Part shown: one piece after another, positions 1-64,000 of the stretch | How the letters are laid out: each line of letters opens with the position of its first letter | How positions within the stretch are numbered: the stretch's first letter is position 1 | Source: Bryobacteraceae bacterium | GTDB taxonomy: Bacteria; Acidobacteriota; Terriglobia; Bryobacterales; Bryobacteraceae | Assembly: GCA_025056455.1 (NCBI GenBank) | Contig: JANWVY010000003.1 | Span: 340,519-404,518, forward strand | Reading direction: 5' to 3' | Length of the DNA stretch: 64,000 nucleotides | Position numbers and translations under genes: made by a program | The notes under the pieces: model-generated | Databases searched by the model: none | Seen by the model: the letters and a program-made list of their open reading frames with translations, nothing else | Told to the model about the DNA's origin: nothing

Positions 1-359
1 CGGGGCGAATGTTTCGGGACTCGGGCGGAGTTGTCGGGACTCGAGGTCAGTTGCTGGACTTAGGGTGGAGGGTTTTATCTCGCAAGGTCACAAGGGATAG
101 AGTTGTTGCGTTTGGGCTGGTGATTTTCTTGCCGGAACGGAAGGTTTTTGAACCCGTCTCTCCCTCGCCTCAAACACGTCGCTGATCCTCTTTTCCTTCT
201 CCTTGGCGGTGGAACCAGGCCGCCATGTCCAAATCTGCCCGACCGGAAGCCGCCGTGGTGGCGAACGCGGCGGCTTTTCTCTTGGGTGCAGCGCGGCGAG
301 CCATACTGCAAGCTCGTGCGGCCAACGGCGTATCTTCGCAAGTTCTCAACTCGAGCGGC
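1..359. other. Gene-poor left edge
   Basis: I see no convincing gene here. Short open frames on both strands lack a ribosome binding site and a protein-like composition. The stretch lies downstream of the stop of the large histidine kinase gene on the minus strand. It carries a 10-bp direct repeat TCGGGACTCG at 14-23 and 34-43, and one hairpin (247-276). Confidence 0.6.
247..276 (+). terminator. Possible intrinsic terminator hairpin
   Basis: An 8-bp perfect stem (AAGCCGCC at 247-254 with GGCGGCTT at 269-276) with a 14-nt loop is followed on the + strand by TTCTCTT. It could end a plus-strand transcript entering from the left of the window. It could also act weakly for the kinase transcript on the minus strand. 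The T-run is short, so this is tentative. Confidence 0.3.
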
Positions 360-3300
360 TCATGCGGGGGTTCCAACGGGGGGCGCAGTCGCACTGGGAG
401 TCGCGGGGGCGGATACGGCGTGCTGGTTTGTTAACGGATGGTCTAACAGCCACTGGCTCAGGACTTGGGCCAGAGCAGCGACTTCGATGGGTTTGGACAG
501 GAAATCGTTCATGCCTGCCTGGGAACAGAGATCCCGGTCTTGGGCCATGACACTCGCGGTCATGGCGATGATGGGGATGCGCGAGGATGGGCCAGGTAGG
601 TTGCGGATGGCACGCGCTGCCTCGAGGCCATCGGTTTGGGGCATGTGAACATCCATCAGCACGAGGTCATAGCGGGAGTGTTGGACAGCGTGGACGGCTT
701 CTTGGCCGTTGACCACGGCGTCAACCGAGACACCCAGACGGCGGAGGATGGCGATCGCGACGCGGCGGTTGATGGCGTTGTCTTCAGCTAGCAACACTCG
801 CGCTTGCCGCCGGGTAAGGGCTTCAACGAGCTGAGGCTCACATTTGAAGCGGCTGAAGCTGGCAGCGGGCGGCGGTGGCGCAGCTGGCTGGGCGGGCAGA
901 TCGGGGGCAACCGGGGCCAATCCTGAATTTTCCTCTGCCGTGGAGTCCGAGGATCGAGCCGGAGTGGTGGGGTGGTGAGCGGGTTGCGGGAGGCGAAAGG
1001 GGACAGTAAACCAGAATTCGGAGCCTTTTCCGAGCTCACTGATCACATCGATTTTTCCCCCCATCATGTTGACCAGGCGCCGCGAGATAGCCAATCCGAG
1101 GCCTGTTCCGCCATGTCGCCGACTTGGGGAGGAGTCAAGCTGGGTGAATTTTTCAAAGAGTCGCTCGAGTTGATGGGGTGCGATGCCGATGCCGGTGTCG
1201 CGCACGGAGAATTTCACCAGCAGGGTTTCGGGCGAGGGGCCGGCGGGATGGGAGGGATTGGGAAGCGGCATTACGTTCATTTCGATGCGGCCGGAATCGG
1301 TGAACTTTACGGCGTTGCCGACGAGGTTGACGAGAACTTGGCGAAGGCGGCCGGGATCGCCGAGGACAACCTCTGGGATGGCGGGGTGGATTTTAGACTC
1401 AAACTCGAGGCCCTTCTTCCGGGCTAAGGGTCCGAGCATCGCGGCGACCGCCTGGACGACAGCGCGCAAGGAAGTCTCGACGGATTCGATTTCGAGGCGT
1501 CCGGCTTCAATTTTGGAGAGATCCAGCAAGTCGTTGATGAGGGTGAGGAGGGATTCGGCGCTGGTGCAGATGACTTCGACGTGTTCGCGCTGCTCGTGGT
1601 TGAGGGGGGTTTCGAGGAGCAAGCCAGCAGCGCCGAGGATACCATTCATGGGGGTACGGATTTCGTGGCTCATGTTGGCCAGGAACTCGCTTTTGGCGAC
1701 GTTGGCGGCCTCGGCCCTACAGGCGAGTTCCTGGGCTCGGGCGATGGTCTCTTGTAGGCGCTGATTGGTTTGTTGGAGATCCTCCTCGAATTTTTTGCGG
1801 CTGGTGATGTCTTCTTTGACGCAGAGGAATCCGGAGGTTGCGCCGCTGTCATCGAGCAGAGGGGCAAGGAGGGTGAGCTCCCAGAAGGGTTCGCCATTTT
1901 TCTTGTGGTTTAAGAGCTCCCCGCGCCAGGGTAAGCCATTCGATAAGCAGTCCCAGATCTGTTTTCGGGTGGTGGCGTCGAGCTGGGGATTTTCGGGCTG
2001 GAACAGTTGGGAGGGTTTGCCGAGGACCTCGTCGGGCTGATAGCCGCTTACCTCGCAGAAGGTGCGGTTGACGTAGGTGATGATGCCGCTTTGGTCGCAC
2101 AGGAAGACGGAGGCGGGCGCCTGCTCGAGAGCCTCGGCGAGGTGGCGGATGCGGAGGTTGGCTTCGAGGAGTTTTTGTTCGGTTTCGCGCCGTTCGGTGA
2201 TATCGACGCAACCGCCGACGAAGCCGAGGAATTCGCCGGAAGCAGACCAACGGGGGGCGCAGCGATCCAACACCCAGCGGTAGAGGCCATCATGGCGGAG
2301 CAGGCGGAATTCGAGCTGGAGGGGTTGGCGGTGGGTGATGGCCGACTGGTAGCAGATTCGGCAGCGGAGCTCATCTTCGGGGTGGATTCTTCGTGTCCAG
2401 CCGAGCCGTTCTCCGGGTTGGAGCGGGGCGCCGGTGAATTCGAGCCAGCTGCGGTTACAATCGGTCCACTCGCCATTGGGACCTGCCATCCAGACCATGA
2501 TGGGGACGCCATCGGCGAGGGCGCGGAAGCGGGCCTCGCTCTCAAGGATTTGCTGTTGCATGCGGCGCCGTTCGGTGACGTCGGAGAAGCTGGAGACGGC
2601 TCCGGTAAGGTTTCCGAAGCCATCGCGGAGGGGCCAAGCGTTGACCTCAAGCCAGATGCGTTGTCCGTCGGGGCGGGTGATGCCGATAATAGCGGCGCGG
2701 ATGGGAATGCCGGTGCGCAGGACACGCATGCAAGGGAACTCGAACTCTTCGAGCGGCTGGTTGTTGCTGTCGACGGCGCACCAGTCGACGGATTTGATCG
2801 ACTGGCCGAGGATGAGTTCGCGAGCAACGCCGAGGATTTCTGATCCACGTGGGTTGCAGTCGAGGATGAAGCCGTTGGCATCGACGAGAATGAGGCCTTC
2901 GGCGAGTGCGTCGACGATGCTTTCCAGACGGGTGCGTAGGTTGACGTGCGGCGTGACGTCGGAGGCTACAGCGCTAAAGCCCAGCAGGTTTCCCTGCTCG
3001 CTAAGGATCGGCTGAAGCTCGAGATCGAGCCAGATTTCGCCACCGCTGTGCAGTTTGCCGAGGACCTGCTCGCGGACGCCAGCGGACATGGAATGCTGGA
3101 GTCTGTGGCGGGTGGTTTCGGCGCGGTCGGAGAGGAGAATGTTGAGGGCGTGCTGGCCGAGGGCATGTGCGGCGGGGCACCCGGTCATTCGTTCAAAGCC
3201 GGGATTGACCCACTCGATTCTGCCCTGGGGGTCGAGCAAGGCGACGGCGTCAGTGGTGCGCTGGGCGATGAGCGCCAGACGGCGGGCTTCGTCCCGGCTG

Positions 3301-4271
3301 CGGCGCAGCATGGCTTCCATTTGTTTGCGTTCGGAGATATCAGCGAGGCTGCAACCGATGGAAAGGGGGGTTTTGTTTTCGTCCCGCGCGGCGACGTGTC
3401 CGCAGCAATAAACCCAAACCCAGTGGCCGTGTTTGTGGCGGATGCGGTGCTCGGATTCGAAAAAGCTTGTTTTGCCGGACAGATGAGCAGCAATGGACAG
3501 GTCGAGGCTGGGGAGGTCTTCCGGGTGGATGCTCTGGCGCCAAGTGTCGATGTGGGGAGGGAGCTCGTTCGGGCTGTAGCCGGCGATATCGGCCCAGCGA
3601 GGGCTAAACCAGGCTGAGCCATCTGCAAGTCGCCACTCGCAGGTGCCCAAGCGCATGGCGGAAAGCAGCCCTTCGAGCCGGGCGCGCTCTCTGCGCAGGC
3701 GCTCTTCCGCGTTTTTAAGGGGGGTGATGTCGCGGAGGACAGTGAGGACGACAGCCCCTTGAGCGGTTTCAACGACAGTGGCAGAGGAATCCACCCAGAG
3801 GGTGACGCCATCCCAGCGGCGCATGGGCCGGTGCAGGCGTAGTTGAATTTGGCCGGAGGCCATGCGGTGGCGGTAGCCGGCCAGGATACGATCGCGGTCC
3901 GATTCGGCATAGGTGCAAGTAAACGGCTGACCGATGAGTTCGTGGCGCGGTTTGGCCATGAGCCGGCAGAAGGCGTCATTGACGCGGAGGATGATTCCGT
4001 TGTTGTCGGTGAGCCTCATGGCGTCCAGCGACGTATCCCAGAAGACGTTTGCGTCGATGGTTTGACTGTCGATCGGGGACACTGGGATGGGGGTGATTTG
4101 GCTTGGCTCCCCATGCGCAAGCGCCGTGTTTTGGCAGGTGTTTTGCCGCTTGACGTCCGAGTGAGGTGAGTTGTTTTGTCCGCTACTGTGGTTCTTGGCC
4201 GCCACGCCGGGGGTCTCAGCGAAGCTTTCGCCGATACTGTCGAAGGGTTGGGCCAACTGCTTCATGGCCAC
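360..4271 (-). CDS. Hybrid sensor histidine kinase with six PAS domains and receiver
   Basis: Large cytoplasmic-type sensor kinase, 1303 residues. I see about six consecutive PAS/PAC modules (roughly 75-190, 200-315, 330-445, 450-570, 580-695, 710-830), each ending in a PAC-like DIT/DVT motif. Then come a HisKA domain with the phospho-accepting His869 in NMSHEIRTPMNG, an HATPase domain (N box VNLVGNAVKF, G1 DTGIGI, G2 GGTGLGL) and a C-terminal receiver with phospho-acceptor Asp1207 in LMDVHMP. No membrane segment or signal peptide is visible, so it probably senses a cytosolic signal through PAS ligands. The start is GTG at 4271 (AGGAG 8 nt upstream) or ATG at 4265 (GAGG 5 nt upstream). No output regulator lies next to it. 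The signal is unknown. Confidence 0.93.
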   Translation of the reverse strand: MAMKQLAQPFDSIGESFAETPGVAAKNHSSGQNNSPHSDVKRQNTCQNTALAHGEPSQITPIPVSPIDSQTIDANVFWDTSLDAMRLTDNNGIILRVNDAFCRLMAKPRHELIGQPFTCTYAESDRDRILAGYRHRMASGQIQLRLHRPMRRWDGVTLWVDSSATVVETAQGAVVLTVLRDITPLKNAEERLRRERARLEGLLSAMRLGTCEWRLADGSAWFSPRWADIAGYSPNELPPHIDTWRQSIHPEDLPSLDLSIAAHLSGKTSFFESEHRIRHKHGHWVWVYCCGHVAARDENKTPLSIGCSLADISERKQMEAMLRRSRDEARRLALIAQRTTDAVALLDPQGRIEWVNPGFERMTGCPAAHALGQHALNILLSDRAETTRHRLQHSMSAGVREQVLGKLHSGGEIWLDLELQPILSEQGNLLGFSAVASDVTPHVNLRTRLESIVDALAEGLILVDANGFILDCNPRGSEILGVARELILGQSIKSVDWCAVDSNNQPLEEFEFPCMRVLRTGIPIRAAIIGITRPDGQRIWLEVNAWPLRDGFGNLTGAVSSFSDVTERRRMQQQILESEARFRALADGVPIMVWMAGPNGEWTDCNRSWLEFTGAPLQPGERLGWTRRIHPEDELRCRICYQSAITHRQPLQLEFRLLRHDGLYRWVLDRCAPRWSASGEFLGFVGGCVDITERRETEQKLLEANLRIRHLAEALEQAPASVFLCDQSGIITYVNRTFCEVSGYQPDEVLGKPSQLFQPENPQLDATTRKQIWDCLSNGLPWRGELLNHKKNGEPFWELTLLAPLLDDSGATSGFLCVKEDITSRKKFEEDLQQTNQRLQETIARAQELACRAEAANVAKSEFLANMSHEIRTPMNGILGAAGLLLETPLNHEQREHVEVICTSAESLLTLINDLLDLSKIEAGRLEIESVETSLRAVVQAVAAMLGPLARKKGLEFESKIHPAIPEVVLGDPGRLRQVLVNLVGNAVKFTDSGRIEMNVMPLPNPSHPAGPSPETLLVKFSVRDTGIGIAPHQLERLFEKFTQLDSSPSRRHGGTGLGLAISRRLVNMMGGKIDVISELGKGSEFWFTVPFRLPQPAHHPTTPARSSDSTAEENSGLAPVAPDLPAQPAAPPPPAASFSRFKCEPQLVEALTRRQARVLLAEDNAINRRVAIAILRRLGVSVDAVVNGQEAVHAVQHSRYDLVLMDVHMPQTDGLEAARAIRNLPGPSSRIPIIAMTASVMAQDRDLCSQAGMNDFLSKPIEVAALAQVLSQWLLDHPLTNQHAVSAPATPSATAPPVGTPA

Positions 4272-4393
4272 CTCTGAATCTCCTTGCCTTCAGCTTGTGC
4301 TTCCTCTCCTGGCGCCTCTCGCTTGCTGTGAATCCAGGTTGGCAGAGCCTGGTGTTTCTCTTTTCGGTTCGAATTTTTCGGCCACGTTCGTTA

Positions 4394-4674
4394 CTGTTTT
4401 GTTCCTGGGCCCTTCTTGTGTTTTTCCCTGGGCCCCTGGTCTGTTTCTGCCTCTGCCCCCTGGTCTGTTTCTGCCTGGGCTTGTTTTGTTTTTTCGGCTT
4501 GGGCTTTGTTTCCTTTCTGCCGTTGCTCGGTTTGTTGTTCTGCCCGCGCCTTCGCTTTTGTCGTTCTCCTCGGCCGGGCTTTTGTCGTTCTGCCCTCGCC
4601 CTCGCTTTGTCGTTCCGCCCTCGCTCGGTTTGTTGTTCTGCCCTTGCCTCGGTTTGTGTGTCTGCTTCGGCTTG
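4394..4674. repeat. 281-bp tract without any A on the + strand (no T on the - strand)
   Basis: I checked the bases 4394 to 4674 and found no adenine on the + strand. Only one A (4675) occurs between 4394 and 4709. The tract is made of degenerate repeats of pieces such as TTGTTCTGCCC, TCGTTCTGCCCTCGCC and CTCGGTTTG, with an earlier pair of CCCCTGGTCTGTTTCTGCC-like units around 4433-4475. All six frames are open because no stop codon can be formed. In the kinase mRNA (minus strand) the tract would be U-free. Its function is unknown. Confidence 0.85.
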
Positions 4675-4803
4675 ATTCCCGGGTGGTCTTGTTGGTCTCC
4701 CCCCTTCTCAAGGGATCGGCGGAAGTCAAGAGAACTTTAGTGATAATGTGGCTCGGCGACGGAGAATTGATGTAAGACAAAAGGAATAAGAGCCGCATTC
4801 CTG

Positions 4804-4837
4804 TTTATCTAGGTGATATTTGTTGGTCAAATTTGAC
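4804..4837 (-). promoter_or_regulatory. Candidate kinase promoter overlapped by a 12-bp palindrome
   Basis: Read on the minus strand, TTTGAC (4831-4826) and GATAAA (4809-4804) are spaced 16 bp, a plausible sigma-70 promoter directed toward the kinase. The -35 box lies inside the perfect palindrome GTCAAATTTGAC (4826-4837). The symmetry extends imperfectly to 18 bp. This geometry suits a dimeric repressor or activator site. No experiment supports it. Confidence 0.4.
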
Positions 4838-4963
4838 TAATTCGAAATGAGTTCTTTTGGAAGTGAAACTTTCGAGCGGGGGATGGCGGCCGGTGGGTTT
4901 GCGCCGAAGGAGTGGAGTCGAAGAGGGTAACTCCGTGGTCTCCGCGCGGGGGAGAATCTGCTG

Positions 4964-5350
4964 TCAGGCGTGAGCGACGAGCTGAGGGCGCTCGACGTCG
5001 GCTTCGAGAGTGATCCAGGCCACAGGGTGGAGGTGCCGCATGGCGCCTGGGGAATCGGAGAGGATTTGATACTGGACACGAAGGAAGCGGATGTCGGGCT
5101 GATGGGTGAGGTCGAGGTGGTAGCGATAGGAGCCGCAGTAGTATTTGTGGGGCAAGATGGCGATGGGTCGTGTGCCCCAATCCTTGCCGTCGGCCGAGCC
5201 CCAGATCGCGACGTCCAAGTGATCGCCGACACTGATGCGATTGATGGTCAGTGTCAGGCGAAGCATTTCTCCCTGGCGATCACCGAGGTCGACGGGCTGG
5301 CCGAAACCCGGACCGTTCACTTCCCCTTGGGGCAGTAGAAGAAGGGACAT
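4964..5350 (-). CDS. Small conserved-looking beta-rich protein of unknown function
   Basis: 128 residues with no signal peptide or membrane segment. The sequence alternates hydrophobic and polar residues and has a block (LDVAIWGSADGKDWG, then KYYCGSYRYHLDL and FLRVQYQI) reminiscent of discoidin-like or other beta-sandwich domains, but I cannot assign a family. The start is secure: an exceptionally strong ribosome binding site lies just upstream. It sits between the lytic transglycosylase gene and the kinase on the same strand, with gaps on both sides, so it is probably its own transcript. The strong ribosome site suggests high expression. Confidence 0.75.
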   Translation of the reverse strand: MSLLLLPQGEVNGPGFGQPVDLGDRQGEMLRLTLTINRISVGDHLDVAIWGSADGKDWGTRPIAILPHKYYCGSYRYHLDLTHQPDIRFLRVQYQILSDSPGAMRHLHPVAWITLEADVERPQLVAHA

Positions 5351-5351
5351 C

Positions 5352-5363
5352 GATCACCTCCTT
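5352..5363 (-). promoter_or_regulatory. Full-length Shine-Dalgarno sequence
   Basis: On the minus strand the 12-mer AAGGAGGTGATC precedes the ATG at 5350 by one base. The core AGGAGG is 6 nt from the start. The 12-mer is an exact complement of the usual 3' end of bacterial 16S rRNA. It fixes the start of the 128-residue gene. Confidence 0.85.
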
Positions 5364-5528
5364 CCGGCGTTGCGTCGGCGCCGCGTGGGGACGCCGCAGG
5401 AAAACCGGACTACCGAGAATGTTCGCCGCGCCAGTTCCACTGTCTCATATTTTTTGGAAAAACTGAAGCGGATTCCGCAGTCGGGAGAAATCGGGCGGAG
5501 AGGGAGGACGGGAGCGGCACTGTGTGGC

Positions 5529-7775
5529 TTAGGTCTTGTTTCGTTTTTGAGCGAGTTGAGATCTTTTGGGAGAGGACTTCGGTTTGCGAACGGATTTTGG
5601 CGCTGGCTTGGAGAGCTGCGGTTTGGCTTGAGGCGGGCGAGAAGCACGAGCCAGGCTGGTGCTCGGGGAGCTTGCGTAGAGGCGGCGGTAGATGTCTGCG
5701 TTGCGGAGCACGATTTGGACGTAATCGCGGGTTTCGCGCAGGGGAATCGTTTCGATGAATTCGGCTGGTTCTTGGTAGCTGGCCCAGCCTAGCCAGCGGA
5801 GGACGCGAGATTTGCCGCCGTTGTAGGAGGCTAGGGCGTATTCCCATTTTCCTTCTAGCGACTGTAGGAGCTGGCTCAAATAATAGGTGCCGAGTTTGAG
5901 ATTGATCTCGGGCTCAAACAGTAAGGAGGAATGGAAACGTTTGATCCCGTTGGCGCGGCTCAGCCACTTGCCCGTGGCGGGCATGACTTGGGTCAGTCCG
6001 TGGGCGTTGGCGACGGAGACGGCTTTCGGGTTGAACTCGGATTCCTGGCGGATGAGCCCGGCGACGAGGAAGGGATCGAGGGCATGGACTCGGGCATAGC
6101 GCTCGACTAAATCGCGGAATGGAAGGGGAAAGGCCACTTTCCAGAAATGGACCGGAGCGGACTCCCAGGGGAAGGAGAGGTAGTTGGGTACATAGGCTTT
6201 TACGGCGCGCAGCGCTTCGTCGGCGGCTTGGCGTTTGTCAAGCAGCCGGGCGAGTTCGAGGGCGATGACGTGGGGTTGGGATTCGTGGCGCGCGGCAAAG
6301 CGCAGCTCTTGCTCCGCCCAATCGTTCAAACCTGCGGCTTCGAGCAGGTGAGCGCGAGCGATTCGTTGCCGGGTCAGAGGGAGCGGGTCAAAGTTGACGA
6401 TCTTACGGTTTTGGTTGAAGGGAATCGACTGAAGCCATTGCATCGCAGAGGCGGAAGGGGCCACCTGGCGTAGAGCTGGATTTTGAAGGCGCTGGCGGGC
6501 GAGCATGGCGTAAAAGTGGTTGGGATAGCGGGAATCGATTTCGGCGTAGAAGGCCTTTGCGGCCGCCGGATCGCCCGCCTCGGAGTGGCGGCCTAAGAAG
6601 TAAAGCGATGCAGGAGCTTTTTCGGAGGTCGGGTAGCGCTTCAAGTGATGCTTGAAGAGGAAGCCGGCCTGAGAGGGTTGACGGAGATAGCGGGACCAGG
6701 TCAGTTTCCAATCACAGCCTGCGGCCTGGGGATTCTCCGCAAAGTCCTGTGCGCAAGAGCGATAAATGGGTTCAAAGGTTTCGGGTTCATTCCGATTGAG
6801 GAAAAACTCGCCGGCCGCGAGCTGAGCCTCAAGCCGCCAGGGGGAGGCGGGGTATTTGAGGTCAAGCTGGCGGAGGTGAGCCAGCAGCTCCTGGTCAAGG
6901 TCAAGCCTGCGGGCGCACCAGACGAGGTGGTAAAGACGTTCGGCGTCCGCTTCCGGATGAGTGAGTTCTAGCGTTAAGAAATAGCGGTAAGCGGTAGAAT
7001 ACTCACGGGCTTGGAAGTCGATCGCGCCAACCTGGACAAGGGCTGTTTCCCGGTCAGCGCCGCCCAGGTTAGGAAGTTGTTCGCGCAGTTCCTGACGGGC
7101 CTCGGCGTAGCGGCGCGCTTGAGCTAGGGTCCGGACGCGGGCGAAGATCGACGGGGCGAGCACGGGAGGAAACCGATCACCCAGTTCGAGCCGCAAACGA
7201 CGCAGGGCAGTTGCGGCTTCCTGTGCTTCGGTCGAGGTGGCGTGATGGAAGTAGATCTGCTGGTATTGAGCAGCGGCGGAAACTGGATTTTGGAGAGCCT
7301 CAAAAACCTTTGCCAGTAGCAAGTGGGCTTGTGGTTGCGGCAATCTTTGCAAGTGGGAGCGGAGCAAGGCCAGGGCGTTTTCGGGGCGCTGGGAGCGGAG
7401 TTCGGCTTCCGCGGCATAAAGAACGGCTTGGGTGGCGAGGGGAGAGGCTGGCTCAAAGGAATAAACCTTTTGGAACGCTGGGAGAGCTTCCTCGAATCGG
7501 TTCAAGTTAAACTGCAATAAACCAATACGAAACCACACATAATCGGCAACTTCCGGCAGTTTCAAAGGGAGTCCCAACAGCTGCTCGAAGGCCGTGGAGG
7601 AGGCGCCGCGCCGAGCTTGCTCCACGGCGCTGGCCAGCTGCTGAATGGCTGCGCGTTTTGCTGCTGAGAGTGTAGGAGCTGGCTGGGCTCCCAGCGCCCA
7701 GGCGGTGAGCGACAGTGCGAGGACGGGGCTAGCGAAGCGGGCCGGGATAATCCGCCCCCAACAGTTGCTCATCAT
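5529..7775 (-). CDS. Soluble-type lytic murein transglycosylase
   Basis: About 748 residues from the ATG at 7775. The start was chosen because a signal peptide follows directly (hydrophobic core FASPVLALSLTAWALGA, cleavage near GAQP). The long middle part is helical and TPR-like, as in the superhelical U-domain of Slt70. The C-terminal ~170 residues are an SLT (GH23) domain with the catalytic Glu in LIRQESEFNP, followed by HGLTQVMPATG and YNGG motifs. It cleaves the MurNAc-GlcNAc bond of peptidoglycan in the periplasm, giving 1,6-anhydro ends. A basic Lys/Arg/Pro-rich tail ends the protein. Its start lies 47 nt inside the upstream gene, so the two are probably translationally coupled. Confidence 0.9.
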   Translation of the reverse strand: MMSNCWGRIIPARFASPVLALSLTAWALGAQPAPTLSAAKRAAIQQLASAVEQARRGASSTAFEQLLGLPLKLPEVADYVWFRIGLLQFNLNRFEEALPAFQKVYSFEPASPLATQAVLYAAEAELRSQRPENALALLRSHLQRLPQPQAHLLLAKVFEALQNPVSAAAQYQQIYFHHATSTEAQEAATALRRLRLELGDRFPPVLAPSIFARVRTLAQARRYAEARQELREQLPNLGGADRETALVQVGAIDFQAREYSTAYRYFLTLELTHPEADAERLYHLVWCARRLDLDQELLAHLRQLDLKYPASPWRLEAQLAAGEFFLNRNEPETFEPIYRSCAQDFAENPQAAGCDWKLTWSRYLRQPSQAGFLFKHHLKRYPTSEKAPASLYFLGRHSEAGDPAAAKAFYAEIDSRYPNHFYAMLARQRLQNPALRQVAPSASAMQWLQSIPFNQNRKIVNFDPLPLTRQRIARAHLLEAAGLNDWAEQELRFAARHESQPHVIALELARLLDKRQAADEALRAVKAYVPNYLSFPWESAPVHFWKVAFPLPFRDLVERYARVHALDPFLVAGLIRQESEFNPKAVSVANAHGLTQVMPATGKWLSRANGIKRFHSSLLFEPEINLKLGTYYLSQLLQSLEGKWEYALASYNGGKSRVLRWLGWASYQEPAEFIETIPLRETRDYVQIVLRNADIYRRLYASSPSTSLARASRPPQAKPQLSKPAPKSVRKPKSSPKRSQLAQKRNKT

Positions 7776-8763
7776 TGTTCGCAAGCGTGCGCACCAGCTC
7801 CTGATGGAAATAATCGGCGATGAAAGGGCTGCGCTGTAAGAACTCTTGTTGGAATTCCTGGCGCGCGCTATCAATTTTGGAGCGCAGCACACCGTAAAGG
7901 TTCCGAATTTCTCGTCCGTGACGAACTGCCGCAGAGTCATAGAGGCGCATCTCGGCGATTCGCACGCGAGCAAAGCGGCGCGCTCGCAGGTCGAGCTCTT
8001 CGTCCGGTCCGGCTAGCGGCATTTGGGTGGAGGAGACGGAGGCGGTGGTGGCGGTTGGAGAGCTGGGGGTGCCGGAGGAGCTGGCGAGGCTCGCCAGCCC
8101 GTGGGAGGAAGCAGAAAGAGGTTGAAGCTGGATGAGCCCGGAGGAGAGGGAAGGCTCTCGGGGGAGTGGAGAAGGAGGCGCAGGGAGGGTGTCCGAGGCC
8201 AGAGTGGCAAGCAGCTCCAGGGCGTTGCGGTCGAGGCCAGAATCTCCCTGTTCAGCATAAAGTATTGCCTGAATTGTTCCGTTTGAAAAGATTGGAAAAA
8301 GAAAAGATGTTGCAGACGGCGATTCTCCAAATTGGGCCGTGATCCGAGGTCCGAGCTCACCCCGCGTTCGCAGGGCAACGGTCGTTTCTCGGGTGTGGAC
8401 GAGAGTGGCGACTGCTGGCGCCTGAGCGATTTCCGGATCCGAGATCTCGAACACCCCCACGCGGGCACAGAATGGGGCAGCGCTTTCTTGCAAGATGGCG
8501 CGCCATTCTGAGGGCTGCTCGGCAAGACGCAAGCGGCGCGCGGTTTGGTTAAAGTGCTCGGTGATTTCGCGCCGGGTGCGGGCAGCGCTTTGTTGGAGGA
8601 GGGAGGCAAGCCCGGTGAAACGCTCGGAGACGATTTGCTCGATGTGTTCCGGCCAGCCCCGCTGCAACTGTTCTTCGACCCGGGCGACGTGAATCCGCCA
8701 GGCCGCCTGCAGCTGTTCACGGGCCGTGAGCTCAAGCTGGCGCACTTCCTCCTCAAAGGGCAT
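7729..8763 (-). CDS. Coiled-coil protein with GAF-like domain, unknown role
   Basis: About 344 residues from ATG 8763 (a TTG 18 codons earlier is less likely). The N-terminal ~90 residues are strongly helical and charged, likely a coiled coil (EEEVRQLELTAREQLQ). The middle (about 95-220) resembles a GAF fold: FLFPIFSNGTIQAILYAEQG and an ALELLATLASD tail. A Ser/Pro/Thr-rich low-complexity linker follows, then a helical C-terminal region. I do not recognise the family. It overlaps the transglycosylase gene downstream by 47 nt, suggesting a joint role, perhaps envelope-related. No membrane segment is seen. Confidence 0.75.
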   Translation of the reverse strand: MPFEEEVRQLELTAREQLQAAWRIHVARVEEQLQRGWPEHIEQIVSERFTGLASLLQQSAARTRREITEHFNQTARRLRLAEQPSEWRAILQESAAPFCARVGVFEISDPEIAQAPAVATLVHTRETTVALRTRGELGPRITAQFGESPSATSFLFPIFSNGTIQAILYAEQGDSGLDRNALELLATLASDTLPAPPSPLPREPSLSSGLIQLQPLSASSHGLASLASSSGTPSSPTATTASVSSTQMPLAGPDEELDLRARRFARVRIAEMRLYDSAAVRHGREIRNLYGVLRSKIDSARQEFQQEFLQRSPFIADYFHQELVRTLANNDEQLLGADYPGPLR

Positions 8764-8823
8764 AAGAGTTTTGAATCCTGATTTTATTGTACTGGGAAGG
8801 GGGAGGCCGGAGGCCAAAGAGCT

Positions 8824-9966
8824 CTAGGATTTTAACCAGCGGTCCATCCACTCGAAAGCGTCCTTTTGCATTTCGGCGTCGAATTTGTGGGGGCCATCAT
8901 AGAAGATGCACTTGTAGTTTGAGCTCGCCCGGGCCTTGCGATAGATGGCGGCGAGGATCTGGTCGGCTCGCTCCATTTCGGCCATGGTGAAGAGGCGGTC
9001 CTGGCGGTTGTTGAGGACAAGCACCGGTTTTGGACAGGCCAGAGCGAGGATTTCAGGGTAGTCGAGCTCGAGCGGCAGCGCGGGCACGTAAATCATCCAA
9101 GTGTGGGTGTAGCATTTGTTCAGCAGGTAATCGCGCCAGGTTGTCATCATGCCCACAACGCAAGCGCATTGGATCCGCTCGTCGGCGCCAGTCAAATAGA
9201 TGGTGCGCAAGCCTCCGCCGGAGAGTCCACAGCAGGCGACTCGCGCAGGGTCGACGTCGGGCCGGGAACAGAGATAGTCCAGAGCGCGCTGGTCATCGTT
9301 GACGAAAATGCCCGGCCACGTCAAGCCCGCGCAGGTCAGGCTTTTGGCGATGAGGTGTTCGTGATCAGCGGCGAAACGGTTGTAGCGGTCGATTTCTTCC
9401 TGCTGTTCGGGATCGTTCTCAGTTAGCCCGCGGCGGATGATTTCCGGAAGGTCGGCGTAACGGATGCGGCGGCTGCCGAAGGTGAACGTGTCATGAACCA
9501 GGACGGCATAACCACGGCGAGCGGCTTCGTTAGCCCAGGCCAAACCGCCGTAGTACTGCGCTTGATGTTTGAGCATCATGGGGTGTGGCTCGGCGCTGAT
9601 GCGGGTGATTTTGCGATAGCCGAAATACTTATTGCCCCCATGGTCGTGAAGGCCGAGAATCGCCGGCAGTTTGCCGCGGGACTGCACGGGTTTCAGGAAG
9701 ACGGCCTCCGTAGGCGGGCCGTAGGGAAGCTGCCAGGAAAGGTGCTCCACCACGAGGCCGTCAAATTCGAATTGGTGTTGGACGGTTGCCTTGGGAGGGC
9801 CGGAATTTGGCGGTTGAAGCAACAAAGAGCGAAAACGCTCGCGCGCGAGTTTCCGCCATGGATCGAGATTTTTGAACTCGGGGCGACGGAAGGAAAGCCG
9901 CGGCGGATCTGGGGCGAGCGAAGCGGCCCACTCGCCGTAGGATCCGAGCATGTTGGGATAGGGCAT
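8824..9966 (-). CDS. Alpha/beta hydrolase (dienelactone-hydrolase/acetyl-esterase type)
   Basis: 380 residues, no signal peptide. The alpha/beta hydrolase fold shows an oxyanion-type HDHGG segment (LGLHDHGGNKYFG), the nucleophile elbow GLSGGG with Ser as nucleophile, the acid Asp in NNRQDRLF and the His in DGPHKFD near the C-terminus, all in the expected order. The family includes acetyl xylan esterases, dienelactone hydrolases and prolyl-oligopeptidase-like enzymes. The substrate cannot be read from sequence. The start ATG 9966 has CAGGAG 6 nt upstream. It ends 60 bp before the GAF-like gene on the same strand. Confidence 0.85.
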   Translation of the reverse strand: MPYPNMLGSYGEWAASLAPDPPRLSFRRPEFKNLDPWRKLARERFRSLLLQPPNSGPPKATVQHQFEFDGLVVEHLSWQLPYGPPTEAVFLKPVQSRGKLPAILGLHDHGGNKYFGYRKITRISAEPHPMMLKHQAQYYGGLAWANEAARRGYAVLVHDTFTFGSRRIRYADLPEIIRRGLTENDPEQQEEIDRYNRFAADHEHLIAKSLTCAGLTWPGIFVNDDQRALDYLCSRPDVDPARVACCGLSGGGLRTIYLTGADERIQCACVVGMMTTWRDYLLNKCYTHTWMIYVPALPLELDYPEILALACPKPVLVLNNRQDRLFTMAEMERADQILAAIYRKARASSNYKCIFYDGPHKFDAEMQKDAFEWMDRWLKS

Positions 9967-10086
9967 GGAAACTCCTGACCGATGATGATATCAGCCTAGC
10001 GGAAACGACTCCAAGCGAAGGCGGGTCGCCTTGCGCGGCTGGCACCGTGCCGCATGGAATCACCCCGGCGGCATCCTACGAGTGGA

Positions 10087-11619
10087 TCAACCAGAAAGCT
10101 TCACCAGCTCAGCCTGACGCCGGATCGCAGCGCGGTCGGATGTAGACAAGCGAGCGAGGTTGCGCAGCTGAAGCTCCATGCGCGGGATGCGGCGCAAGCG
10201 GTCCCGGTTGCGCATGAGGAAGTCCCAATAGAGGGTTGTGAAGGGGCAGGCTTTTGGACCAGTGGCTTGAAGCGGATCAAAGCGGCAGCCAGCGCAGTAG
10301 TTCGACATGCGCTGGATATATTTGCCAGTGGCGGCGTAGGGTTTGGAGGCCATCAGTCCGCCGTCGGCAAACTGCGACATGCCGATGACGTTGGGTAATT
10401 CGACCCACTCCACAGCGTCCACATACACAGCCAGGTACCATTCATGGATTTGTTGTGGAATGACACCCAGTAGCAAGGCGTAAAGACCCGTGACCATCAG
10501 GCGCTGGATGTGATGGGCGAAGCCGTAGTCGAGAGTTTGGCGGATGACTTCGCCAAGACACCGATACTCGGTTTCTCCGGTCCAGTAGAAACGGGGCAGC
10601 GGGAGTTGGGCTTGGAGGGCATTACGCTGGGCATATTCGGGCATGAAGGTCCAATAAATGCCGCGCACATACTCCCGCCAGCCCAGGATCTGGCGGATAA
10701 AGCCTTCTACGGACTCGACCGGGGCGTGGCCATGGTCGAGTGCCTTTTCCGCTACTTGGATCACCTGGCGCGGGGCAAGAAGTTTGAGGTTCAGGGCCGC
10801 TGAAAGTCGGGAGTGAAACAAGTAGGGCTCGCCGGTCCACATGGCATCCTGGTAGCGGCCAAACAGCGGAAGTCGTTTTTCGATGAAGTCGTCGAGAGCC
10901 TGTTCGGCCTGCTGAGCGGTAACCGGGAAGTCGAAGTGATTGAGGCTGCCCGGATGATTGGGGAATTGTTTCTCTACGAGCGCCATGACTTGGCGTGTGA
11001 CTGTGTCGGGCGGGAAAGAGCGAGGGGGGCTGAGAAACGGCGGCCCAGTTGAAGAAAAGGCTTCGCGGTTGGCGGCATCGTAATTCCAGCGGCCCCCGGC
11101 AGGCTGTCCATCGTGCAGAAGAATGCCATGCTGGCGTCGCATCTCACGGTAAAAAAACTCCAGCCGGAGCTGTTTGCGCTCTGCGGCGTAGTGCCGAAAC
11201 CAGGCGAGTGAGCAGAGAAAGTGGCGATCTTCGCGAATTTCAAGCGGGCAGTTGAACGCGGCGGCGGTTTGCTGAAGGGCCTGCTGGACGCGGTAATCGC
11301 CCGCTTGCACCATGACGATCTTTTGCGGGCGGTGCCGTTGAATGGCGGAAGCCAGTTCGGCGGCAAGGCTCTGCGCATTGGAGGGATCGTCCAAGGCGCG
11401 GTAGTCCAGCTTCCAACCCTCTTTGCGGAGAGATTGCGCAAAGTGGCGCATGGCGGAGAGAAATAGAACTGTCCGCGCTTTGTGACTCCAGACATGGGTC
11501 GATTCCTCGGCCACTTCGGCCATCCACACCAAATCCGATTCGCGGCAAGCGTGGTCGAAAGCGGTGGATTCCCGGTTGAGCTGATCGCCGAGCACGACGA
11601 TGAGATTGCGGGGACTCAC
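10087..11619 (-). CDS. 4Fe-4S (FeS-BCP, PhrB-type) photolyase
   Basis: 510 residues of the bacterial cryptochrome/photolyase group with an iron-sulfur cluster. The N-terminal Rossmann-like antenna domain starts with NLIVVLGDQLN. The helical FAD domain contains FHSRLSAALNLKLL, ILGWREYVRG and GLMASKPYAATGKYI. Four cysteines match the cluster ligands: Cys354, Cys442, Cys445 and Cys458, with the C-x2-C-x12-C spacing known from Agrobacterium PhrB. PhrB repairs (6-4) photoproducts in DNA using blue light. The GTG start at 11619 has no clear ribosome site. The gene is divergent from the SDR/DUF2256/cryptochrome operon at 11890, so this is one photoprotection locus. Confidence 0.92.
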   Translation of the reverse strand: MSPRNLIVVLGDQLNRESTAFDHACRESDLVWMAEVAEESTHVWSHKARTVLFLSAMRHFAQSLRKEGWKLDYRALDDPSNAQSLAAELASAIQRHRPQKIVMVQAGDYRVQQALQQTAAAFNCPLEIREDRHFLCSLAWFRHYAAERKQLRLEFFYREMRRQHGILLHDGQPAGGRWNYDAANREAFSSTGPPFLSPPRSFPPDTVTRQVMALVEKQFPNHPGSLNHFDFPVTAQQAEQALDDFIEKRLPLFGRYQDAMWTGEPYLFHSRLSAALNLKLLAPRQVIQVAEKALDHGHAPVESVEGFIRQILGWREYVRGIYWTFMPEYAQRNALQAQLPLPRFYWTGETEYRCLGEVIRQTLDYGFAHHIQRLMVTGLYALLLGVIPQQIHEWYLAVYVDAVEWVELPNVIGMSQFADGGLMASKPYAATGKYIQRMSNYCAGCRFDPLQATGPKACPFTTLYWDFLMRNRDRLRRIPRMELQLRNLARLSTSDRAAIRRQAELVKLSG

Positions 11620-11889
11620 ACGGTGATGGATGCCGGTGCGCGAGCGGGAGGCTTTTTCTTGTTCTTTCGCGGGAGCAGCCCAGCGGCCACAAATGGGGAT
11701 TCAAAGCCCGCTTGACCGCAGGTGGGCGCTGGGTGTTGGCCGGCGGGGCGCCTCTGGAGCAGCTGGAGCTGAGGCTAGTCCCGCTTTCAACAAGGTGGAC
11801 GACCGTCGCGGCTAGGGAGCTGGCCGGCGGAGCAGGTCGAGCAAGAAAGATTTTTTGCGCCAAGCCAACAGGGTGATCATCAGCGAACT
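11620..11889. promoter_or_regulatory. Divergent intergenic region of the photolyase locus
   Basis: 270 bp between the divergent GTG starts of the 4Fe-4S photolyase (minus) and the SDR (plus). It must hold promoters in both directions. I found no convincing -35/-10 pair, palindrome or ribosome site. The absence of a Shine-Dalgarno in front of both genes is notable. Confidence 0.4.
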
Positions 11890-12606
11890 GTGCGAGTGGT
11901 GGTAATTGGGGCGGCCGGCGGCATCGGCTCGGCTTTGACCAGAAGGCTGGCCGCGCGGCAGGCAGAGATTGTGGCATGTGGACGCACTCCGGAAACGCTC
12001 GAAAAACTGGCGGATGAAACGAATGCCATCCCTGTGGTAGTGGATGCTCGTGACCCCGATTCGCTGGAACGGGCCTTGACCAATTTTCAGCCCGTGGACG
12101 CGATTGTGAACTGCGCTGGTTCGATTCTCTTAAAGCCCGCGCACCGTACTAGCCTGAGCGAGTGGAAAGAAACGCTCGAAACGAACCTCACCACGGCCTT
12201 CGCGGCCGTGCGAGCGGGCGTTCAGGTGATGAATCCCGCTGGGGGATCGATCGTTCTGTGTTCGACGGCGGCCGCGCGGGTTGGCCTAGCCAATCACGAA
12301 GCGATCGCAGCGGCCAAGGCGGGCGTGATTGGTTTAACGCTGTCGGCCGCGGCGACCTACAGCGCGCGTAACATCCGCGTGAATTGTGTTGCTCCGGGCC
12401 TGGTGGATACGCCGCTTTCGGCGCGTATCACGGCGAATCCTGCGGCCTTGAATGTGTCACGATCCCTGCACGCGCTAGGCCGCATTGGTCAAGCTGAAGA
12501 AGTTGCGGCGGCCATCGCCTGGCTGCTCGAGCCGTTGAGTTCCTGGATCACAGGCCAGGTGATTGGCGTGGACGGAGGGCTAGCCACGGTCCGTGGTAAG
12601 GCTTAA
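11890..12606 (+). CDS. SDR-family protein lacking the catalytic tyrosine
   Basis: 238 residues with a Rossmann fold beginning directly with the nucleotide-binding motif GAAGGIG, then NCAG, the conserved Ser in CSTAAA, and a C-terminal [11 protein letters not shown] motif. All are typical of short-chain dehydrogenases. In the active-site YxxxK motif the Tyr is replaced by Ile: the sequence is [12 protein letters not shown], with the Lys kept. It may bind NAD(P) but is unlikely to do standard SDR catalysis. The start is GTG 11890 without a clear ribosome site. It is the first gene of a tight operon with DUF2256 and photolyase-family genes, so a role linked to flavin, pigment or light-dependent repair is inferred. 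Confidence 0.85.
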
Positions 12607-12613
12607 GCAAGCG

Positions 12614-12775
12614 ATGCCGCACAACAAGTCGCAGCTGCCGCAAAAGATCTGTGTGGTTTGCCAGAGGCCGTTCGTTTGGAGGAAGAAGTGGAAGCGGGTC
12701 TGGGAAGAGGTGATCTATTGCAGCGAGCGGTGCCGGCGGAGCCGCAAAAGCCGGCCGATGGCCTCCGGAAATTGA
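12614..12775 (+). CDS. DUF2256 zinc-ribbon-like small protein
   Basis: 53 residues. It matches the DUF2256 pattern: [19 protein letters not shown], then [13 protein letters not shown]. Two CxxC/CxxxC pairs could hold a zinc ion, and the chain is very basic, which fits nucleic-acid or partner binding. The ATG is 7 nt after the SDR stop, and its stop TGA overlaps the TTG start of the next gene (TTGA). DUF2256 is often found beside or fused to cryptochrome/photolyase proteins. Its biochemical role is, to my knowledge, undetermined. Confidence 0.88.
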
Positions 12776-13566
12776 AGCGTGAGTTTTCGAGTCGGGAAGA
12801 GCTAGCGCGGTACTTGCAGGAGCAGTTTCCCCGCCCCGCCCAGCGCGATGCTCATCTGAGCCCGATTCGCGGCGGCCGCAGCCAAGCCGAAGCGGCTCTT
12901 GCCCCCATTCAGCCGGCCCGATACGCTTTTACGCGGAATTATCTGGATGGTTGCGTCACCGGTCTCTCGCCCTATATCCGCCATGGCGTGATTGCTTTGA
13001 CGAGAGTCCGCGAAGTTGCCTTGTCACGCGTGGCGCATCCCTTTCACGCTTCCAAATTCGTCGTAGAGCTTGCCTGGCGCGATTACTGGCGCCGGCTATA
13101 CGGGCTTTGGGGCCAGGGCGTGTGGCAGGACCGCGAGCCGTATAAAACGGGCTGGGCTGCCTCCGACTATGCGGAATCGCTTCCTGTAGAAGTGGAGCAG
13201 GGACGCACCGGACTGGCCTGCATGGACGCGTTTGCGCGACAACTGGCCGAGACCGGTTATCTTCACAACCATGCGCGAATGTGGGTAGCAGCTTGGGTGG
13301 TGCACTGGCTACGCGTCAAGTGGCAAGCTGGAGCGCGCTGGTTTCTCAAGCACCTGCTGGATGGCGATCCCGCTTCGAACAACCTTTCCTGGCAATGGGT
13401 GGCCTCGACCTTCTCGCACAAGCCGTATTTTTTCAACCGGGAAAACCTCGAGAAATACACGCGAGGCGCCTACTGCCAGAAGTGCCCGCAGCGAGGTGAT
13501 TGCCCGTTTGAAGGCAGCTATGAAGAGCTGCATCGCAAGCTTTTCCGGAGCCAGGTCGAGGGATGA
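12772..13566 (+). CDS. Stand-alone FAD-binding half of a cryptochrome/photolyase with candidate Fe-S cysteines
   Basis: 264 residues from TTG 12772, which overlaps the DUF2256 stop. It contains only the helical FAD-binding domain: [36 protein letters not shown] and [14 protein letters not shown]. The N-terminal antenna domain is absent and is encoded separately by the next gene. Cys150 sits at the same position as ligand Cys354 of the neighbouring 4Fe-4S photolyase (C-x5-R-Q-x4-G-x2-H-x3-R in both). The C-terminal [13 protein letters not shown] gives Cys235, Cys238 and Cys244, aligned with the photolyase C-x2-C-x12-C but with a shorter loop. A 4Fe-4S cluster is therefore plausible. The stop overlaps the next ATG (ATGA). 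Confidence 0.88.
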
Positions 13567-13979
13567 AACCGCTCGTTTGGGTGCATGAAGACTGCTTGCG
13601 CCAAGAGGCGCCCTACTGGAATCAACACCGGGAGGCGCCGGCGGTTTTTGTTTTCGACGACGAACAGCTGGAGCAAGAAGAATGGACGCTGAAACGCATT
13701 GCTTTTCTTTACGAATGTCTGCTGGAGCTTCCAGTAGAAATTCTACGGGGCGACACCGTGGAGCAGTTGCGACTGGCGCAGCAGGCTTATGGCTGTGATT
13801 GCATTGTGACGGCGGACACGCCCGAGCCGCGCATCCGGCGAGTGATTGAGGCGTTGCGCCAGCACACGAGGGTGGAAGTAGCGCCCGAGGAGCCCTTTGT
13901 CGAGTTGGACGACAGGGTCGATTTGCGGCGCTTTGCACGTTACTGGAAGCAAGCGCAGCTCAAGCTGTTCCCGCAATGA
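13563..13979 (+). CDS. Separate antenna-domain-like half of the cryptochrome
   Basis: 138 residues resembling the N-terminal alpha/beta (Rossmann-like) domain of photolyases: LVWVHEDCLRQEAPYW, APAVFVFDDEQL, YGCDCIVTADTPEPRIRRVIEAL. It ends exactly where a fused protein would continue into the FAD domain. It is encoded after, not before, the FAD-binding half, so the pair is split and order-permuted. ATGA overlaps at both ends (start with the FAD half, stop with the full photolyase) imply coupled translation and balanced amounts. I infer a heterodimer with the 264-residue protein. Chromophore binding cannot be judged. Confidence 0.8.
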   Translation: MKPLVWVHEDCLRQEAPYWNQHREAPAVFVFDDEQLEQEEWTLKRIAFLYECLLELPVEILRGDTVEQLRLAQQAYGCDCIVTADTPEPRIRRVIEALRQHTRVEVAPEEPFVELDDRVDLRRFARYWKQAQLKLFPQ

Positions 13980-15448
13980 AAGTTCAGCTGTTGTGGTTTA
14001 AGCGCGACTTGCGCATTCGCGATCACCGGCCACTGGTGGAGGCAGCCAAGCGCGGATGCGTGCTTCCGCTGTACGTGGTGGAGCCCTCGGTCATCCAAGC
14101 TCCGGATTATGACCCTTGCCACTGGACGTTCATCCGGCGCTCGCTCGAAGAGCTGCGGGAAGAGCTGGCGCGGCGGGGGGCACCGCTCGTGGTGCGGGTG
14201 GGCGAAGCGGTGGAGGTGTTGGAAGGGCTTTTGCGCCAGTATCCGGTGGAGAGTATCTGGGCGCATGAAGAAACGGGAAACGCCATTACGTACGCGCGGG
14301 ACCGGGCGGTTCGCCGCTGGGCGCGAGAACGGGGTGTAGTCTTGGACGAATCGCCGTCTAACGGCGTGGTGCGGCGGTTGCGCTCGCGCGATGGGTGGTC
14401 GCGGATCTGGGAACAGCGGATGGCAGCCCCGGTGCTGGCGCCTCCGGACGTTTTAAGACCGGTCGCCATCGATCCTGGTCCCTTGCCAACGCATGCGGAG
14501 CTGGGGCTTGGCGTGGACCGCAGGCAGGGCGCGCAGCCTGGAGGCGAGCGAGCGGCTCATGCGCTCCTGGAGTCCTTTCTCGCCGGGAGAGGGTACCGCT
14601 ACCACCGGGAGATGTCTTCCCCAGTTACGGCCTTTGAGGCTTGCTCGCGGCTCAGCGCGCATCTGGCCTACGGAACAATCTCGACCAAACAAGTGGTGCA
14701 GGCGCTGCGCAAACAAATCGCCCAAACCACGGACGCCGAAGTACGGCGGGCGCTCCGCGCTTTCGACGCGCGCCTGCACTGGCGGTGTCATTTCATGCAA
14801 AAGCTCGAAGACGAGCCAGGGATCGAACATCACAACTTCGTGCGAGCCTTGGACGGGATGCGCGAAGGAGATTTTCGCCGCGACTGGTTTGATGCCTGGC
14901 GCGAAGGCCGCACGGGCTATCCGATGGTGGACGCCTGCATGCGGTGCTTAGAGGAAACCGGGTGGTTGAACTTCCGCATGCGGGCCATGCTCATGTCGTT
15001 TGCCGCTTATCATCTGTGGCTGCACTGGCGCGAGCCCGGGTTGCATCTGGCCCGGTTGTTTGTTGACTACGAGCCAGGAATTCATTGGAGCCAGTGCCAG
15101 ATGCAATCTGGCACAACGGGTATTAACACTTTGCGCATCTACAATCCCAGCAAGCAGCTGACAGACCATGACCCGCAGGGCGTTTTTGTGCGGCGATGGG
15201 TTGCGGAATTGCGGGATCTGCCAGTGGAGTTTTTAGCTGAGCCGTGGAGGATGCCTTCGCGCCGGAACGGCTATCCGGACCCTGTGGTGGATCACGAGAC
15301 GGCGATTCGTAGGGCGCGAGCGCGACTGTCGGAATTCCGGCGGAGAGCCGAGGTTCGCCGCGAATGCCAGGAAGTCGCTGTCAAGCATGGCAGCCGCAAG
15401 GGGTCAAGTCGCAGGCCGGCGAGGGGACGCGGTATGATCCCGCCATGA
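13976..15448 (+). CDS. Full-length photolyase-family protein with atypical FAD pocket segment
   Basis: 490 residues with both domains. The antenna domain opens with LLWFKRDLRIRDHRPL, typical of the class I-like superfamily. The FAD domain has RLSAHLAYGTIS, ALRAFDARLHWR and GYPMVDACMRCLEETGWLNFRMRAML. Where canonical CPD photolyases read WQW-x-AS-x-G-x-D followed by FRIFNP, this protein reads HWSQCQMQSGTTGINTLRIYNP. It is probably a DNA photolyase or cryptochrome of a distinct subgroup; the lesion specificity is unknown. The start ATG overlaps the previous stop. The C-terminus runs into the lipoprotein start (ATGA at 15445-15448). Confidence 0.88.
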   Translation: MKVQLLWFKRDLRIRDHRPLVEAAKRGCVLPLYVVEPSVIQAPDYDPCHWTFIRRSLEELREELARRGAPLVVRVGEAVEVLEGLLRQYPVESIWAHEETGNAITYARDRAVRRWARERGVVLDESPSNGVVRRLRSRDGWSRIWEQRMAAPVLAPPDVLRPVAIDPGPLPTHAELGLGVDRRQGAQPGGERAAHALLESFLAGRGYRYHREMSSPVTAFEACSRLSAHLAYGTISTKQVVQALRKQIAQTTDAEVRRALRAFDARLHWRCHFMQKLEDEPGIEHHNFVRALDGMREGDFRRDWFDAWREGRTGYPMVDACMRCLEETGWLNFRMRAMLMSFAAYHLWLHWREPGLHLARLFVDYEPGIHWSQCQMQSGTTGINTLRIYNPSKQLTDHDPQGVFVRRWVAELRDLPVEFLAEPWRMPSRRNGYPDPVVDHETAIRRARARLSEFRRRAEVRRECQEVAVKHGSRKGSSRRPARGRGMIPP

Positions 15449-17721
15449 AGCGGGTGATCTTGATTTTGCTGGGCCCGGTCGGGCTGATCGCGGGATGCTT
15501 GGCGCCGGGCTTTGAGCAGGCGCGTTCGGAATGCAGAGCAACCTCGAGCGGAGTCCGTGTGGCTGGCACCCTGGGCACGCAGCGGGTGGCGACGGCGCTC
15601 GCCGTGGATCCAGCTCTCGACGATCCAGCCCTCTCAAGTGCGGTCCAGGCACAGGGGACCCTTCAAGTTGAATGGGAGTTGGAAGGACCGCACGTTGTGG
15701 AGATCTTTCTCTTTGAGCCGGCGCCAGGCAACGGCTCCTTCACGCTCGAGGCGGCCGGACGGCTCGTGGACCGGCGTTACCAGCGGTTTGCGGGTCCAGA
15801 CCGGCTCAGTCCGCGAGGCGGGCGCCAGCTCGTGTTGGTGGGACGGATTGAACGGGGACCGATCATTCTCCGGACGGACTGCCAAAACTTTTGGTTTTCC
15901 GCCATCCGGTGGACACCAGCCGCGGAGTTTGAGATGCGGCGCGTTCCTGCTCTGCGGGAACGACTCGCGCACTTACACCGAGTTCCTTACTTCGGGAGAG
16001 GCGAAGCGGGCGCGGCTTTGCGAGCTCAGCATATCGATCAGGTGGCTGCGCTGCTCGCGCTCAGCACAAACCGGCAAGCGCACGAAGAAGGTGTTTTGGG
16101 GCAGGCCCGCGCGGCCTACTGGAGAGCGGCGGAAAACCACCGGCCTCCCGATCTGGCCCGGACCCAGGAACTGTTCGAGCAGTTGCTTGCGGAGTTGCCC
16201 GATCATCGTGTCACGCACCAGATGGTGAGCGCTTCCTGCATGGGAACCAACAGCAGCCGCGCCATGCCGAGCGGCGATTTCTGTCGTCGCGTCCAGCCTG
16301 TTTCCTGGAGCCTGCCGGAGGGACCGGAACTAGCGACAGCGCCTCGATGGGCACGCACCCAGCTCCGGCTGAAGCGGCGGATGGAGGCGATCACGCGGTG
16401 GTGGGTGGAGCACCGCCAGCAGGCCAATGGTGAGCTAGGAGGCGGCTGGGGCGATGACGTGGAGATGTTGCGGCAGTGGGGGCCACTGGCGGCAGGATTC
16501 GGCTCGGAAATCGCTTGGCGGGGCGCTTTGCGACTGATTGATGGGGTCTGGAATAGCGGCGAATTGCAACACGGCTACCACCGGCAGGTGCGCGACGTCG
16601 AGCACTCGGCCGAACCCTCGACGGATACCGTTCCTCTGCGCACGGTTCTAGCGCCGGAGGACCTCACGGGCAGGCAAAGGTTGCGGGAAACGGCCCAGTG
16701 TTTGGAAAACTGGCTGGCCCGCCAGCCGGACGGCCACTGGCGGTTTCGCAGCTCCTGGTTTAACTGCCGCGAAGTGGATACGACCAAGGGGCGGGCCGTG
16801 GATGTTCACTTGAACACGCGGGCTGCGGGGCCGGCTCTGTGGCTTGCCTATTTCGAACGCGATCCCCGACAGATTGAGCTGCTGGCGCGCTGGGCCGAGT
16901 CCTGGCGTGTGGCCATGCGCTCGACCGCGCACCAAAAACCGTTTGGCTTGATTCCCCCGGTTTTGCGCTCCACCGATGGGGGTTACTTGATTGGCTCGGC
17001 CAAGTGGGACCAGCCACAGGCCGAGTGGGACTACTTCCAGTGGTCGGGGGAGAGCCAGCAGGCCATCACGAGTCTCTTTTTGGCCCTGTACGAACTGACC
17101 GGCAGCGGGAGGTGGAGACAGGCGGTCGAGGAGAGTTTCTCGGTCTTGAAGAATTGCAAACAGCAGGCGCGCTATTGCGAGGAAGTACAGAGGCATCCAC
17201 AGGCACTGCGGGCGTTTGAACAGTTTTCTAAGAAGGGGCAACCAGCTGGGCGCGTTTCGGTTCTCGAGAGGTTGGCGGATCTTGCGGAGCAGGCCGAGCG
17301 CCGGCTGGGGGTGAATTTTGACATGTACACAAGCGAAGTGCTTTGGACCGATCGGGTGTACTACCGGCTGCCCTGGGAGTATGGCGAGCGGTTGTTTGGA
17401 GGGGAGCCGCCGCGAGGGGACCGCTATCCGATGTTCGCGATCAGCTGGATGCCGGTGGAAGGCGAGTTTGCTCGGGCGGTTTTGCATGCGAGCCGGCAGT
17501 CGTTGGAGCTTGCAGCCTACAACTTTGAAAGCTCGCCAATCACGGCGGAGGCGCGGCTGTGGCGGCTGGACCCAGGCGATTACCGCTGTCAGGTGATCGA
17601 TCAAGAGGGTAAGCTGCGCTACACGGCGGTGTTCGGAATGCGGAAGAAGCCGCAGAGGCTGCGCATTACACTTCCCGCGCAGACCGAGGTAACGGTGCGG
17701 GTAGAGCTCGTCAAGTGGTAG
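15445..17721 (+). CDS. Large lipoprotein of unknown function
   Basis: 758 residues from ATG 15445, which overlaps the photolyase stop. The N-terminus is a short lipoprotein signal with lipobox LIAGC, so it is probably anchored to a membrane facing the periplasm. The first ~150 residues look beta-rich. The remainder is helical with repeated aromatic/Asp patches (GGGWGDDVEMLRQWGPL, KWDQPQAEWDYFQWSGESQQA) that recall alpha/alpha-toroid glycan-active proteins. I cannot name a family. Although ATGA-coupled to a photolyase gene, it also has its own -10-like TATGAT at 15433-15438, so it may be independently transcribed. Confidence 0.8.
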   Translation: MKRVILILLGPVGLIAGCLAPGFEQARSECRATSSGVRVAGTLGTQRVATALAVDPALDDPALSSAVQAQGTLQVEWELEGPHVVEIFLFEPAPGNGSFTLEAAGRLVDRRYQRFAGPDRLSPRGGRQLVLVGRIERGPIILRTDCQNFWFSAIRWTPAAEFEMRRVPALRERLAHLHRVPYFGRGEAGAALRAQHIDQVAALLALSTNRQAHEEGVLGQARAAYWRAAENHRPPDLARTQELFEQLLAELPDHRVTHQMVSASCMGTNSSRAMPSGDFCRRVQPVSWSLPEGPELATAPRWARTQLRLKRRMEAITRWWVEHRQQANGELGGGWGDDVEMLRQWGPLAAGFGSEIAWRGALRLIDGVWNSGELQHGYHRQVRDVEHSAEPSTDTVPLRTVLAPEDLTGRQRLRETAQCLENWLARQPDGHWRFRSSWFNCREVDTTKGRAVDVHLNTRAAGPALWLAYFERDPRQIELLARWAESWRVAMRSTAHQKPFGLIPPVLRSTDGGYLIGSAKWDQPQAEWDYFQWSGESQQAITSLFLALYELTGSGRWRQAVEESFSVLKNCKQQARYCEEVQRHPQALRAFEQFSKKGQPAGRVSVLERLADLAEQAERRLGVNFDMYTSEVLWTDRVYYRLPWEYGERLFGGEPPRGDRYPMFAISWMPVEGEFARAVLHASRQSLELAAYNFESSPITAEARLWRLDPGDYRCQVIDQEGKLRYTAVFGMRKKPQRLRITLPAQTEVTVRVELVKW

Positions 17722-17747
17722 GGGCGAGGTGGGCGGGCCAGCGAACG

Positions 17748-20111
17748 CTAAGGGAGGCTGAGACTGAAGCTGGCGGGGAGCTCGTGATAATCGCAGCAGA
17801 GTGCGCGCCGGAGGGCGTCTAAAGATACAGGCTTGGCGAGGTGGGAATTCATCCCGGCGGCCAGACAGCGCTCGACGTCTTCTGGCAGCGCGTTTGCCGT
17901 GAGGGCGATGATGGGCGAGGTGCAATTCCGGCCGCCGGACTGGCGGATCCGGCGCGTAGCTTCGTAGCCATCCATGATCGGCATCTGGCAATCCATGAGG
18001 ATCAAGTCGTAGCGGTTCTGCTGGCACATTTCGACAGCGATCAAGCCGTTTTCGGCGACTTCAATCTCGCAGCCGAGTTTTTTGAGCATGCCACAGGCGA
18101 CCCGGCGGTTGACGGCGTTGTCTTCGACGAGGAGGATACGGCGGGCAACGGGGGCCTGGACTGGGGAGGGTTCGGGCGGAGTGGCGACCGGTTTTTGAAT
18201 TTCTTCTCGCAAAGTGGAGGGGGTGGAGGCGAGGCTCAGGATGCGGATGCCGGCGGTGGCCCAGAAGGCCGAGTCGCTGGCGTGGCCCACGAGTAGGACG
18301 CGCTCTAGGGGGACGTTGAAGAGGTTGGACCGGTTAGCGGAGGCCCAAGGGTGATCGACGAGAATGCGGTCGGGGGTGGGTCCCTGGCCGAAGTCGCAGA
18401 TTTCGCAGCCCCAGGCTTGAAGATAGTTCTCTAGGACAGCGCGCGCCTCGGGGTTTTGCATGCCGATCCAAACGCGAAGGCTTTGGGCGAAGGGGGACCA
18501 GAGGTCGCAGGCTTCTGGATACGTCTCGAGGGGGATTTCGATCGAGAACTCGGAGCCTTTTCCTGGTTCGGAGCGAACGCTAATGGTTCCGTTCATGGAA
18601 TCCACCAGCATTTTGGAGAGGGACAAACCGAGGCCGGCGCCGCTATAGCGTCGCGTGTTGCTGCCGTCGAGCTGGTGGAAGACTTCGAAGATGCTGGCCT
18701 GTTGATTCGGTGGGATGCCAATACCGGTGTCGGCCACAGCGAGGCGAAGCTGGCCGTTGAGATAGCGCGCGGAGATGCAGACCGAGCCTTGGTGGGTGAA
18801 CTTGCAAGCGTTGGCAAGCAAGCTGGTAAGCACTTTTTGGATTTTCTTTTCGTCGCCGTAGAAACTCGTTGGGGTCCTGGCGGGGTAGTTGACGAGGATG
18901 CGGAGGTTGGGCTTTGAAGCAAGGACAGGATCACAGAGGGCGACGGCTTCCTGGATCACCGTTTCGAGCGAGAAGCGGGTGCAGTTGAGCTGGACCTTCG
19001 ATGTGCGGAGCTGGGAAAACTCAAGGATGTCGCTGAGCATGCGCAGCAGCGATTCGCCGCAGGCACGAGCCGTGCGGACGTAATCGGATTGCTCGGCGGA
19101 AAGCGGGGAGCTGGCTAGAAGTTCGAGCGTGCCGAGGATGCCGTTCATCGGGGTGCGCAATTCGTGGCTCATGTTGGCCAAGAACTGGGTTTTGACGCGG
19201 TTGGCTTCTTGGGCTTGGGTGAGGGCGAGAGAGATGGTTTGATTTTTGCGCCGGAGAAGGGCGATGAAGACGGCCATGGTGGAAAGTAACAGTCCGGCAG
19301 CGGAAAGCATCCAGGAGGTGGCTAGCCTGGCGCGGTAGCGTTCCACAGCCTCGACAAGAAACTTCGTGCCCCCGGAAGCCCCAGCGAGATATCTGGTGAG
19401 GATCTCTGAGGTTTCTCCGGACAGAGCCAGATGGTCAATGCCCTCGCGCAGGAGGTCGGCGAGGCGTGCGGTTTCGCGGTTTGCCATCAAACTCACTTCG
19501 AGGACTGCTCCCGGCACGGTGACAAAGCGGAAGTCAGTCTGGCGGCAAGGAGCGGGCCGGCGGAGCAACAGCGCGTGCAAGTAGTGGATATCGGCGAACA
19601 TCCCCGCCGTCTCGCCCCGACAAACGGCAGAGAGGACCTCCTCCGGTTGGGCAAAATAACGGGCCCGGGCCAAAGCTAACTTAGAGGAAAACAGAAACCG
19701 GTGGATGCGAATGTCGGGGACAGAGATCCACTGCCCGCGGATTTCCTCGAGGCTGTGAATCTCCAGCTTGCGGTCAACCAGAAGCACCCAGTCGGTCTGC
19801 CAGAAGGGCCGCGTCAGATGGAAGCGCGCGCGCCGTTCCTCGGTCGGAAAAGCGCCAAACCAGATCTGGAATTTCTGTTGCTCTAAACCTTTTTCCGGGC
19901 CTTCCGGCGAATAGCGCCAGCGGAGCTGCAGGCCGGCCTTCTTGGCAGCCCCTTCGAGCAATTCGTACACGAAGCCTTGCATCTGGCCGGAGGGCGCGCG
20001 GTATGCATACGGGGGATATTCCAGATAGCCGACAGTGAGGGATTGCTCACCGGCAAACACACCTAACGCCAAGCCCAGGACACATCCCACCGCTTGGACT
20101 CCGTTCCTCAC
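17748..20111 (-). CDS. Hybrid histidine kinase with periplasmic solute-binding sensor
   Basis: 787 residues. A signal peptide (GCVLGLALGVFAGEQS) is followed by a periplasmic SBP_bac_3-type domain (about 24-245: LTVGYLEYPPYAYR, GMFADIHYLHALL) and a single membrane segment (about 266-288). Then come HisKA with His316 (NMSHELRTPMNGILG) and HATPase (LLANACKF, DTGIGI, GAGLGLSLSK). A divergent receiver-like segment (about 543-635) probably cannot signal normally. The C-terminal true receiver has Asp707 in LMDCQMP. It likely senses a small molecule such as an amino acid or solute in the periplasm. The GTG start at 20111 leads directly into the signal peptide. Its upstream region carries a doubled 12-mer. 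Confidence 0.92.
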   Translation of the reverse strand: MRNGVQAVGCVLGLALGVFAGEQSLTVGYLEYPPYAYRAPSGQMQGFVYELLEGAAKKAGLQLRWRYSPEGPEKGLEQQKFQIWFGAFPTEERRARFHLTRPFWQTDWVLLVDRKLEIHSLEEIRGQWISVPDIRIHRFLFSSKLALARARYFAQPEEVLSAVCRGETAGMFADIHYLHALLLRRPAPCRQTDFRFVTVPGAVLEVSLMANRETARLADLLREGIDHLALSGETSEILTRYLAGASGGTKFLVEAVERYRARLATSWMLSAAGLLLSTMAVFIALLRRKNQTISLALTQAQEANRVKTQFLANMSHELRTPMNGILGTLELLASSPLSAEQSDYVRTARACGESLLRMLSDILEFSQLRTSKVQLNCTRFSLETVIQEAVALCDPVLASKPNLRILVNYPARTPTSFYGDEKKIQKVLTSLLANACKFTHQGSVCISARYLNGQLRLAVADTGIGIPPNQQASIFEVFHQLDGSNTRRYSGAGLGLSLSKMLVDSMNGTISVRSEPGKGSEFSIEIPLETYPEACDLWSPFAQSLRVWIGMQNPEARAVLENYLQAWGCEICDFGQGPTPDRILVDHPWASANRSNLFNVPLERVLLVGHASDSAFWATAGIRILSLASTPSTLREEIQKPVATPPEPSPVQAPVARRILLVEDNAVNRRVACGMLKKLGCEIEVAENGLIAVEMCQQNRYDLILMDCQMPIMDGYEATRRIRQSGGRNCTSPIIALTANALPEDVERCLAAGMNSHLAKPVSLDALRRALCCDYHELPASFSLSLP

Positions 20112-20167
20112 CCACGGTGCTTATCGGTGAAGCAAGCGATTCCGCGAGTGTCACCTCAGCAAAATTT

Positions 20168-20191
20168 TTCGATTACGAATTCGATTACGAA
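20168..20191 (-). promoter_or_regulatory. Two perfect tandem copies of TTCGATTACGAA
   Basis: The 12-mer occurs back to back at 20168-20179 and 20180-20191. Each copy is a dyad (TTCG, four bases, CGAA). The array lies 57-80 bp upstream of the GTG start of the periplasmic-sensing kinase, in an AT-rich patch that also contains AAAATTTTT. This suits a binding site for two dimers of a regulator controlling the kinase gene. Confidence 0.6.
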
Positions 20192-20226
20192 TGTCGAGCG
20201 ACTGCAAGAGGCCGGCCGCCGGGAAA

Positions 20227-21465
20227 CTAAGGAAGGAGAGAGAAACGCATCAGCTCGCGGTCGTTGCGCACGACGACGTGACCGTTAGCGAAGGCGGGGT
20301 GCACCCAGTTGACAGCGCCGAGCTGTCGGCGGCCACCGCCGGCGGAGGTCGGCTCGAGGAGTTTCACGCGGCTGATTTCGCGATAGCCTTGCGGGCGGAG
20401 CTCTCCGAGAATCAACTCGCCGCGATCGTTGTAGAAGAGGTAGCGGTCGCCGTTGCGGACGATAAAGGCGGTGGCGTTGCGGGCGCGTTCGACGGTGACC
20501 TGCTGAGTTTCCCACACCCGCTCTCCGGTGGCGCGCTTGAGGCATCGCAACTCGCCGTAGGCGCAGATGCCATAAATGAAATCGCCGTCCAATACGGGGG
20601 TGGCCATGGCCGCATGGATGGTGTCGGTGCGCACTTCGGATTCGCTCTGGCCCCGCCACAACAAGGCTCCGGTGTCGAGGTGGAGCAGGCGCGCCCCTTG
20701 AAAGAAGGCAGTCACGAGGAGATGGGTTTTGTCGGCGACGGGGGTGGCAATGGGCGTATTCATGTGAATGCGGAAGGGGTGTTCCCAGATGAGCTTTCCG
20801 GTTCTTGGATCGAGGAGCGTGACGGCGCCCGCATGCCAGATCACCAAACGGCGGTCATCGACGAGGAAGGGCTGCGAGTAGCCGGGTTCGGTGTCGGAAG
20901 ACAGGGCCTGCCACTGTTCGCGGCCGGTGGTTTTTTCAAAGGCGATCACTTTGGCCTGCGGGCCGCCGACGACTGCGATCAGGAGGTTGCGGTAGACGAG
21001 GGGAGCGCTCGCGAAGCCCCAAGTGGGCAGTGCGGCCTGGTAGTCGGAGCGAAAATTTTTGCGCCAGACAAGCGAGCCATCTTTGATCCGGAGACATTGC
21101 AGTTCGCCGCTTGCGCCGAGAACATAGACGCGATCGCCGTCGACGGTTGGCGTGGCGCGGGGACCGGAAGCATAGCCCATTCCCTGGTAGTCAGCTGGCC
21201 AATCCACTTGCCAAAGCAACTTTCCGGTGCGCTCGTCAAAGGCCAGGGCTCGCTCGCGGCCTCCGCCGTAGTCGGTGACAAAGACCATGGACTGGGCGAC
21301 GGCAGGTCCGGCAAAGCCTCCTCCCAGAGGGGCGCGCCAGGCCAGGCGAGTGTGACTCAAGGTTTCAAGCTGGGGCTCCCTCCATACACCTCGCCTTCCG
21401 CGGCCCCGCCATTCAGGCCAATCTTCGGCCAAGGCCAGAGATAGCAGAGCTAGCAAGAGCCTCAT
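20227..21465 (-). CDS. Secreted PQQ-like beta-propeller repeat protein
   Basis: 412 residues with a short signal peptide (MRLLLALLSLALAED). It is built from repeated blades of the pattern G-LLW/LVW (TGKLLWQVDW, DGSLVWRKNF, TGREQWQAL, TGKLIWEHPF, TGALLWRGQ, TGERVWETQ), the hallmark of PQQ-like (BamB/quinoprotein-type) propellers with 6-7 blades. The N-terminal DWPEWRGRGRRGVW motif is typical of acidobacterial and planctomycete secreted versions. No clear PQQ ligands are seen, so it is probably a binding or scaffold protein. Its ATG overlaps the stop of the upstream membrane-protein gene (ATGA, 21462-21465). Confidence 0.88.
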   Translation of the reverse strand: MRLLLALLSLALAEDWPEWRGRGRRGVWREPQLETLSHTRLAWRAPLGGGFAGPAVAQSMVFVTDYGGGRERALAFDERTGKLLWQVDWPADYQGMGYASGPRATPTVDGDRVYVLGASGELQCLRIKDGSLVWRKNFRSDYQAALPTWGFASAPLVYRNLLIAVVGGPQAKVIAFEKTTGREQWQALSSDTEPGYSQPFLVDDRRLVIWHAGAVTLLDPRTGKLIWEHPFRIHMNTPIATPVADKTHLLVTAFFQGARLLHLDTGALLWRGQSESEVRTDTIHAAMATPVLDGDFIYGICAYGELRCLKRATGERVWETQQVTVERARNATAFIVRNGDRYLFYNDRGELILGELRPQGYREISRVKLLEPTSAGGGRRQLGAVNWVHPAFANGHVVVRNDRELMRFSLLP

Positions 21466-21956
21466 GAAAGCCAGCGTCGCATAGAAGCAAGCTGTTCGGG
21501 CAACAACCAGCAGGTCTCAGTTCGCCAGCCAGGCCAGGGATAGAAGGGCACAAAGCGGATCTCGCGGGAACTCACCAAGGGAAAAGCGCCCCAGGCCACG
21601 CCATGCCAGAACAAAGCCGACAGCAAGGCCCATAGGCAGTTCCACAGCACGTAGGGGGCAGCCACACGCCAGCGGACATCGTGCGCTTGGAGCAGGGGCG
21701 TTACCCGCGGCACGGCGAACAGCGGCTGGAAAGTGGCTGACAGGCAAGCGTAGACGTAGAGGTAAAAGCAGGGGGAAGCAAGCACCCACCAGTCCCACCA
21801 GGCCAGCAAGCGTGCACACCGCCAGAAGACTAGCAGAGCGCTGGGAAGGACCACCGCGCCGACGATCCAGACACTGGCTAAACCGACCAGAGCTGCGATG
21901 CGTCGTTGCGGGTTTGCTGTGCGCCCGTTGACATCATCCTGTATTGGAATCTTCAC
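21462..21956 (-). CDS. Small integral membrane protein, unknown
   Basis: 164 residues from GTG 21956. I see three to four hydrophobic segments (AALVGLASVWIVGAVVLPSALLVFW, WWVLASPCFYLYVYACL, YVLWNCLWALLSALFWHGVAWG), rich in Trp and Tyr. No family recognised. The stop overlaps the start of the PQQ-like propeller gene, so the two are co-translated and may act together in the envelope. It is divergent from the Oar-like receptor gene at 22001, with only 44 bp between the starts. Confidence 0.72.
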   Translation of the reverse strand: MKIPIQDDVNGRTANPQRRIAALVGLASVWIVGAVVLPSALLVFWRCARLLAWWDWWVLASPCFYLYVYACLSATFQPLFAVPRVTPLLQAHDVRWRVAAPYVLWNCLWALLSALFWHGVAWGAFPLVSSREIRFVPFYPWPGWRTETCWLLPEQLASMRRWLS

Positions 21957-22000
21957 GCGACGTTGTTTCTTCTTCGAGAATCTAGGAGTTGGAAAACCGG

Positions 22001-25000
22001 ATGCAAACCTTCGTTGTACTCGTTTTGATGTTTCCGTGTCTGGTGATGGCGCAAGAGCGCACGGGTTCCTTGAGCGGAAGAGTTCTGGACGCTTCTGGCG
22101 GGGTCATCGCGGGCGTAGAGGTGAAGCTGCGCAACGTGCTGACGGGCTGGGAGCGAGAGCCAGTCCGCACGGGCGAAGACGGCGTTTATCAATTCCTTTT
22201 CGTCCCGGTTGGCCAGTACCAATTGACGGCGCGTAAGGCGGGCTTCCAGGCGACGGTCCAGGAAGGCATTCATGTTGGAGTGAATCAAGCGGCGCGGGTG
22301 GATGTGACGCTGAACGTCGCGGCCACCGAACAGTCGGTGACGGTGACGGCCGATGCTCCTCAGGTGAACACGCAAAACGCGGTGGGGGGCGTGACGATTG
22401 AGCGGCGCGCGATTACGGAGCTGCCACTCAATGGACGGAACTTCATCCAGCTCGGCACGCTTGTTCCGGGTGTGATTCAGGTGCCGTCGCGTTATGAAGT
22501 GCAGGGCTTGGCGCCAGCGCGCAACGGATTTGCGGTGAACGGGCTGCGCACGCAATCGAACAATTTTTTGCTAGACGGGGTTACTAATCACGACGCCAAT
22601 TTCAACGGCTATGTACTCACGCCCCCACCCGACGCGCTGGAACAATTCAAGATCATTACGAGCAACTTTTCGGCCGAGTATGGGCAGCAGGCCGGCAGCG
22701 TGGTGACGGCCATTACGCGAGCTGGCACCAACCAATACCATGGGGCCCTGTGGAATTTTTTACGAAATGATGTGTTTGATGCGCGCGAATTTTTCGCCAC
22801 GACGCGCCCGCCGTTGCGACAGAACCAGTTTGGCGGCACTTTGGGGGGACGAATTGCGCGCGACCGGACATTTTTCTTTGGCTACTATGAGGGCCTGCGC
22901 GCGCGTACAGGTACGGTGCAAAACGTAGTGGTTCTGACAGAAGCGCAGCGGCAGGGCAACCTGGCGGGGGTAGCGCCTCCGCCCGTCGATCCACTAGCGG
23001 GAAACCAGCCGTTTGCTGGGGGCGTCATTCCGACCAGCCGCATCGATCCGATCTCGCGCACTTTGCTCGAACGTTTCGTGCCGCTGCCGAACTTTGGGCC
23101 CAACCGGTTCAACCGCGCTCCGGCGATCGCTACCGACGGCAATCAATTTGGCATTCGCGGTGATCACCGCGTATCGGATCGCAATTTTTGGTTCGCGCGC
23201 TACTCCAACAACCGTAGTAAGACGCGTAATCCGCTCGGCGGCGGCTCGTTTTCACCCGCTGGGTCGAACTCCGAAGAACAAGCCCATTCGGCAGTGCTGT
23301 CCAATACGCACACCTTTTCCACGAACCGCATTAACGAGGCGAGCCTTGGCTTTTTGCGATTATTTGGCCGTCCTGCGACCTGGAGTGGCGAGGATTTGAC
23401 GCAATATGGTTGGCGCTACACGGCTACGGAGCCCACGGCTCGCGGCTTGCCCATCGTGTCACTGTCTGGGTTGTTCTCAATTGGAGATGTGGCGCAGAGC
23501 TGGACGCAGCTGGCGCGGAACACCTATCAAGCGTTTGACAATTTCAGCTGGATCCGTGGCCGCCACACCATCAAATTCGGCGGGGATTACCGGCTTCAGC
23601 AGATCTACCTTGTTTTTCCCAACCGGCCAAACGGGGATTTTAGTTTTGCGGGCAACTTCTCGCGCAACGTGATTGCGGATTTTCTGTTGGGATTGCCGAG
23701 CCAGTTCCGCCAGGGCGGTGGCCAGCCGGCCAAACATTTTGTGGGCCACAATGCAGGCTTTTATTTTCAAGATGACTGGAAGGCGACCGCAAGGCTGACG
23801 CTCAATCTCGGGTTACGCTATGAACTTCCCTGGCCCTATTTCGACAAACAGGACCGCATGGCGTTGTTTCAGCCGGGTCGGCAATCTACGGTGCGGCCGA
23901 CGGCGCCGCCGGGACTGCTCTTCCCTGGCGATGCCGGAGTGCCGCGCGCAACCATCGCCACGGACACCAATAATTTCGCGCCCCGGTTTGGTTTCGCTTA
24001 CGATGTCACGGGCAATGGGCGGATGAGTTTGCGCGGCGGCTATGGCATCTACTACGACGCGGCGCCAGGACTGGCCGTCTTTCAGAATATCAACGTGCCG
24101 CCGTTTAACCGTTTTATCCAAATTGACGGACCTCCCTCCTTCGCCAATCCTTATCAGAACTTTGCGATCAATCCTCAGGTGGATCCGAGCCGCGATTTTC
24201 CCTGTCCGTGTCTAGTGATTGGGTTCTCGCCGGATTTTCGCACGGCCTATGCCCAGCAATTTCACTTTACGATCCAGCGGCAAGTTCGGAGCAACTGGCT
24301 GGCTGAAGTGGCCTATGTCGGATCGCTGGGGCGCAAGCTAGGGGGCTATTTGGAGGTGAACCCGGCCGTGCCGGGCCCGGGGGCAACGCTGCAAAATACG
24401 CAGCAACGCCGCTTATATCGCGACTACAATCTGGTGCGACCCACCTTCAGCCGGTTTAACAGCCACTATCATGCGCTGCAAGCCCGAGTGGAGAAGCGCT
24501 ACTCGGCGGGGCTCTGGTTTCAGCTTTCCTACACCTGGGGCAAAGTCATCGACTATCAGTCGTCAATCAATTTTGCGGGCGAAACTCGCCCGCAGGATGC
24601 CTTTAGCCTGCGCGATGTACGGGGACTGGCTGCTTTTGACGTGCGCCATCGCATGGTGGCCTACTACGGCTATGAGCTGCCTTGGTTGCGACAGCCCCGG
24701 AGCCTGCTTTCGCGGGCACTTGGAGGCTGGCAGTTGCAGGGGATTGTGTCGGCCCAAACCGGAGGACCGCTCACGGTGACCGAATCCGTCGACTTGAGCT
24801 TGCGCGGGCTGAATGCAGATCGACCGGATCAGATTCGCAACCCGAACCGCGGGCCGCGCACGGTGCAGCAGTGGTTTGACACTTCTGCTTTTGTTCGCTT
24901 GCCGGCCATCCCGGGAGGCCAGCGCTCGGGAACGGCCGGCCGCAATACGGTGATTGGTCCGGGGTTACTGCAAACCGATCTCGCGGTACTGAAACGCATT

Positions 25001-25171
25001 GCGCTTGCCGAGTCGCATCGGTTCGAGTTTCGTTTGGAAGCATTTAATGCTTTCAACCGCGCGAATTTCCGCGACCCCGCCACGGTGATCACTCAGCCGG
25101 CGACTTTCGGCGTGATCCAGACCTCGCGGCCAGCTCGCATTCTTCAATTTGCTCTCAAGTACGAATTCTGA
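22001..25171 (+). CDS. Oar-like TonB-dependent receptor with carboxypeptidase-regulatory domain
   Basis: 1056 residues from ATG 22001 (AGGAG 12 nt upstream). A signal peptide (TFVVLVLMFPCLVMAQ) is followed by a carboxypeptidase-regulatory-like beta-sandwich (about 22-115: SGRVLDASGGVIAGVEVKLRN, YQFLFVPVGQYQLTARKAGF). A plug domain follows (about 120-230: ITELPLNGRNFIQLGTLVPGV, NNFLLDGVTNHDANFNG, SAEYGQQAGSVV), then a long outer-membrane beta-barrel ending in the typical aromatic C-terminus LQFALKYEF. This is the Oar/CirA-like group that is expanded in Acidobacteria. It probably imports oligosaccharides, peptides or other large nutrients with TonB. No dedicated substrate-binding lipoprotein is adjacent. 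Confidence 0.93.
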   Translation: MQTFVVLVLMFPCLVMAQERTGSLSGRVLDASGGVIAGVEVKLRNVLTGWEREPVRTGEDGVYQFLFVPVGQYQLTARKAGFQATVQEGIHVGVNQAARVDVTLNVAATEQSVTVTADAPQVNTQNAVGGVTIERRAITELPLNGRNFIQLGTLVPGVIQVPSRYEVQGLAPARNGFAVNGLRTQSNNFLLDGVTNHDANFNGYVLTPPPDALEQFKIITSNFSAEYGQQAGSVVTAITRAGTNQYHGALWNFLRNDVFDAREFFATTRPPLRQNQFGGTLGGRIARDRTFFFGYYEGLRARTGTVQNVVVLTEAQRQGNLAGVAPPPVDPLAGNQPFAGGVIPTSRIDPISRTLLERFVPLPNFGPNRFNRAPAIATDGNQFGIRGDHRVSDRNFWFARYSNNRSKTRNPLGGGSFSPAGSNSEEQAHSAVLSNTHTFSTNRINEASLGFLRLFGRPATWSGEDLTQYGWRYTATEPTARGLPIVSLSGLFSIGDVAQSWTQLARNTYQAFDNFSWIRGRHTIKFGGDYRLQQIYLVFPNRPNGDFSFAGNFSRNVIADFLLGLPSQFRQGGGQPAKHFVGHNAGFYFQDDWKATARLTLNLGLRYELPWPYFDKQDRMALFQPGRQSTVRPTAPPGLLFPGDAGVPRATIATDTNNFAPRFGFAYDVTGNGRMSLRGGYGIYYDAAPGLAVFQNINVPPFNRFIQIDGPPSFANPYQNFAINPQVDPSRDFPCPCLVIGFSPDFRTAYAQQFHFTIQRQVRSNWLAEVAYVGSLGRKLGGYLEVNPAVPGPGATLQNTQQRRLYRDYNLVRPTFSRFNSHYHALQARVEKRYSAGLWFQLSYTWGKVIDYQSSINFAGETRPQDAFSLRDVRGLAAFDVRHRMVAYYGYELPWLRQPRSLLSRALGGWQLQGIVSAQTGGPLTVTESVDLSLRGLNADRPDQIRNPNRGPRTVQQWFDTSAFVRLPAIPGGQRSGTAGRNTVIGPGLLQTDLAVLKRIALAESHRFEFRLEAFNAFNRANFRDPATVITQPATFGVIQTSRPARILQFALKYEF

Positions 25172-25188
25172 GCCGGTCCCCGGCTCAG
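25168..25188 (+). terminator. Strong hairpin overlapping the receptor stop codon
   Basis: A perfect 9-bp stem (CTGAGCCGG at 25168-25176, CCGGCTCAG at 25180-25188) with a 3-nt loop begins one base before the TGA stop of the TonB receptor. Flanking GAATTC copies could extend the pairing. No U-tract follows, so it may be an mRNA 3'-end stabiliser or a weak terminator. Confidence 0.5.
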
Positions 25189-25338
25189 TGAATTCGCTTC
25201 TGAGATCTCTCGCCAAGTTAGGATCGGGAGCCGGAAGGGGTCGCGCACTGGCCGCTTGCAGATTCGTTGCACTCCTGCTTTTTTCCTGTAAGAACATGAA
25301 GGGAGTCGTCGATTTTAACGTTTGGAGGAAAAAAGAGT

Positions 25339-26106
25339 GTGAGTGCGGCACGGGAACTGGCTAGGAAGATTCTCGAGGCAATCCCCAATCGCGATATTGG
25401 CTCAAAGACGGACGGCGAGCTGTTTACTCGCTATACCAATACCCCTCACTCGGTTCTCCAAGCCAACTGGGACAAGGGGGGCATCATGACGGCCTGCAAC
25501 GGCTTTACCGGGTGGTATTCTGCGACGCTCGGGCGGCCAGGACTGGGGGTGTTTGATCTCAAGGGCGTCGCAGGACGGGCCTTTATCGAGTCGGGCAAGG
25601 AGGCGCTGCCGCAGTATGGAGACGTATTCCGGTCGAAGACTCTCCATGTGGGCGTTTGTCTGGAGTGTGATGGTAAGACCTGGAAGGTCATTCATGCCGG
25701 GCAAGGGGGCAAGAGCGTGGGGCAGGATATTCTTGGCCGGCGGCAAGGGCCCTTCCAGCCTGAGAATCTGCTCGGGTGGGTGGACATTGAGCTCTGGCTG
25801 GACCCCGGCGAGATGCGAAAATCCCAGGTTCAGAAAGCGCTCCGTGGGGCCTGGCAAGTGGAGATCCAGGAAACGAAGCGCTGGTACAAATTCGACTCGA
25901 GTCAAGTGATCAGCACCAATCTCAAAGGAGGCCAACCGAGAAAAGGCCATTGGGAAGTTGACGAAAACGAGGTGACGATTCATTGGGAGGGCGGCGTCAC
26001 GGAGAAGTGGCCTCTGCCCGTGCCTGGGCTCTACAAAACCGGTGAGGGCACCTGGCATGACCGGCTCGGAAATTCAGGCGTCACCAAATACCGGCACGCT
26101 TGGTAA
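25339..26106 (+). CDS. Papain/NlpC-like protein with C-terminal beta domain
   Basis: 255 residues, no signal peptide. GTG 25339 is preceded by GGAGG 10 nt upstream. The N-terminal half has a possible Cys/His catalytic arrangement like NlpC/P60 or CHAP enzymes: Cys53 in MTACNGFTGWY, a GDVF segment, His103 in LHVGVCLE and a second His119 in KVIHAGQGG. The C-terminal part (about 168-255) looks like a small beta-barrel (WQVEIQETKRWYKF, GHWEVDENEVTIHW). This is an inference from motif order; I do not recognise an exact family. It could be a peptidoglycan amidase, a deamidase-like toxin or an effector. No immunity gene is evident, and it is a single-gene unit. Confidence 0.75.
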   Translation: MSAARELARKILEAIPNRDIGSKTDGELFTRYTNTPHSVLQANWDKGGIMTACNGFTGWYSATLGRPGLGVFDLKGVAGRAFIESGKEALPQYGDVFRSKTLHVGVCLECDGKTWKVIHAGQGGKSVGQDILGRRQGPFQPENLLGWVDIELWLDPGEMRKSQVQKALRGAWQVEIQETKRWYKFDSSQVISTNLKGGQPRKGHWEVDENEVTIHWEGGVTEKWPLPVPGLYKTGEGTWHDRLGNSGVTKYRHAW

Positions 26107-26112
26107 GGCCAG

Positions 26113-26145
26113 CGGGCCCGCACACGACTACTAAGTACGGGCCCG
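26113..26145 (+). terminator. Inverted repeat before the gcv operon
   Basis: CGGGCCCG occurs at 26113-26120 and 26138-26145, able to form an 8-bp stem with a 17-nt loop. A pyrimidine-rich stretch ending in CCCTTTTT follows. It lies 7 bp after the stop of the papain-like gene and upstream of gcvT, so it is a likely terminator separating them. Confidence 0.5.
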
Positions 26146-26211
26146 GGAGCTGTTCCCTTCCCTTTTTATGCTCCTCTCGAGTTTGCTCTGACGTGCTAGA
26201 TTGAAGGTTTC

Positions 26212-27318
26212 ATGACTGAATCCGCTGCGCCGCTCAAGCAGACGCCGCTCTATGCGGTTCACCGTCGCCTGGGAGCGAAGATGGTTGAATTCGGCGGCTG
26301 GGAGATGCCGGTACACTACTCCAGCTTGCTGGAAGAACACCACGCCGTGCGCCGAGCAGTGGGGTTGTTCGATGTCAGTCACATGGGAGAGATTGAGGTA
26401 CGAGGGCCAGAGGCCTTCGCGCTGCTGGACTATCTGACGCCGAATGCGCTGTCTCGGCTCTCCAACGGACAGGCGCAGTATTCGGCTCTGTTGTATGAAC
26501 ATGGCGGCTTTGTGGACGACATCCTGGTCCACAAGGTGAGCGATACACACTACTTTTTGTGTGTCAACGCCGCCAACCAGGAGAAGGACTACCAGCACAT
26601 GGTGGCCTATAACAAGTTCGATTGCGAGGTCGAGCTTTCCAGCTCACGCTATGCGCAGCTGGCCATCCAGGGTCCGAAGAGCATGGCCACACTGCAAAAG
26701 CTCACGGCGACCGATTTACAGTCCGTTCGCTATTACCACTTTGTTGATGGTGAGGTATGCGGTGTGCCGGCACGGATTGCGCGCTCGGGTTACACGGGTG
26801 AAGTTGGCTTCGAGATTTATTTTGCGCCGGAGCATGCGGAGGGTTTATGGGGGCAGATTCTGGCCGCGGGCGAGGAGTTCGGAATCCGGCCCGCGGGTTT
26901 AGGCGCGCGCAACACGTTGCGGCTGGAGTGCGCGATGGCGCTCTACGGGCATGAGATCACGGCCAGCATTACGCCCCTAGAGGCTTGCCTGGGACGGATT
27001 GTGAAGTTTGAAAAAAGGGATTTTTTAGGCCGGACTCGGTTGCTTGCGCAGCGAGAGCAGGGGGTGCGCCGACAGCTCACTGGTTTTGAAATGACGGGCC
27101 GCGGAATCGGCCGGGACGGGTATGAAATTTTCATCGATGGCGTTCCGGCCGGATGGGTGACCAGCGGCGGCCCCTCACCGACGCTCGGCAAGAACATTGG
27201 ACTTTGCTACTTGCCAGCAGCGCAAGCGCAACCGGCTCAGACCATTCAAGTGATGGTGAGAAATCAGCCCGTGGATGCGGTGACGCGGCCCATTCCTTTC
27301 TACAAGCGAGCCAGCTAG
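26212..27318 (+). CDS. gcvT: Glycine cleavage system T protein (aminomethyltransferase)
   Basis: 368 residues. The T protein transfers the methylene carbon from the aminomethyl-lipoyl group of GcvH to tetrahydrofolate and releases ammonia. Typical motifs are present: GAKMVEFGGWEMPVHY, LFDVSHMGEIEVRG, IQGPKS, SGYTGEVGFEIYF, GLGARNTLRLECAM and GRGIGRDGYEI near the end. First gene of gcvT-gcvH-gcvPA-gcvPB. TAGATT at 26197-26202 could be a -10 box 9 nt from the ATG, and GAAGG at 26203-26207 is a weak ribosome site. I see no glycine riboswitch upstream. Confidence 0.97.
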   Translation: MTESAAPLKQTPLYAVHRRLGAKMVEFGGWEMPVHYSSLLEEHHAVRRAVGLFDVSHMGEIEVRGPEAFALLDYLTPNALSRLSNGQAQYSALLYEHGGFVDDILVHKVSDTHYFLCVNAANQEKDYQHMVAYNKFDCEVELSSSRYAQLAIQGPKSMATLQKLTATDLQSVRYYHFVDGEVCGVPARIARSGYTGEVGFEIYFAPEHAEGLWGQILAAGEEFGIRPAGLGARNTLRLECAMALYGHEITASITPLEACLGRIVKFEKRDFLGRTRLLAQREQGVRRQLTGFEMTGRGIGRDGYEIFIDGVPAGWVTSGGPSPTLGKNIGLCYLPAAQAQPAQTIQVMVRNQPVDAVTRPIPFYKRAS

Positions 27319-27319
27319 C

Positions 27320-27697
27320 ATGTATCCGGAACAATTCAAATACACCAAAGAGCATGAGTGGGTGCTGGTGGAAGGCGACACTGGCACGATCGGCATCACG
27401 CATTACGCCCAGAACGAGCTCGGCGATATTGTGTATGTTGACTTGCCGAAGATCGGGGCCCAGGCCGAAAAGGGAAAGACCATTGGTTCGGTGGAGTCGG
27501 TGAAGGCAGTCTCCGACATTTACTCTCCGGTTTCGGGCGAGGTCATCGCGGTGAATGAAACGCTGGTTGACAAGCCCGAGCTGTTGAACCAGGATCCGCA
27601 CGGAGCCGCCTGGCTGGTGAAGGTGCGGTTGTCGTCGCCCGCTGAAATAAACGAGCTCATGGACGCGCCGGCGTATCAAAACTATATAGGAGCCTAG
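27320..27697 (+). CDS. gcvH: Glycine cleavage system H protein
   Basis: 125 residues, the normal length. This lipoyl carrier shuttles the aminomethyl intermediate between GcvP, GcvT and dihydrolipoamide dehydrogenase. The lipoylated lysine is Lys62 in [17 protein letters not shown]. The [19 protein letters not shown] motif is canonical. It starts one base after the gcvT stop and is followed 8 bp later by gcvPA, so it is clearly within one operon. The L protein is not encoded in this window. Confidence 0.97.
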
Positions 27698-27705
27698 AGA
27701 CTGCC

Positions 27706-29034
27706 TTGCGCTATTTGCCCAAGTCTGATTCTGAGCGCCGTCAGATGCTGGATGCGCTCGGTCTACGTTCGCTCGAAGAGCTGTATTCCCATCTTCCCGA
27801 AGATGTGTTGCTGAAACGCCCGCTGAATCTGCCGGACGGGCAATCCGAGTACGAGATTGTTGAGTTTTTTCGGGCGTGCGGGGAGCGAAACGCCGCCGGA
27901 TATGCTTCGTTTTTGGGCGCTGGCGTATACTCCCACTACCGTCCCGTCCTGTGTGACGTCATTGCCTCGCGAGGAGAATTTCTCACTTCCTACACTCCGT
28001 ATCAAGCGGAGATGGCGCAAGGTACACTGACCACGATCTTCGAATTTCAAACCATGGTGTGCCAGCTGACGGGGATGGAGGTGGCCAACGCCTCGATGTA
28101 CGATGGCTCGACGGCGGCGCCGGAGATGGCGATGATGGCCTGCCGGATTACAGGCCGCGAGCGGGTGCTAGTGGCGCGGTCGCTGCATCCGGAGTACCGG
28201 CGTGTTTTAGAAACCTACGCCCGCTATCAGGGCTTGCCTGTGGCGGAGTTTGGCTACGACGCCGCCACGGGCGAGGTTGACCTAGCGGATCTGGAGGCCA
28301 AACTCAACGACGAGGTGGCCATGGTCATGGTGCAGTCGCCGAATTTCTTCGGCGTGATCGAGAATACACGGACGGCGGCGGAGCTAGCGCACCGCAAGGG
28401 GGCGCTGTTTGGGTTTGTTTTTACGGAGGCGGTTTCTTTAGGGTTGCTCGAGCCGCCCTATCACGCCGATATTGTGGCCGGGGAACTGCAATCCTTTGCG
28501 CACCCACCCAGCTACGGGGGCCCATTTGCCGGTGTGATCGCGACCAAAGAAAAGTACATCCGCCAGCTGCCCGGACGCCTTGCCGGAGAGACCAAAGACG
28601 TCCATGGAAACCGGGCATTTTGCCTCACTCTCTCTACGCGCGAGCAGCACATTCGTCGGGAAAAAGCGACCTCGAATATCTGCACCAACCAGGCCCTCGT
28701 TGCGCTCATGGCGACCGTGTTTATGTCGCTATACGGCAAAGAAGGGTTGCGCGAGCTGGCCGTACAGAATCTTTCGAAGGCGCACTATCTTGCCGACGGT
28801 TTACCGCTCCGTTTTAAGGGCCGGTTTTTTAATGAATTTGTGGTCTGCTGCAACGGTTCTCAGCCCGAAGCAGTGAATGCGAAGCTGCTTGAGAAAAAGA
28901 TTATAGGCGGGTTGCCGCTCGGGCGTTTTTATCCCGAGCTAGCTGGTTGCATGTTGCTTTGCGCCACGGAGATGAGCCGGCGCCCGCAGATGGATGAAGT
29001 GAAGAAAGCAATTGAAGAATCCCATGCCCGGTAA
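27706..29034 (+). CDS. gcvPA: Glycine dehydrogenase (decarboxylating) subunit 1
   Basis: 442 residues, TTG start at 27706. This is the N-terminal-type half of the PLP-dependent P protein, in the two-subunit form typical of many non-proteobacterial lineages. Motifs: [79 protein letters not shown]. It pairs with GcvPB to decarboxylate glycine and load the aminomethyl group onto GcvH. The gene overlaps gcvPB by 11 nt. Confidence 0.97.
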
Positions 29035-30526
29035 AGTCCGAAGCCATATTAGTCAGAATGAAGCCTTGCTGTTTGAGATGAGCTCGCCTGGCAAGCGGGG
29101 CTATCAGTTGCCGGAACTGGATGTGCCGGCAGTGGACCCGGTGGAGGCGCTAGGAGCGGAGAATACGCGCGCCGAAATTACGGATTTCCCGGAAGTGAGT
29201 GAAGTGGAGGTGATCCGCCACTTCACGCGGTTGTCGACGTGGAATTACGGCATCGACCTAGGGCTGTTCCCACTCGGCTCGTGCACGATGAAATACAATC
29301 CGCGGGTCAACGAGCAGGTAGCCCGAATAGAAGGGCTTGCCTGGGCCCATCCCTACCAGCCAGAGAGCTTGTCGCAAGGAGCCATGGAGATTATCGCCAG
29401 ACTCGAGGCGGCGCTGGCGGAAATCACCGGCATGGATGCTGTCACTTTGGAGCCAGCTGCGGGAGCGCACGGGGAATTGACCGGCGTGCTGCTGATCCGC
29501 GCGCTGCTCGAATCGCGGGGAAACCCGCGCAAAAAGATCATCATTCCAGACTCGGCGCATGGAACTAATCCGGCCACCGCAGCCATGGCCGGCTACCAAG
29601 TGGCCAACCTCAAGTCAACGGCAGAAGGTTTGGTGGACGTCGAGGCTCTCGCGGCCATGGTGGATGAAGAAGTCGCGGGATTGATGGTGACCAATCCCAA
29701 CACGCTCGGCGTTTTCGAGCAAGAGATCCGGAAAATTTGCGAGATCCTGCACGCAAAAGGGGCCTTAGTTTACATGGATGGGGCCAACATGAATGCGCTC
29801 GTGGGGATCAGCCGTCCGGGGGATTTTGGCATTGATGTGATGCATCTCAATTTGCATAAAACCTTCTCCACCCCGCACGGTGGCGGAGGTCCGGGAGCGG
29901 GGGCGGTGGCGGTCAAAAAGCACCTCGAACCATTCTTGCCCTATCCGCGACTGAAGCGTCACGGCGAGTCATGGAGCTGGGATTATGACCGACCGCTGTC
30001 GATTGGGAAGGTGCGCGCCTTCTATGGCAACTTTGGGGTGCTGGTGCGGGCGCTGGCCTACATCCTCGCCCATGGCGGGCCGGGTTTGCGCAAAGCTACC
30101 CTGGACGCGCTGCTCAACGCCAACTACGTACGTAAGGGTCTCGAAGATTACTACGATCTACCCTATCCAGGTCCGACCATGCACGAGTGCGTGTTCAGTG
30201 ACGCGCGGCAGGCGAAACGGGGAGTGCGGACGATGGACATCGCCAAGCGCCTAATTGATTACGGTTTTCATCCCTACACGGTGGCCTTCCCACTCATTGT
30301 GCCCGGAGCGCTAATGATTGAGCCGACGGAAACCGAAAGCAAGGCCGAGCTGGATGCTTTTATCGAAGCCATGCGAGCGATTGCCCGCGAAGTGGAGACC
30401 GACCCTGAGCTCGTGCGGACAGCGCCCCATGAGACGCGCATCTCGCGGGTAGATGAAGTGAGCGCTGCGCGCCGGCCAGTGGTCCGCTGGAAGCGCGCCA
30501 GCGCCGCGAGCAAGGCTGCCGATTAG
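29024..30526 (+). CDS. gcvPB: Glycine dehydrogenase (decarboxylating) subunit 2
   Basis: 500 residues from ATG 29024, which overlaps the gcvPA end by 11 nt (a TTG 12 nt earlier is less likely). It is the catalytic PLP-carrying half of glycine decarboxylase: the Schiff-base lysine is Lys279 in [17 protein letters not shown]. Other motifs are [26 protein letters not shown] and [16 protein letters not shown]. It completes the gcvT-H-PA-PB set and is followed after 9 bp by a membrane protein gene. Confidence 0.97.
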
Positions 30527-30535
30527 GGTGGCGCG

Positions 30536-32302
30536 TTGCGGGACCGGCTGGCGGTTGTCGCCTTTGTCGTTCTGCTGCGAGCTCCCTTTCTGAATGTCGC
30601 GATTCAGGGCGACGACGGGAACTACCTCGGCGCGGCGCAGTATGCGCAGATTGACCCCTGGCATCCCACCCGCTACCGCTTTGTGTTTCAAGGCGACTGG
30701 GTGTCGATGCGGGGACATCCTCATCCTCCTCTCAACGTGTGGTTTCAAGCCGGGTTGCTGGCCCTGGCGGGTGACATTCGAGAACCGCTTTTTCATGGCG
30801 CCTACCTGGCCTTTTCGCTCCTCGCCGGGCTAGCGGCGCTATCCATCACGCGGCGATTCAGTGCGCATCCGCTGCTGGCAGCGCTGTTGACCCTCTCCGT
30901 ACCCGCATTCGTGATTCAGGGCACCTCGCTTGAGAGCGATTTGCCTTTTTTCGCTTTCTGGTTGCTCTCGGTGGCGTGGTTTCTCGCTGGACGCGCCCTG
31001 CTGGCCAGCGTGGCGATGGCGCTGGCAGCGATGACCGCCTTTCAGGCTGCGCTGCTGGCCCCGATTCTTGGCGTGTGGTTGTGGACAGAACGGCGGAGCT
31101 GGCGGGCAGGATGGATGGCGCTGGCGGTGATTCCGGGCGTGCTGGGCAGCTGGCAATGGTTTGAAAGCTCGACCGGCGGCGGGCTTCCGGCCCAGCAGTT
31201 GCTCACTTACTTTCAGCAATACGGTTTACAGACGCTGTTGAACAAAACTCGCAATGCGGTGGCGCTCTCGGTGCACCTGGTGTGGATGCTATTTCCCGCT
31301 ACGGTTCTGCTGGCACTAAGCTGGCGGCGGTGGTTGAAGTGGAATTTTCTCACGGCGTGGATCGTGATTTTCTTTGCCGGGGCTTTGGTTTTGTTTTTTG
31401 CCGGCTCGGCGCGTTACCTGCTGCCGCTGTCGCTGCCGCTTGCCCTCGTGGTGGTTCAGCAGAGTGTCCGGCTGGCGAAGGTGACCATGGGGTTTCAGCT
31501 GGTGTTGAACCTGTTACTGGCCTTTACTAACGCGCAACATTGGAACGCCTACCGGGCGGCGATTGCGAGGTGGCAACCGCACTTTGAACATCGCCGGGTG
31601 TGGATCAACGGCGAGTGGGGGTTGCGATTTTATGCCGAATCGGCCGGGGCCTTGCCGCTTGTGAAAGGTCAGGCTGTGCGGCCAGGAGATTTCGTGGTAT
31701 CGAGCAAGCTGGCTCTTCCCGTCGCTTTCACGACAGGAGGCGGGAAGCTGGTTACGGTGGAGGAGCTCCCAGTTCGCACCTTTCCTCCGCTTTGTCTAAT
31801 TGGTTTGGGCTCGAGATCCGCCTACAGCACGGCGGCGCGGGGTTTCCTTCCCTTTGACGTCTGCCGGGGACCTGTAGACACTGTGACCCTGGAACAGGTG
31901 ATCGAGCGGCTGCCGACGCTGACCTACGTGCCCATGGCCCATCCCGAAGCCGACCACCATTTGGTGAGTGGCATTGACCGGTTGGAGGACGGGCGCTATC
32001 GGTGGATGAGCAAACGGGGCGTGTTGCTGCTGAAGGGCGCCGGCCGGGCGGCGCCCCTAGAGGTGAATCTTTATGTACCGGAGCAGGCTCGTGGGCGGAG
32101 GGTAGTGGTGACGCTAGACGGGCGTGTAATTGGACAGCAGATGTATGACAAGCCGGGAGTCTACAAGCTGGTGACGGCGCCGGTGGCGCACGGCGAGCAG
32201 GCTGTTTTGAGCATCGAAGTCGATCAGACCTTTCAGGTAGCAGGCGACCAGAGGACGCTGGGTCTGATTTTGATAGGGGCCGGATTTGCGGCCGTTCGCT
32301 GA
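30536..32302 (+). CDS. GT-C-type membrane glycosyltransferase-like protein
   Basis: 588 residues, TTG start at 30536, nine bases after gcvPB. It has about ten hydrophobic segments in the first ~340 residues, then a soluble C-terminal domain of about 240 residues. The first extracytoplasmic loop carries an acidic motif QGDDGNYLGAAQY and later HPHPPLN, the arrangement seen in ArnT/PMT-like GT-C transferases that use polyprenyl-phosphate sugars. The C-terminal part is beta-rich (LEVNLYVPEQARGRRVVVTLDG). The acceptor is unknown. Its link to glycine cleavage is probably only transcriptional. Confidence 0.8.
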   Translation: MRDRLAVVAFVVLLRAPFLNVAIQGDDGNYLGAAQYAQIDPWHPTRYRFVFQGDWVSMRGHPHPPLNVWFQAGLLALAGDIREPLFHGAYLAFSLLAGLAALSITRRFSAHPLLAALLTLSVPAFVIQGTSLESDLPFFAFWLLSVAWFLAGRALLASVAMALAAMTAFQAALLAPILGVWLWTERRSWRAGWMALAVIPGVLGSWQWFESSTGGGLPAQQLLTYFQQYGLQTLLNKTRNAVALSVHLVWMLFPATVLLALSWRRWLKWNFLTAWIVIFFAGALVLFFAGSARYLLPLSLPLALVVVQQSVRLAKVTMGFQLVLNLLLAFTNAQHWNAYRAAIARWQPHFEHRRVWINGEWGLRFYAESAGALPLVKGQAVRPGDFVVSSKLALPVAFTTGGGKLVTVEELPVRTFPPLCLIGLGSRSAYSTAARGFLPFDVCRGPVDTVTLEQVIERLPTLTYVPMAHPEADHHLVSGIDRLEDGRYRWMSKRGVLLLKGAGRAAPLEVNLYVPEQARGRRVVVTLDGRVIGQQMYDKPGVYKLVTAPVAHGEQAVLSIEVDQTFQVAGDQRTLGLILIGAGFAAVR

Positions 32303-32357
32303 CCTCGGCTCCGTGCAGCGGGCAGCCCGGTGCCGACGGGGACCAACTTGTATTTCT

Positions 32358-32385
32358 TTGCGAGGCCTGGAGGGGGCGCTACACT
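32358..32385 (+). promoter_or_regulatory. Candidate promoter of the M20 peptidase gene
   Basis: TTGCGA (32358-32363), 16-bp spacer, TACACT (32380-32385). The ATG follows after 7 nt, so transcription would start at or next to the start codon. Confidence 0.4.
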
Positions 32386-32392
32386 GAAGCTC

Positions 32393-33793
32393 ATGACCGC
32401 ACGACAAACCGCTTTATGGCTCTTGCTGGCGGGAGTGCTGCCAGCGCAGACGCTTGATTGGGACCGTATCAACGAGGAAACGATGCGCCACTTTCAGGCG
32501 CTCATCCGTATCGATACGACGGACCCGCCGGGCAACGAAAAACCAGCGGTTGATTATCTCAAGGCGGTTCTAGACGGAGAGGGTATACCCACCAAGGTGC
32601 TCGCGCTTGACGAGAAACGGCCGAACCTGGTGGCCCGGCTTGCGGGAAATGGTGCCAAGCGGCCCGTGTTGATCATGGGCCACACCGATGTGGTGAACAT
32701 CGATCCGCGAAAGTGGAAGTTTCCTCCCTTTGGCGCCGTGCGCGATGGCGGGTATGTGTATGGCCGCGGCACGGTGGACGATAAGGACAACGTGGTGGCC
32801 TGCTTGATGACCATGTTGTTGTTAAAGCGGCTGAAGGTTCCACTGGAGCGGGATGTGATCTTCCTGGCCGAGGCGGGAGAAGAGGGCGCGGTGCGTTATG
32901 GCATCAAGTACATGGTGGAAAATCACTATGCGGAGATTGACGCTGAGTACTGCTTGGCGGAGGGCGGCGGGGCGGTACGCACAGGAGGCAAGCCGCGTTA
33001 TGTCACCATCGCCACGACCGAAAAGATTCCCTACGCGCTAAAGCTCGTGGCGCGTGGTCCGGCGGGCCATGGCTCCCGGCCGCTGCGAACCAATGCGATC
33101 CTGCATCTTTCCGAGGCGGTTTCGAAGGTCTCACGGTGGATGCCTCCGATGCGGCTAAACGATACGACGCGGGCCTATTTTGAGCGGCTCGCCACGATTA
33201 GCACGCCGGAGGAGGCGGCGCGCTACAACGGGATACTCCATCCCGAGAAGACAGCGGCCATTCAGGAGTATTTTGCCCAATATGAGCCGGGGCACAATTC
33301 CATGTTGCGGACCTCGATCTCACCCAACATTTTCCGGGCAGGCTACCGCATCAACGTAATTCCCTCGGAGGCGGAAGCGATGCTCGACGTGCGGGCCCTG
33401 CCAGATGAAGACCTGGGGGCATTCGTCGAACAAGTGCGCAAGGTGATCAACGATCCGCAGGTAGAAGTGGTGCGCGAATCTCGAGATACGCGTCCAGCGG
33501 CGCCACCCTCGCGACTGGATACAGAGGCTTTCCGTGTTTTGGAGACCGTGGCGCGACGCAGCTATCCCGGGATGATCGTCCTGCCCACGATGTTAACGGG
33601 CGCCACCGATATGGCGTATCTACGGGCTCGGGGGATGCAGTGTTACGGAGTGGGCCCGATGACGGATTCCGAAGACGGCCCGAAAGGCTTCGGCGCGCAC
33701 AGCGACCAGGAGCGCATTCTGGAGACCGCGCTCTACACATTCGTGCGCTTTCATTACGAGGCCGTCGAGGCTCTGGCCCGCCGCAAACCGTAA
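32393..33793 (+). CDS. M20-family zinc metallopeptidase, secreted
   Basis: 466 residues from ATG 32393, which is followed by a signal peptide (TALWLLLAGVLPAQT). The M20/M25/M40 peptidase fold is clear: zinc-binding GHTDVVNID, YGRGTVDDKDN, the general-base region FLAEAGEEGAVRYGIKYM and the dimerisation-domain motif GPAGHGSRP. A late His lies in GFGAHSDQE. Related enzymes are carboxypeptidases, dipeptidases and aminoacylases; the exact substrate is unknown. It probably works in the periplasm. It is convergent with the TonB receptor gene at 33871. Confidence 0.92.
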   Translation: MTARQTALWLLLAGVLPAQTLDWDRINEETMRHFQALIRIDTTDPPGNEKPAVDYLKAVLDGEGIPTKVLALDEKRPNLVARLAGNGAKRPVLIMGHTDVVNIDPRKWKFPPFGAVRDGGYVYGRGTVDDKDNVVACLMTMLLLKRLKVPLERDVIFLAEAGEEGAVRYGIKYMVENHYAEIDAEYCLAEGGGAVRTGGKPRYVTIATTEKIPYALKLVARGPAGHGSRPLRTNAILHLSEAVSKVSRWMPPMRLNDTTRAYFERLATISTPEEAARYNGILHPEKTAAIQEYFAQYEPGHNSMLRTSISPNIFRAGYRINVIPSEAEAMLDVRALPDEDLGAFVEQVRKVINDPQVEVVRESRDTRPAAPPSRLDTEAFRVLETVARRSYPGMIVLPTMLTGATDMAYLRARGMQCYGVGPMTDSEDGPKGFGAHSDQERILETALYTFVRFHYEAVEALARRKP

Positions 33794-33870
33794 CCCTGTT
33801 ACGCCTTGGCGGCTCAGGGGGCAGAGGCCAATGGAGAGAGAGTGAAGGCGCAAAGGTCCAGGGCTTGGCG

Positions 33871-35838
33871 TTAGTTCCAACGGAGCCCGATGCGCCACAG
33901 CCGCGGAGCCCCGAGGTTGGGCGTTGGGCTGAAGCCTACCAGGAACTCCCGGTTAAACAGATTCTCCACGGCTAGCTGGAGAGAGAGTGCCCGTACGAGC
34001 CGCTGTCTAGCAGTGAAATGAAACACGCCGAAACCTGGAAGGCGGAAGGCGTTGCGGTCATCTTCAAATTGCATGCCAAAGCTGCGGAATCCGAAGGCGG
34101 CAGTGGTGCGGTCGCGGGCGTAGATCAACTGGGCCGAGCCCTGATGTTTGGGGATCTGGGGCAGCCGCTCGCGAGTAGAAAAACGGGAATCCGCAAACAG
34201 GTAGCTGGCTTCGCCACTCCACGACCGCCAGCGCTGGCGCACTTCGACTTCAAGGCCTTCGCTGTTCGCCGCGGCGGCATTGCGCCGCTGGCGGGTGATC
34301 AGTTGAGGGGTTGAACTGAGGGTCACGTTGGTGACCAAGTTTGACAGGCGGTTGCGGAACAGCGTCAAACCGAAGCGCCGGGTTTCACCAAGCAGATCCA
34401 AGCCTCCTTCCAAGCCCGTGAGGGATTCAGGCAGGAGATTTGGATTGGGCAAGGTGACCGCGTTTCCCACGCGAAACTCGCGGTAGAGTTCATTCAATGT
34501 GGGGGCGCGGAAGCTGCGGTAAGCAGACGCTCGGAAACGGTACCAGCTGCGTCCCACGGTGAGGCCCGCGCTGGGCGAAAAAAAGCGGGTATTTTGGCCC
34601 GTGAAATGATGCCGGATCCCGAAGAAAAGCTTGGCTGGGCCCGCAGGGGCATGCATTTGGCCGAAAACTCCATGCTGCCATTGAACACCGCCGCCCGTGC
34701 GTTTGCCGGAAGGGACGAGCGAATCGATGGAGTAACCCTCAACGCGAACCAGATCGCCGCCAGCAAGCAGAGAAATCCGTTTTACCGACCGGCGGAACAG
34801 GAGTGCGCCGCCGGTGGCCTCGGCAGGAACCGACTGGCGGAAGGTAAGGCGGTCGGTGTTGCGATCGGCAGAGACAGAGGAAAATGCGGCGCGAAACTCT
34901 TGTCGGGTGTGATAACCAAGGAGGGCGAAGTGATTCTTGGCGCCTGCCGAATAGTGGGCCGAAAGGGTGCCAAGGCTGGTGGAATTTTTCTGGATCAAGG
35001 TGCCGTTGTCGCGGTCTTCAACCAAGAGATCGCTTTTCAAGTAGAAGCGGTGGAGCTGGCCTAGGTAGTCGAGGCGGGCGTCGGGAGCGAAAAAGCGGAC
35101 GGAGGCGCGCGTGTCAGCGAGACCTCGGAGGGATGGTGGAACGATGAAGTAGCCTTCGGTGTCAAAGGCGCGGCTGTTGGCCGACAGCCCGAATTTTCCT
35201 AAGGCGCGGCTGAAGCCGCCGGAAAGAAGATGTTGGGCGCGGTTGCCGGCTTCATAACTCGCATAGGAGCGCCAGCGGTCGGGCTCGACGGAGAAGATGG
35301 CAAGCGCGCCGCCCATGGCGCGATCGCCGAACACGCTGGTTGAGGCGCTTCTCATCACCTCGACACGGTCGATTTGTTCGGGGGAAAAGCGGGTCCAATA
35401 AACCCAGCCGCCAAACGGATCGTTGACGGGTACGCCGTCCCAGAGGACCAGGGTGCGGCTGGCGCCTGTGGATCCGATGCCACGCAGCGAAACGCCCTGT
35501 GTGGTGGGATTGGCGACAAGACTCGAAGAGCGCCGGAAGAGGCTAAACCCAGGTACCATGCGCAAGCGGTCATCGAGGTTAACCCCGGGGATGCGTTTCA
35601 ACTCGGGGGAACCCAGAATGGAGAGATTGGCCGGAGTCTCCGCTTCGAGCTTGCCCATCACAGTCACTGCGCTACGAACTGGAGGCAGTTGAGAATCGTT
35701 TGGGCGGGTGTTTTGCGGATCAAAAGAGGGAGGACTGGGATTTGAAGTCGGGGCTGGAGATTGCGCTACGATCGCGGCCGTCGATGATAGCAGCGCGAGC
35801 CCAACCGAGATCAGCCAGTTGCGAATCAAAGAGAGCAC
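33871..35838 (-). CDS. TonB-dependent outer-membrane receptor
   Basis: 655 residues. A signal peptide (WLISVGLALLSSTAAIVAQ) and a short Pro/Ser-rich spacer precede the plug domain (about 57-180: VTVMGKLEAETPANLSIL, LRGIGSTGASRTLVLWDGVPVND, VEVMRSASTSVFGDRAMGGAL). A beta-barrel then runs to the end (SYRFRASAYRSFRAPTLNELYREF-type motif and NLFNREFLVGFSPTPNLGAPRLW). It resembles vitamin B12/siderophore-type receptors rather than the Oar group because it has no carboxypeptidase-regulatory domain. The first 119 nt, which encode the signal peptide, lie inside the DUF58 gene in another frame. The ligand is unknown. Confidence 0.9.
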   Translation of the reverse strand: MLSLIRNWLISVGLALLSSTAAIVAQSPAPTSNPSPPSFDPQNTRPNDSQLPPVRSAVTVMGKLEAETPANLSILGSPELKRIPGVNLDDRLRMVPGFSLFRRSSSLVANPTTQGVSLRGIGSTGASRTLVLWDGVPVNDPFGGWVYWTRFSPEQIDRVEVMRSASTSVFGDRAMGGALAIFSVEPDRWRSYASYEAGNRAQHLLSGGFSRALGKFGLSANSRAFDTEGYFIVPPSLRGLADTRASVRFFAPDARLDYLGQLHRFYLKSDLLVEDRDNGTLIQKNSTSLGTLSAHYSAGAKNHFALLGYHTRQEFRAAFSSVSADRNTDRLTFRQSVPAEATGGALLFRRSVKRISLLAGGDLVRVEGYSIDSLVPSGKRTGGGVQWQHGVFGQMHAPAGPAKLFFGIRHHFTGQNTRFFSPSAGLTVGRSWYRFRASAYRSFRAPTLNELYREFRVGNAVTLPNPNLLPESLTGLEGGLDLLGETRRFGLTLFRNRLSNLVTNVTLSSTPQLITRQRRNAAAANSEGLEVEVRQRWRSWSGEASYLFADSRFSTRERLPQIPKHQGSAQLIYARDRTTAAFGFRSFGMQFEDDRNAFRLPGFGVFHFTARQRLVRALSLQLAVENLFNREFLVGFSPTPNLGAPRLWRIGLRWN

Positions 35839-36847
35839 TAAAAACCACTCTATAACTGTTTTCCTCCTGCGGGTAGAGGCGTGGGGGCAAGCTCGCAGGC
35901 CCTACCTGTGCGAGGTAACGCAGGATCGTGAAGATGTCACCGCCCTCGGGCAAGCGGAGGTCGACTGTCTGGGTGAGGAAGCGCAGGCGCGAGCCACGCT
36001 GATTCAAGCGCCAGCACAGGCAGGCGGCGCACTCGATGGCATCCTCAAACCACGCTCCGGCGCCCGGCGGGACGCGGAGGTCGAGAAAAATTTCTACCAA
36101 CCGGTCCTGCTCGCGGGCGAACTCCCGGACTTGAAGCTGGCCGGTGTGAGCGGTGGCGCGCCAGTCGACATGTCGCGCGCTTTCGCCATACTCATAGGGG
36201 CGGATACGGTAGAAGTCCGAGCCGCGGCCCTGAACGTGGGTTTCTAATTCGCCTTCAAGAACGCGCATGCGTTGATGGAAGCTGGCGGGGGGATCGATGG
36301 AAGGATAGACCAGGACTTCGCGTTCCAGCTTCACCTGTACGCGGCGCTCGGTAAAGCCAAAGGGGAAACGGGTGGTGAATTGGTACAGGCTTTCGGTGTA
36401 GAGGCCGCGTTTGGGGAAGAACACGGAAGTGGGGGCGTCGAGTGTGCCACCGGCGGGGATCATCGGAAAGTAGATGGCGCCGGGACTTTCCTGGGCATCA
36501 AGCGACGCCAGCTGGATGGAGAAGGACGGCATCCAGCGCTTGGAGTTGTGGAGCTGGAGCCGGGCCGGTAACTTGCGTTTGGCAAAGACGTGTTCGGGGA
36601 CGAGTAAACGCAGTTCCAGGCCGGCCAACCCGAGCCGGCTCACCAGTCCCGAGATGAGCAAGGTAGACAGCATGGCAGCCAGCAAAAGAAAGAGCAGGTT
36701 GTTGCCTGAAGCAAAGGCGCCGGAGCCAACCAAAACGATGAAGAGAGAAAAGATCGCGCCGTTCCAAGTGATCTGGTGGCGCTGAGCGCGCCGCCACTTG
36801 AGCAGTGCGCGCCAGACATTTTCCAAACGGAAGGAAGAAAGTCCCAC
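35720..36847 (-). CDS. DUF58 domain protein
   Basis: 375 residues from GTG 36847. Two hydrophobic segments near the N-terminus (WNGAIFSLFIVLVGSGAF, LLFLLLAAMLSTLLISGLV) are followed by a beta-rich region and the DUF58 signature DFYRIRPYEYGESARHVDWRATA with the vWA-like continuation REFAREQDRLVEIFLDL. DUF58 proteins usually sit with MoxR ATPases and transglutaminase-like proteins, but no MoxR gene is present here. The final ~40 residues (from about FSALFDSQL on) are encoded across the signal-peptide region of the downstream TonB receptor. This may reflect loss of an earlier stop codon. Confidence 0.88.
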   Translation of the reverse strand: MGLSSFRLENVWRALLKWRRAQRHQITWNGAIFSLFIVLVGSGAFASGNNLLFLLLAAMLSTLLISGLVSRLGLAGLELRLLVPEHVFAKRKLPARLQLHNSKRWMPSFSIQLASLDAQESPGAIYFPMIPAGGTLDAPTSVFFPKRGLYTESLYQFTTRFPFGFTERRVQVKLEREVLVYPSIDPPASFHQRMRVLEGELETHVQGRGSDFYRIRPYEYGESARHVDWRATAHTGQLQVREFAREQDRLVEIFLDLRVPPGAGAWFEDAIECAACLCWRLNQRGSRLRFLTQTVDLRLPEGGDIFTILRYLAQVGPASLPPRLYPQEENSYRVVFSALFDSQLADLGWARAAIIDGRDRSAISSPDFKSQSSLF

Positions 36848-36875
36848 TTGGTTTCAGCGTACAATAGGAGACTTT

Positions 36876-36965
36876 ATGCCGAAGGGGTCTCTTTACTTGA
36901 GCGCGGCGCTCAATTTCTTTTCTTCCCATGCTTTTGCGTTTGGGGAAAGGCGTGGCCGTGGCTGA
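36876..36965 (+). CDS. Possible 29-residue leader peptide before the permease
   Basis: A short frame opens with ATG 36876, with a textbook AGGAG (36866-36870) 5 nt upstream and a -10-like TACAAT at 36860-36865. It encodes 29 residues, with a Phe-rich middle (NFF, then FAF) and a basic end, and stops at TGA 36963-36965 inside the N-terminal coding region of the APC permease in another frame. A hairpin with a T-rich tail lies inside it. It has a better ribosome site than any permease start. It could be a regulatory leader peptide or translational coupler, or a chance frame. Confidence 0.4.
   Translation: MPKGSLYLSAALNFFSSHAFAFGERRGRG
36897..36913 (+). terminator. Terminator-like hairpin inside the permease leader
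   Basis: TTGAGC (36897-36902) and GCTCAA (36908-36913) form the stem of a 17-nt near-perfect palindrome, followed directly by TTTCTTTTCTT. This is the form of a weak intrinsic terminator just upstream of the permease coding region and could act as an attenuator. Confidence 0.4.
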
Positions 36966-38289
36966 AGTGTTGCACCTAAAGCGAACGCTCACGCTGGGCC
37001 AGCTGGTGGTGATGGGTGTGATTTTTGTGCAGCCGACGGCGCCCATGCCACCCTACGGAGCGATCCACGTGGTGGGTGACGGCCACGTGGTGACGACGGT
37101 GCTGATTGCAATGTTTGCCATGCTGTGCACAGCGGTGAGCTACGGCCGGATGGCGCAAGCCTACCCGGCGGCGGGCTCTGCCTACACTTATGTCGGTCGG
37201 GAAGTGCATCCGGTGGCGGGTTTTCTGACGGGCTGGTGCATGCTGCTGGACTATGTTGTGAATCCCTTGATTTGTACGATTTGGTGTGCGAGTGCAGCGC
37301 GGGATTTGGTGCCGGCGTTGCCCGGGGCGCTGTGGACGGTCTTTTTCGCGGCCCTGTTCACGGGGCTGAATTTGCGAGGAATCCGGGCTACGGCACGCAC
37401 CAATCAGCTACTGACGGCCGTGATGGGAGTGGTCATTGGATGGGTGCTGGCGGCCTCGCTGCACTATCTCGCTGGCCAGCCGCAAATCGACTGGATCCGG
37501 CCATTCTATGATGCGCAGCGATTTTCTCTCGGCAAGATCTCGAGTGGGGCTTCGGTGGCCGTGCTCACCTACATTGGGTTTGACGCGATTTCGACACTGT
37601 CGGAGGAGGTGCACAATCCGCGGCGCAACATCCTGCGAGCGACCGTCTACACGTGCCTGATTATCGGGTTGTTGTCCGCTGTGGAGGTTTATGCGGCGCA
37701 GCTGGTTTGGCCGCCCGAGGAACCGTTTCCAAACAATGACACGGCATATGTTCACGTCGCCGGGCGCGCGGGAGGAGTCCTGCTGTTTCAAGTGGTGGCG
37801 CTAACGATTCTCGTCGCGACGGTGGGTTCGGGTTCGGGAGCGCAGCTTGCGGGGGCGCGCCTGCTTTATGGCATGGGCCGGGATGGGACGCTGCCTCGAA
37901 CCGTCTTCGGCACGCTGCATCCGGTCACGCGCATCCCCGCCAACAACGTAGTGCTGATTGGCCTGGTGTGTTTATTGGGTGGCTTTTTGATCAGCTATCA
38001 GTTTGGCGTGGAGTTGCTGAATTTTGGCGCGCTGCTCGGATTTATGGGAGTCAATCTCAGTGCGCTGTTGCGTTATTGGATACGCGCGGAGAAGAAACGT
38101 TTGAGCCACTTCTTGCCTCCGGCAATCGGTTTGCTGGTCTGCACCTATCTCTGGTTGAGCTTAAGCAAGACGGCGCAACTGGCCGGGTGGATCTGGTTAC
38201 TGCTGGGTTTGATTGCGGGGGCATACCAGACCGCTGGCTTTCGCCGCCCGATGCCGCGCTTTGAAACCGGAGAGGCATCCGAGAGCTGA
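36928..38289 (+). CDS. APC-superfamily amino-acid permease
   Basis: About 440-453 residues with 12 predicted membrane segments. The first helix begins at LGQLVVMGVIFVQPTAPMPPYG and the AYPAAGSAYTYVGREVHP motif follows, both typical of APC amino-acid/polyamine transporters. The helix-6 region GFDAISTLSEEVHNPRRNI carries the usual substrate and coupling determinants. The start is uncertain: ATG 36928 has no ribosome site. In-frame GTG codons at 36952, 36958 (AAGG upstream) and 36967 are alternatives, and translation may be coupled to the preceding 29-codon frame. Proton-coupled uptake of an amino acid or amine is expected. Specificity is unknown. Confidence 0.9.
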   Translation: MLLRLGKGVAVAEVLHLKRTLTLGQLVVMGVIFVQPTAPMPPYGAIHVVGDGHVVTTVLIAMFAMLCTAVSYGRMAQAYPAAGSAYTYVGREVHPVAGFLTGWCMLLDYVVNPLICTIWCASAARDLVPALPGALWTVFFAALFTGLNLRGIRATARTNQLLTAVMGVVIGWVLAASLHYLAGQPQIDWIRPFYDAQRFSLGKISSGASVAVLTYIGFDAISTLSEEVHNPRRNILRATVYTCLIIGLLSAVEVYAAQLVWPPEEPFPNNDTAYVHVAGRAGGVLLFQVVALTILVATVGSGSGAQLAGARLLYGMGRDGTLPRTVFGTLHPVTRIPANNVVLIGLVCLLGGFLISYQFGVELLNFGALLGFMGVNLSALLRYWIRAEKKRLSHFLPPAIGLLVCTYLWLSLSKTAQLAGWIWLLLGLIAGAYQTAGFRRPMPRFETGEASES

Positions 38290-38361
38290 GAAACAGCCGC
38301 GGGCGGCAGGCCGGGCGGAACAGGTCGGCAAACCAGGCTGGCGTGTTAGAATCGCGGAACG

Positions 38362-39132
38362 ATGAAAGGCACGCTTCTGGGAGAAGTGATCGCGGAATTT
38401 TTAGGCACGATGGTGCTGATTCTGTTTGGTGCGGGCGTTGTCGCCATGACCCTGCTGTTTGGAACAGGAGTTCCAGGCGAGGTGATTAAAGGCGGCTATA
38501 CAAACGTGACGCTCGCCTGGGGACTTGGTGTGGTGATGGGGATTTACACGGCGGGCAAAGTGAGCGGCGCACATCTGAATCCAGCTGTGACGCTAGCGCT
38601 TGCTGTTTTCCGGGGATTTCCCTGGCAAAAAATTGTGCCCTATGTAGCCGCGCAAACTGCGGGCGCGTTCTTTGCGGCGGCGCTCGTATTTCTCGTCTAC
38701 CGGCCTGCTTTTCTGCGGTTTGATCCCCTGCTGGAGCGCACGGCGGGGGTTTTTACGACTTTTCCGGCCTTTCCAGATCTTCCCTTCACGGGATTTTTGG
38801 ATCAGGTGATCGGAACGGCCCTACTTCTGTTTCTGATTTTCGCGATTACGGATGAACGGAACCAAGCGGTGGGCGCGCTGGGCCCGGTTTTAATCGGGCT
38901 GGTGGTGGTCGGCATTGGGATGAGTTTTGGCGCGCTGCATGGCTATGCAATCAATCCGGCGCGGGACTTTGGCCCGCGGTTGTTTACGGTGGTGGCAGGG
39001 TTCAAAAATAATGGCCTGACGGATGGGACGGGAGTTTTTCTAACGCCCATTGCGGGTCCGCTCATTGGGGGGTTGATGGGAGCCGCGCTCTATGATTTCG
39101 CGGTGCGTCCTTATTTGAACAAGGGGGGTTAG
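38362..39132 (+). CDS. MIP-family channel (aquaglyceroporin type)
   Basis: 256 residues, six membrane segments and two half-helix NPA motifs: SGAHLNPAVTLALAV and YAINPARDFGPR. The Asp after the second NPA-R and the longer loops favour the glycerol-facilitator subgroup over strict water channels. It mediates passive passage of glycerol and similar small solutes across the inner membrane. No glycerol kinase is nearby. A -10-like TAGAAT (38347-38352) lies 9 nt before the ATG, so the mRNA may be almost leaderless. Confidence 0.92.
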   Translation: MKGTLLGEVIAEFLGTMVLILFGAGVVAMTLLFGTGVPGEVIKGGYTNVTLAWGLGVVMGIYTAGKVSGAHLNPAVTLALAVFRGFPWQKIVPYVAAQTAGAFFAAALVFLVYRPAFLRFDPLLERTAGVFTTFPAFPDLPFTGFLDQVIGTALLLFLIFAITDERNQAVGALGPVLIGLVVVGIGMSFGALHGYAINPARDFGPRLFTVVAGFKNNGLTDGTGVFLTPIAGPLIGGLMGAALYDFAVRPYLNKGG

Positions 39133-39210
39133 GGAGGTGCGGCGGGAAGCCGCGGTTGGAGGCCCCTAGAAAGTCGAATTTCTTTTCCCAGGTGGGAGCG
39201 AACCTCGAAT

Positions 39211-39227
39211 GCTTGCCAATGGCAAGC
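39211..39227. repeat. Small hairpin between aquaporin and aconitase genes
   Basis: GCTTGCC and GGCAAGC separated by AAT form a 7-bp perfect stem with a 3-nt loop in the 230-bp gap after the aquaporin gene. No T-run follows, so it is at best a weak terminator or mRNA-end structure. A candidate -10 for aconitase, TACAAT, lies at 39333-39338. Confidence 0.35.
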
Positions 39228-39362
39228 CGTGGTGAGGGAGGCGTCAAAGAGCGGAGTTCTGGGCTGCGGCTAGACCGGGCAGGCAAAGACCCTCCCCCGA
39301 GGGTACGGTAAGTGCGGAAAACAAGCTCGGGCTACAATGGAGATCGTCCCTCCAAAAACATC

Positions 39363-42035
39363 ATGAGCAAAATCGACAGTTTCCAATCCGCCTCCTGGCT
39401 GCGCGTGGGCTCGCGCCAATACCGGATCTTCCGCCTTGATGCAGTGGAAAAAGCTGGCGTAGGTAAAATCGCCCGGCTTCCCTACTCCATCCGCGTTCTT
39501 TTGGAAAATTTGCTGCGCTCAGAAGACAGCGTCACGGTGAAAAAGACGGATATCGAGTATGTCGCTGCGTGGGACACCACGCGGGCGGCGCAAGACATCA
39601 ACTTCCGTCCGGCGCGGATCCTCATGCAGGATTTTACGGGGGTTCCCGCAGTGGTGGATTTAGCGGCGATGCGCGATGCGCTGGCAAAGATGGGGGCCGA
39701 TCCGAAGCTGGCCAATCCGCTCATCCCGGCGGATCTGGTGATCGATCACAGTGTACAGGTGGACCGGTTTGGCACCAAGGATGCGTTTGATGTGAACGTG
39801 CTGTTGGAGTACCAGCGCAACCACGAGCGGTATTCGCTTTTGCGCTGGGCACAAAAGGCATTCCGGAATTTTCGCGTCGTGCCGCCGGGCACGGGCATCG
39901 TGCACCAAGTGAATCTGGAGTATCTGGCGCAAGTGGTTTTTCGCGAGGAAGTGGAAGGCGTGACGCTGGCCTATCCGGACACGTTGCTCGGGACGGATTC
40001 ACACACCACGATGATCAATGGCTTGGGCGTAGTGGGTTGGGGCGTTGGCGGGATTGAAGCCGAGGCCTGCATGCTCGGCCAGCCGATTACGATGCTGCTG
40101 CCGGCAGTGGTGGGATTCAAGTTGTACGGCAAGCCGGCTGCCGGTGTCACGGCTACCGACGTGGTATTGACGGTGACCCAGATGCTGCGCAAGAAAGGCG
40201 TGGTGGGGAAGTTTGTCGAGTTCTACGGTCCGGGGGTGAAGGCCCTGAGCCTGGCCGACCGCGCGACGATCGCCAACATGGCGCCGGAGTACGGAGCAAC
40301 GATTGGCTTTTTCCCAGTGGATGAGGCGTCCCTGGACTACCTCCGGTTAACCAACCGTCCGGCGGAGCTGATCGACTTGGTCGAAGCCTACACGCGAGAA
40401 CAGGGTTTGTTTTTGACGAACGATTCAGCCGAGCCCGTTTACAGCGACACGATTGAACTCGATCTGGGCTCGGTGGTCGCCTCGCTGGCGGGACCCAAGC
40501 GTCCCCAGGACCGGATTGATCTGCCGAAGGTCAAGCAGAATTTTCTTGAGGCGTATGGTGGGAGTCTGAAGTCAGCCCCGTTGGATGGCGAAGAGCTGCG
40601 GGATGGAGCCGTGGTGATTGCCGCAATTACCTCGTGCACGAATACTTCGAACCCTTCGGTGATGCTCGCAGCTGGATTGCTGGCGCAGAAGGCGCTGGCC
40701 AAGGGGCTGCAAGTGAAGCCCTGGGTGAAGACGTCGCTTGCGCCAGGCTCGAAGGTAGTGATGGATTATTTCGCTGAGGCTGGCGTGCTGGATGCGATGG
40801 AATCCCTCGGTTTCCACTTGGTCGGCTACGGATGCACGACCTGCATCGGTAACAGCGGCCCGCTTCCCGAGGCTGTGGCCAAGGCGGTGACAGAGGGCAA
40901 GCTCACGGTGGCGGCCGTGCTAAGCGGCAACCGGAACTTTGAGGGCCGGGTGAATCCGCTGGTTAAGGCGAATTATTTGGCCTCACCGCCCTTGGTGGTG
41001 GCCTATGCGATTGCGGGGCGCATCGATATCGATCTTCAAAACGAGCCACTCGGGATGGGATCCGACGGCTTGCCGGTCTATCTTCGCGACATCTGGCCAT
41101 CCGATGAAGAAATTCAGCAAGTAATCGAGCGTGCGGTGAAGCGCGAGATGTTCGCCTATCAGTACGGCAAGGTGTTTGAAGGCGATCCGCAATGGAGGGC
41201 GATTGAGGTTGCGGAAGGGGATTTGTTCCAGTGGGACGAGAAGTCAACCTACATCCGGCGTCCTCCCTACTTTGACGAGATGGTGGATCCGGAAACAAGC
41301 GTTCAAGACCTGACCGGGTTGCGGGTGTTGGCCTCGCTTGGGGATTCGATTACAACCGACCACATCTCGCCAGCGGGCAACATTGCAAAAGACAGCGCTG
41401 CGGCCAAGTATTTGCTGGCTCACGGCGTGGCGCCGCAGGATTTTAACCAGTACGGAGCGCGGCGTGGCAATCACGAGGTCATGATGCGGGGCACGCTAGC
41501 CAACATCCGGCTCAAGAATCTTTTGCTGGGAGGCCAAGAGGGTCCCTGGACCATCCACCAGCCAAGCGGCGAGAAGATGTTCATCTACGACGCCGCCATG
41601 CGGTATAAGAGCGAAGGGGTGGGCCAGCTGATTCTGGCCGGAAAAGAGTACGGCTCGGGCAGCTCGCGAGATTGGGCTGCAAAGGGGGTGCAACTTCTGG
41701 GGGTGAAAGCGGTGATTGCCGAAACGTTTGAGCGGATTCACCGGTCGAATTTGGTTGGCATGGGCGTCTTGCCGCTAGAGTTCCTGCCCGGAGAATCGCG
41801 CGAGTCGCTTGGCCTAACTGGTTTTGAGACTTACTCCATTGAGGGGCTGGCGGAGGCGATTGCCTCGAGGCGCCGCGCACGGGTGACCGCAGTGGCGGCA
41901 AACGGGGAAACGAAGACCTTTGAAGTGGTGGTCCGCATCGATACTTCGATGGAGGCGGAGTATTACCGCAACGGCGGCATTCTGCCCTACGTGTTGAGGC
42001 AGCTGGCCGCAAAGTCGGTCCCGGCAGTGCGCTAA
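39363..42035 (+). CDS. acnA: Aconitate hydratase A
   Basis: 890 residues from ATG 39363, the normal length for AcnA/IRP-type aconitases. It interconverts citrate and isocitrate in the TCA cycle. The three 4Fe-4S ligands are in AITSCTNTSNPSVM and GYGCTTCIGNSGPL. Other signatures are GTDSHTTMINGLGVVGWGVGGIEAE and, in the swivelling C-terminal domain, YGSGSSRDWAAKG. It stands alone: no citrate synthase or isocitrate dehydrogenase gene is next to it. Confidence 0.97.
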   Translation: MSKIDSFQSASWLRVGSRQYRIFRLDAVEKAGVGKIARLPYSIRVLLENLLRSEDSVTVKKTDIEYVAAWDTTRAAQDINFRPARILMQDFTGVPAVVDLAAMRDALAKMGADPKLANPLIPADLVIDHSVQVDRFGTKDAFDVNVLLEYQRNHERYSLLRWAQKAFRNFRVVPPGTGIVHQVNLEYLAQVVFREEVEGVTLAYPDTLLGTDSHTTMINGLGVVGWGVGGIEAEACMLGQPITMLLPAVVGFKLYGKPAAGVTATDVVLTVTQMLRKKGVVGKFVEFYGPGVKALSLADRATIANMAPEYGATIGFFPVDEASLDYLRLTNRPAELIDLVEAYTREQGLFLTNDSAEPVYSDTIELDLGSVVASLAGPKRPQDRIDLPKVKQNFLEAYGGSLKSAPLDGEELRDGAVVIAAITSCTNTSNPSVMLAAGLLAQKALAKGLQVKPWVKTSLAPGSKVVMDYFAEAGVLDAMESLGFHLVGYGCTTCIGNSGPLPEAVAKAVTEGKLTVAAVLSGNRNFEGRVNPLVKANYLASPPLVVAYAIAGRIDIDLQNEPLGMGSDGLPVYLRDIWPSDEEIQQVIERAVKREMFAYQYGKVFEGDPQWRAIEVAEGDLFQWDEKSTYIRRPPYFDEMVDPETSVQDLTGLRVLASLGDSITTDHISPAGNIAKDSAAAKYLLAHGVAPQDFNQYGARRGNHEVMMRGTLANIRLKNLLLGGQEGPWTIHQPSGEKMFIYDAAMRYKSEGVGQLILAGKEYGSGSSRDWAAKGVQLLGVKAVIAETFERIHRSNLVGMGVLPLEFLPGESRESLGLTGFETYSIEGLAEAIASRRRARVTAVAANGETKTFEVVVRIDTSMEAEYYRNGGILPYVLRQLAAKSVPAVR

Positions 42036-42158
42036 CGCCAAGGTTGGGGCCGAAGAGGAACGGCCGTCCGTGTCATTCCTCGGGGCGTAGCAATCTGAAC
42101 TGGCCATTCTAGTGACTGGTAAACTAGGAGAAGAACGTCTCAACCTAGGTCACCCCGC

Positions 42159-43313
42159 ATGCCAGGCCGGTTTTACTTCGATCACAACGCAACCACTCCG
42201 CTTGCCGGGGAAGTGCTCGAGGCGTTTGTGTCGGCTCTGCGCGAGACGCCTGGCAACGCCTCAAGCATTCACCAGTTCGGGCAAAACGCGCGGCAAAAGC
42301 TGGAACAAGCCAGGCGGCAAGTTGCCAACTTGTTGCATGCGCAAGCCAAAGAGATTGTCCTGGTGAGCGGAGGAACTGAGGCGAACAACCTGGCGCTGCT
42401 TGGAAGTGTTCAACCGGGCGATCACGTCATCACCACGGCCATTGAACATCCAGCGGTATTAAATCCCTGCACGCGGCTCCAAGAGCTAGGCGTTGAAGTT
42501 ACGATTGTGCGGCCCCGAAGCGATGGTCTTGTGGAGCCGGAAGAGATTCGCCGGGCCTTGCGAAAGAATACGGCTTTCATCAGCGTGATGCACGCCAACA
42601 ATGAAACGGGTGTCATTCAACCGGTCGAGGAAATTTCTGCGATTGCGCACAGCGCGGGAGCGCGGATGCATGTCGATGGGGTGCAAGCAGCGGGTAAGAT
42701 TACGGTGGACGTGCAGGCCCTTGGCGTCGACCTGTATTCCGTGAGCGCGCACAAGCTGTATGCACCCAAGGGAATTGGCGCCTTGTATGTGCGCCAGGGA
42801 GTGAGTTTACGCGCTCAAATGTTTGGGGGGCGGCAGGAGCGCGGGCGGCGTGCGGGAACGGAGAATGTGCCGGCAGCGGTGGCCTTTGGCGTAGCGGCGC
42901 AATGGGCGGTTGAGCATGGCCCCCAGGAGTCGGCGCGAGTCGCCAGGTTGCGCGACCGGCTGGAGGAAAAAATTTTCGCCCTTGTGCCGGGTGTGGAGCG
43001 CAATGGCCAGGCGCGCAACCGGTTGCCGAACACGACCAATTTGCGTTTTCAGGGGATCAGCGGCGAGGCCATGGTGATTGCGTTGGACTTGCGTGGTTTT
43101 GCGGTCTCGAGCGGGTCGGCCTGTTCAAGCGGCTCGGTTGAGCCATCGCACGTGCTGCTGGCCATGGGACTGACGGCGGATGAGGCGCGTTCGAGCGTGC
43201 GGATCTCGCTCGGCCGCGACAATCAAGAACCGGAAGTCGACGCGCTGGCGGAAGCCGTTGCGGAATGTGCAGCCCACCTGCGCCGCGTTTCTCCGGTTTA
43301 CTGCCATGCCTGA
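42159..43313 (+). CDS. Cysteine desulfurase (NifS/IscS-like)
   Basis: 384 residues. A PLP-dependent class V aminotransferase-fold enzyme that takes sulfur from cysteine to form a persulfide. The N-terminal FDHNATTPL motif, PLP-binding His/Lys in [10 protein letters not shown] (Lys199) and the persulfide cysteine Cys322 in [17 protein letters not shown] are present. The [10 protein letters not shown] loop is of the IscS/NifS (group I) type. It overlaps mnmA by 8 nt, which strongly suggests that it supplies sulfur for tRNA 2-thiouridine synthesis, possibly in addition to Fe-S clusters. Confidence 0.95.
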
Positions 43314-44424
43314 CGCCGCCACAAACAAGCCGGTGGCAGTGGCGATGTCGGGGGGCGTGGATAGCTCCACAGTAGCGGCCTTGCTCCACCACCAGGGTCT
43401 TCCTATCGTCGGCATGACGATGCAGCTGTGGAACCAGCGGCGGTTACCGCAACTTACGGGCGACGGTGCAGTTGGACGTTGCTGCTCGCTGGACGATGTT
43501 TATGATGCGCGGCAGGTGGCTGAGACGCTGGGTATTCCCTTCTATGTAGTCAATTTTGAGCAGCGTTTTGAGGAGCAGGTGGTGAAGCCTTTTGTAGAGG
43601 AGTATCTGCGAGGGCGGACGCCGATTCCCTGCACGCTGTGCAACAACTTTGTCAAGTTTGACGAATTTCTCCGGCTCGCAGACGGGCTGGGGGCCGAAAA
43701 AGTCGCTACCGGGCATTATGCGCGTATCCGATTTGATGCCGCTTCTGGCCGCTATCAATTGCTGACCGGCCGCGATGCGTCCAAGGACCAGAGCTATTTT
43801 CTTTGGGGACTCACTCAGGCGCAGCTAGCGCGGACGATGTTCCCGATTGGCGATTTGACCAAGAGCGAGGTGCGCCAGCTTGCGCGTACGCTGGGTGTTT
43901 CGGTGGCTGACAAGCAAGACAGCCAGGAGATTTGCTTCGTGCCAAATGGCGACTATGCAGCCTTCATTGATGCCTATTTCGCCGAGCAGGGGATTCCGCG
44001 GCAAGCAACGCGGGGCGACATCGTTGACCGGCAGGGGCGTAAACTGGGCGAGCACCACGGCGTGCACCATTTCACCATTGGCCAGCGCAAAGGGATCGGC
44101 GTGGCCCGGCCCGAGCCGCTGTATGTGATCGAAACGCGGCCTCAGCAACAGCTTGTGATTGTGGGGAGCAACGAAGACTTGTTTCGGGGAGAGCTGGTGG
44201 CGCAAGACTTTAACTACGTTTCGATCGCTTCCCTAGAAAAGCCGTTGCGGGCGCGGGTGAAAATTCGGAACAAGCATGAGGCCGCCTCTGCCACGCTGCA
44301 TCCCACCTCGGATCCTCGCACCGTGCGCATTGTTTTTGATGAGCCGCAGCGCGCCGTGACGCCGGGCCAGGCGGCTGTTTGCTACGATGGCGAGCTTGTG
44401 CTCGGCGGCGGCTGGATTGCCTGA
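43306..44424 (+). CDS. mnmA: tRNA 2-thiouridylase MnmA
   Basis: 372 residues from ATG 43306. It thiolates U34 of tRNAs for Lys, Glu and Gln. The ATP-binding PP-loop [17 protein letters not shown], the catalytic cysteine region [17 protein letters not shown] with the second cysteine in [11 protein letters not shown], and the signature [17 protein letters not shown] and GQRKGIG are all present. The segment between the PP-loop and the first cysteine includes a GRCCSLDD insert. It overlaps the desulfurase gene, giving sulfur donor and acceptor from one transcript. Confidence 0.96.
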
Positions 44425-44471
44425 ACCGGCACACCCCGAAGCAATTTCCCGAACAAAAGGAGCGGAGAGAC

Positions 44472-45332
44472 TTGAAGGCGAGCATTGGCATTTTGGGAGG
44501 TAGTGGGCTTTATTCCATGCCCGGGTTTGAAGCGCAGCAAGAACTACGGCTCGAGACACCCTGGGGCGAACCTTCGGATGCGTACGTGGTGGGGCGGCTT
44601 GCGGGACGGGAGGTCGCTTTCCTGGCCCGGCACGGGCGGGGGCACCGCTTGAACCCTTCGGAAATTAATTACCGCGCCAACATCTACGGAATGAAGCAGC
44701 TCGGCGTGAAGCACATCATTTCGCTGAGCGCCGTGGGATCGCTTCAACAGGAGCACCGGCCGCTTGAATTCTTACTCCCGGATCAATTCTTCGACCGCAC
44801 GATGGGACGGGCGGCGACATTTTTTGGCGAGGGTTGCGTGGCGCACATCAGTTTTGCCGAGCCGGTTTGCGGGGAGCTGGCCAAGCTCGTACATGAGGCT
44901 TGTCTGCGGGTGGGCGTTGCGGCCAAGCGAGGTGGCACGTACTTGTGTATGGAAGGTCCGGCCTTTTCCACCTTGGCTGAATCCAAGGTCTACCGAAGTT
45001 GGGGCATGGATGTGATTGGGATGACCAACCTCACGGAGGCGAAACTCGCGCGTGAGGCAGAGATCTGCTACGTGACTGTAGCCATGGTGACCGATTACGA
45101 CTGCTGGCACCCGGAGCATGACGCGGTCACCGTCAACGACATCCTCGCCAATCTCAACCAGAATGCGGAAAATGCGGCCAAGGTGGTACGCGAAGCAGTA
45201 GCGGCGATACCCGAAAACGTGGTGTGTAAGTGCCACTCAGCGCTAGCGCATGCGCTGATCACGGACCGGAAGGCAATTCCTGAAGCAACGAAAAAGAAGC
45301 TGGAGTTACTCATTGGCAAGTATCTCGCCTGA
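44472..45332 (+). CDS. mtnP: S-methyl-5'-thioadenosine phosphorylase
   Basis: 286 residues from TTG 44472 (AAGGAGCGGAGAG just upstream). The family splits methylthioadenosine, a by-product of polyamine and other SAM-dependent reactions, into adenine and methylthioribose-1-phosphate. Signatures: IGILGGSGLYSMPGF, FLARHGRGHRLNPSEINYRANI, TYLCMEGPAFSTLAESKVYR, GMDVIGMTNLTEAKLAREAEICY and VTDYDCWH. It follows mnmA by 47 bp and its end overlaps the next gene by 20 nt. Confidence 0.95.
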   Translation: MKASIGILGGSGLYSMPGFEAQQELRLETPWGEPSDAYVVGRLAGREVAFLARHGRGHRLNPSEINYRANIYGMKQLGVKHIISLSAVGSLQQEHRPLEFLLPDQFFDRTMGRAATFFGEGCVAHISFAEPVCGELAKLVHEACLRVGVAAKRGGTYLCMEGPAFSTLAESKVYRSWGMDVIGMTNLTEAKLAREAEICYVTVAMVTDYDCWHPEHDAVTVNDILANLNQNAENAAKVVREAVAAIPENVVCKCHSALAHALITDRKAIPEATKKKLELLIGKYLA

Positions 45333-46542
45333 AGAGCTCGCCACGGAATTGCTCCACCAGTGTTTGCGCGGAGAAAACTACTCATCTGAGTTGTTGCGGA
45401 CTCTCGTGAGCCTGGCGCAAAGCCCGAACCTGGTGGAAGCGCAGAGGGCAAGCAGCGCGCTGTTTGGGATTGTGGCCGAAGGTTTAGCCGACCAGTTTGA
45501 GCCCCGGCTGTGCGATAGCTACGCTGCAATGTTTTCGGAGGTTCTCGCTTGGGCCCTCGCGGATTTTGAATCGAGCCAGTTGCGAGCGCGTTACCAACGC
45601 GTGCGGCAGCCACGCCGGTTTTCAGGGCGCGGGGATTCCATCCGGGAAATCTTTGTGCTGTCGCGCGTCACGCTGGGAGCAGACATCGCGGTTACAAGCT
45701 TGTGCCTGGCGGCGATGAAACAAAGGTTTCCGGGCGCGCGGCTACATTTCGTTGGACCTCGAAAGAACTATGAGCTGTTTGAGGGAGACCGGGAGATCGC
45801 GCACGCACCGCTTTGCTACCGAAGGCAAGGCACTTTGCTCGAACGCTTGTCTAGCTTTTTCGAGCTGAAGGCGCTCGTGGATCGGGCCGGCGTGCTGGTG
45901 GTGGATCCGGATAGCCGGCTGACCCAACTCGGTTTGCTGCCAATCTGCGCCGAAGAGAACTACTTCTTCTTTGAATCCCGCGGCTATGGGGGGCAGGGAC
46001 ACGAAAATTTGTCACAGTTGACGGGGCGGTGGCTTGAGGAAACGTTTTCGGTTGGCAGGATCCAGGCATTTTTAGCACCTGCTGAATCGCTTCCGCCAGC
46101 AGATATCACAGTGAGCCTAGGAGTTGGGGAAAATCCAGCCAAGCGCATTGAGGATCCGTTCGAGCGGCGGCTCCTCGAACATCTGGCGGGAAAAAGGCGC
46201 TCGATTCTGATTGATCGCGGCGGCAGCCCGGAGGAAGCCGCGCGAGTCAACCGCGCCATCGATGGCTTGCCTCAAATTCGCGCCTGGAGCGGCGCGTTTG
46301 CTCCGTTTGCCGGGGCCGTCGCTCGTTCGAAGCTATACGTGGGCTACGACTCAGCGGGCCAGCATGTGGCCGCAGCAAGCGGTACACCGCTTCTTACGGT
46401 GTTTGCAGGATACCCATGCCAGCGAATGTTCGAGCGCTGGCAACCGCACGGGCCGGGTCCCAAACGTGTCTTGCAAGTATCCAATCCCGACCCGGCGGTG
46501 ACCTACGAGGCAGCGGCGCGCGCCATCGATGAACTCTTGTGA
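45313..46542 (+). CDS. GT9-like (heptosyltransferase-type) glycosyltransferase
   Basis: 409 residues, TTG start at 45313 inside the end of mtnP. The C-terminal half resembles ADP-heptose:LPS heptosyltransferases (GT9): SLGVGENPAKRIEDPFERRLLEHL, RRSILIDRGGSPEEAARVN, and SKLYVGYDSAGQHVAAASGTPLLTVFAG, the last matching the conserved D-S-G-x-x-H-x-A-A donor motif. The N-terminal ~95 residues are an extra helical segment not typical for GT9. The acceptor is not known. It ends the desulfurase-mnmA-mtnP operon, 16 bp from the convergent TonB receptor gene. Confidence 0.82.
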   Translation: MASISPEELATELLHQCLRGENYSSELLRTLVSLAQSPNLVEAQRASSALFGIVAEGLADQFEPRLCDSYAAMFSEVLAWALADFESSQLRARYQRVRQPRRFSGRGDSIREIFVLSRVTLGADIAVTSLCLAAMKQRFPGARLHFVGPRKNYELFEGDREIAHAPLCYRRQGTLLERLSSFFELKALVDRAGVLVVDPDSRLTQLGLLPICAEENYFFFESRGYGGQGHENLSQLTGRWLEETFSVGRIQAFLAPAESLPPADITVSLGVGENPAKRIEDPFERRLLEHLAGKRRSILIDRGGSPEEAARVNRAIDGLPQIRAWSGAFAPFAGAVARSKLYVGYDSAGQHVAAASGTPLLTVFAGYPCQRMFERWQPHGPGPKRVLQVSNPDPAVTYEAAARAIDELL

Positions 46543-46558
46543 GCAGGCGGCGCCGCGT

Positions 46559-49500
46559 TCAGAAGGAAAGCTTCAGCGCGAGCTGGATCACCCGCCAGCT
46601 TTCGCCGTTCTGGTTGACGCTCGCCGAGCTAGCGGTCGATAGAGTGACGCAGCAGGCCTGACCGAACAATCCGGAAGTGATTGCCGGGGAGCCGACACTG
46701 GCGTCGCGGGGGTTGCGGAAGTTTGGATGGTTGAGAGCGTTGAACAGTTCGGTTCGGAAAACCAAGCGAACACGCTCGCTGATTTGGAAGCCCTTGGAGA
46801 TGCCCGCATCGAGATTCCAGTAGCTCGGGCCTTGGAAAACGTTTCGTCCGATGCCCAAGCCACCGGGCTCCGGCAGCACGAAATCATTGGTGTCGGCGAA
46901 GAAGACCGGGCCAACGACACCAGGACGGCTTTGGAGCCGAGCTTTGGGCAGCGGGGCGCCAGGACGCAGAGCAGCACGGGACTGGGCCGTGGAGTTGTGC
47001 GAGAGAACACCGGAACGCACGGTGAAAGGTTCTCCCGATTGATAGGTGTAGATGCCGTTGATACTCCATCCGCCGACGACAAGGTTGAGCGCGCGGTTGG
47101 CGTTGCCAAGCAGCGCCTTACCCCGGCCGAAAGGCAATTCGTAAATGCCGGTGATGTTGACCACGTGGCGTTGATCGAAATCCGAGCGTGCGCGTTCGTT
47201 TCGATAGTTGCGGCCATCGGCAGGAGTCCGGGCGTTGGTGGTCGTCAGGCCGCCACCGACGGTGGCGAGAACGGGATCGATGGAGAGCACGTCGATCGAT
47301 TTTCCAAGCGTGTAAGCACCGTTCAGAAGAAGGCCGGCACGGTCAAAGCGCTTGCGCAGGGTGAGCTGGGCCGCGTGGTAGTTGGAATCGGCTCCATTAT
47401 CAATCATGAGGATCTGGGCGAATTGCGGGTTGGGGCGGAAGCCGGCCGCAAGGGTCGCTTGCTCGAGTCTTCCGGCCATGTTGCCAGCCGCGTTCTGGCC
47501 GAGATCGGTGACGGAAGCAGCGCTGTTGGCGAAGGCTGAGGTCATGACACCGCGCTGGATCAAAGGTACTGGTGACGCACCGGGACAAGCGTTTCCGTTA
47601 GGGAGCGTGCCATCTGGTCGACAACCGCCTCCAAGGGCCAGGTTGCGCTGCATAGCGAGGAACGAGGGCAAGATGCCATCCGGACTGATCTGGTTGGCAT
47701 CCCAGGAGCGGAACAAGCGAATGCCCCGGCGGCCGACATATCCCACGCTCAGCACATAGGAGCCGGGCAGCTCGCGCTGGATGGTGAAGTTCCACATATG
47801 CACCGTAGGCATTTTCAAGTTTTGATCGAAGACGCGAGCGGGGGGCGCATTGGCGGAGACTTGTGCTGGCGGGGTGAGGAAGGAAGAAGGTTTCACGTTC
47901 GGCGGGTTCATTTCGTTGGGGAACCCAGCTCCGAGGCGAATGTCCGGCACGGGCTGGCAGCCTGGGGTGGTCACGAGCGCGCCACCAGCGCCAGAGAACT
48001 GAGAGCTGCAACGGAAGGTCTGGCCAGGAACGGCAGCGGCTACGCTGGTGACCTGGAAGGTGTTGAGGGCATCAAAAGCAATGCCGTAGCCGGCGCGAAT
48101 CACCATTTTAGAGGCTTTGCCGGGGGCCCAGGTCACACCGAGACGGGGAGCCAGGGCCGTGGTGTTGAAGTTCTGAAACCAGCGCTTAGCAGGTACAAAC
48201 GTCACCGGGCCTTCCCGGCCATCGATCGATTTGTTTGGCACATAGACCCGCCCGCCGGCTTCCGTTGGAGGCGTATTCAACTCCCAGCGCAGCCCAAGGC
48301 TCAGGGTGACGTTGCGCCGGACTTTCCACTCGTCTTGCGCATAGAAATGAAATTGTTTGGTGCGCTGCCCTTGCGCCCAGAGCGTCACCTTGTCGCCGGA
48401 GCGGAAGGGGAGGAAAGTGTCTGAACGAAGATCTCCCATAAAGACTTGGGTCAAGCCGGCCGGAATGCCGAGCAGGTCGTTCACCATGCCTTGCAGGCGG
48501 TTTAAATCCACCGCCGAAATACCCGGGGTCGTGGCGGAAACTTGGGCCGGAAAATTGAAGCCGACCGGCGGCCGCACGGTGCGAGACAGCGAGATTGAGG
48601 GTGTCAGGCTGGTGCCGCCGACATCTCCGCGCTGGTCATTGTGTTGGTAAAAACGCATACTTGCGCCGAAGCGTAGAACATGTTTTCCGGTCAGGAAACT
48701 GAGATTTTCGTTGATCTGCGGCGTGGTGACGGTGCGCGCCGTACGCGGGTTGGCCGTATAGTCGACGTCGGAGTTGTTGAAGGTGAAACGGGGGGTGTTA
48801 GGGAACAAGGGGTTCGCTTCGCCTTGCGTGAAAAGGAACCGCCAACGGGAAAAGCCCAAGGTAAGCTCGTTTACCAGGCGCGGCGAGAGCACGCTGCGAA
48901 CGCCAATTGCTAAATTTCGCGCTGGTCGGAAAACTTCGCCGCGCGGCGGAAAACCCGGAATCACGACCGGCCTGCCATTTAAGGGATCGCCGCCGAGAGT
49001 GTCTTGATCGGCGTGGAGGTAACGGCCAAAAACCGAGTGCTTCGAGTTGATGGTGTGGTCGATGCGGAACATCCAATGGGGCCCGCGTACACGCACGGGA
49101 GTATTCCACTGGTAAATGCCAGTATTCAATCCGTCGCCAGCGTTATAACTATTGGGGGCAGGATACCTGCCGAGCACAGCTTTCACGGCGGAGTCCATTC
49201 CAATCCTCAACGGGTCATTGGCAAAAACGTTGTAACTAGCTACGCAGTTGCTATCGCCGGGTCCCGTGCAATTGCGAATGCCCGGGGCGAGGTTGCCGGT
49301 GGCGGGATCGACCAGTAAGGGAGAATTCTGGGTAATGCGCTGTCCGTTGATGAAAAGCGGATTGAGTGGGTCAACGACGAAGTAACGGAAGATGCCAGAT
49401 AGGGCGGTGGGAGTGTAGAGGTCGACCGATTCGCCGAAGGCTTTGTCGACGGGATCGGCGAAATTGACTTTTTGCCCTTGCCAGCTGCCGAAGAAGAAAG

Positions 49501-50377
49501 TTCTGTTTTTGCGGATGGGACCGCCGAGTTCAAAGCCATACTGGTTGAGCTGGATCACGGGTTTGGGAGAGCCTTGAGCAGCGGCGAAAAATTCCTGGGC
49601 GTTCAAAGCCGTATTGCGGAAGAATTCAAACAAAGTGCCGTGAAATTCATTGGTGCCGGACCGTGTGGCGATGGCCACGTTCGCGCCGGAGTTGCGGCCC
49701 TCTTCGGCGGTGGGATTCTGCGTGGTGACTTTGAACTCCTGAACGTTGTCAGGATTGAGGCGGAAGATATTGTTGATGGGGTTGGGATTCGTAGATTCGT
49801 TGGACTCAATGCCATCGATAGTGACGTTGACGGCTGTGGAGCGGGCGCCGTTGACGTTGATCGTATTGCCGGAGCGCTGTGTCACACCCGGCTCATACAT
49901 CAAGAGATTGAGCGGGTTGCGCCCGTTGAGCGGGAGGGAGACGATGGCCTTCTGCTCGACCACGTTGCCCAGCGTCGCGGAGGAAGTTTGGAGCACTTCG
50001 GAGGAAGCGGTGACCTGCACGCTTTCGGAAGCGGCGCCGACCTCAAGCTGGATGTTGACCGCGAGCGGCGTGTTGACCTGAACGATATTGCCCGAGCGAA
50101 TGGCCACTTTAAAGCCAGGGGCCTCCACGCGGATGGTGTAGCTACCAACGGGAATAGCGGGAAAGGCGTACACGCCAGCCTCGGTGGTGTTCTGCTTCCA
50201 AACAACACCGGTCGCCTCGTTCGTGAGGGTGACGCTGGCTCCGGGAACAACGGCGCCGCTGCTATCGGTCACGACACCATTGATCTGGGATGTGGAGATT
50301 TGCGCCCGAGCCCCGGAAAAGCAAGCCACAAGCGCGAACAAAAGGATAAGCCATCTAGACATCTGCGAGTACCTCAT
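46559..50377 (-). CDS. Second Oar-like TonB-dependent receptor
   Basis: 1272 residues. A signal peptide (WLILLFALVACFSGARAQ) is followed by a carboxypeptidase-regulatory-like domain (about 26-120: INGVVTDSSGAVVPGASVTL, VYAFPAIPVGSYTIRVEAPGFK). Then come the plug (LNGRNPLNLLMYEPGVTQRSG, RSTAVNVTIDGIESNEST, EEGRNSGANVAIATRSGTN) and a very long beta-barrel with FRTELFNALNHPNFRNP near the end. It is about 200 residues longer than the receptor at 22001 and differs in the plug, so it is a separate paralogue. The promoter region holds a CTGTCA/TGACAG dyad. Confidence 0.93.
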   Translation of the reverse strand: MRYSQMSRWLILLFALVACFSGARAQISTSQINGVVTDSSGAVVPGASVTLTNEATGVVWKQNTTEAGVYAFPAIPVGSYTIRVEAPGFKVAIRSGNIVQVNTPLAVNIQLEVGAASESVQVTASSEVLQTSSATLGNVVEQKAIVSLPLNGRNPLNLLMYEPGVTQRSGNTINVNGARSTAVNVTIDGIESNESTNPNPINNIFRLNPDNVQEFKVTTQNPTAEEGRNSGANVAIATRSGTNEFHGTLFEFFRNTALNAQEFFAAAQGSPKPVIQLNQYGFELGGPIRKNRTFFFGSWQGQKVNFADPVDKAFGESVDLYTPTALSGIFRYFVVDPLNPLFINGQRITQNSPLLVDPATGNLAPGIRNCTGPGDSNCVASYNVFANDPLRIGMDSAVKAVLGRYPAPNSYNAGDGLNTGIYQWNTPVRVRGPHWMFRIDHTINSKHSVFGRYLHADQDTLGGDPLNGRPVVIPGFPPRGEVFRPARNLAIGVRSVLSPRLVNELTLGFSRWRFLFTQGEANPLFPNTPRFTFNNSDVDYTANPRTARTVTTPQINENLSFLTGKHVLRFGASMRFYQHNDQRGDVGGTSLTPSISLSRTVRPPVGFNFPAQVSATTPGISAVDLNRLQGMVNDLLGIPAGLTQVFMGDLRSDTFLPFRSGDKVTLWAQGQRTKQFHFYAQDEWKVRRNVTLSLGLRWELNTPPTEAGGRVYVPNKSIDGREGPVTFVPAKRWFQNFNTTALAPRLGVTWAPGKASKMVIRAGYGIAFDALNTFQVTSVAAAVPGQTFRCSSQFSGAGGALVTTPGCQPVPDIRLGAGFPNEMNPPNVKPSSFLTPPAQVSANAPPARVFDQNLKMPTVHMWNFTIQRELPGSYVLSVGYVGRRGIRLFRSWDANQISPDGILPSFLAMQRNLALGGGCRPDGTLPNGNACPGASPVPLIQRGVMTSAFANSAASVTDLGQNAAGNMAGRLEQATLAAGFRPNPQFAQILMIDNGADSNYHAAQLTLRKRFDRAGLLLNGAYTLGKSIDVLSIDPVLATVGGGLTTTNARTPADGRNYRNERARSDFDQRHVVNITGIYELPFGRGKALLGNANRALNLVVGGWSINGIYTYQSGEPFTVRSGVLSHNSTAQSRAALRPGAPLPKARLQSRPGVVGPVFFADTNDFVLPEPGGLGIGRNVFQGPSYWNLDAGISKGFQISERVRLVFRTELFNALNHPNFRNPRDASVGSPAITSGLFGQACCVTLSTASSASVNQNGESWRVIQLALKLSF

Positions 50378-50410
50378 TCCGTTTGAGCTGGTAAGCGGGA
50401 CTTGGCTTAG

Positions 50411-50444
50411 CTGTCAGTATACGGGATTTTGACAGAACGCTAAA
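50411..50444 (-). promoter_or_regulatory. Candidate receptor promoter with CTGTCA/TGACAG operator
   Basis: On the minus strand TTAGCG (50444-50439), 17-bp spacer and TATACT (50421-50416) form a plausible promoter for the Oar-like receptor, about 35-40 nt upstream of its ATG. An inverted repeat CTGTCA (50411-50416) and TGACAG (50430-50435), with 13 bp between arms, covers the -10 box and part of the spacer. That is the position expected for a repressor site. Confidence 0.4.
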
Positions 50445-50581
50445 AGGCAGCTCGGAGCAGGAATGCGGGAGTGGAGCGATCAAACTCGCCGTTGGTACTT
50501 GCGACGGAAATGGCAGGTCGGACAAGTCTTTCCAAGGATTGGAGCTGGGTGGCTGGCAAGCGGTGCGATAATGAGGCTTTG

Positions 50582-51367
50582 ATGGCGAATCCGTATCTTG
50601 AGCAGCTTTTTTCTCTGTCTGGCCAGATTGGCGTGGTGATTGGGGGGACAGGAGTTTTAGGCGGCGCGATGTGCGAAGGCCTGGCGCGGGCAGGAGCGCA
50701 TGTGGTTGTGGCGGGACGCTCGCGCGAGCGCGGTGAGCAGCGAGTGGCGTCGATCACCGCCCAGGGAGGATCGGCTGAATACCAGGAAGTGGATGTGACG
50801 GAGCGGGCCTCGATTGAGGCCTTGCGCGACCGGGTGGTGGCGGCTCATGGCAAGGTCGATATCCTCGTCAACTGCGCTGGGGTGAATTCCGCCACGCCCT
50901 ACGAGGAAATTCGCGACGAGGACTGGGATCGAGTTTTCGTAACGAATTTGAAAGCGACACATTGGGGCTGCCAGCTATTCGCCCCGCTTATGGCCTCGCA
51001 ACCCGACGGCGGGAGTATTGTGAACATTGGTAGCGTGACGGCGCATTTGCCGCTGTCGCGCGTTTTCGCCTACTCGGCGTCCAAGGCGGCGGTGGTGAAT
51101 CTCTCCAAGAACGTGGCGCGCGAGTACGCGCAGCGAAAGGTGCGCGTCAACACGCTATGTCCCGGCTTTTTTCCCGCCGAGCAGAACCGGAAGATCCTGG
51201 ATCCGACGCGTGTGGCCAACATTCTGTCGCAAACGCCGATGGGACGTTTTGGGGAACCGCAGGAGCTCGTTGGCGCCTTGTTGCTGCTGTGCTCACGGGT
51301 GGCGGGCAGCTTTATGACCGGCGCAGAAATTTACGTGGACGGCGGTTTCACGGCCAATCGTTTCTGA
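50582..51367 (+). CDS. SDR-family sugar-acid/alcohol oxidoreductase
   Basis: 261 residues from ATG 50582. A complete classical short-chain dehydrogenase: cofactor motif GGTGVLGGAMCEGLA, NCAG, catalytic Ser in NIGSVTAH, Tyr and Lys in YSASKAAV, and a late ITG-like FMTGAEIYVDGGFTANRF. The opening NPYLEQLFSLSGQIGVVIGG resembles SDRs acting on D-mannonate/fructuronate or gluconate, but the substrate is not certain. Unlike the SDR at 11890 it has all catalytic residues. A GATAAT (50567-50572) lies 9 nt before the ATG with GAGG between, so its mRNA leader may be very short. Confidence 0.88.
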   Translation: MANPYLEQLFSLSGQIGVVIGGTGVLGGAMCEGLARAGAHVVVAGRSRERGEQRVASITAQGGSAEYQEVDVTERASIEALRDRVVAAHGKVDILVNCAGVNSATPYEEIRDEDWDRVFVTNLKATHWGCQLFAPLMASQPDGGSIVNIGSVTAHLPLSRVFAYSASKAAVVNLSKNVAREYAQRKVRVNTLCPGFFPAEQNRKILDPTRVANILSQTPMGRFGEPQELVGALLLLCSRVAGSFMTGAEIYVDGGFTANRF

Positions 51368-51430
51368 GCGCTGCCGAGGAGCCAGAAGTTCCCTTTGAGC
51401 AACGGAAGGTGTTGCGAGCTCGGGCGACAT

Positions 51431-51467
51431 GGCGCGGGTCGGCCCCCTCCGCGCAGGCTCCCGCGCC
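51431..51467. terminator. Bidirectional terminator-like hairpin
   Basis: GGCGCGGG (51431-51438) and CCCGCGCC (51460-51467) can form an 8-bp GC-rich stem with a 21-nt loop, in the 133-bp gap between the convergent SDR and metallopeptidase genes. There is only a short AT-rich stretch after it (AATTTT at 51474-51479). Confidence 0.4.
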
Positions 51468-51500
51468 TGGAAGAATTTTCACCGGTTTCCAGCGGGCTGT

Positions 51501-54500
51501 CTAGTTTGTTTCGCAGCGCGGCGTCTCGACGCGCACGGAATTGATGATGCCAGCCTTGATATTGAATTTTCCGGTTACCGTGCCGCTGTCGCGGCAAGGG
51601 GTCGTGTAGTTGTAGCGGATCGTGTAGGAATAATGATCGGCAACGGGAAGCCAAGTTTCGTAGGCGCCGTTTCGAGCCACCGACGTTCCCGTTTCCACCA
51701 CAGCTCCGGAAACGTTTGTGATCGTGATCGCATAGTCGTTGCACATTTGGTAGGACTGACCCATGCGATTGCGGATCAGCCGAAATACTTCAAATAAAAC
51801 CTCTGCCTTGGCGACTGGTGGTGTATCCGGGGCAACCACCGCCACGACCGAAGCCGTCAGGCGTTGAGCGGGCCATTGGACCGTCACTGTGACCTTGTAA
51901 TCGCCGGCACGGCTCCAACTTGTTTTGACATTGCGGCCGGTTGCCGTTTTCCCGTCGCCAAAGTCCCAGGTGTAGGTCGCATCTTGCGGAATATTGATGT
52001 TTTTCGTTGTGAATTCGTAGGTGGCTCCGATAACTCTTTTGCCGATGAAGGGTGGAGCAATCTCAAGTTTGGGATCGGCCAGGCCCATTTTGACGCGAAG
52101 AGTGCGGCGGGATTTGCTGGAGGGAGCGGGATCATAATGATTGTTCGCTACGCCCACAATGAGGGGCACTGACTTCTTATAAACTTCTTCGTCGGTGAGT
52201 AAGATCTCCTCGGTTCCAGGCTTCCAGTCAAGCAGACCTTTGGATCCGAAGACGAAGATATCCACGTCTGGGAGTTTCTCCAACAGTTGGACACTCAGGG
52301 CAGTGACATCGGTTAGCTCTGGGAAGCGGACGTTCTGACGTCCGGTGGGCAGAACGAAATCGTAAAAGCGGAAGGAGAGATCGCGTGCTTCGCCCCAGGT
52401 TTTGATGGTTTGCTCGCCGTCTTTGATGAGCTCGAACCTGAGCCAGTCCTCGAAGGGACGGAGCTGGTTGTTGTCTGGAAAGTTTGGATTGGGAAGCACG
52501 TTCCTGCTGAAGAGGGTCAGTGCGAAGGAGCGCCAGTGATGGGGCAGTTGGCTGTCACCGCCGATGAGCGGCAGCAAGGTCGCCCAAGGCTCCCGGTTTG
52601 CGTCGCGGGTTTCAAGCCACCTCCTGGGAATGCTCGTGTCGACAAAACGGCTGAGGTAGGTGATGAAGGACGAAGCTCCGTAGCCGTAATCACGAGCCTC
52701 GGTCTCCGGCACCCGGTTCGCACCTACGAGGAGAAATGCCGCGAGATTTTCATTCATCTCGCCTGGAATGAATTGCGATTCGTTCAAACCTAGGGGCTCA
52801 TACCAAACCGCTAAGGCCTCGTCCATCCACAGGCGCGGGTCTTGCCGCAAGTCAAACAAGCTTTGCTGGGGGCCGAACAAAGACTGCACAAGGTGCATGA
52901 TTTCGTGGGGGATGGCGCCGCGGTTTGCTTGACGGCTCTCTGCGGTCTCGAATTTTCTCCGGTTTAGGGTGATTTGACCGCCTCTGGTCTCACCCACCCC
53001 CGCAGGATTCTCTGTCTCGCCGATCGTAATGCGGATGGGATGCACGGGGAAGCCCAGTAAGTTGAGAGACTCGACGCGGGAAATCCGAGACATGACGTCA
53101 ATTCTGACCTCTGGAGACTGGAATTGTTGAAAAGCCTTTTCGGCTTGTTCCACGACCCAGATTGCAGCGTCTCGGTGGGAAAAGGGGTAAAAGACGACAA
53201 AGTTGCCTTCCGCACTAAGCAAGTTCAACCAGCCCCATAGCAGAGAAAATCGAAATTGCCGCGAGTAATTTGGTCTGTTTTGAGGCAGCGTTACAACTGC
53301 CGATTCGCCCGCGATCACCGCTGGATGCAGGTGCGTCACGGTTTGGTTCTTACCCAAGGAGTTAGGCGTGGCAAACTGAAGGAGAGCAACTGCATTGCCT
53401 TCTTTGGGTTGTGGCGCTGAAAGACGGTGGGATAGAGAAGCGACTTGGCGCTGCTTTGCGGAAGCCGGAAGGTGGATTTCGAGACCGCCGGAGTAAGCTT
53501 CTGGGAGACCTTCCAAGCGGTAGACTTCGCCATCAAGGGATTCTTCAAAGCCAGTTACCGGTTTGCCCGTCAGCAAGCTGATACGGCGGTTTTGTCCCCA
53601 ACTTTGCGAATTTTGCTTTGGAATGAAGACGCGCACGGGACCCGCTTGGAGCACGCCGCCCTCTACACCGACTTGTTGCGACGAAATCTCTCGCCAGGTA
53701 AAAACTGGCACACGAACCCGGGCTTTGCGGGGGCCATCGGTGGCGGTGACCACAAGGTGGGCGGAAGTAACGTCTGAAGGTCCTTCGCTGCGGACGATGA
53801 TTTGGAAAGTTTGCCCAGCAGGAACGCTTGGCGGATCGACCTTTGCTGATAGCCCTTCCACAGGAGGATCAAAGACGGCAGTAATCTGGTAGGGGCCAGG
53901 GGAGGTTGAGTTAACCTTGGCGGAAAACCGCTCGCTTGAGCCTTCCGAAAGATTGACGGAATCGACGTTCGTCTCCACTTGGTGCAGTTGGGGCGTCAAC
54001 TCGCCGTAGCTGACCACGGCCCGCACCATGAGGTTGGCGGCGGCGGTTTGAGTGTTGTCCGTGGTGAGGACAATGGGACCCGTGAAGGTTTTACCTCCAT
54101 CCAGGGAGCGAAACATCCGGTGATAGGGCTGACCGTTGGTGTCAATCGGGAAGGCCACACCCGTATGCGGATTTGGTGACTGAAAACCGACATAGACATC
54201 ACCAGATTCGATTGTCACTGGGCTTGGTAGCGTGAATTCGGTCCAGGCGCCGGGCGCCCCGAGTTTGATCGAGGAAGTCGATTCCAGCTGGGGGTTTAGG
54301 GGTGGGGAGCCGATGGCGCTGGGTTCTCGAAAAACGACCAACTGAACCGTTTTGCCCTCTGGGGAGGGCTGAGCCGTCATGCTTTGCACCCAGATTCGAA
54401 CCTTGGTGAGACGTGCGGGATAGCGGGGTGGAGTCAAGCGATTGACATAGATGTAGCCATCGCGGAGAAAACCGCCTTCGGCCGTTCCGTCGTCGGTACG

Positions 54501-55247
54501 GAGCTCGTAGTCGCCGGCGCCGGGGGTGGGCCAGGCGACGCGGGCGCGAATCAGCGCATTTCCTTTCACGTTATCGGTAAAGCGGAGAGGCCCATTCCAG
54601 TCAGAGTCGTTGGGGTTTCTCCAATAGGTGCGGTCGGCTTGAGGTCCTTGGGTGTCCGTACTAACGCCGACGCCCTGGGCAGGCGACGGTGCTTGGTAAC
54701 CAACGAAAAAGTCGCCGGAGTCGATTTGGACAAGGGTGTCAATGGGAAAATCAACGAACGCTCCGGTGGAGAGAATCGTCACTTGCCGGTCTACGAGGTA
54801 CTTGGCTGTAGCCGGGGGTTTCGGCCCAGGTGCAGAGAAGGCAATGAGCCGGACGGTCTTCCCGACAGGGGAGGGTTGATTTTGGAACGAAACAAAATAA
54901 ATACGAATGGCCGTCAAGCGGGCAGGATAATCTAGCGGCGTGAGACGCACCACTACGGTGAGACCATCCCCCAACAAACCCCTTCCATCTGGGGTTCCGT
55001 CGTCAGCGGCCAGTTCTGAGCCTTCTGCTAGCGCTGAAGTTTCTGCCGCAGCCGCCTCTGCGACCCTCCCCTCCCGCTCCACTGCTAGAGCCAGGACCTT
55101 GGGAGGCTCCTCCGCTAGGGTACGAGCGAGCGGAGGCTGGTGCTTCTCGATCGCAAGCATCTGAATGGGAGATAGGAAGAAAATCAGCAACAGAAAGGTA
55201 TAGAAAACAGGGGAGGCGGAGTAACTACACCTGCGATGAAATCGCAT
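51501..55247 (-). CDS. Large secreted gluzincin-type metallopeptidase with duplicated modules and PKD domain
   Basis: 1248 residues. A signal peptide (about 12-32) is followed by an Ala/Glu-rich linker and two homologous beta-rich modules (about 80-240 and 248-412). Both share DDGT, RLTP-x-x-YPARLT-x-x-RI, QPSP-x-GKTV and SGD-x-x-VG-x-Q-x-P motifs. A third beta region (about 425-520) comes before the catalytic core with the zinc motif PHEIMHLVQ (His781, Glu782, His785) and a downstream Glu810 in WMDEALAVWYE, the gluzincin third-ligand pattern. A PKD-like domain (about 1080-1140, TYTWDFGDG) and a Cys-containing C-terminal domain end the protein. AAAGGAGGGAG precedes the ATG. Probably an exported protease; I cannot place it in a named family. 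Confidence 0.85.
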   Translation of the reverse strand: MRFHRRCSYSASPVFYTFLLLIFFLSPIQMLAIEKHQPPLARTLAEEPPKVLALAVEREGRVAEAAAAETSALAEGSELAADDGTPDGRGLLGDGLTVVVRLTPLDYPARLTAIRIYFVSFQNQPSPVGKTVRLIAFSAPGPKPPATAKYLVDRQVTILSTGAFVDFPIDTLVQIDSGDFFVGYQAPSPAQGVGVSTDTQGPQADRTYWRNPNDSDWNGPLRFTDNVKGNALIRARVAWPTPGAGDYELRTDDGTAEGGFLRDGYIYVNRLTPPRYPARLTKVRIWVQSMTAQPSPEGKTVQLVVFREPSAIGSPPLNPQLESTSSIKLGAPGAWTEFTLPSPVTIESGDVYVGFQSPNPHTGVAFPIDTNGQPYHRMFRSLDGGKTFTGPIVLTTDNTQTAAANLMVRAVVSYGELTPQLHQVETNVDSVNLSEGSSERFSAKVNSTSPGPYQITAVFDPPVEGLSAKVDPPSVPAGQTFQIIVRSEGPSDVTSAHLVVTATDGPRKARVRVPVFTWREISSQQVGVEGGVLQAGPVRVFIPKQNSQSWGQNRRISLLTGKPVTGFEESLDGEVYRLEGLPEAYSGGLEIHLPASAKQRQVASLSHRLSAPQPKEGNAVALLQFATPNSLGKNQTVTHLHPAVIAGESAVVTLPQNRPNYSRQFRFSLLWGWLNLLSAEGNFVVFYPFSHRDAAIWVVEQAEKAFQQFQSPEVRIDVMSRISRVESLNLLGFPVHPIRITIGETENPAGVGETRGGQITLNRRKFETAESRQANRGAIPHEIMHLVQSLFGPQQSLFDLRQDPRLWMDEALAVWYEPLGLNESQFIPGEMNENLAAFLLVGANRVPETEARDYGYGASSFITYLSRFVDTSIPRRWLETRDANREPWATLLPLIGGDSQLPHHWRSFALTLFSRNVLPNPNFPDNNQLRPFEDWLRFELIKDGEQTIKTWGEARDLSFRFYDFVLPTGRQNVRFPELTDVTALSVQLLEKLPDVDIFVFGSKGLLDWKPGTEEILLTDEEVYKKSVPLIVGVANNHYDPAPSSKSRRTLRVKMGLADPKLEIAPPFIGKRVIGATYEFTTKNINIPQDATYTWDFGDGKTATGRNVKTSWSRAGDYKVTVTVQWPAQRLTASVVAVVAPDTPPVAKAEVLFEVFRLIRNRMGQSYQMCNDYAITITNVSGAVVETGTSVARNGAYETWLPVADHYSYTIRYNYTTPCRDSGTVTGKFNIKAGIINSVRVETPRCETN

Positions 55248-55278
55248 TCGTCACTCCCTCCTTTGAGGAGCCAACTTC

Positions 55279-55307
55279 AGCGTAGTGCTGCTGTGTGTCA
55301 GCGTCAA
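55279..55307 (-). promoter_or_regulatory. Candidate promoter of the metallopeptidase gene
   Basis: On the minus strand TTGACG (55307-55302), a 17-bp spacer and TACGCT (55284-55279) form a good sigma-70-like promoter about 30 nt upstream of the ATG at 55247. Confidence 0.5.
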
Positions 55308-55373
55308 GGTTTATTTAATCTGGGTGTTGCAGCTTTTTGGAGATTTCGGCGTGGAACCTGTCGAGGGAATTGA

Positions 55374-56399
55374 TTAGGCCGATTCCGGACCCTGAAACAG
55401 TTGGAGCAAGTGGCGGGCTGCATGGGGCGGAGACCATACGCCCTCTCGCACCTTTTGTTCGACAGCCGGCATGGCGGCCTGAACGGCGGCATGACGTCGA
55501 AATTCGGCTTCGAGCTGCTCTTGCAGCCGCGCCCACAGCCAGTCAAGCGCTTGCTGGCGACGGCGCGCTAGACGGAACCCGCTAGCAGTCATTTGCGCCT
55601 CGTGTTCGAGCACGACGTCCCAAATGAGGGGGATGTTTTCGCCCGTCAGGGCCGAGCAGGTGAGGACCCGTGGCGACCAGCCGTTTAGGGGGGCGCCCAA
55701 AAGGCGCAAACCGAACTCATAGGAGCGTTGTGCCTGAAGGGCGCGGGCACGGTTGTCGCCGTCGGCCTTATTGATGGCGACTAAGTCCGCCATTTCCAAA
55801 ATCCCGCGCTTAATGCCCTGCAATTCGTCGCCAGCGCCGGGAATGAGCAACAGCAGGAAGAAATCGGTCATGGTGCGAAGCGCGGTTTCGGACTGTCCCA
55901 CCCCGACAGTCTCGATCAAGACATTTTGAAAACCAGCCGCCTCGACCAGCAAGATACATTCCCGGGTGCGAGGAGCGACTCCGCCAAGGCGGCCCCGCGA
56001 GGCCGAGGGCCGGATGAATGCTTGGGGCTGGGCGGCGAGGCGTTGCATCCGCGTTTTATCCCCTAAGATGCTACCTCCAGACACGGGACTGGAAGGGTCG
56101 ATGGAAAGGATGGCCACACGCTCGTTGCGGTCGGTGATGAGGTGCATGCCCAAGGCATCGAGAAATGTGCTCTTCCCTGCCCCAGGCGCACCGGCGACAC
56201 CAATGCGCCGGGATTTGCCAGTGTGGGGGAGACAGGCGTCTAGGAGCTCTGCCGCCAGCTCCTGGTCTGAGTCGAGGTCGCTCTCTACGAGGGTGATAGC
56301 GCGCGCCAGAACCACACGGTCGCCGCTGAGGACTCCATCGACGTATTGCTGAAGGGTCAAACGGCGGCGCGTGCAATCAGAGGGGACGGGGTCACTCAT
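55374..56399 (-). CDS. meaB: MeaB/ArgK-type methylmalonyl-CoA-mutase-associated GTPase
   Basis: 341 residues from ATG 56399 (an upstream in-frame start at 56444 is less likely). It is a G3E-family P-loop GTPase that protects and loads B12-dependent acyl-CoA mutases. Motifs: Walker A GVAGAPGAGKSTFLDALG, ILSIDPSSPVSGGSILGDKTRM, FIRPSASRGRLGGVA, IETVGVGQSE, and the base-specificity motif NKADGDN. The helical C-terminal dimerisation arm is present. No mutase gene is adjacent in this window, so its partner must be elsewhere. Confidence 0.93.
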   Translation of the reverse strand: MSDPVPSDCTRRRLTLQQYVDGVLSGDRVVLARAITLVESDLDSDQELAAELLDACLPHTGKSRRIGVAGAPGAGKSTFLDALGMHLITDRNERVAILSIDPSSPVSGGSILGDKTRMQRLAAQPQAFIRPSASRGRLGGVAPRTRECILLVEAAGFQNVLIETVGVGQSETALRTMTDFFLLLLIPGAGDELQGIKRGILEMADLVAINKADGDNRARALQAQRSYEFGLRLLGAPLNGWSPRVLTCSALTGENIPLIWDVVLEHEAQMTASGFRLARRRQQALDWLWARLQEQLEAEFRRHAAVQAAMPAVEQKVREGVWSPPHAARHLLQLFQGPESA

Positions 56400-56585
56400 G
56401 TTGGATTTGTTAAACGAAACGGTCGATCCTGAACCTTTCAGCATCGCACGGGCAAAAACTCGGCTGCAGACAAAGATTCGGGGCGCGGCCCGGAGCGGAT
56501 CGGCCAGCCTGCAATGAGGAGGTGAATGAGCGAAGGGGGCGGCTGAGCTTCGCGATTGCCCGTGGCGAGGGGAGCTCGCCGAGAA

Positions 56586-57092
56586 CTACTCGGGCGGAAA
56601 CAACTCCGAGAGTTCGGTCAAGATCTTGCGTTCATCGGCGTTAAACTGAGCGCGAAAATCCTCGCTCTTGAGACGCGCCTGCCGCTCCTCCGAGCTCATC
56701 CGCCGCAACCGAGCGAGCTCCCGGCGCACCTCCCTCTTGCGCTCCACGGCAAGAGCGTTCATTTGGCGAAACAACTTTCGAGCCGCCTGCTGTCTTTCCG
56801 GGGGTAGGTTCTGGAATCGCTCCCACTGCTCTTTTTGCTGGGGCGAGAGATTCTGGTAGTCCCGCAAATTTTCTTCAACCCGTTTGCGGCGCTCGGGGGG
56901 CAGCCGTTCAAGCACCCGGCGGCGCTCTTCCACCGGCAGTTGACTGAATTTCTCAATGAGCCCCGATCTTTGGGCTTGGCGCGCTGCCTTCTCTTGGCGT
57001 GAGACAGCACCTTTGCGGAATTGCGCGCTCGCAGGCGGCAGAACGCAAACTCCGATGACCGTGAAGACCAGGGGCGAAAGCCAGGAGCGCAT
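56586..57092 (-). CDS. DUF3106 periplasmic protein
   Basis: 168 residues from ATG 57092. A signal peptide (WLSPLVFTVIGVCVLPPASAQ) is followed by a highly charged helical chain with repeated LP-x-E-x-R/LSP-x-x-K-x-x-W motifs (QLPVEERRRVLERLPPERR, LSPQQKEQWERFQNLPPERQQ), characteristic of DUF3106. Such proteins resemble the metal/stress periplasmic sensors of the CpxP/ZraP type in composition. It starts 10 bp after the anti-sigma gene and is the third gene of the sigma operon, so it may feed envelope status to the anti-sigma factor. Confidence 0.85.
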   Translation of the reverse strand: MRSWLSPLVFTVIGVCVLPPASAQFRKGAVSRQEKAARQAQRSGLIEKFSQLPVEERRRVLERLPPERRKRVEENLRDYQNLSPQQKEQWERFQNLPPERQQAARKLFRQMNALAVERKREVRRELARLRRMSSEERQARLKSEDFRAQFNADERKILTELSELFPPE

Positions 57093-57102
57093 CGCAAAAA
57101 CC

Positions 57103-57675
57103 TCACATTGGCCGCTGCCAACCCGCATCCAACGCACCCAGATCCCGCAGCATTTCGAGGTCCTCAAGCGCCGCCTCGATTTGCTCAGCCTGAAGCGTCG
57201 TATCCGTGGATGGGCCCTGCAGGGACTGCTGCGTGGAATCGAAACTCGGACGGAAGTACAGTCCGATGGCCACCAGCAAGCAGGCTAGTACCGGTAAGGC
57301 GGGCCGCCAGAGCCAAGCGCCAGTGGCGGTTCCGCCTACCGTGAGGCGATTCCACAAGCCATCACACCACTTCACCCAGGTGGGGCGCTGCTCTTCGGCT
57401 TCAATACGAGCATAGAGCCGGCGGTCAAAGGTCTCAGAGATCGGCATGGCCTCGTATTCATCGAGCGCCCGCCACACGAGCGATTGCGCGGAAGCAAAGC
57501 TCTGGCAAGCCGGACACTGCCGCAGGTGGCTTTCGAGGATAGCGGTACGGTGAGCGTCGAGTTTGCGATGGCAATAATCGAGTAGAATTCCAGCCTCGGA
57601 CTCGCTGCGGCTCAACGGGCAGGGGAATGGCTCTTTGTCATGGGTTGGCGTCATCCAGCTCACGTTTTCTTTCAT
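57103..57675 (-). CDS. Zinc-finger anti-sigma factor (membrane-anchored)
   Basis: 190 residues. The cytoplasmic N-terminal anti-sigma domain carries the zf-HC2 motif with Cys35 in LLDYCHRKLD and HLRQCPACQ (H-x3-C-x2-C). One membrane segment (LWRPALPVLACLLVAIGLYF, about 122-141) follows, and a short acidic periplasmic tail ends the chain. It would hold the ECF sigma factor encoded 75 bp upstream at the membrane until a signal is received. The start is ATG 57675 with GGGAG upstream. Confidence 0.9.
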   Translation of the reverse strand: MKENVSWMTPTHDKEPFPCPLSRSESEAGILLDYCHRKLDAHRTAILESHLRQCPACQSFASAQSLVWRALDEYEAMPISETFDRRLYARIEAEEQRPTWVKWCDGLWNRLTVGGTATGAWLWRPALPVLACLLVAIGLYFRPSFDSTQQSLQGPSTDTTLQAEQIEAALEDLEMLRDLGALDAGWQRPM

Positions 57676-57750
57676 GACCGATCTCCCGCCGCTGTCGATT
57701 CACGGCAAATGTTCCCTACTTCAAGTTCAGGCCGTGGCGCTCGATCTTGC

Positions 57751-58383
57751 TTAGCAAGCAAGATGCGCCAGTTTTGTCCGCAAGTTCTCATAAGCCCGGA
57801 ACAGCAGCGATTTGACTGCGGATTCCGAACAACCCAGCGCAGCTGCGATCTGAGAATATTCCATTTCCTGATACTTATGCATTAGCACAGCCGCGCGTTG
57901 CTTATCTGGTAGCTGCTGGATGGCGTTTTGGATCTCGCGCCGGCGCACATCGCCGATCAGGCATTGTTCCACGGTCGGCAGCCGATCCGGCACTTGGCGC
58001 GCCAATCCTTCGATGAGCTGCGAATCCAAGCTCTCCTGGCCCCGTTCATGGCGCTCATCGCGAAGATAGTTGAGGGCCAAGTGGGTGGCGATCCGAAACA
58101 GCCAGGTCGTGAACTTTGCTGTTGGCTCATAGCTTTGGCGGGAACGGTACACACGAAGAAAAACCTCCTGCGCGAGTTCTTCGGCTACCGCCTGGTTTTG
58201 GACCATACGGTAGAGGAAGTGAATGACTGCAGAGCGGTGCCGTTCCAGCAGTAAGGCGAAGCTGCTCAGGCAGCCCTCGCGGACCCGTAGCATGAGCTGA
58301 GCATCCATTTCGAGGTTGCCGGCAGCCACCACGTTTGGATGAACACGCTCGGCGGGCGAAGGTTGCGGCGGAGATGGGGTCAT
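57751..58383 (-). CDS. ECF-type RNA polymerase sigma factor
   Basis: 210 residues from ATG 58383 (AGGAG 12 nt upstream). Region 2 is complete (FALLLERHRSAVIHFLYRMVQNQAVAEELAQEVFLRVYR, TWLFRIATHLALNYLRDERH), and region 4 has the helix-turn-helix LPDKQRAAVLMHKYQEMEYSQIAAALGCSESAVKSLLFRAYENLR. A Pro/Ser-rich N-terminal tail precedes region 2. With the zf-HC2 anti-sigma and DUF3106 genes it forms an envelope-stress-type module. Downstream targets cannot be read here. Confidence 0.93.
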   Translation of the reverse strand: MTPSPPQPSPAERVHPNVVAAGNLEMDAQLMLRVREGCLSSFALLLERHRSAVIHFLYRMVQNQAVAEELAQEVFLRVYRSRQSYEPTAKFTTWLFRIATHLALNYLRDERHERGQESLDSQLIEGLARQVPDRLPTVEQCLIGDVRRREIQNAIQQLPDKQRAAVLMHKYQEMEYSQIAAALGCSESAVKSLLFRAYENLRTKLAHLAC

Positions 58384-58643
58384 CGAAAAATTACTCCTCG
58401 CTCGGCGGCTTGAGAGCGCGCCGCCGAGCAGACGGCCGACCCTCGAAAAGGGTTGCAGCCCGTGCACTCCTTTTGTCCGAGACGAGAGTCCGCAAAAAGG
58501 GTTTACAGAAGCCGTCTCAACTGGCCCATCCTTTCTCATTGTAGTGGATTACGGTCAAGTCTGACAGCAACTTGCGAGCGTTTTAATCCGCGACCGCTGT
58601 TCCCTGGTAGGTCCGCGATCAAGCCGCGCTACCATGGAAGTTT

Positions 58644-59813
58644 ATGGCCAACTTCCGAGGCGTAGACTACCTCCACATTGATTCCCAGTTTTCTGAAGAG
58701 GAGAAGATGGTGCGGCAAACGGCCCGTCAGTTTGTGGAAGAGCGGGTGATGCCGGTGATTCGAGACTGCTGGCGGGAGGGTCAGTTCCCCACCTCGCTCA
58801 TCCGCGAGATGGGGAAGTTGGGGTTTTTGGGCGCCAATCTCCAGGGCTATGGTTGTGCTGGCATGTCCAACGTCGAATACGGATTGCTCATGCAGGAGCT
58901 GGAAAGAGGCGACTCAGGGATACGCAGCTTCGTCTCCGTGCAGGGGGCCTTGGTGATGTATCCCATTCTGACCTACGGAAGTGAAGAACAAAAACAGCGC
59001 TGGTTGCCCCGCCTACAAAGCGGCGAAGCGGTGGGTTGCTTTGGACTCACGGAACCGGGATTCGGATCCAACCCGTCTGGCATGCTCACGCGCGCTCGTT
59101 TGGATGGCGATCATTGGATTTTGGACGGGGAGAAAACCTGGATCACCAACGGCAGCATCGCCGATGTGGCCGTCGTTTGGGCGCGCACGGAGGAAGGCAT
59201 TCGAGGTTTTTTGGTGGAACGCGGGACCCCAGGTTTCTCCACCTCCGAGCTTCACGGCAAGCTCTCAATGCGGGCCTCGATCACCTCGAGCCTCTCTTTC
59301 AGTGGATGTAAGATTCCAAAATCGGCCATTTTGCCTGGCGCTACGGGTCTGAAGGCTGCCTTGAGCTGTCTCACACAGGCCCGCTTTGGCATCGGATGGG
59401 GTGTGATTGGGGCGGCCATGGACTGCTACGAAACCGCCCGGCAATACACCATCCTTCGCAAGCAATTCGACGATAAGCCCATCGCCTCCCACCAGCTCGT
59501 CCAGGACAAGCTTGCCTACATGATCACCGAAATCACCAAGGCCCAGCTATTAGCTCTTCATTGTGGCCGTCTCAAGGATGAGGGCAAACTCGAACCGGCC
59601 CACGTTTCCATGCTCAAACGCAACAACGTGGCCATGGCGCTGGATTGCGCCCGGCTCAGCCGGGACCTTTTGGGCGCCAACGGCATCATGGACGAGTACC
59701 CCATCATGCGTCACCTCTGTAATTTGGAAACCGTAAAAACTTACGAAGGCACGGATCATATCCACGCCTTGGTAATTGGCGAGCGCGTGACTGGTATTCC
59801 CGCCTACCGCTAG
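58644..59813 (+). CDS. Acyl-CoA dehydrogenase, glutaryl-CoA-dehydrogenase-like
   Basis: 389 residues. An FAD flavoenzyme of the acyl-CoA dehydrogenase family: GCFGLTEPGFGSNPSGM (substrate/FAD loop), LDGEKTWITNGSIADVAVVWART, FSGCKIPKSAILPGATGL, ARFGIGWGVIGAA, and the catalytic base Glu in TYEGTDHIHALVIG. The Arg/Ser-rich loop and TYEGTDHIHAL pattern are closest to glutaryl-CoA dehydrogenases, which oxidise and decarboxylate glutaryl-CoA to crotonyl-CoA in lysine/tryptophan breakdown. Assignment to this subtype is by motif resemblance. It stands alone and is divergent from the sigma operon. Confidence 0.9.
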   Translation: MANFRGVDYLHIDSQFSEEEKMVRQTARQFVEERVMPVIRDCWREGQFPTSLIREMGKLGFLGANLQGYGCAGMSNVEYGLLMQELERGDSGIRSFVSVQGALVMYPILTYGSEEQKQRWLPRLQSGEAVGCFGLTEPGFGSNPSGMLTRARLDGDHWILDGEKTWITNGSIADVAVVWARTEEGIRGFLVERGTPGFSTSELHGKLSMRASITSSLSFSGCKIPKSAILPGATGLKAALSCLTQARFGIGWGVIGAAMDCYETARQYTILRKQFDDKPIASHQLVQDKLAYMITEITKAQLLALHCGRLKDEGKLEPAHVSMLKRNNVAMALDCARLSRDLLGANGIMDEYPIMRHLCNLETVKTYEGTDHIHALVIGERVTGIPAYR

Positions 59814-60115
59814 CAACCGCCAGCAGTGCTTGTAGCGACCAGAGTCCGAAGTCCGCGGGCAGATCAACCCACGGCAAGCACAGCGGGTGAAATGGCCGCG
59901 GGGAGCGGGAGAGTGAAGGAATGTAGTCAATTTCGTCCCATTTCGATCTCCATTTTATCTTCTATTTCCCCTCATTTTCTAAATTTCCGACGAATTATTC
60001 TTACATGCGTTTGGACAAGGCCGTGAGTTTAGGAATTTTTCTCAAAAACTAGTACTTTCGTACCATGGACGTACGGGACTAGTAGACCCTAGTATTAAGT
60101 TCTCAGACGGATCCT
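59814..60115. promoter_or_regulatory. AT-rich intergenic region before the lone sigma factor
   Basis: 302 bp. The part from about 59930 to 60040 is far more AT-rich and pyrimidine-rich than the surroundings and probably contains the promoter of the sigma gene at 60116. A triple CTAGTA array occupies 60049-60094. I see no RNA gene or coding frame in it. Confidence 0.5.
60049..60094 (+). repeat. Three phased CTAGTA boxes upstream of the sigma gene
   Basis: CTAGTA occurs at 60049-60054, 60079-60084 and 60089-60094, that is with 30-bp and 10-bp periods, so all three face the same side of the helix. Two of them extend to the palindrome ACTAGT (60048-60053 and 60078-60083). GTAC also recurs between them. 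The last box ends 21 bp before the ATG of the sigma factor gene. The pattern suggests a cooperative regulator site, possibly autoregulation. Confidence 0.5.
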
Positions 60116-60754
60116 ATGGGGGCGGCGCCGGTGAAAAATCCCCGTCGAATCGCCCACCTTCAGGTGGAAGCCTGGGGCGTGCTACGGCCCGAGGGCCTGG
60201 CCAGAGGTGATAATCAAGCCACAGAGGCGTTATATTCCTACATTGTGCACCGTTTGCGACCACTCGTTGAAGCCCGGCTCGGGCCGCAGGAGGCGGACGA
60301 CGTCGCGCACGAAGCGCTGGCCATCATTGTAGAGAACGTTCGCAAGGGCCATGTCCGAGAGCTGGGAGCGATCTACTCCTATTCTCACGGAGTGGTCCGC
60401 CGCTTGATTGCTGCCCGGATTGTGCAGCAGATCCGGTGGCGCAGGGTGGTCGCGCGGATGGATGAGCCTGGCGCTCCAAGGGGACGACACACGCCAGAAA
60501 GTGAGCTTCTTCAGCGGGAGCGGTGGAATCTGCTGGAGCAACTGCTTGCGCAACTATCCGCGCGAGACTCGGAGCTACTGCGCCGTTTTTATTTTGAAGG
60601 GCAGCCGTTTCGGGACATTTGTAAGGCGATGCAAATCACAGAGACGCAGTTCCGTTTGTTCAAAAGCCGGGCAAAAGCCAAGTTAGCGCGCTGGGCTACG
60701 GAGGCTTCTGGGCCGAGCCGGCGGTCGGGGGGAGCGCGTCCGAGCAGTGACTAA
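60116..60754 (+). CDS. ECF-like sigma factor without adjacent anti-sigma gene
   Basis: 212 residues. Region 2-like part: ATEALYSYIVHRLRPLVEARLGPQEADDVAHEALAIIVENV with AIYSYSHGVVRRLIAARI. Region 4-like HTH: LSARDSELLRRFYFEGQPFRDICKAMQITETQFRLFKSRAKAKLARW. The spacing fits the ECF family, though region 2 is more divergent than in the sigma factor at 57751. The C-terminal ~20 residues are basic and disordered. No anti-sigma factor follows; instead it converges on the M2 peptidase gene with a 4-bp stop overlap (60751-60754). Confidence 0.85.
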   Translation: MGAAPVKNPRRIAHLQVEAWGVLRPEGLARGDNQATEALYSYIVHRLRPLVEARLGPQEADDVAHEALAIIVENVRKGHVRELGAIYSYSHGVVRRLIAARIVQQIRWRRVVARMDEPGAPRGRHTPESELLQRERWNLLEQLLAQLSARDSELLRRFYFEGQPFRDICKAMQITETQFRLFKSRAKAKLARWATEASGPSRRSGGARPSSD

Positions 60755-62637
60755 TTTCTGCGTTGAGGTTGGGGAGAGGAGGCCTGCGCGGTTTGCTGCG
60801 CCAGGTACTGGCGGAGAGGTTGAAAGTAGTCCAGCATGGCGCGCGGGCTGAGGTCTTCTCCGGTTTTTTCTTTCATGAGCTGACGCCAGTCAACGGTGGC
60901 GCCAGCGCTTAAAATTCCCATCAGCCATTTTCCCACTTCTTTATTGCCAAAGTAGTTACAATTTCGCGGATCTTGTTTGAGGATTTTGCGCGCGATGTAG
61001 TCGTGTAGCTGGTATTTGATCAAATAAGCGATGGCGTAGTCGTAGTATTGAGCTGGATCATCGATGATGTGAGTTTTGGTACAAGCGTCGCAGAATTCCT
61101 CGCCGCGGGGAGCGGGTGGCTCGACGGCCTGATATTTGGCCACATAACTCCACCAGCGCGAATTGAACTGGTCGACGGGGAGCTTTTTCTCGTAGAGATC
61201 GTGTTCGAAGTGAGCCATGGTCCCAGCAGCGAAGGGGATAAAGACGACGGCGTTATCGAGCGCCTCGGCCAGGAGCGACTGCATGGGGTCGATCATGCGG
61301 TCTTGGGGGAGGATGCCGATGGCCTTCAAGTAGGCTGGTTGTCCCGCGGCGATTCCAATGAGGTCGCCGATCGCTTCATGGAATGCCCGGTTGGCGCCTT
61401 CTCGCAGCACCACGGGCACTTTGGGATTCGAGTAAGCAAGGAAGTAGTAGACGTGCCCGAGTTCGTGGTGGGCAGTCTGAAACCAAGAGAAGTTGGGGAT
61501 GACGCTCATGAGGCTTCGCACGTCGGTGTCGAGGTTGATGTGCCAGGCCGAGGCGTGGGTGTTTTTCTTGCGCTTGGAGCCAGGGGGAAGCTGGTAGAGG
61601 TCTGATTTTTCCCAGAAGCTTTTGGGTAGCGGCGGCATACCGAGAGAGACGTAGAACTTTTCGGCTTGCTGGACAATCCATTCGGGACTCTTCTGGCGGA
61701 AGTATTCATCGAGGTCCGCCGCCTCGACCAATCCTGGCCACTCCTGAGCCCAGCGGTTGCCGAGCCAGTGGGCGGGCAAGAGTTTGGGCACTGGCTGGTG
61801 GTAGCGTTCGGCGAGTTTGCGCCGGCTCCAGAGGTGCAGTTGCTCATATAGCGGTTGCAAGGCCTCGATGGTTTTATCCATCAGTTGCATCATTTCGGCG
61901 ACGGTCATGCCGTAGTCAGCCACCTGGAGGTGGAAGTAAGAGGAGTAGCCAAGCTCGGCGGCGACACGGTTGCGCAGGTCGCGCAACTCGGCTACGCCTT
62001 GTTTGAGAGCGGGGCCAGACTGTTTGGAGACTTCCCAGATTTTCTTTCGTTCAGCGAGGTTTCGCGATTTGCGGAGCAGCTCGTCGATTTCGTTGGGCGT
62101 GATTGGCTTGGCGCAGGAGTCGCCGCGCGGTTCCACACAAAACACGAAACTATCCATGCGGGCCGACACTTTGGCTTCGGTTTCGATGCGGCGGTTGACG
62201 ATGTCGGGAATCGTGGCGGGCGATTCGGCGGCCGCCAGCAAGATTTTGTCGATTTGATTGAATTCTAAATCGGTGAGAGCGCTGCGCTGGTCAAGGAGGT
62301 TTTTTGAGGTTTCGATGACGTAACGGCTACCGCGGAAGGCCGCCAGAGCGCGGTCAGCGCCAATCCGCTCGCCAGTGTGCTGCTCGGTGACGTCGGTGGC
62401 GGCTTTCCAATTGGCCTCGCTGGCCACCGTGGCCAGTCGCTGGTCGATTTCGTTATACATGGCCAAAAACTGCCGGGCCTCGGATTGGCGAGAAGCGCTG
62501 CTGGCCGAAGGCCCAGGCTCGGGTGAGGGAGAACACGAGCAGGTTGTGAGCGCCAAGAGGAGGGCGGCGCTGAGCGGGCGCAGGGGTAGTTTCGCTGAAA
62601 CGTTGGGGAGCGAGTCGAAATGCTGAACGGGTTTCAC
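60751..62637 (-). CDS. M2-family (ACE-like) peptidyl-dipeptidase lipoprotein
   Basis: 628 residues from GTG 62637, chosen because GGAAGG lies 6 nt upstream and a lipoprotein signal follows (LSAALLLALTTCSC). It belongs to the M2 peptidase family of angiotensin-converting enzyme. The gluzincin motif is HHELGH (zinc His residues and catalytic Glu), with the third ligand Glu in NRAFHEAIGDLIG about 25 residues later. Long helices precede it, as in ACE. It should remove C-terminal dipeptides from oligopeptides in the periplasm. A -10-like TACAAT lies at 62660-62665 (minus). Confidence 0.93.
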   Translation of the reverse strand: MKPVQHFDSLPNVSAKLPLRPLSAALLLALTTCSCSPSPEPGPSASSASRQSEARQFLAMYNEIDQRLATVASEANWKAATDVTEQHTGERIGADRALAAFRGSRYVIETSKNLLDQRSALTDLEFNQIDKILLAAAESPATIPDIVNRRIETEAKVSARMDSFVFCVEPRGDSCAKPITPNEIDELLRKSRNLAERKKIWEVSKQSGPALKQGVAELRDLRNRVAAELGYSSYFHLQVADYGMTVAEMMQLMDKTIEALQPLYEQLHLWSRRKLAERYHQPVPKLLPAHWLGNRWAQEWPGLVEAADLDEYFRQKSPEWIVQQAEKFYVSLGMPPLPKSFWEKSDLYQLPPGSKRKKNTHASAWHINLDTDVRSLMSVIPNFSWFQTAHHELGHVYYFLAYSNPKVPVVLREGANRAFHEAIGDLIGIAAGQPAYLKAIGILPQDRMIDPMQSLLAEALDNAVVFIPFAAGTMAHFEHDLYEKKLPVDQFNSRWWSYVAKYQAVEPPAPRGEEFCDACTKTHIIDDPAQYYDYAIAYLIKYQLHDYIARKILKQDPRNCNYFGNKEVGKWLMGILSAGATVDWRQLMKEKTGEDLSPRAMLDYFQPLRQYLAQQTAQASSPQPQRRN

Positions 62638-62818
62638 AGTATGCCTTCCGTATTGCCGTATTGTAACCTCCAAGCCGCGGCCGATAGGCCGGCTCGGCTG
62701 GTCGAAAAACTGTGGACGGAAAGACCGGCGGCGAACAGCGGTAGGCGGGAGACCGGCTTTTTGAAGGGGTTGCCGTATCGGTGGTTCTTTCGCTGAAAGA
62801 TGAATGGATTCGGTTGCG

Positions 62819-62824
62819 TATAAT
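62819..62824 (+). promoter_or_regulatory. Consensus -10 box (TATAAT) 6 nt before a start codon
   Basis: A perfect TATAAT at 62819-62824 is followed after 6 nt by the ATG at 62831. Transcription would begin at or next to the A of ATG. The -35 region is weak (CTGAAA at 62793-62798 with a 20-bp spacer). This suggests a leaderless mRNA. Confidence 0.5.
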
Positions 62825-62830
62825 CGCCTT

Positions 62831-63205
62831 ATGCCCGCTGAGTCAATTTTTATGAAGGCCGGCAATCTCAGGCGGTTGTGCGAGGTGACGTTTCGCGAGG
62901 GCAAGACAGCCCTGGTGGAGCCCTATGCCATTTACACCGCGGAGACCAAGCGCCGTTTGTATTTGTGGTATCAACTGGCGAGCGATCCGCCGGAGGAGCC
63001 GGGTTGGAAGTCGCCGGAAGCTGTCCAAGTGGTCTCGGCGCGCGTGCGGGACGAAACGTTCAGTCCGCGACCGCAATATGATCCCTTCGATTCGCAGAAG
63101 TATCCGGTTATGCATTTTTGCATTCCAACTGCCGACGGCCGGCAACGGTGGGCCGACGCTAGCCGCTCGCTGGCAAGTAAACAAGACGTGCACGTCGGCG
63201 GTTAG
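62831..63205 (+). CDS. Small uncharacterised protein
   Basis: 124 residues from ATG 62831 (an internal ATG at 62852 is the alternative). No signal peptide or membrane segment. It contains LCEVTFREGKTALVEPYAIYTAETKRRLYLWYQLA, which resembles the strand-rich WYL-type pattern (a stretch ending in RRLYLWYQ), but no helix-turn-helix is present, so I do not assign a family. It appears to be a single gene with its own promoter, divergent from the M2 peptidase. Function unknown. Confidence 0.7.
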   Translation: MPAESIFMKAGNLRRLCEVTFREGKTALVEPYAIYTAETKRRLYLWYQLASDPPEEPGWKSPEAVQVVSARVRDETFSPRPQYDPFDSQKYPVMHFCIPTADGRQRWADASRSLASKQDVHVGG

Positions 63206-63290
63206 GGGGGCGGGAACCTCGAGTCAAGTTCGGGCGGGAGCTCGCCGCAGCGCAGAGTGTCCGAGCCGAGAGCGGAACTTGTGGCTACCT

Positions 63291-63307
63291 ACAGGACGGC
63301 GTCCTGT
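63291..63307. promoter_or_regulatory. Perfect dyad upstream of the aldo/keto reductase gene
   Basis: ACAGGAC (63291-63297) and GTCCTGT (63301-63307) are separated by GGC. The dyad lies just upstream of a -10-like TAGAAT (63316-63321), so a bound protein would cover the promoter. It could also form a short hairpin. Confidence 0.4.
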
Positions 63308-63328
63308 GAATCGGCTAGAATGGCGGGC

Positions 63329-64000
63329 ATGCAAAGAAGGACCTTTCTCACGCTTCCGGCCTCGGCGCTGGCACTCGACAAAAAAGCGCTTGCTCAAACC
63401 CCGATGCCCATGGCGAGGCTCGGCAAAAGCGGCCTCCATGTTTCGCGTTTTACGCTGGGCGGCTATCACATGCGTGTGAGAGGGGAGCAAGAGGCGATTC
63501 GCATCATCCACCGTGCGCTCGAGTTAGGAGTGAATTTTTTTGACAGCGCCGCCAAGTATCACGATGGCGGAAGCGACGAAGCTTATGGCAAAGCGCTTGA
63601 AAGCAGCAGCTTGCGACAGAAAGCCATCCTGATGTCGAAGGCGCAGCTCAGGGACCGCGACGGGGCGATGAAACAACTGGAAATGACGCTTCGGCGTATG
63701 AGGACCGATTACCTCGATCTCTGGCAGTGTCACGAAGTTGGCCGCCACGAGGAGGTCGATCAAATCCTCGGCCCCAAGGGCGCTCTGGAGGCCTTTGTCC
63801 TTGCGAAAAAGCAAGGCAAAGTGCGTCATATTGGCTTTACGGGACATCACGATCCCGGTGTTCACCAGCGCCTGTTAGACGCTTTTGATGGCTGGGAGAC
63901 CGTACAACATCCGGTGAATCTCATCGATCCACACTATTTGAGCTTCATTGGCTCCGTGATGCCGAACATCAAGAAGAAGGGGCTGGGCTTGATTGGCATG
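63329..64000 (+). CDS. Aldo/keto reductase, 5' part only (runs off the window)
   Basis: At least 224 residues, open to the window edge. The start is ATG 63329; an in-frame ATG at 63320 overlaps the -10 box. The N-terminus QRRTFLTLPASALAL is a possible Tat signal with twin arginines. The mature part is an aldo/keto reductase TIM barrel: MARLGKSGLHVSRFTLGGYHM, LELGVNFFDSAAKYHDGGSDEAYGKAL (catalytic Asp and Tyr), ILMSKAQ (Lys), DYLDLWQCHEV (His region) and GKVRHIGFTGHH. Many acidobacterial homologues are exported oxidoreductases of unknown substrate. The C-terminus and cofactor tail are outside the window. Confidence 0.9.
   Translation, partial: MQRRTFLTLPASALALDKKALAQTPMPMARLGKSGLHVSRFTLGGYHMRVRGEQEAIRIIHRALELGVNFFDSAAKYHDGGSDEAYGKALESSSLRQKAILMSKAQLRDRDGAMKQLEMTLRRMRTDYLDLWQCHEVGRHEEVDQILGPKGALEAFVLAKKQGKVRHIGFTGHHDPGVHQRLLDAFDGWETVQHPVNLIDPHYLSFIGSVMPNIKKKGLGLIGM

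Follow-up and report, generated by a model that had tools for sequence, protein, structure and literature searches.

A split Phr4/Phr5-type photolyase gene pair with four iron–sulfur-type cysteines and a neighbouring DUF2256 gene in an acidobacterium

Introduction

Do two overlapping genes, the first for an FAD-binding domain and the second for a protein resembling the antenna domain of a photolyase, together encode one light-dependent repair enzyme, and would that enzyme carry an iron–sulfur (Fe–S) cluster? The question is raised by a locus of a Bryobacteraceae bacterium, analysed here within a window of 64,000 nucleotides (the whole stretch of DNA under consideration). A preliminary description had proposed a two-subunit flavo-iron-sulfur cryptochrome or photolyase. 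Our analysis makes it rather likely that the pair is an acidobacterial Fe–S photolyase of the Phr4/Phr5 type, with two halves that dock in trans and with repair of cyclobutane pyrimidine dimers (CPDs) as its most likely activity. The split, reversed arrangement is itself already in print, since split phr4/phr5 and fused phr6 genes were described in picocyanobacteria by Haney et al. 2022 (PMC9426592); the window pair is an acidobacterial member of the Phr4/Phr5 kind, and thus extends what is already known to a new host. It places a split, reversed Fe–S photolyase outside the cyanobacteria. The part of the find worth following is a link to DUF2256, an uncharacterised family to which the co-occurrence with photolyases gives a testable role.

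Results and discussion

Organisation of the cassette

Separate, ATGA-overlapping genes for the FAD domain and the antenna-like domain were recovered at the positions given in the preliminary description (Table 1), but the run of genes extends beyond the span considered there. On the 5' side, the end of a DUF2256 gene reaches into the opening codons of the FAD half, its stop codon overlapping the TTG start, and on the 3' side a second ATGA overlap joins the antenna-like half to the gene of a longer photolyase-family protein. The latter gene is probably a member of the operon that stands outside the two-subunit enzyme, and similar genes were found in eight other loci of short photolyase-like (SPL) proteins (>370 bits). 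Its product had a branch length of 3.29 in an 84-row tree, and its active-site motifs, read by eye, appear unlike those of class I. The FeS-BCP gene of the window lies on the strand opposite to the cassette.

Table 1. Genes and cysteine codons of the cassette and its surroundings (window positions)
Feature	Position	Strand	Evidence or remark
FeS-BCP-type prokaryotic photolyase, 510 aa; cysteine reference (354, 442, 445, 458)	10087..11619	-	PF04244 E 2.7e-78
Short-chain dehydrogenase	11890..12606	+	PF13561 E 4.8e-53; upstream of cassette, same strand
DUF2256 small zinc-finger-type protein, 53 aa, first cassette gene	12614..12775	+	PF10013 E 2.1e-22, 79.4 bits (cut-off 25)
FAD half (SPL/Phr4-like), 264 aa, TTG start	12772..13566	+	PF03441 E 2.7e-26
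Cys150 codon of FAD half	13219..13221	+	hhalign; pairs with FeS-BCP C354
Cys235–Cys244 codons, CxxCx5C motif	13474..13503	+	hhalign; pair with C442, C445, C458
Antenna-like half (Phr5-like), 138 aa	13563..13979	+	family profile against N-domain of class I-like photolyases
Divergent full-length photolyase-family protein, 490 aa	13976..15448	+	PF00875 + PF03441

The FAD half and its relatives

The FAD half matched the Pfam family FAD_binding_7 (PF03441) over profile positions 2–127 of 203 only, while the antenna-like half, with an E-value of 0.076, stayed below the curated cut-off of PF00875. An AlphaFold2 model of the FAD half, built on a 66-row FAD-half alignment (A3), was mostly helical, with a mean pLDDT of 94.2 and a pTM of 0.89. 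Among solved structures, class I CPD photolyases were its best sequence matches.

A scan of genome_contigs matched at least 595 stretches, at least 592 of which encode a relative, and the best 80 were examined. From the fetched loci 93 FAD-domain sequences were aligned; removal of the window copy, the duplicates L061 (equal to L004) and L072 (equal to L007) and the distant rows L111–L115 left the 85 homologues on which conservation is counted here. Neighbourhood counts refer to 88 locus rows, among them the window's own and two duplicates. Close copies of the FAD half (E <1e-99) were present in 4 of 60 other genomes of its kin. A five-row FAD-half profile matched 124 of the 396 genomes of the phylum, most of them with scores far below that of the FAD half, and only three beyond the window (G156, G183 and G225) exceeded 300 bits. 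On plasmids, 177 records matched at E 1e-5 and 11 of these covered at least 80% of the query, two of which were looked at. The viral_contigs scan with the window FAD half, a single-protein query that reaches close relatives only, returned no relative, and within that reach a viral origin was set aside.

Four conserved cysteines

Unconstrained hhalign comparison of A3 with an 11-row FeS-BCP alignment (A5) gave a probability of 98.3 (E 1.6e-14) and paired Cys150 with Cys354 as well as Cys235, Cys238 and Cys244 with Cys442, Cys445 and Cys458, precisely as had been proposed from the window alone. The FeS-BCP cysteines are invariant in the 11 rows, and so are the four of the FAD half in a five-row alignment of close relatives. 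Non-conservation in homologues had been named as a possible refutation; all four cysteines were instead retained in 78 of the 85 non-duplicate homologues (C150 in 82, each of C235, C238 and C244 in 78), and since no other column of the FAD half holds cysteine in more than five of them, this conservation goes beyond chance. The spacing between the CxxC motif and the third cysteine varied, with five residues in 51 sequences, three in 16, six in six, seven in three, and 10 and 13 in one each. No homologue among the 85 carried the triad without C150. None of the four cysteines was present in L068, L076 and L085, and only C150 in L083, L086 and L088, while the set of L106 is incomplete in a sequence cut by the contig end. 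The six homologues that have a tail without the triad group together in the tree (support 83/85), so the cysteines may have been lost in a single event. These same six sequences represent natural cluster-free controls.

Compared with class I-like rows, A3 gave a still stronger hhalign match (probability 100, E 6.6e-39), which stops before the cysteine tail. Together with the cysteine pairing, this describes a protein whose body is class I-like and whose tail is FeS-BCP-like. A class I-like enzyme with the four FeS-BCP cysteines is relevant to the published debate over a cluster in the photolyase ancestor; the available passages of PMC9649867 describe a proposed SPL ancestor as bearing an FeS cluster.

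Active site

The residues E99 (85/85), W102 (82/85), N166 (85/85), M170 (85/85) and W209 (84/85) are kept in all or nearly all homologues, and align with E274, W277, N341, M345 and W384 of E. coli photolyase, which we take, as regards their roles and in part their numbering, to be its CPD active-site residues. Positions of the FAD pocket are similarly conserved, with Y51 and R169 in 85/85, D197 in 84/85 and D199 in 80/85. The inner tryptophans of the electron chain are retained (W207 in 83/85, W184 in 85/85), whereas the outer position, presumably that of the distal W306 in E. coli photolyase, is never tryptophan, being isoleucine in 64, valine in 19 and leucine in two of the 85 homologues. 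At the position of the second active-site histidine of FeS-BCPs (H370 of the window FeS-BCP), all 85 homologues have asparagine. Because these residues are of the class I CPD type, CPD repair is favoured over the (6-4) activity predicted by Haney et al., and CPD-type chemistry is our favoured reading of the FAD half from its active-site residues. Of the proposed two-subunit flavo-Fe–S enzyme, the photolyase is upheld by homology and by the UV phenotype of a published relative; a cryptochrome function finds no support, as almost all homologues retain the active-site residues of a photolyase.

The antenna-like half, gene order and natural fusions

Three of six aligned homologues of the antenna-like half matched PF00875, the best at 1.1e-6, and in hhalign the family profile matched the N-domain of a 19-row class I-like alignment with a probability of 97.1 (E 6.6e-11). 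The short length and weak match mean that the protein may bind no chromophore. Its open frame is conserved across several phyla, and it was present in 70 of the 88 locus rows, lying no more than 200 bp from the FAD half in 69. In L055 the distance was 4.5 kb, and in 18 rows no antenna-like half was recognised in the DNA retrieved; three of these rows (L047, L054 and L106) end less than 300 bp from the FAD half. Close pairing is thus not universal. Three Chloracidobacterium-like genomes, placed by their FAD halves beside a named Chloracidobacterium locus in the 84-row tree, carry the antenna-like gene elsewhere in the genome than the FAD half. In one of them (G156; L024 1486-1944), the antenna-like half stands alone beside a gene that by eye looks like mnmA, far from the FAD half.

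In 11 of the 69 close pairs, a single stop-free frame spans both halves, with the FAD half first in each (the second half of L103 is cut by the contig end). These fusions demonstrate that the order, which had been noted as the reverse of that in a fused photolyase, is genuine. Two Deinococcus plasmid genes, read by eye, look like further fusions carrying the four cysteines. Both of these apparent FAD–antenna fusions, one of them on plasmid pDrdI of Deinococcus wulumuqiensis (L138 2959-4377), are annotated only as "FAD-binding domain-containing protein".

Comparison with known systems

The Phr4/Phr5 and Phr6 enzymes described by Haney et al. occur in marine Synechococcus and Cyanobium, and the gene set recurs in Nostoc punctiforme; all Phr4 and Phr6 proteins place the FAD domain first and carry four Fe–S cysteines, which in RS9916 Phr4 are C169, C254, C257 and C263 (PMC9426592). 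The window pair resembles Phr4/Phr5 in having the FAD-domain gene first, the photolyase-domain gene second and the four cysteines. It differs in that its genes overlap as ATGA, whereas the phr4 and phr5 genes are 7 bp apart, in its acidobacterial instead of cyanobacterial host, and in having a DUF2256 gene directly upstream, a family never mentioned in the main text of PMC9426592. Haney et al. also raise the question of frameshifting joining both frames. In work on the RS9916 genes, cells that had lost phr4/phr5 survived UV-C less well and E. coli given the pair was protected against UV-C, while UV-B survival was not affected in Synechococcus and very little so in E. coli; from this UV-C phenotype and the cysteine set, (6-4) activity was predicted (PMC9426592).

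As an FAD domain without a fused N-terminal alpha/beta domain, the FAD half would by its sequence fit the SPL class, in which the available passages of PMC9178010 count SePhrC of Synechococcus elongatus. The class is named for its missing N-domain, yet in the window a gene resembling that domain comes next. NewPHL and SPL are treated as one group with inverted topology in the part of PMC13274461 that could be consulted. As portrayed in the accessible text on NewPHL/Phr7 (Emmerich et al. 2020), these proteins likewise have the FAD domain first and the second domain C-terminal, but in one protein and without the four cysteines; membership was rejected for the window pair because of its separate genes and its cysteines. 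The distant rows L111–L115 may belong near NewPHL. An acidobacterial protein (L152 955-2457), fused with the FAD domain first, with a further C-terminal stretch and without the cysteine set, may also be a NewPHL.

FeS-BCPs (PhrB, CryB; prokaryotic (6-4) photolyases) have the four cysteines at positions aligned with those of the FAD half, but possess a PF04244 N-domain, the normal domain order and an HH active-site motif where the FAD half has HN. The pair was not assigned to them, as the only PF04244 match of the window is the 10087-11619 protein. Class I CPD photolyases, finally, have active-site residues in common with the FAD half, but show the normal order, no cysteine set and a distal tryptophan, for which the FAD-half family has I, V or L; their architecture of PF00875 followed by FAD_binding_7 in one chain is not that of the window pair.

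Proposed function and alternatives

We infer the cluster, FAD binding, docking, lesion and light use of the window pair as follows. The FAD half would bind FAD and hold a [4Fe–4S] cluster near its carboxy-terminal end, with C150, C235, C238 and C244 as ligands. The separately translated antenna-like half would most likely dock in trans at the site that the amino-terminal domain takes in an ordinary photolyase, and light-excited FADH- would split a pyrimidine dimer, most probably a CPD, by passing an electron to it. A split Fe–S enzyme acting on (6-4) photoproducts, the prediction of Haney et al., would agree with the phr4/phr5 phenotype in UV-C rather than UV-B (PMC9426592), which fits (6-4) better than CPD repair, and with the FeS-BCPs of the same cysteine set being a prokaryotic (6-4) photolyase subtype in the available passages of PMC9178010. 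We nonetheless consider it unlikely, given active-site residues that match class I CPD photolyases, the invariant replacement of the second FeS-BCP histidine by asparagine, and the available passages of PMC9649867, in which SPL proteins count as CPD repair enzymes.

The two-subunit nature of the proposed CPD photolyase and its cluster can also be questioned. If the FAD half worked alone, with the antenna-like gene having another role or being a remnant, the 18 locus rows in which that gene was not found nearby, its separate location in the Chloracidobacterium-like genomes and its poor PF00875 match would fit; the adjacency or fusion of the halves in 69 of the 88 rows and the open frame conserved across phyla make this quite unlikely. 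That the four cysteines bind zinc or are structural only, without a redox cluster, is conceivable as CxxC motifs also bind zinc, but seems very unlikely against the position-by-position pairing with the FeS-BCP cysteines in a homologous fold, and against a Rhodococcus SPL in which Xu et al. in 2021 reportedly found the four cysteines and an Fe–S cluster. Overlapping frames could, in principle, stem from a frameshift in a photolyase gene of rearranged order, through decay or an assembly artefact. However, DUF2256, FAD half and antenna-like half follow in the same order in all four close relatives, the order of the halves recurs in loci of several phyla and the natural fusions retain it, so that a frameshifted pseudogene was ruled out and a broken gene of any such origin is barely credible.

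Phylogenetic placement and spread

The 84-row tree, built after nine of the 66 rows of A3 and nine of the 19 class I-like ones had been set aside, and in which long branches meet, places the window FAD half next to a sequence from an uncultured Bryobacteraceae (99/94). This pair falls within a four-cysteine group of 39 rows that also holds cyanobacteria, Chloroflexi and others (85/93). The FeS-BCP rows form a group of their own (100/100) on a branch of 6.11. The window FAD half thus groups with cyanobacterial Phr4-type sequences in a tree whose rows include no sequence named by Haney et al., and shares 60–63% identity with Nostoc loci and 54–59% with Synechococcus loci. Among the matches listed, relatives were found in loci labelled Acidobacteria, Chloroflexi, Planctomycetes, Verrucomicrobia, Proteobacteria and Deinococcus, as well as in Synechococcus and Cyanobium. 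Part of this spread may already be covered by Xu et al. 2021.

Co-occurrence of DUF2256 with photolyases

A DUF2256 gene lay at most 400 bp upstream of the FAD half on the same strand in 26 of the 88 locus rows (24 of 86 without duplicates), 24 of the 26 being Acidobacteria or Chloroflexi by title or kinship. Adjacency as a universal rule was therefore dismissed. In 32 FAD-half genomes, hand-picked mostly for lack of a nearby DUF2256 gene (adjacent in L039 and L052, 1.8 kb away in L104), the domain was found somewhere in 28, being missing in those of L040, L090, L094 and L102.

In many genomes, the wider searches gave scores to no more than a subset of the first-look candidates (to 36 of 49 and 36 of 88 in two cyanobacterial examples, to 24 in most Acidobacteriota and to up to 58 in Pseudomonadota), which leaves room for misses in the following counts. 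DUF2256 was found in 89 of 194 cyanobacterial genomes, namely in 89 of the 96 with PF03441 (E <=1e-20) versus none of the 98 without (Fisher 1.6e-47, descent ignored; the 98 may be largely a few lineages). All 36 cyanobacterial genomes matched by the A3 profile (E <=1e-40), two of them below 250 bits and perhaps NewPHL, had DUF2256, and so did 53 of the 56 with PF04244. Within the PF03441-bearing cyanobacteria, the tie to the FAD half was weak (36/36 versus 53/60 others; Fisher 0.03), which suggests that DUF2256 follows the photolyase family and not one enzyme. Among 115 Pseudomonadota genomes, PF03441 (E 1e-10) was present in 18 of 19 with DUF2256 versus 51 of 115 overall (Fisher 7.6e-7, descent again ignored). 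Since 33 other genomes carry PF03441 but no DUF2256, the photolyase can do without it.

In the Acidobacteriota, where 31 of 297 genomes have DUF2256, the link to photolyase was loose. Synechococcus elongatus, a control genome of that search, has DUF2256 as well. Thirteen of the 31 belong to the genus g41, in which the domain forms part of longer frames (148 to 295 aa), and not one of these 13 appears among the 124 genomes that the five-row FAD-half profile matched. In g41, DUF2256 may have a second, photolyase-free use. Of the nine acidobacterial genomes with an SPL or NewPHL-like score above 130 bits, eight have DUF2256; the ninth, G360, is not among the 31 and may lie outside the 297-genome sample.

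We tentatively propose, at somewhat less than even confidence, that DUF2256 is a third cassette member and an accessory factor of the bacterial photolyase family, not of this enzyme alone. It might, for example, help to recognise lesions, load cofactors or dock the antenna half. The protein is small and Cys-rich, and its family is placed in the TRASH zinc-finger clan in the excerpts available from one paper. The open-licence papers searched contained nothing linking DUF2256 with photolyase, and the passages available on DUF2256 itself do not concern photolyases; the co-occurrence is possibly new. In five genomes of less than 2 Mb, a DUF2256 match was found close to a PF04244 match, at 30 bp in G591, G645, G647 and G653 and at 133 bp in G621, and in G647 (L147 1383-2935) it comes before the PF04244 photolyase.
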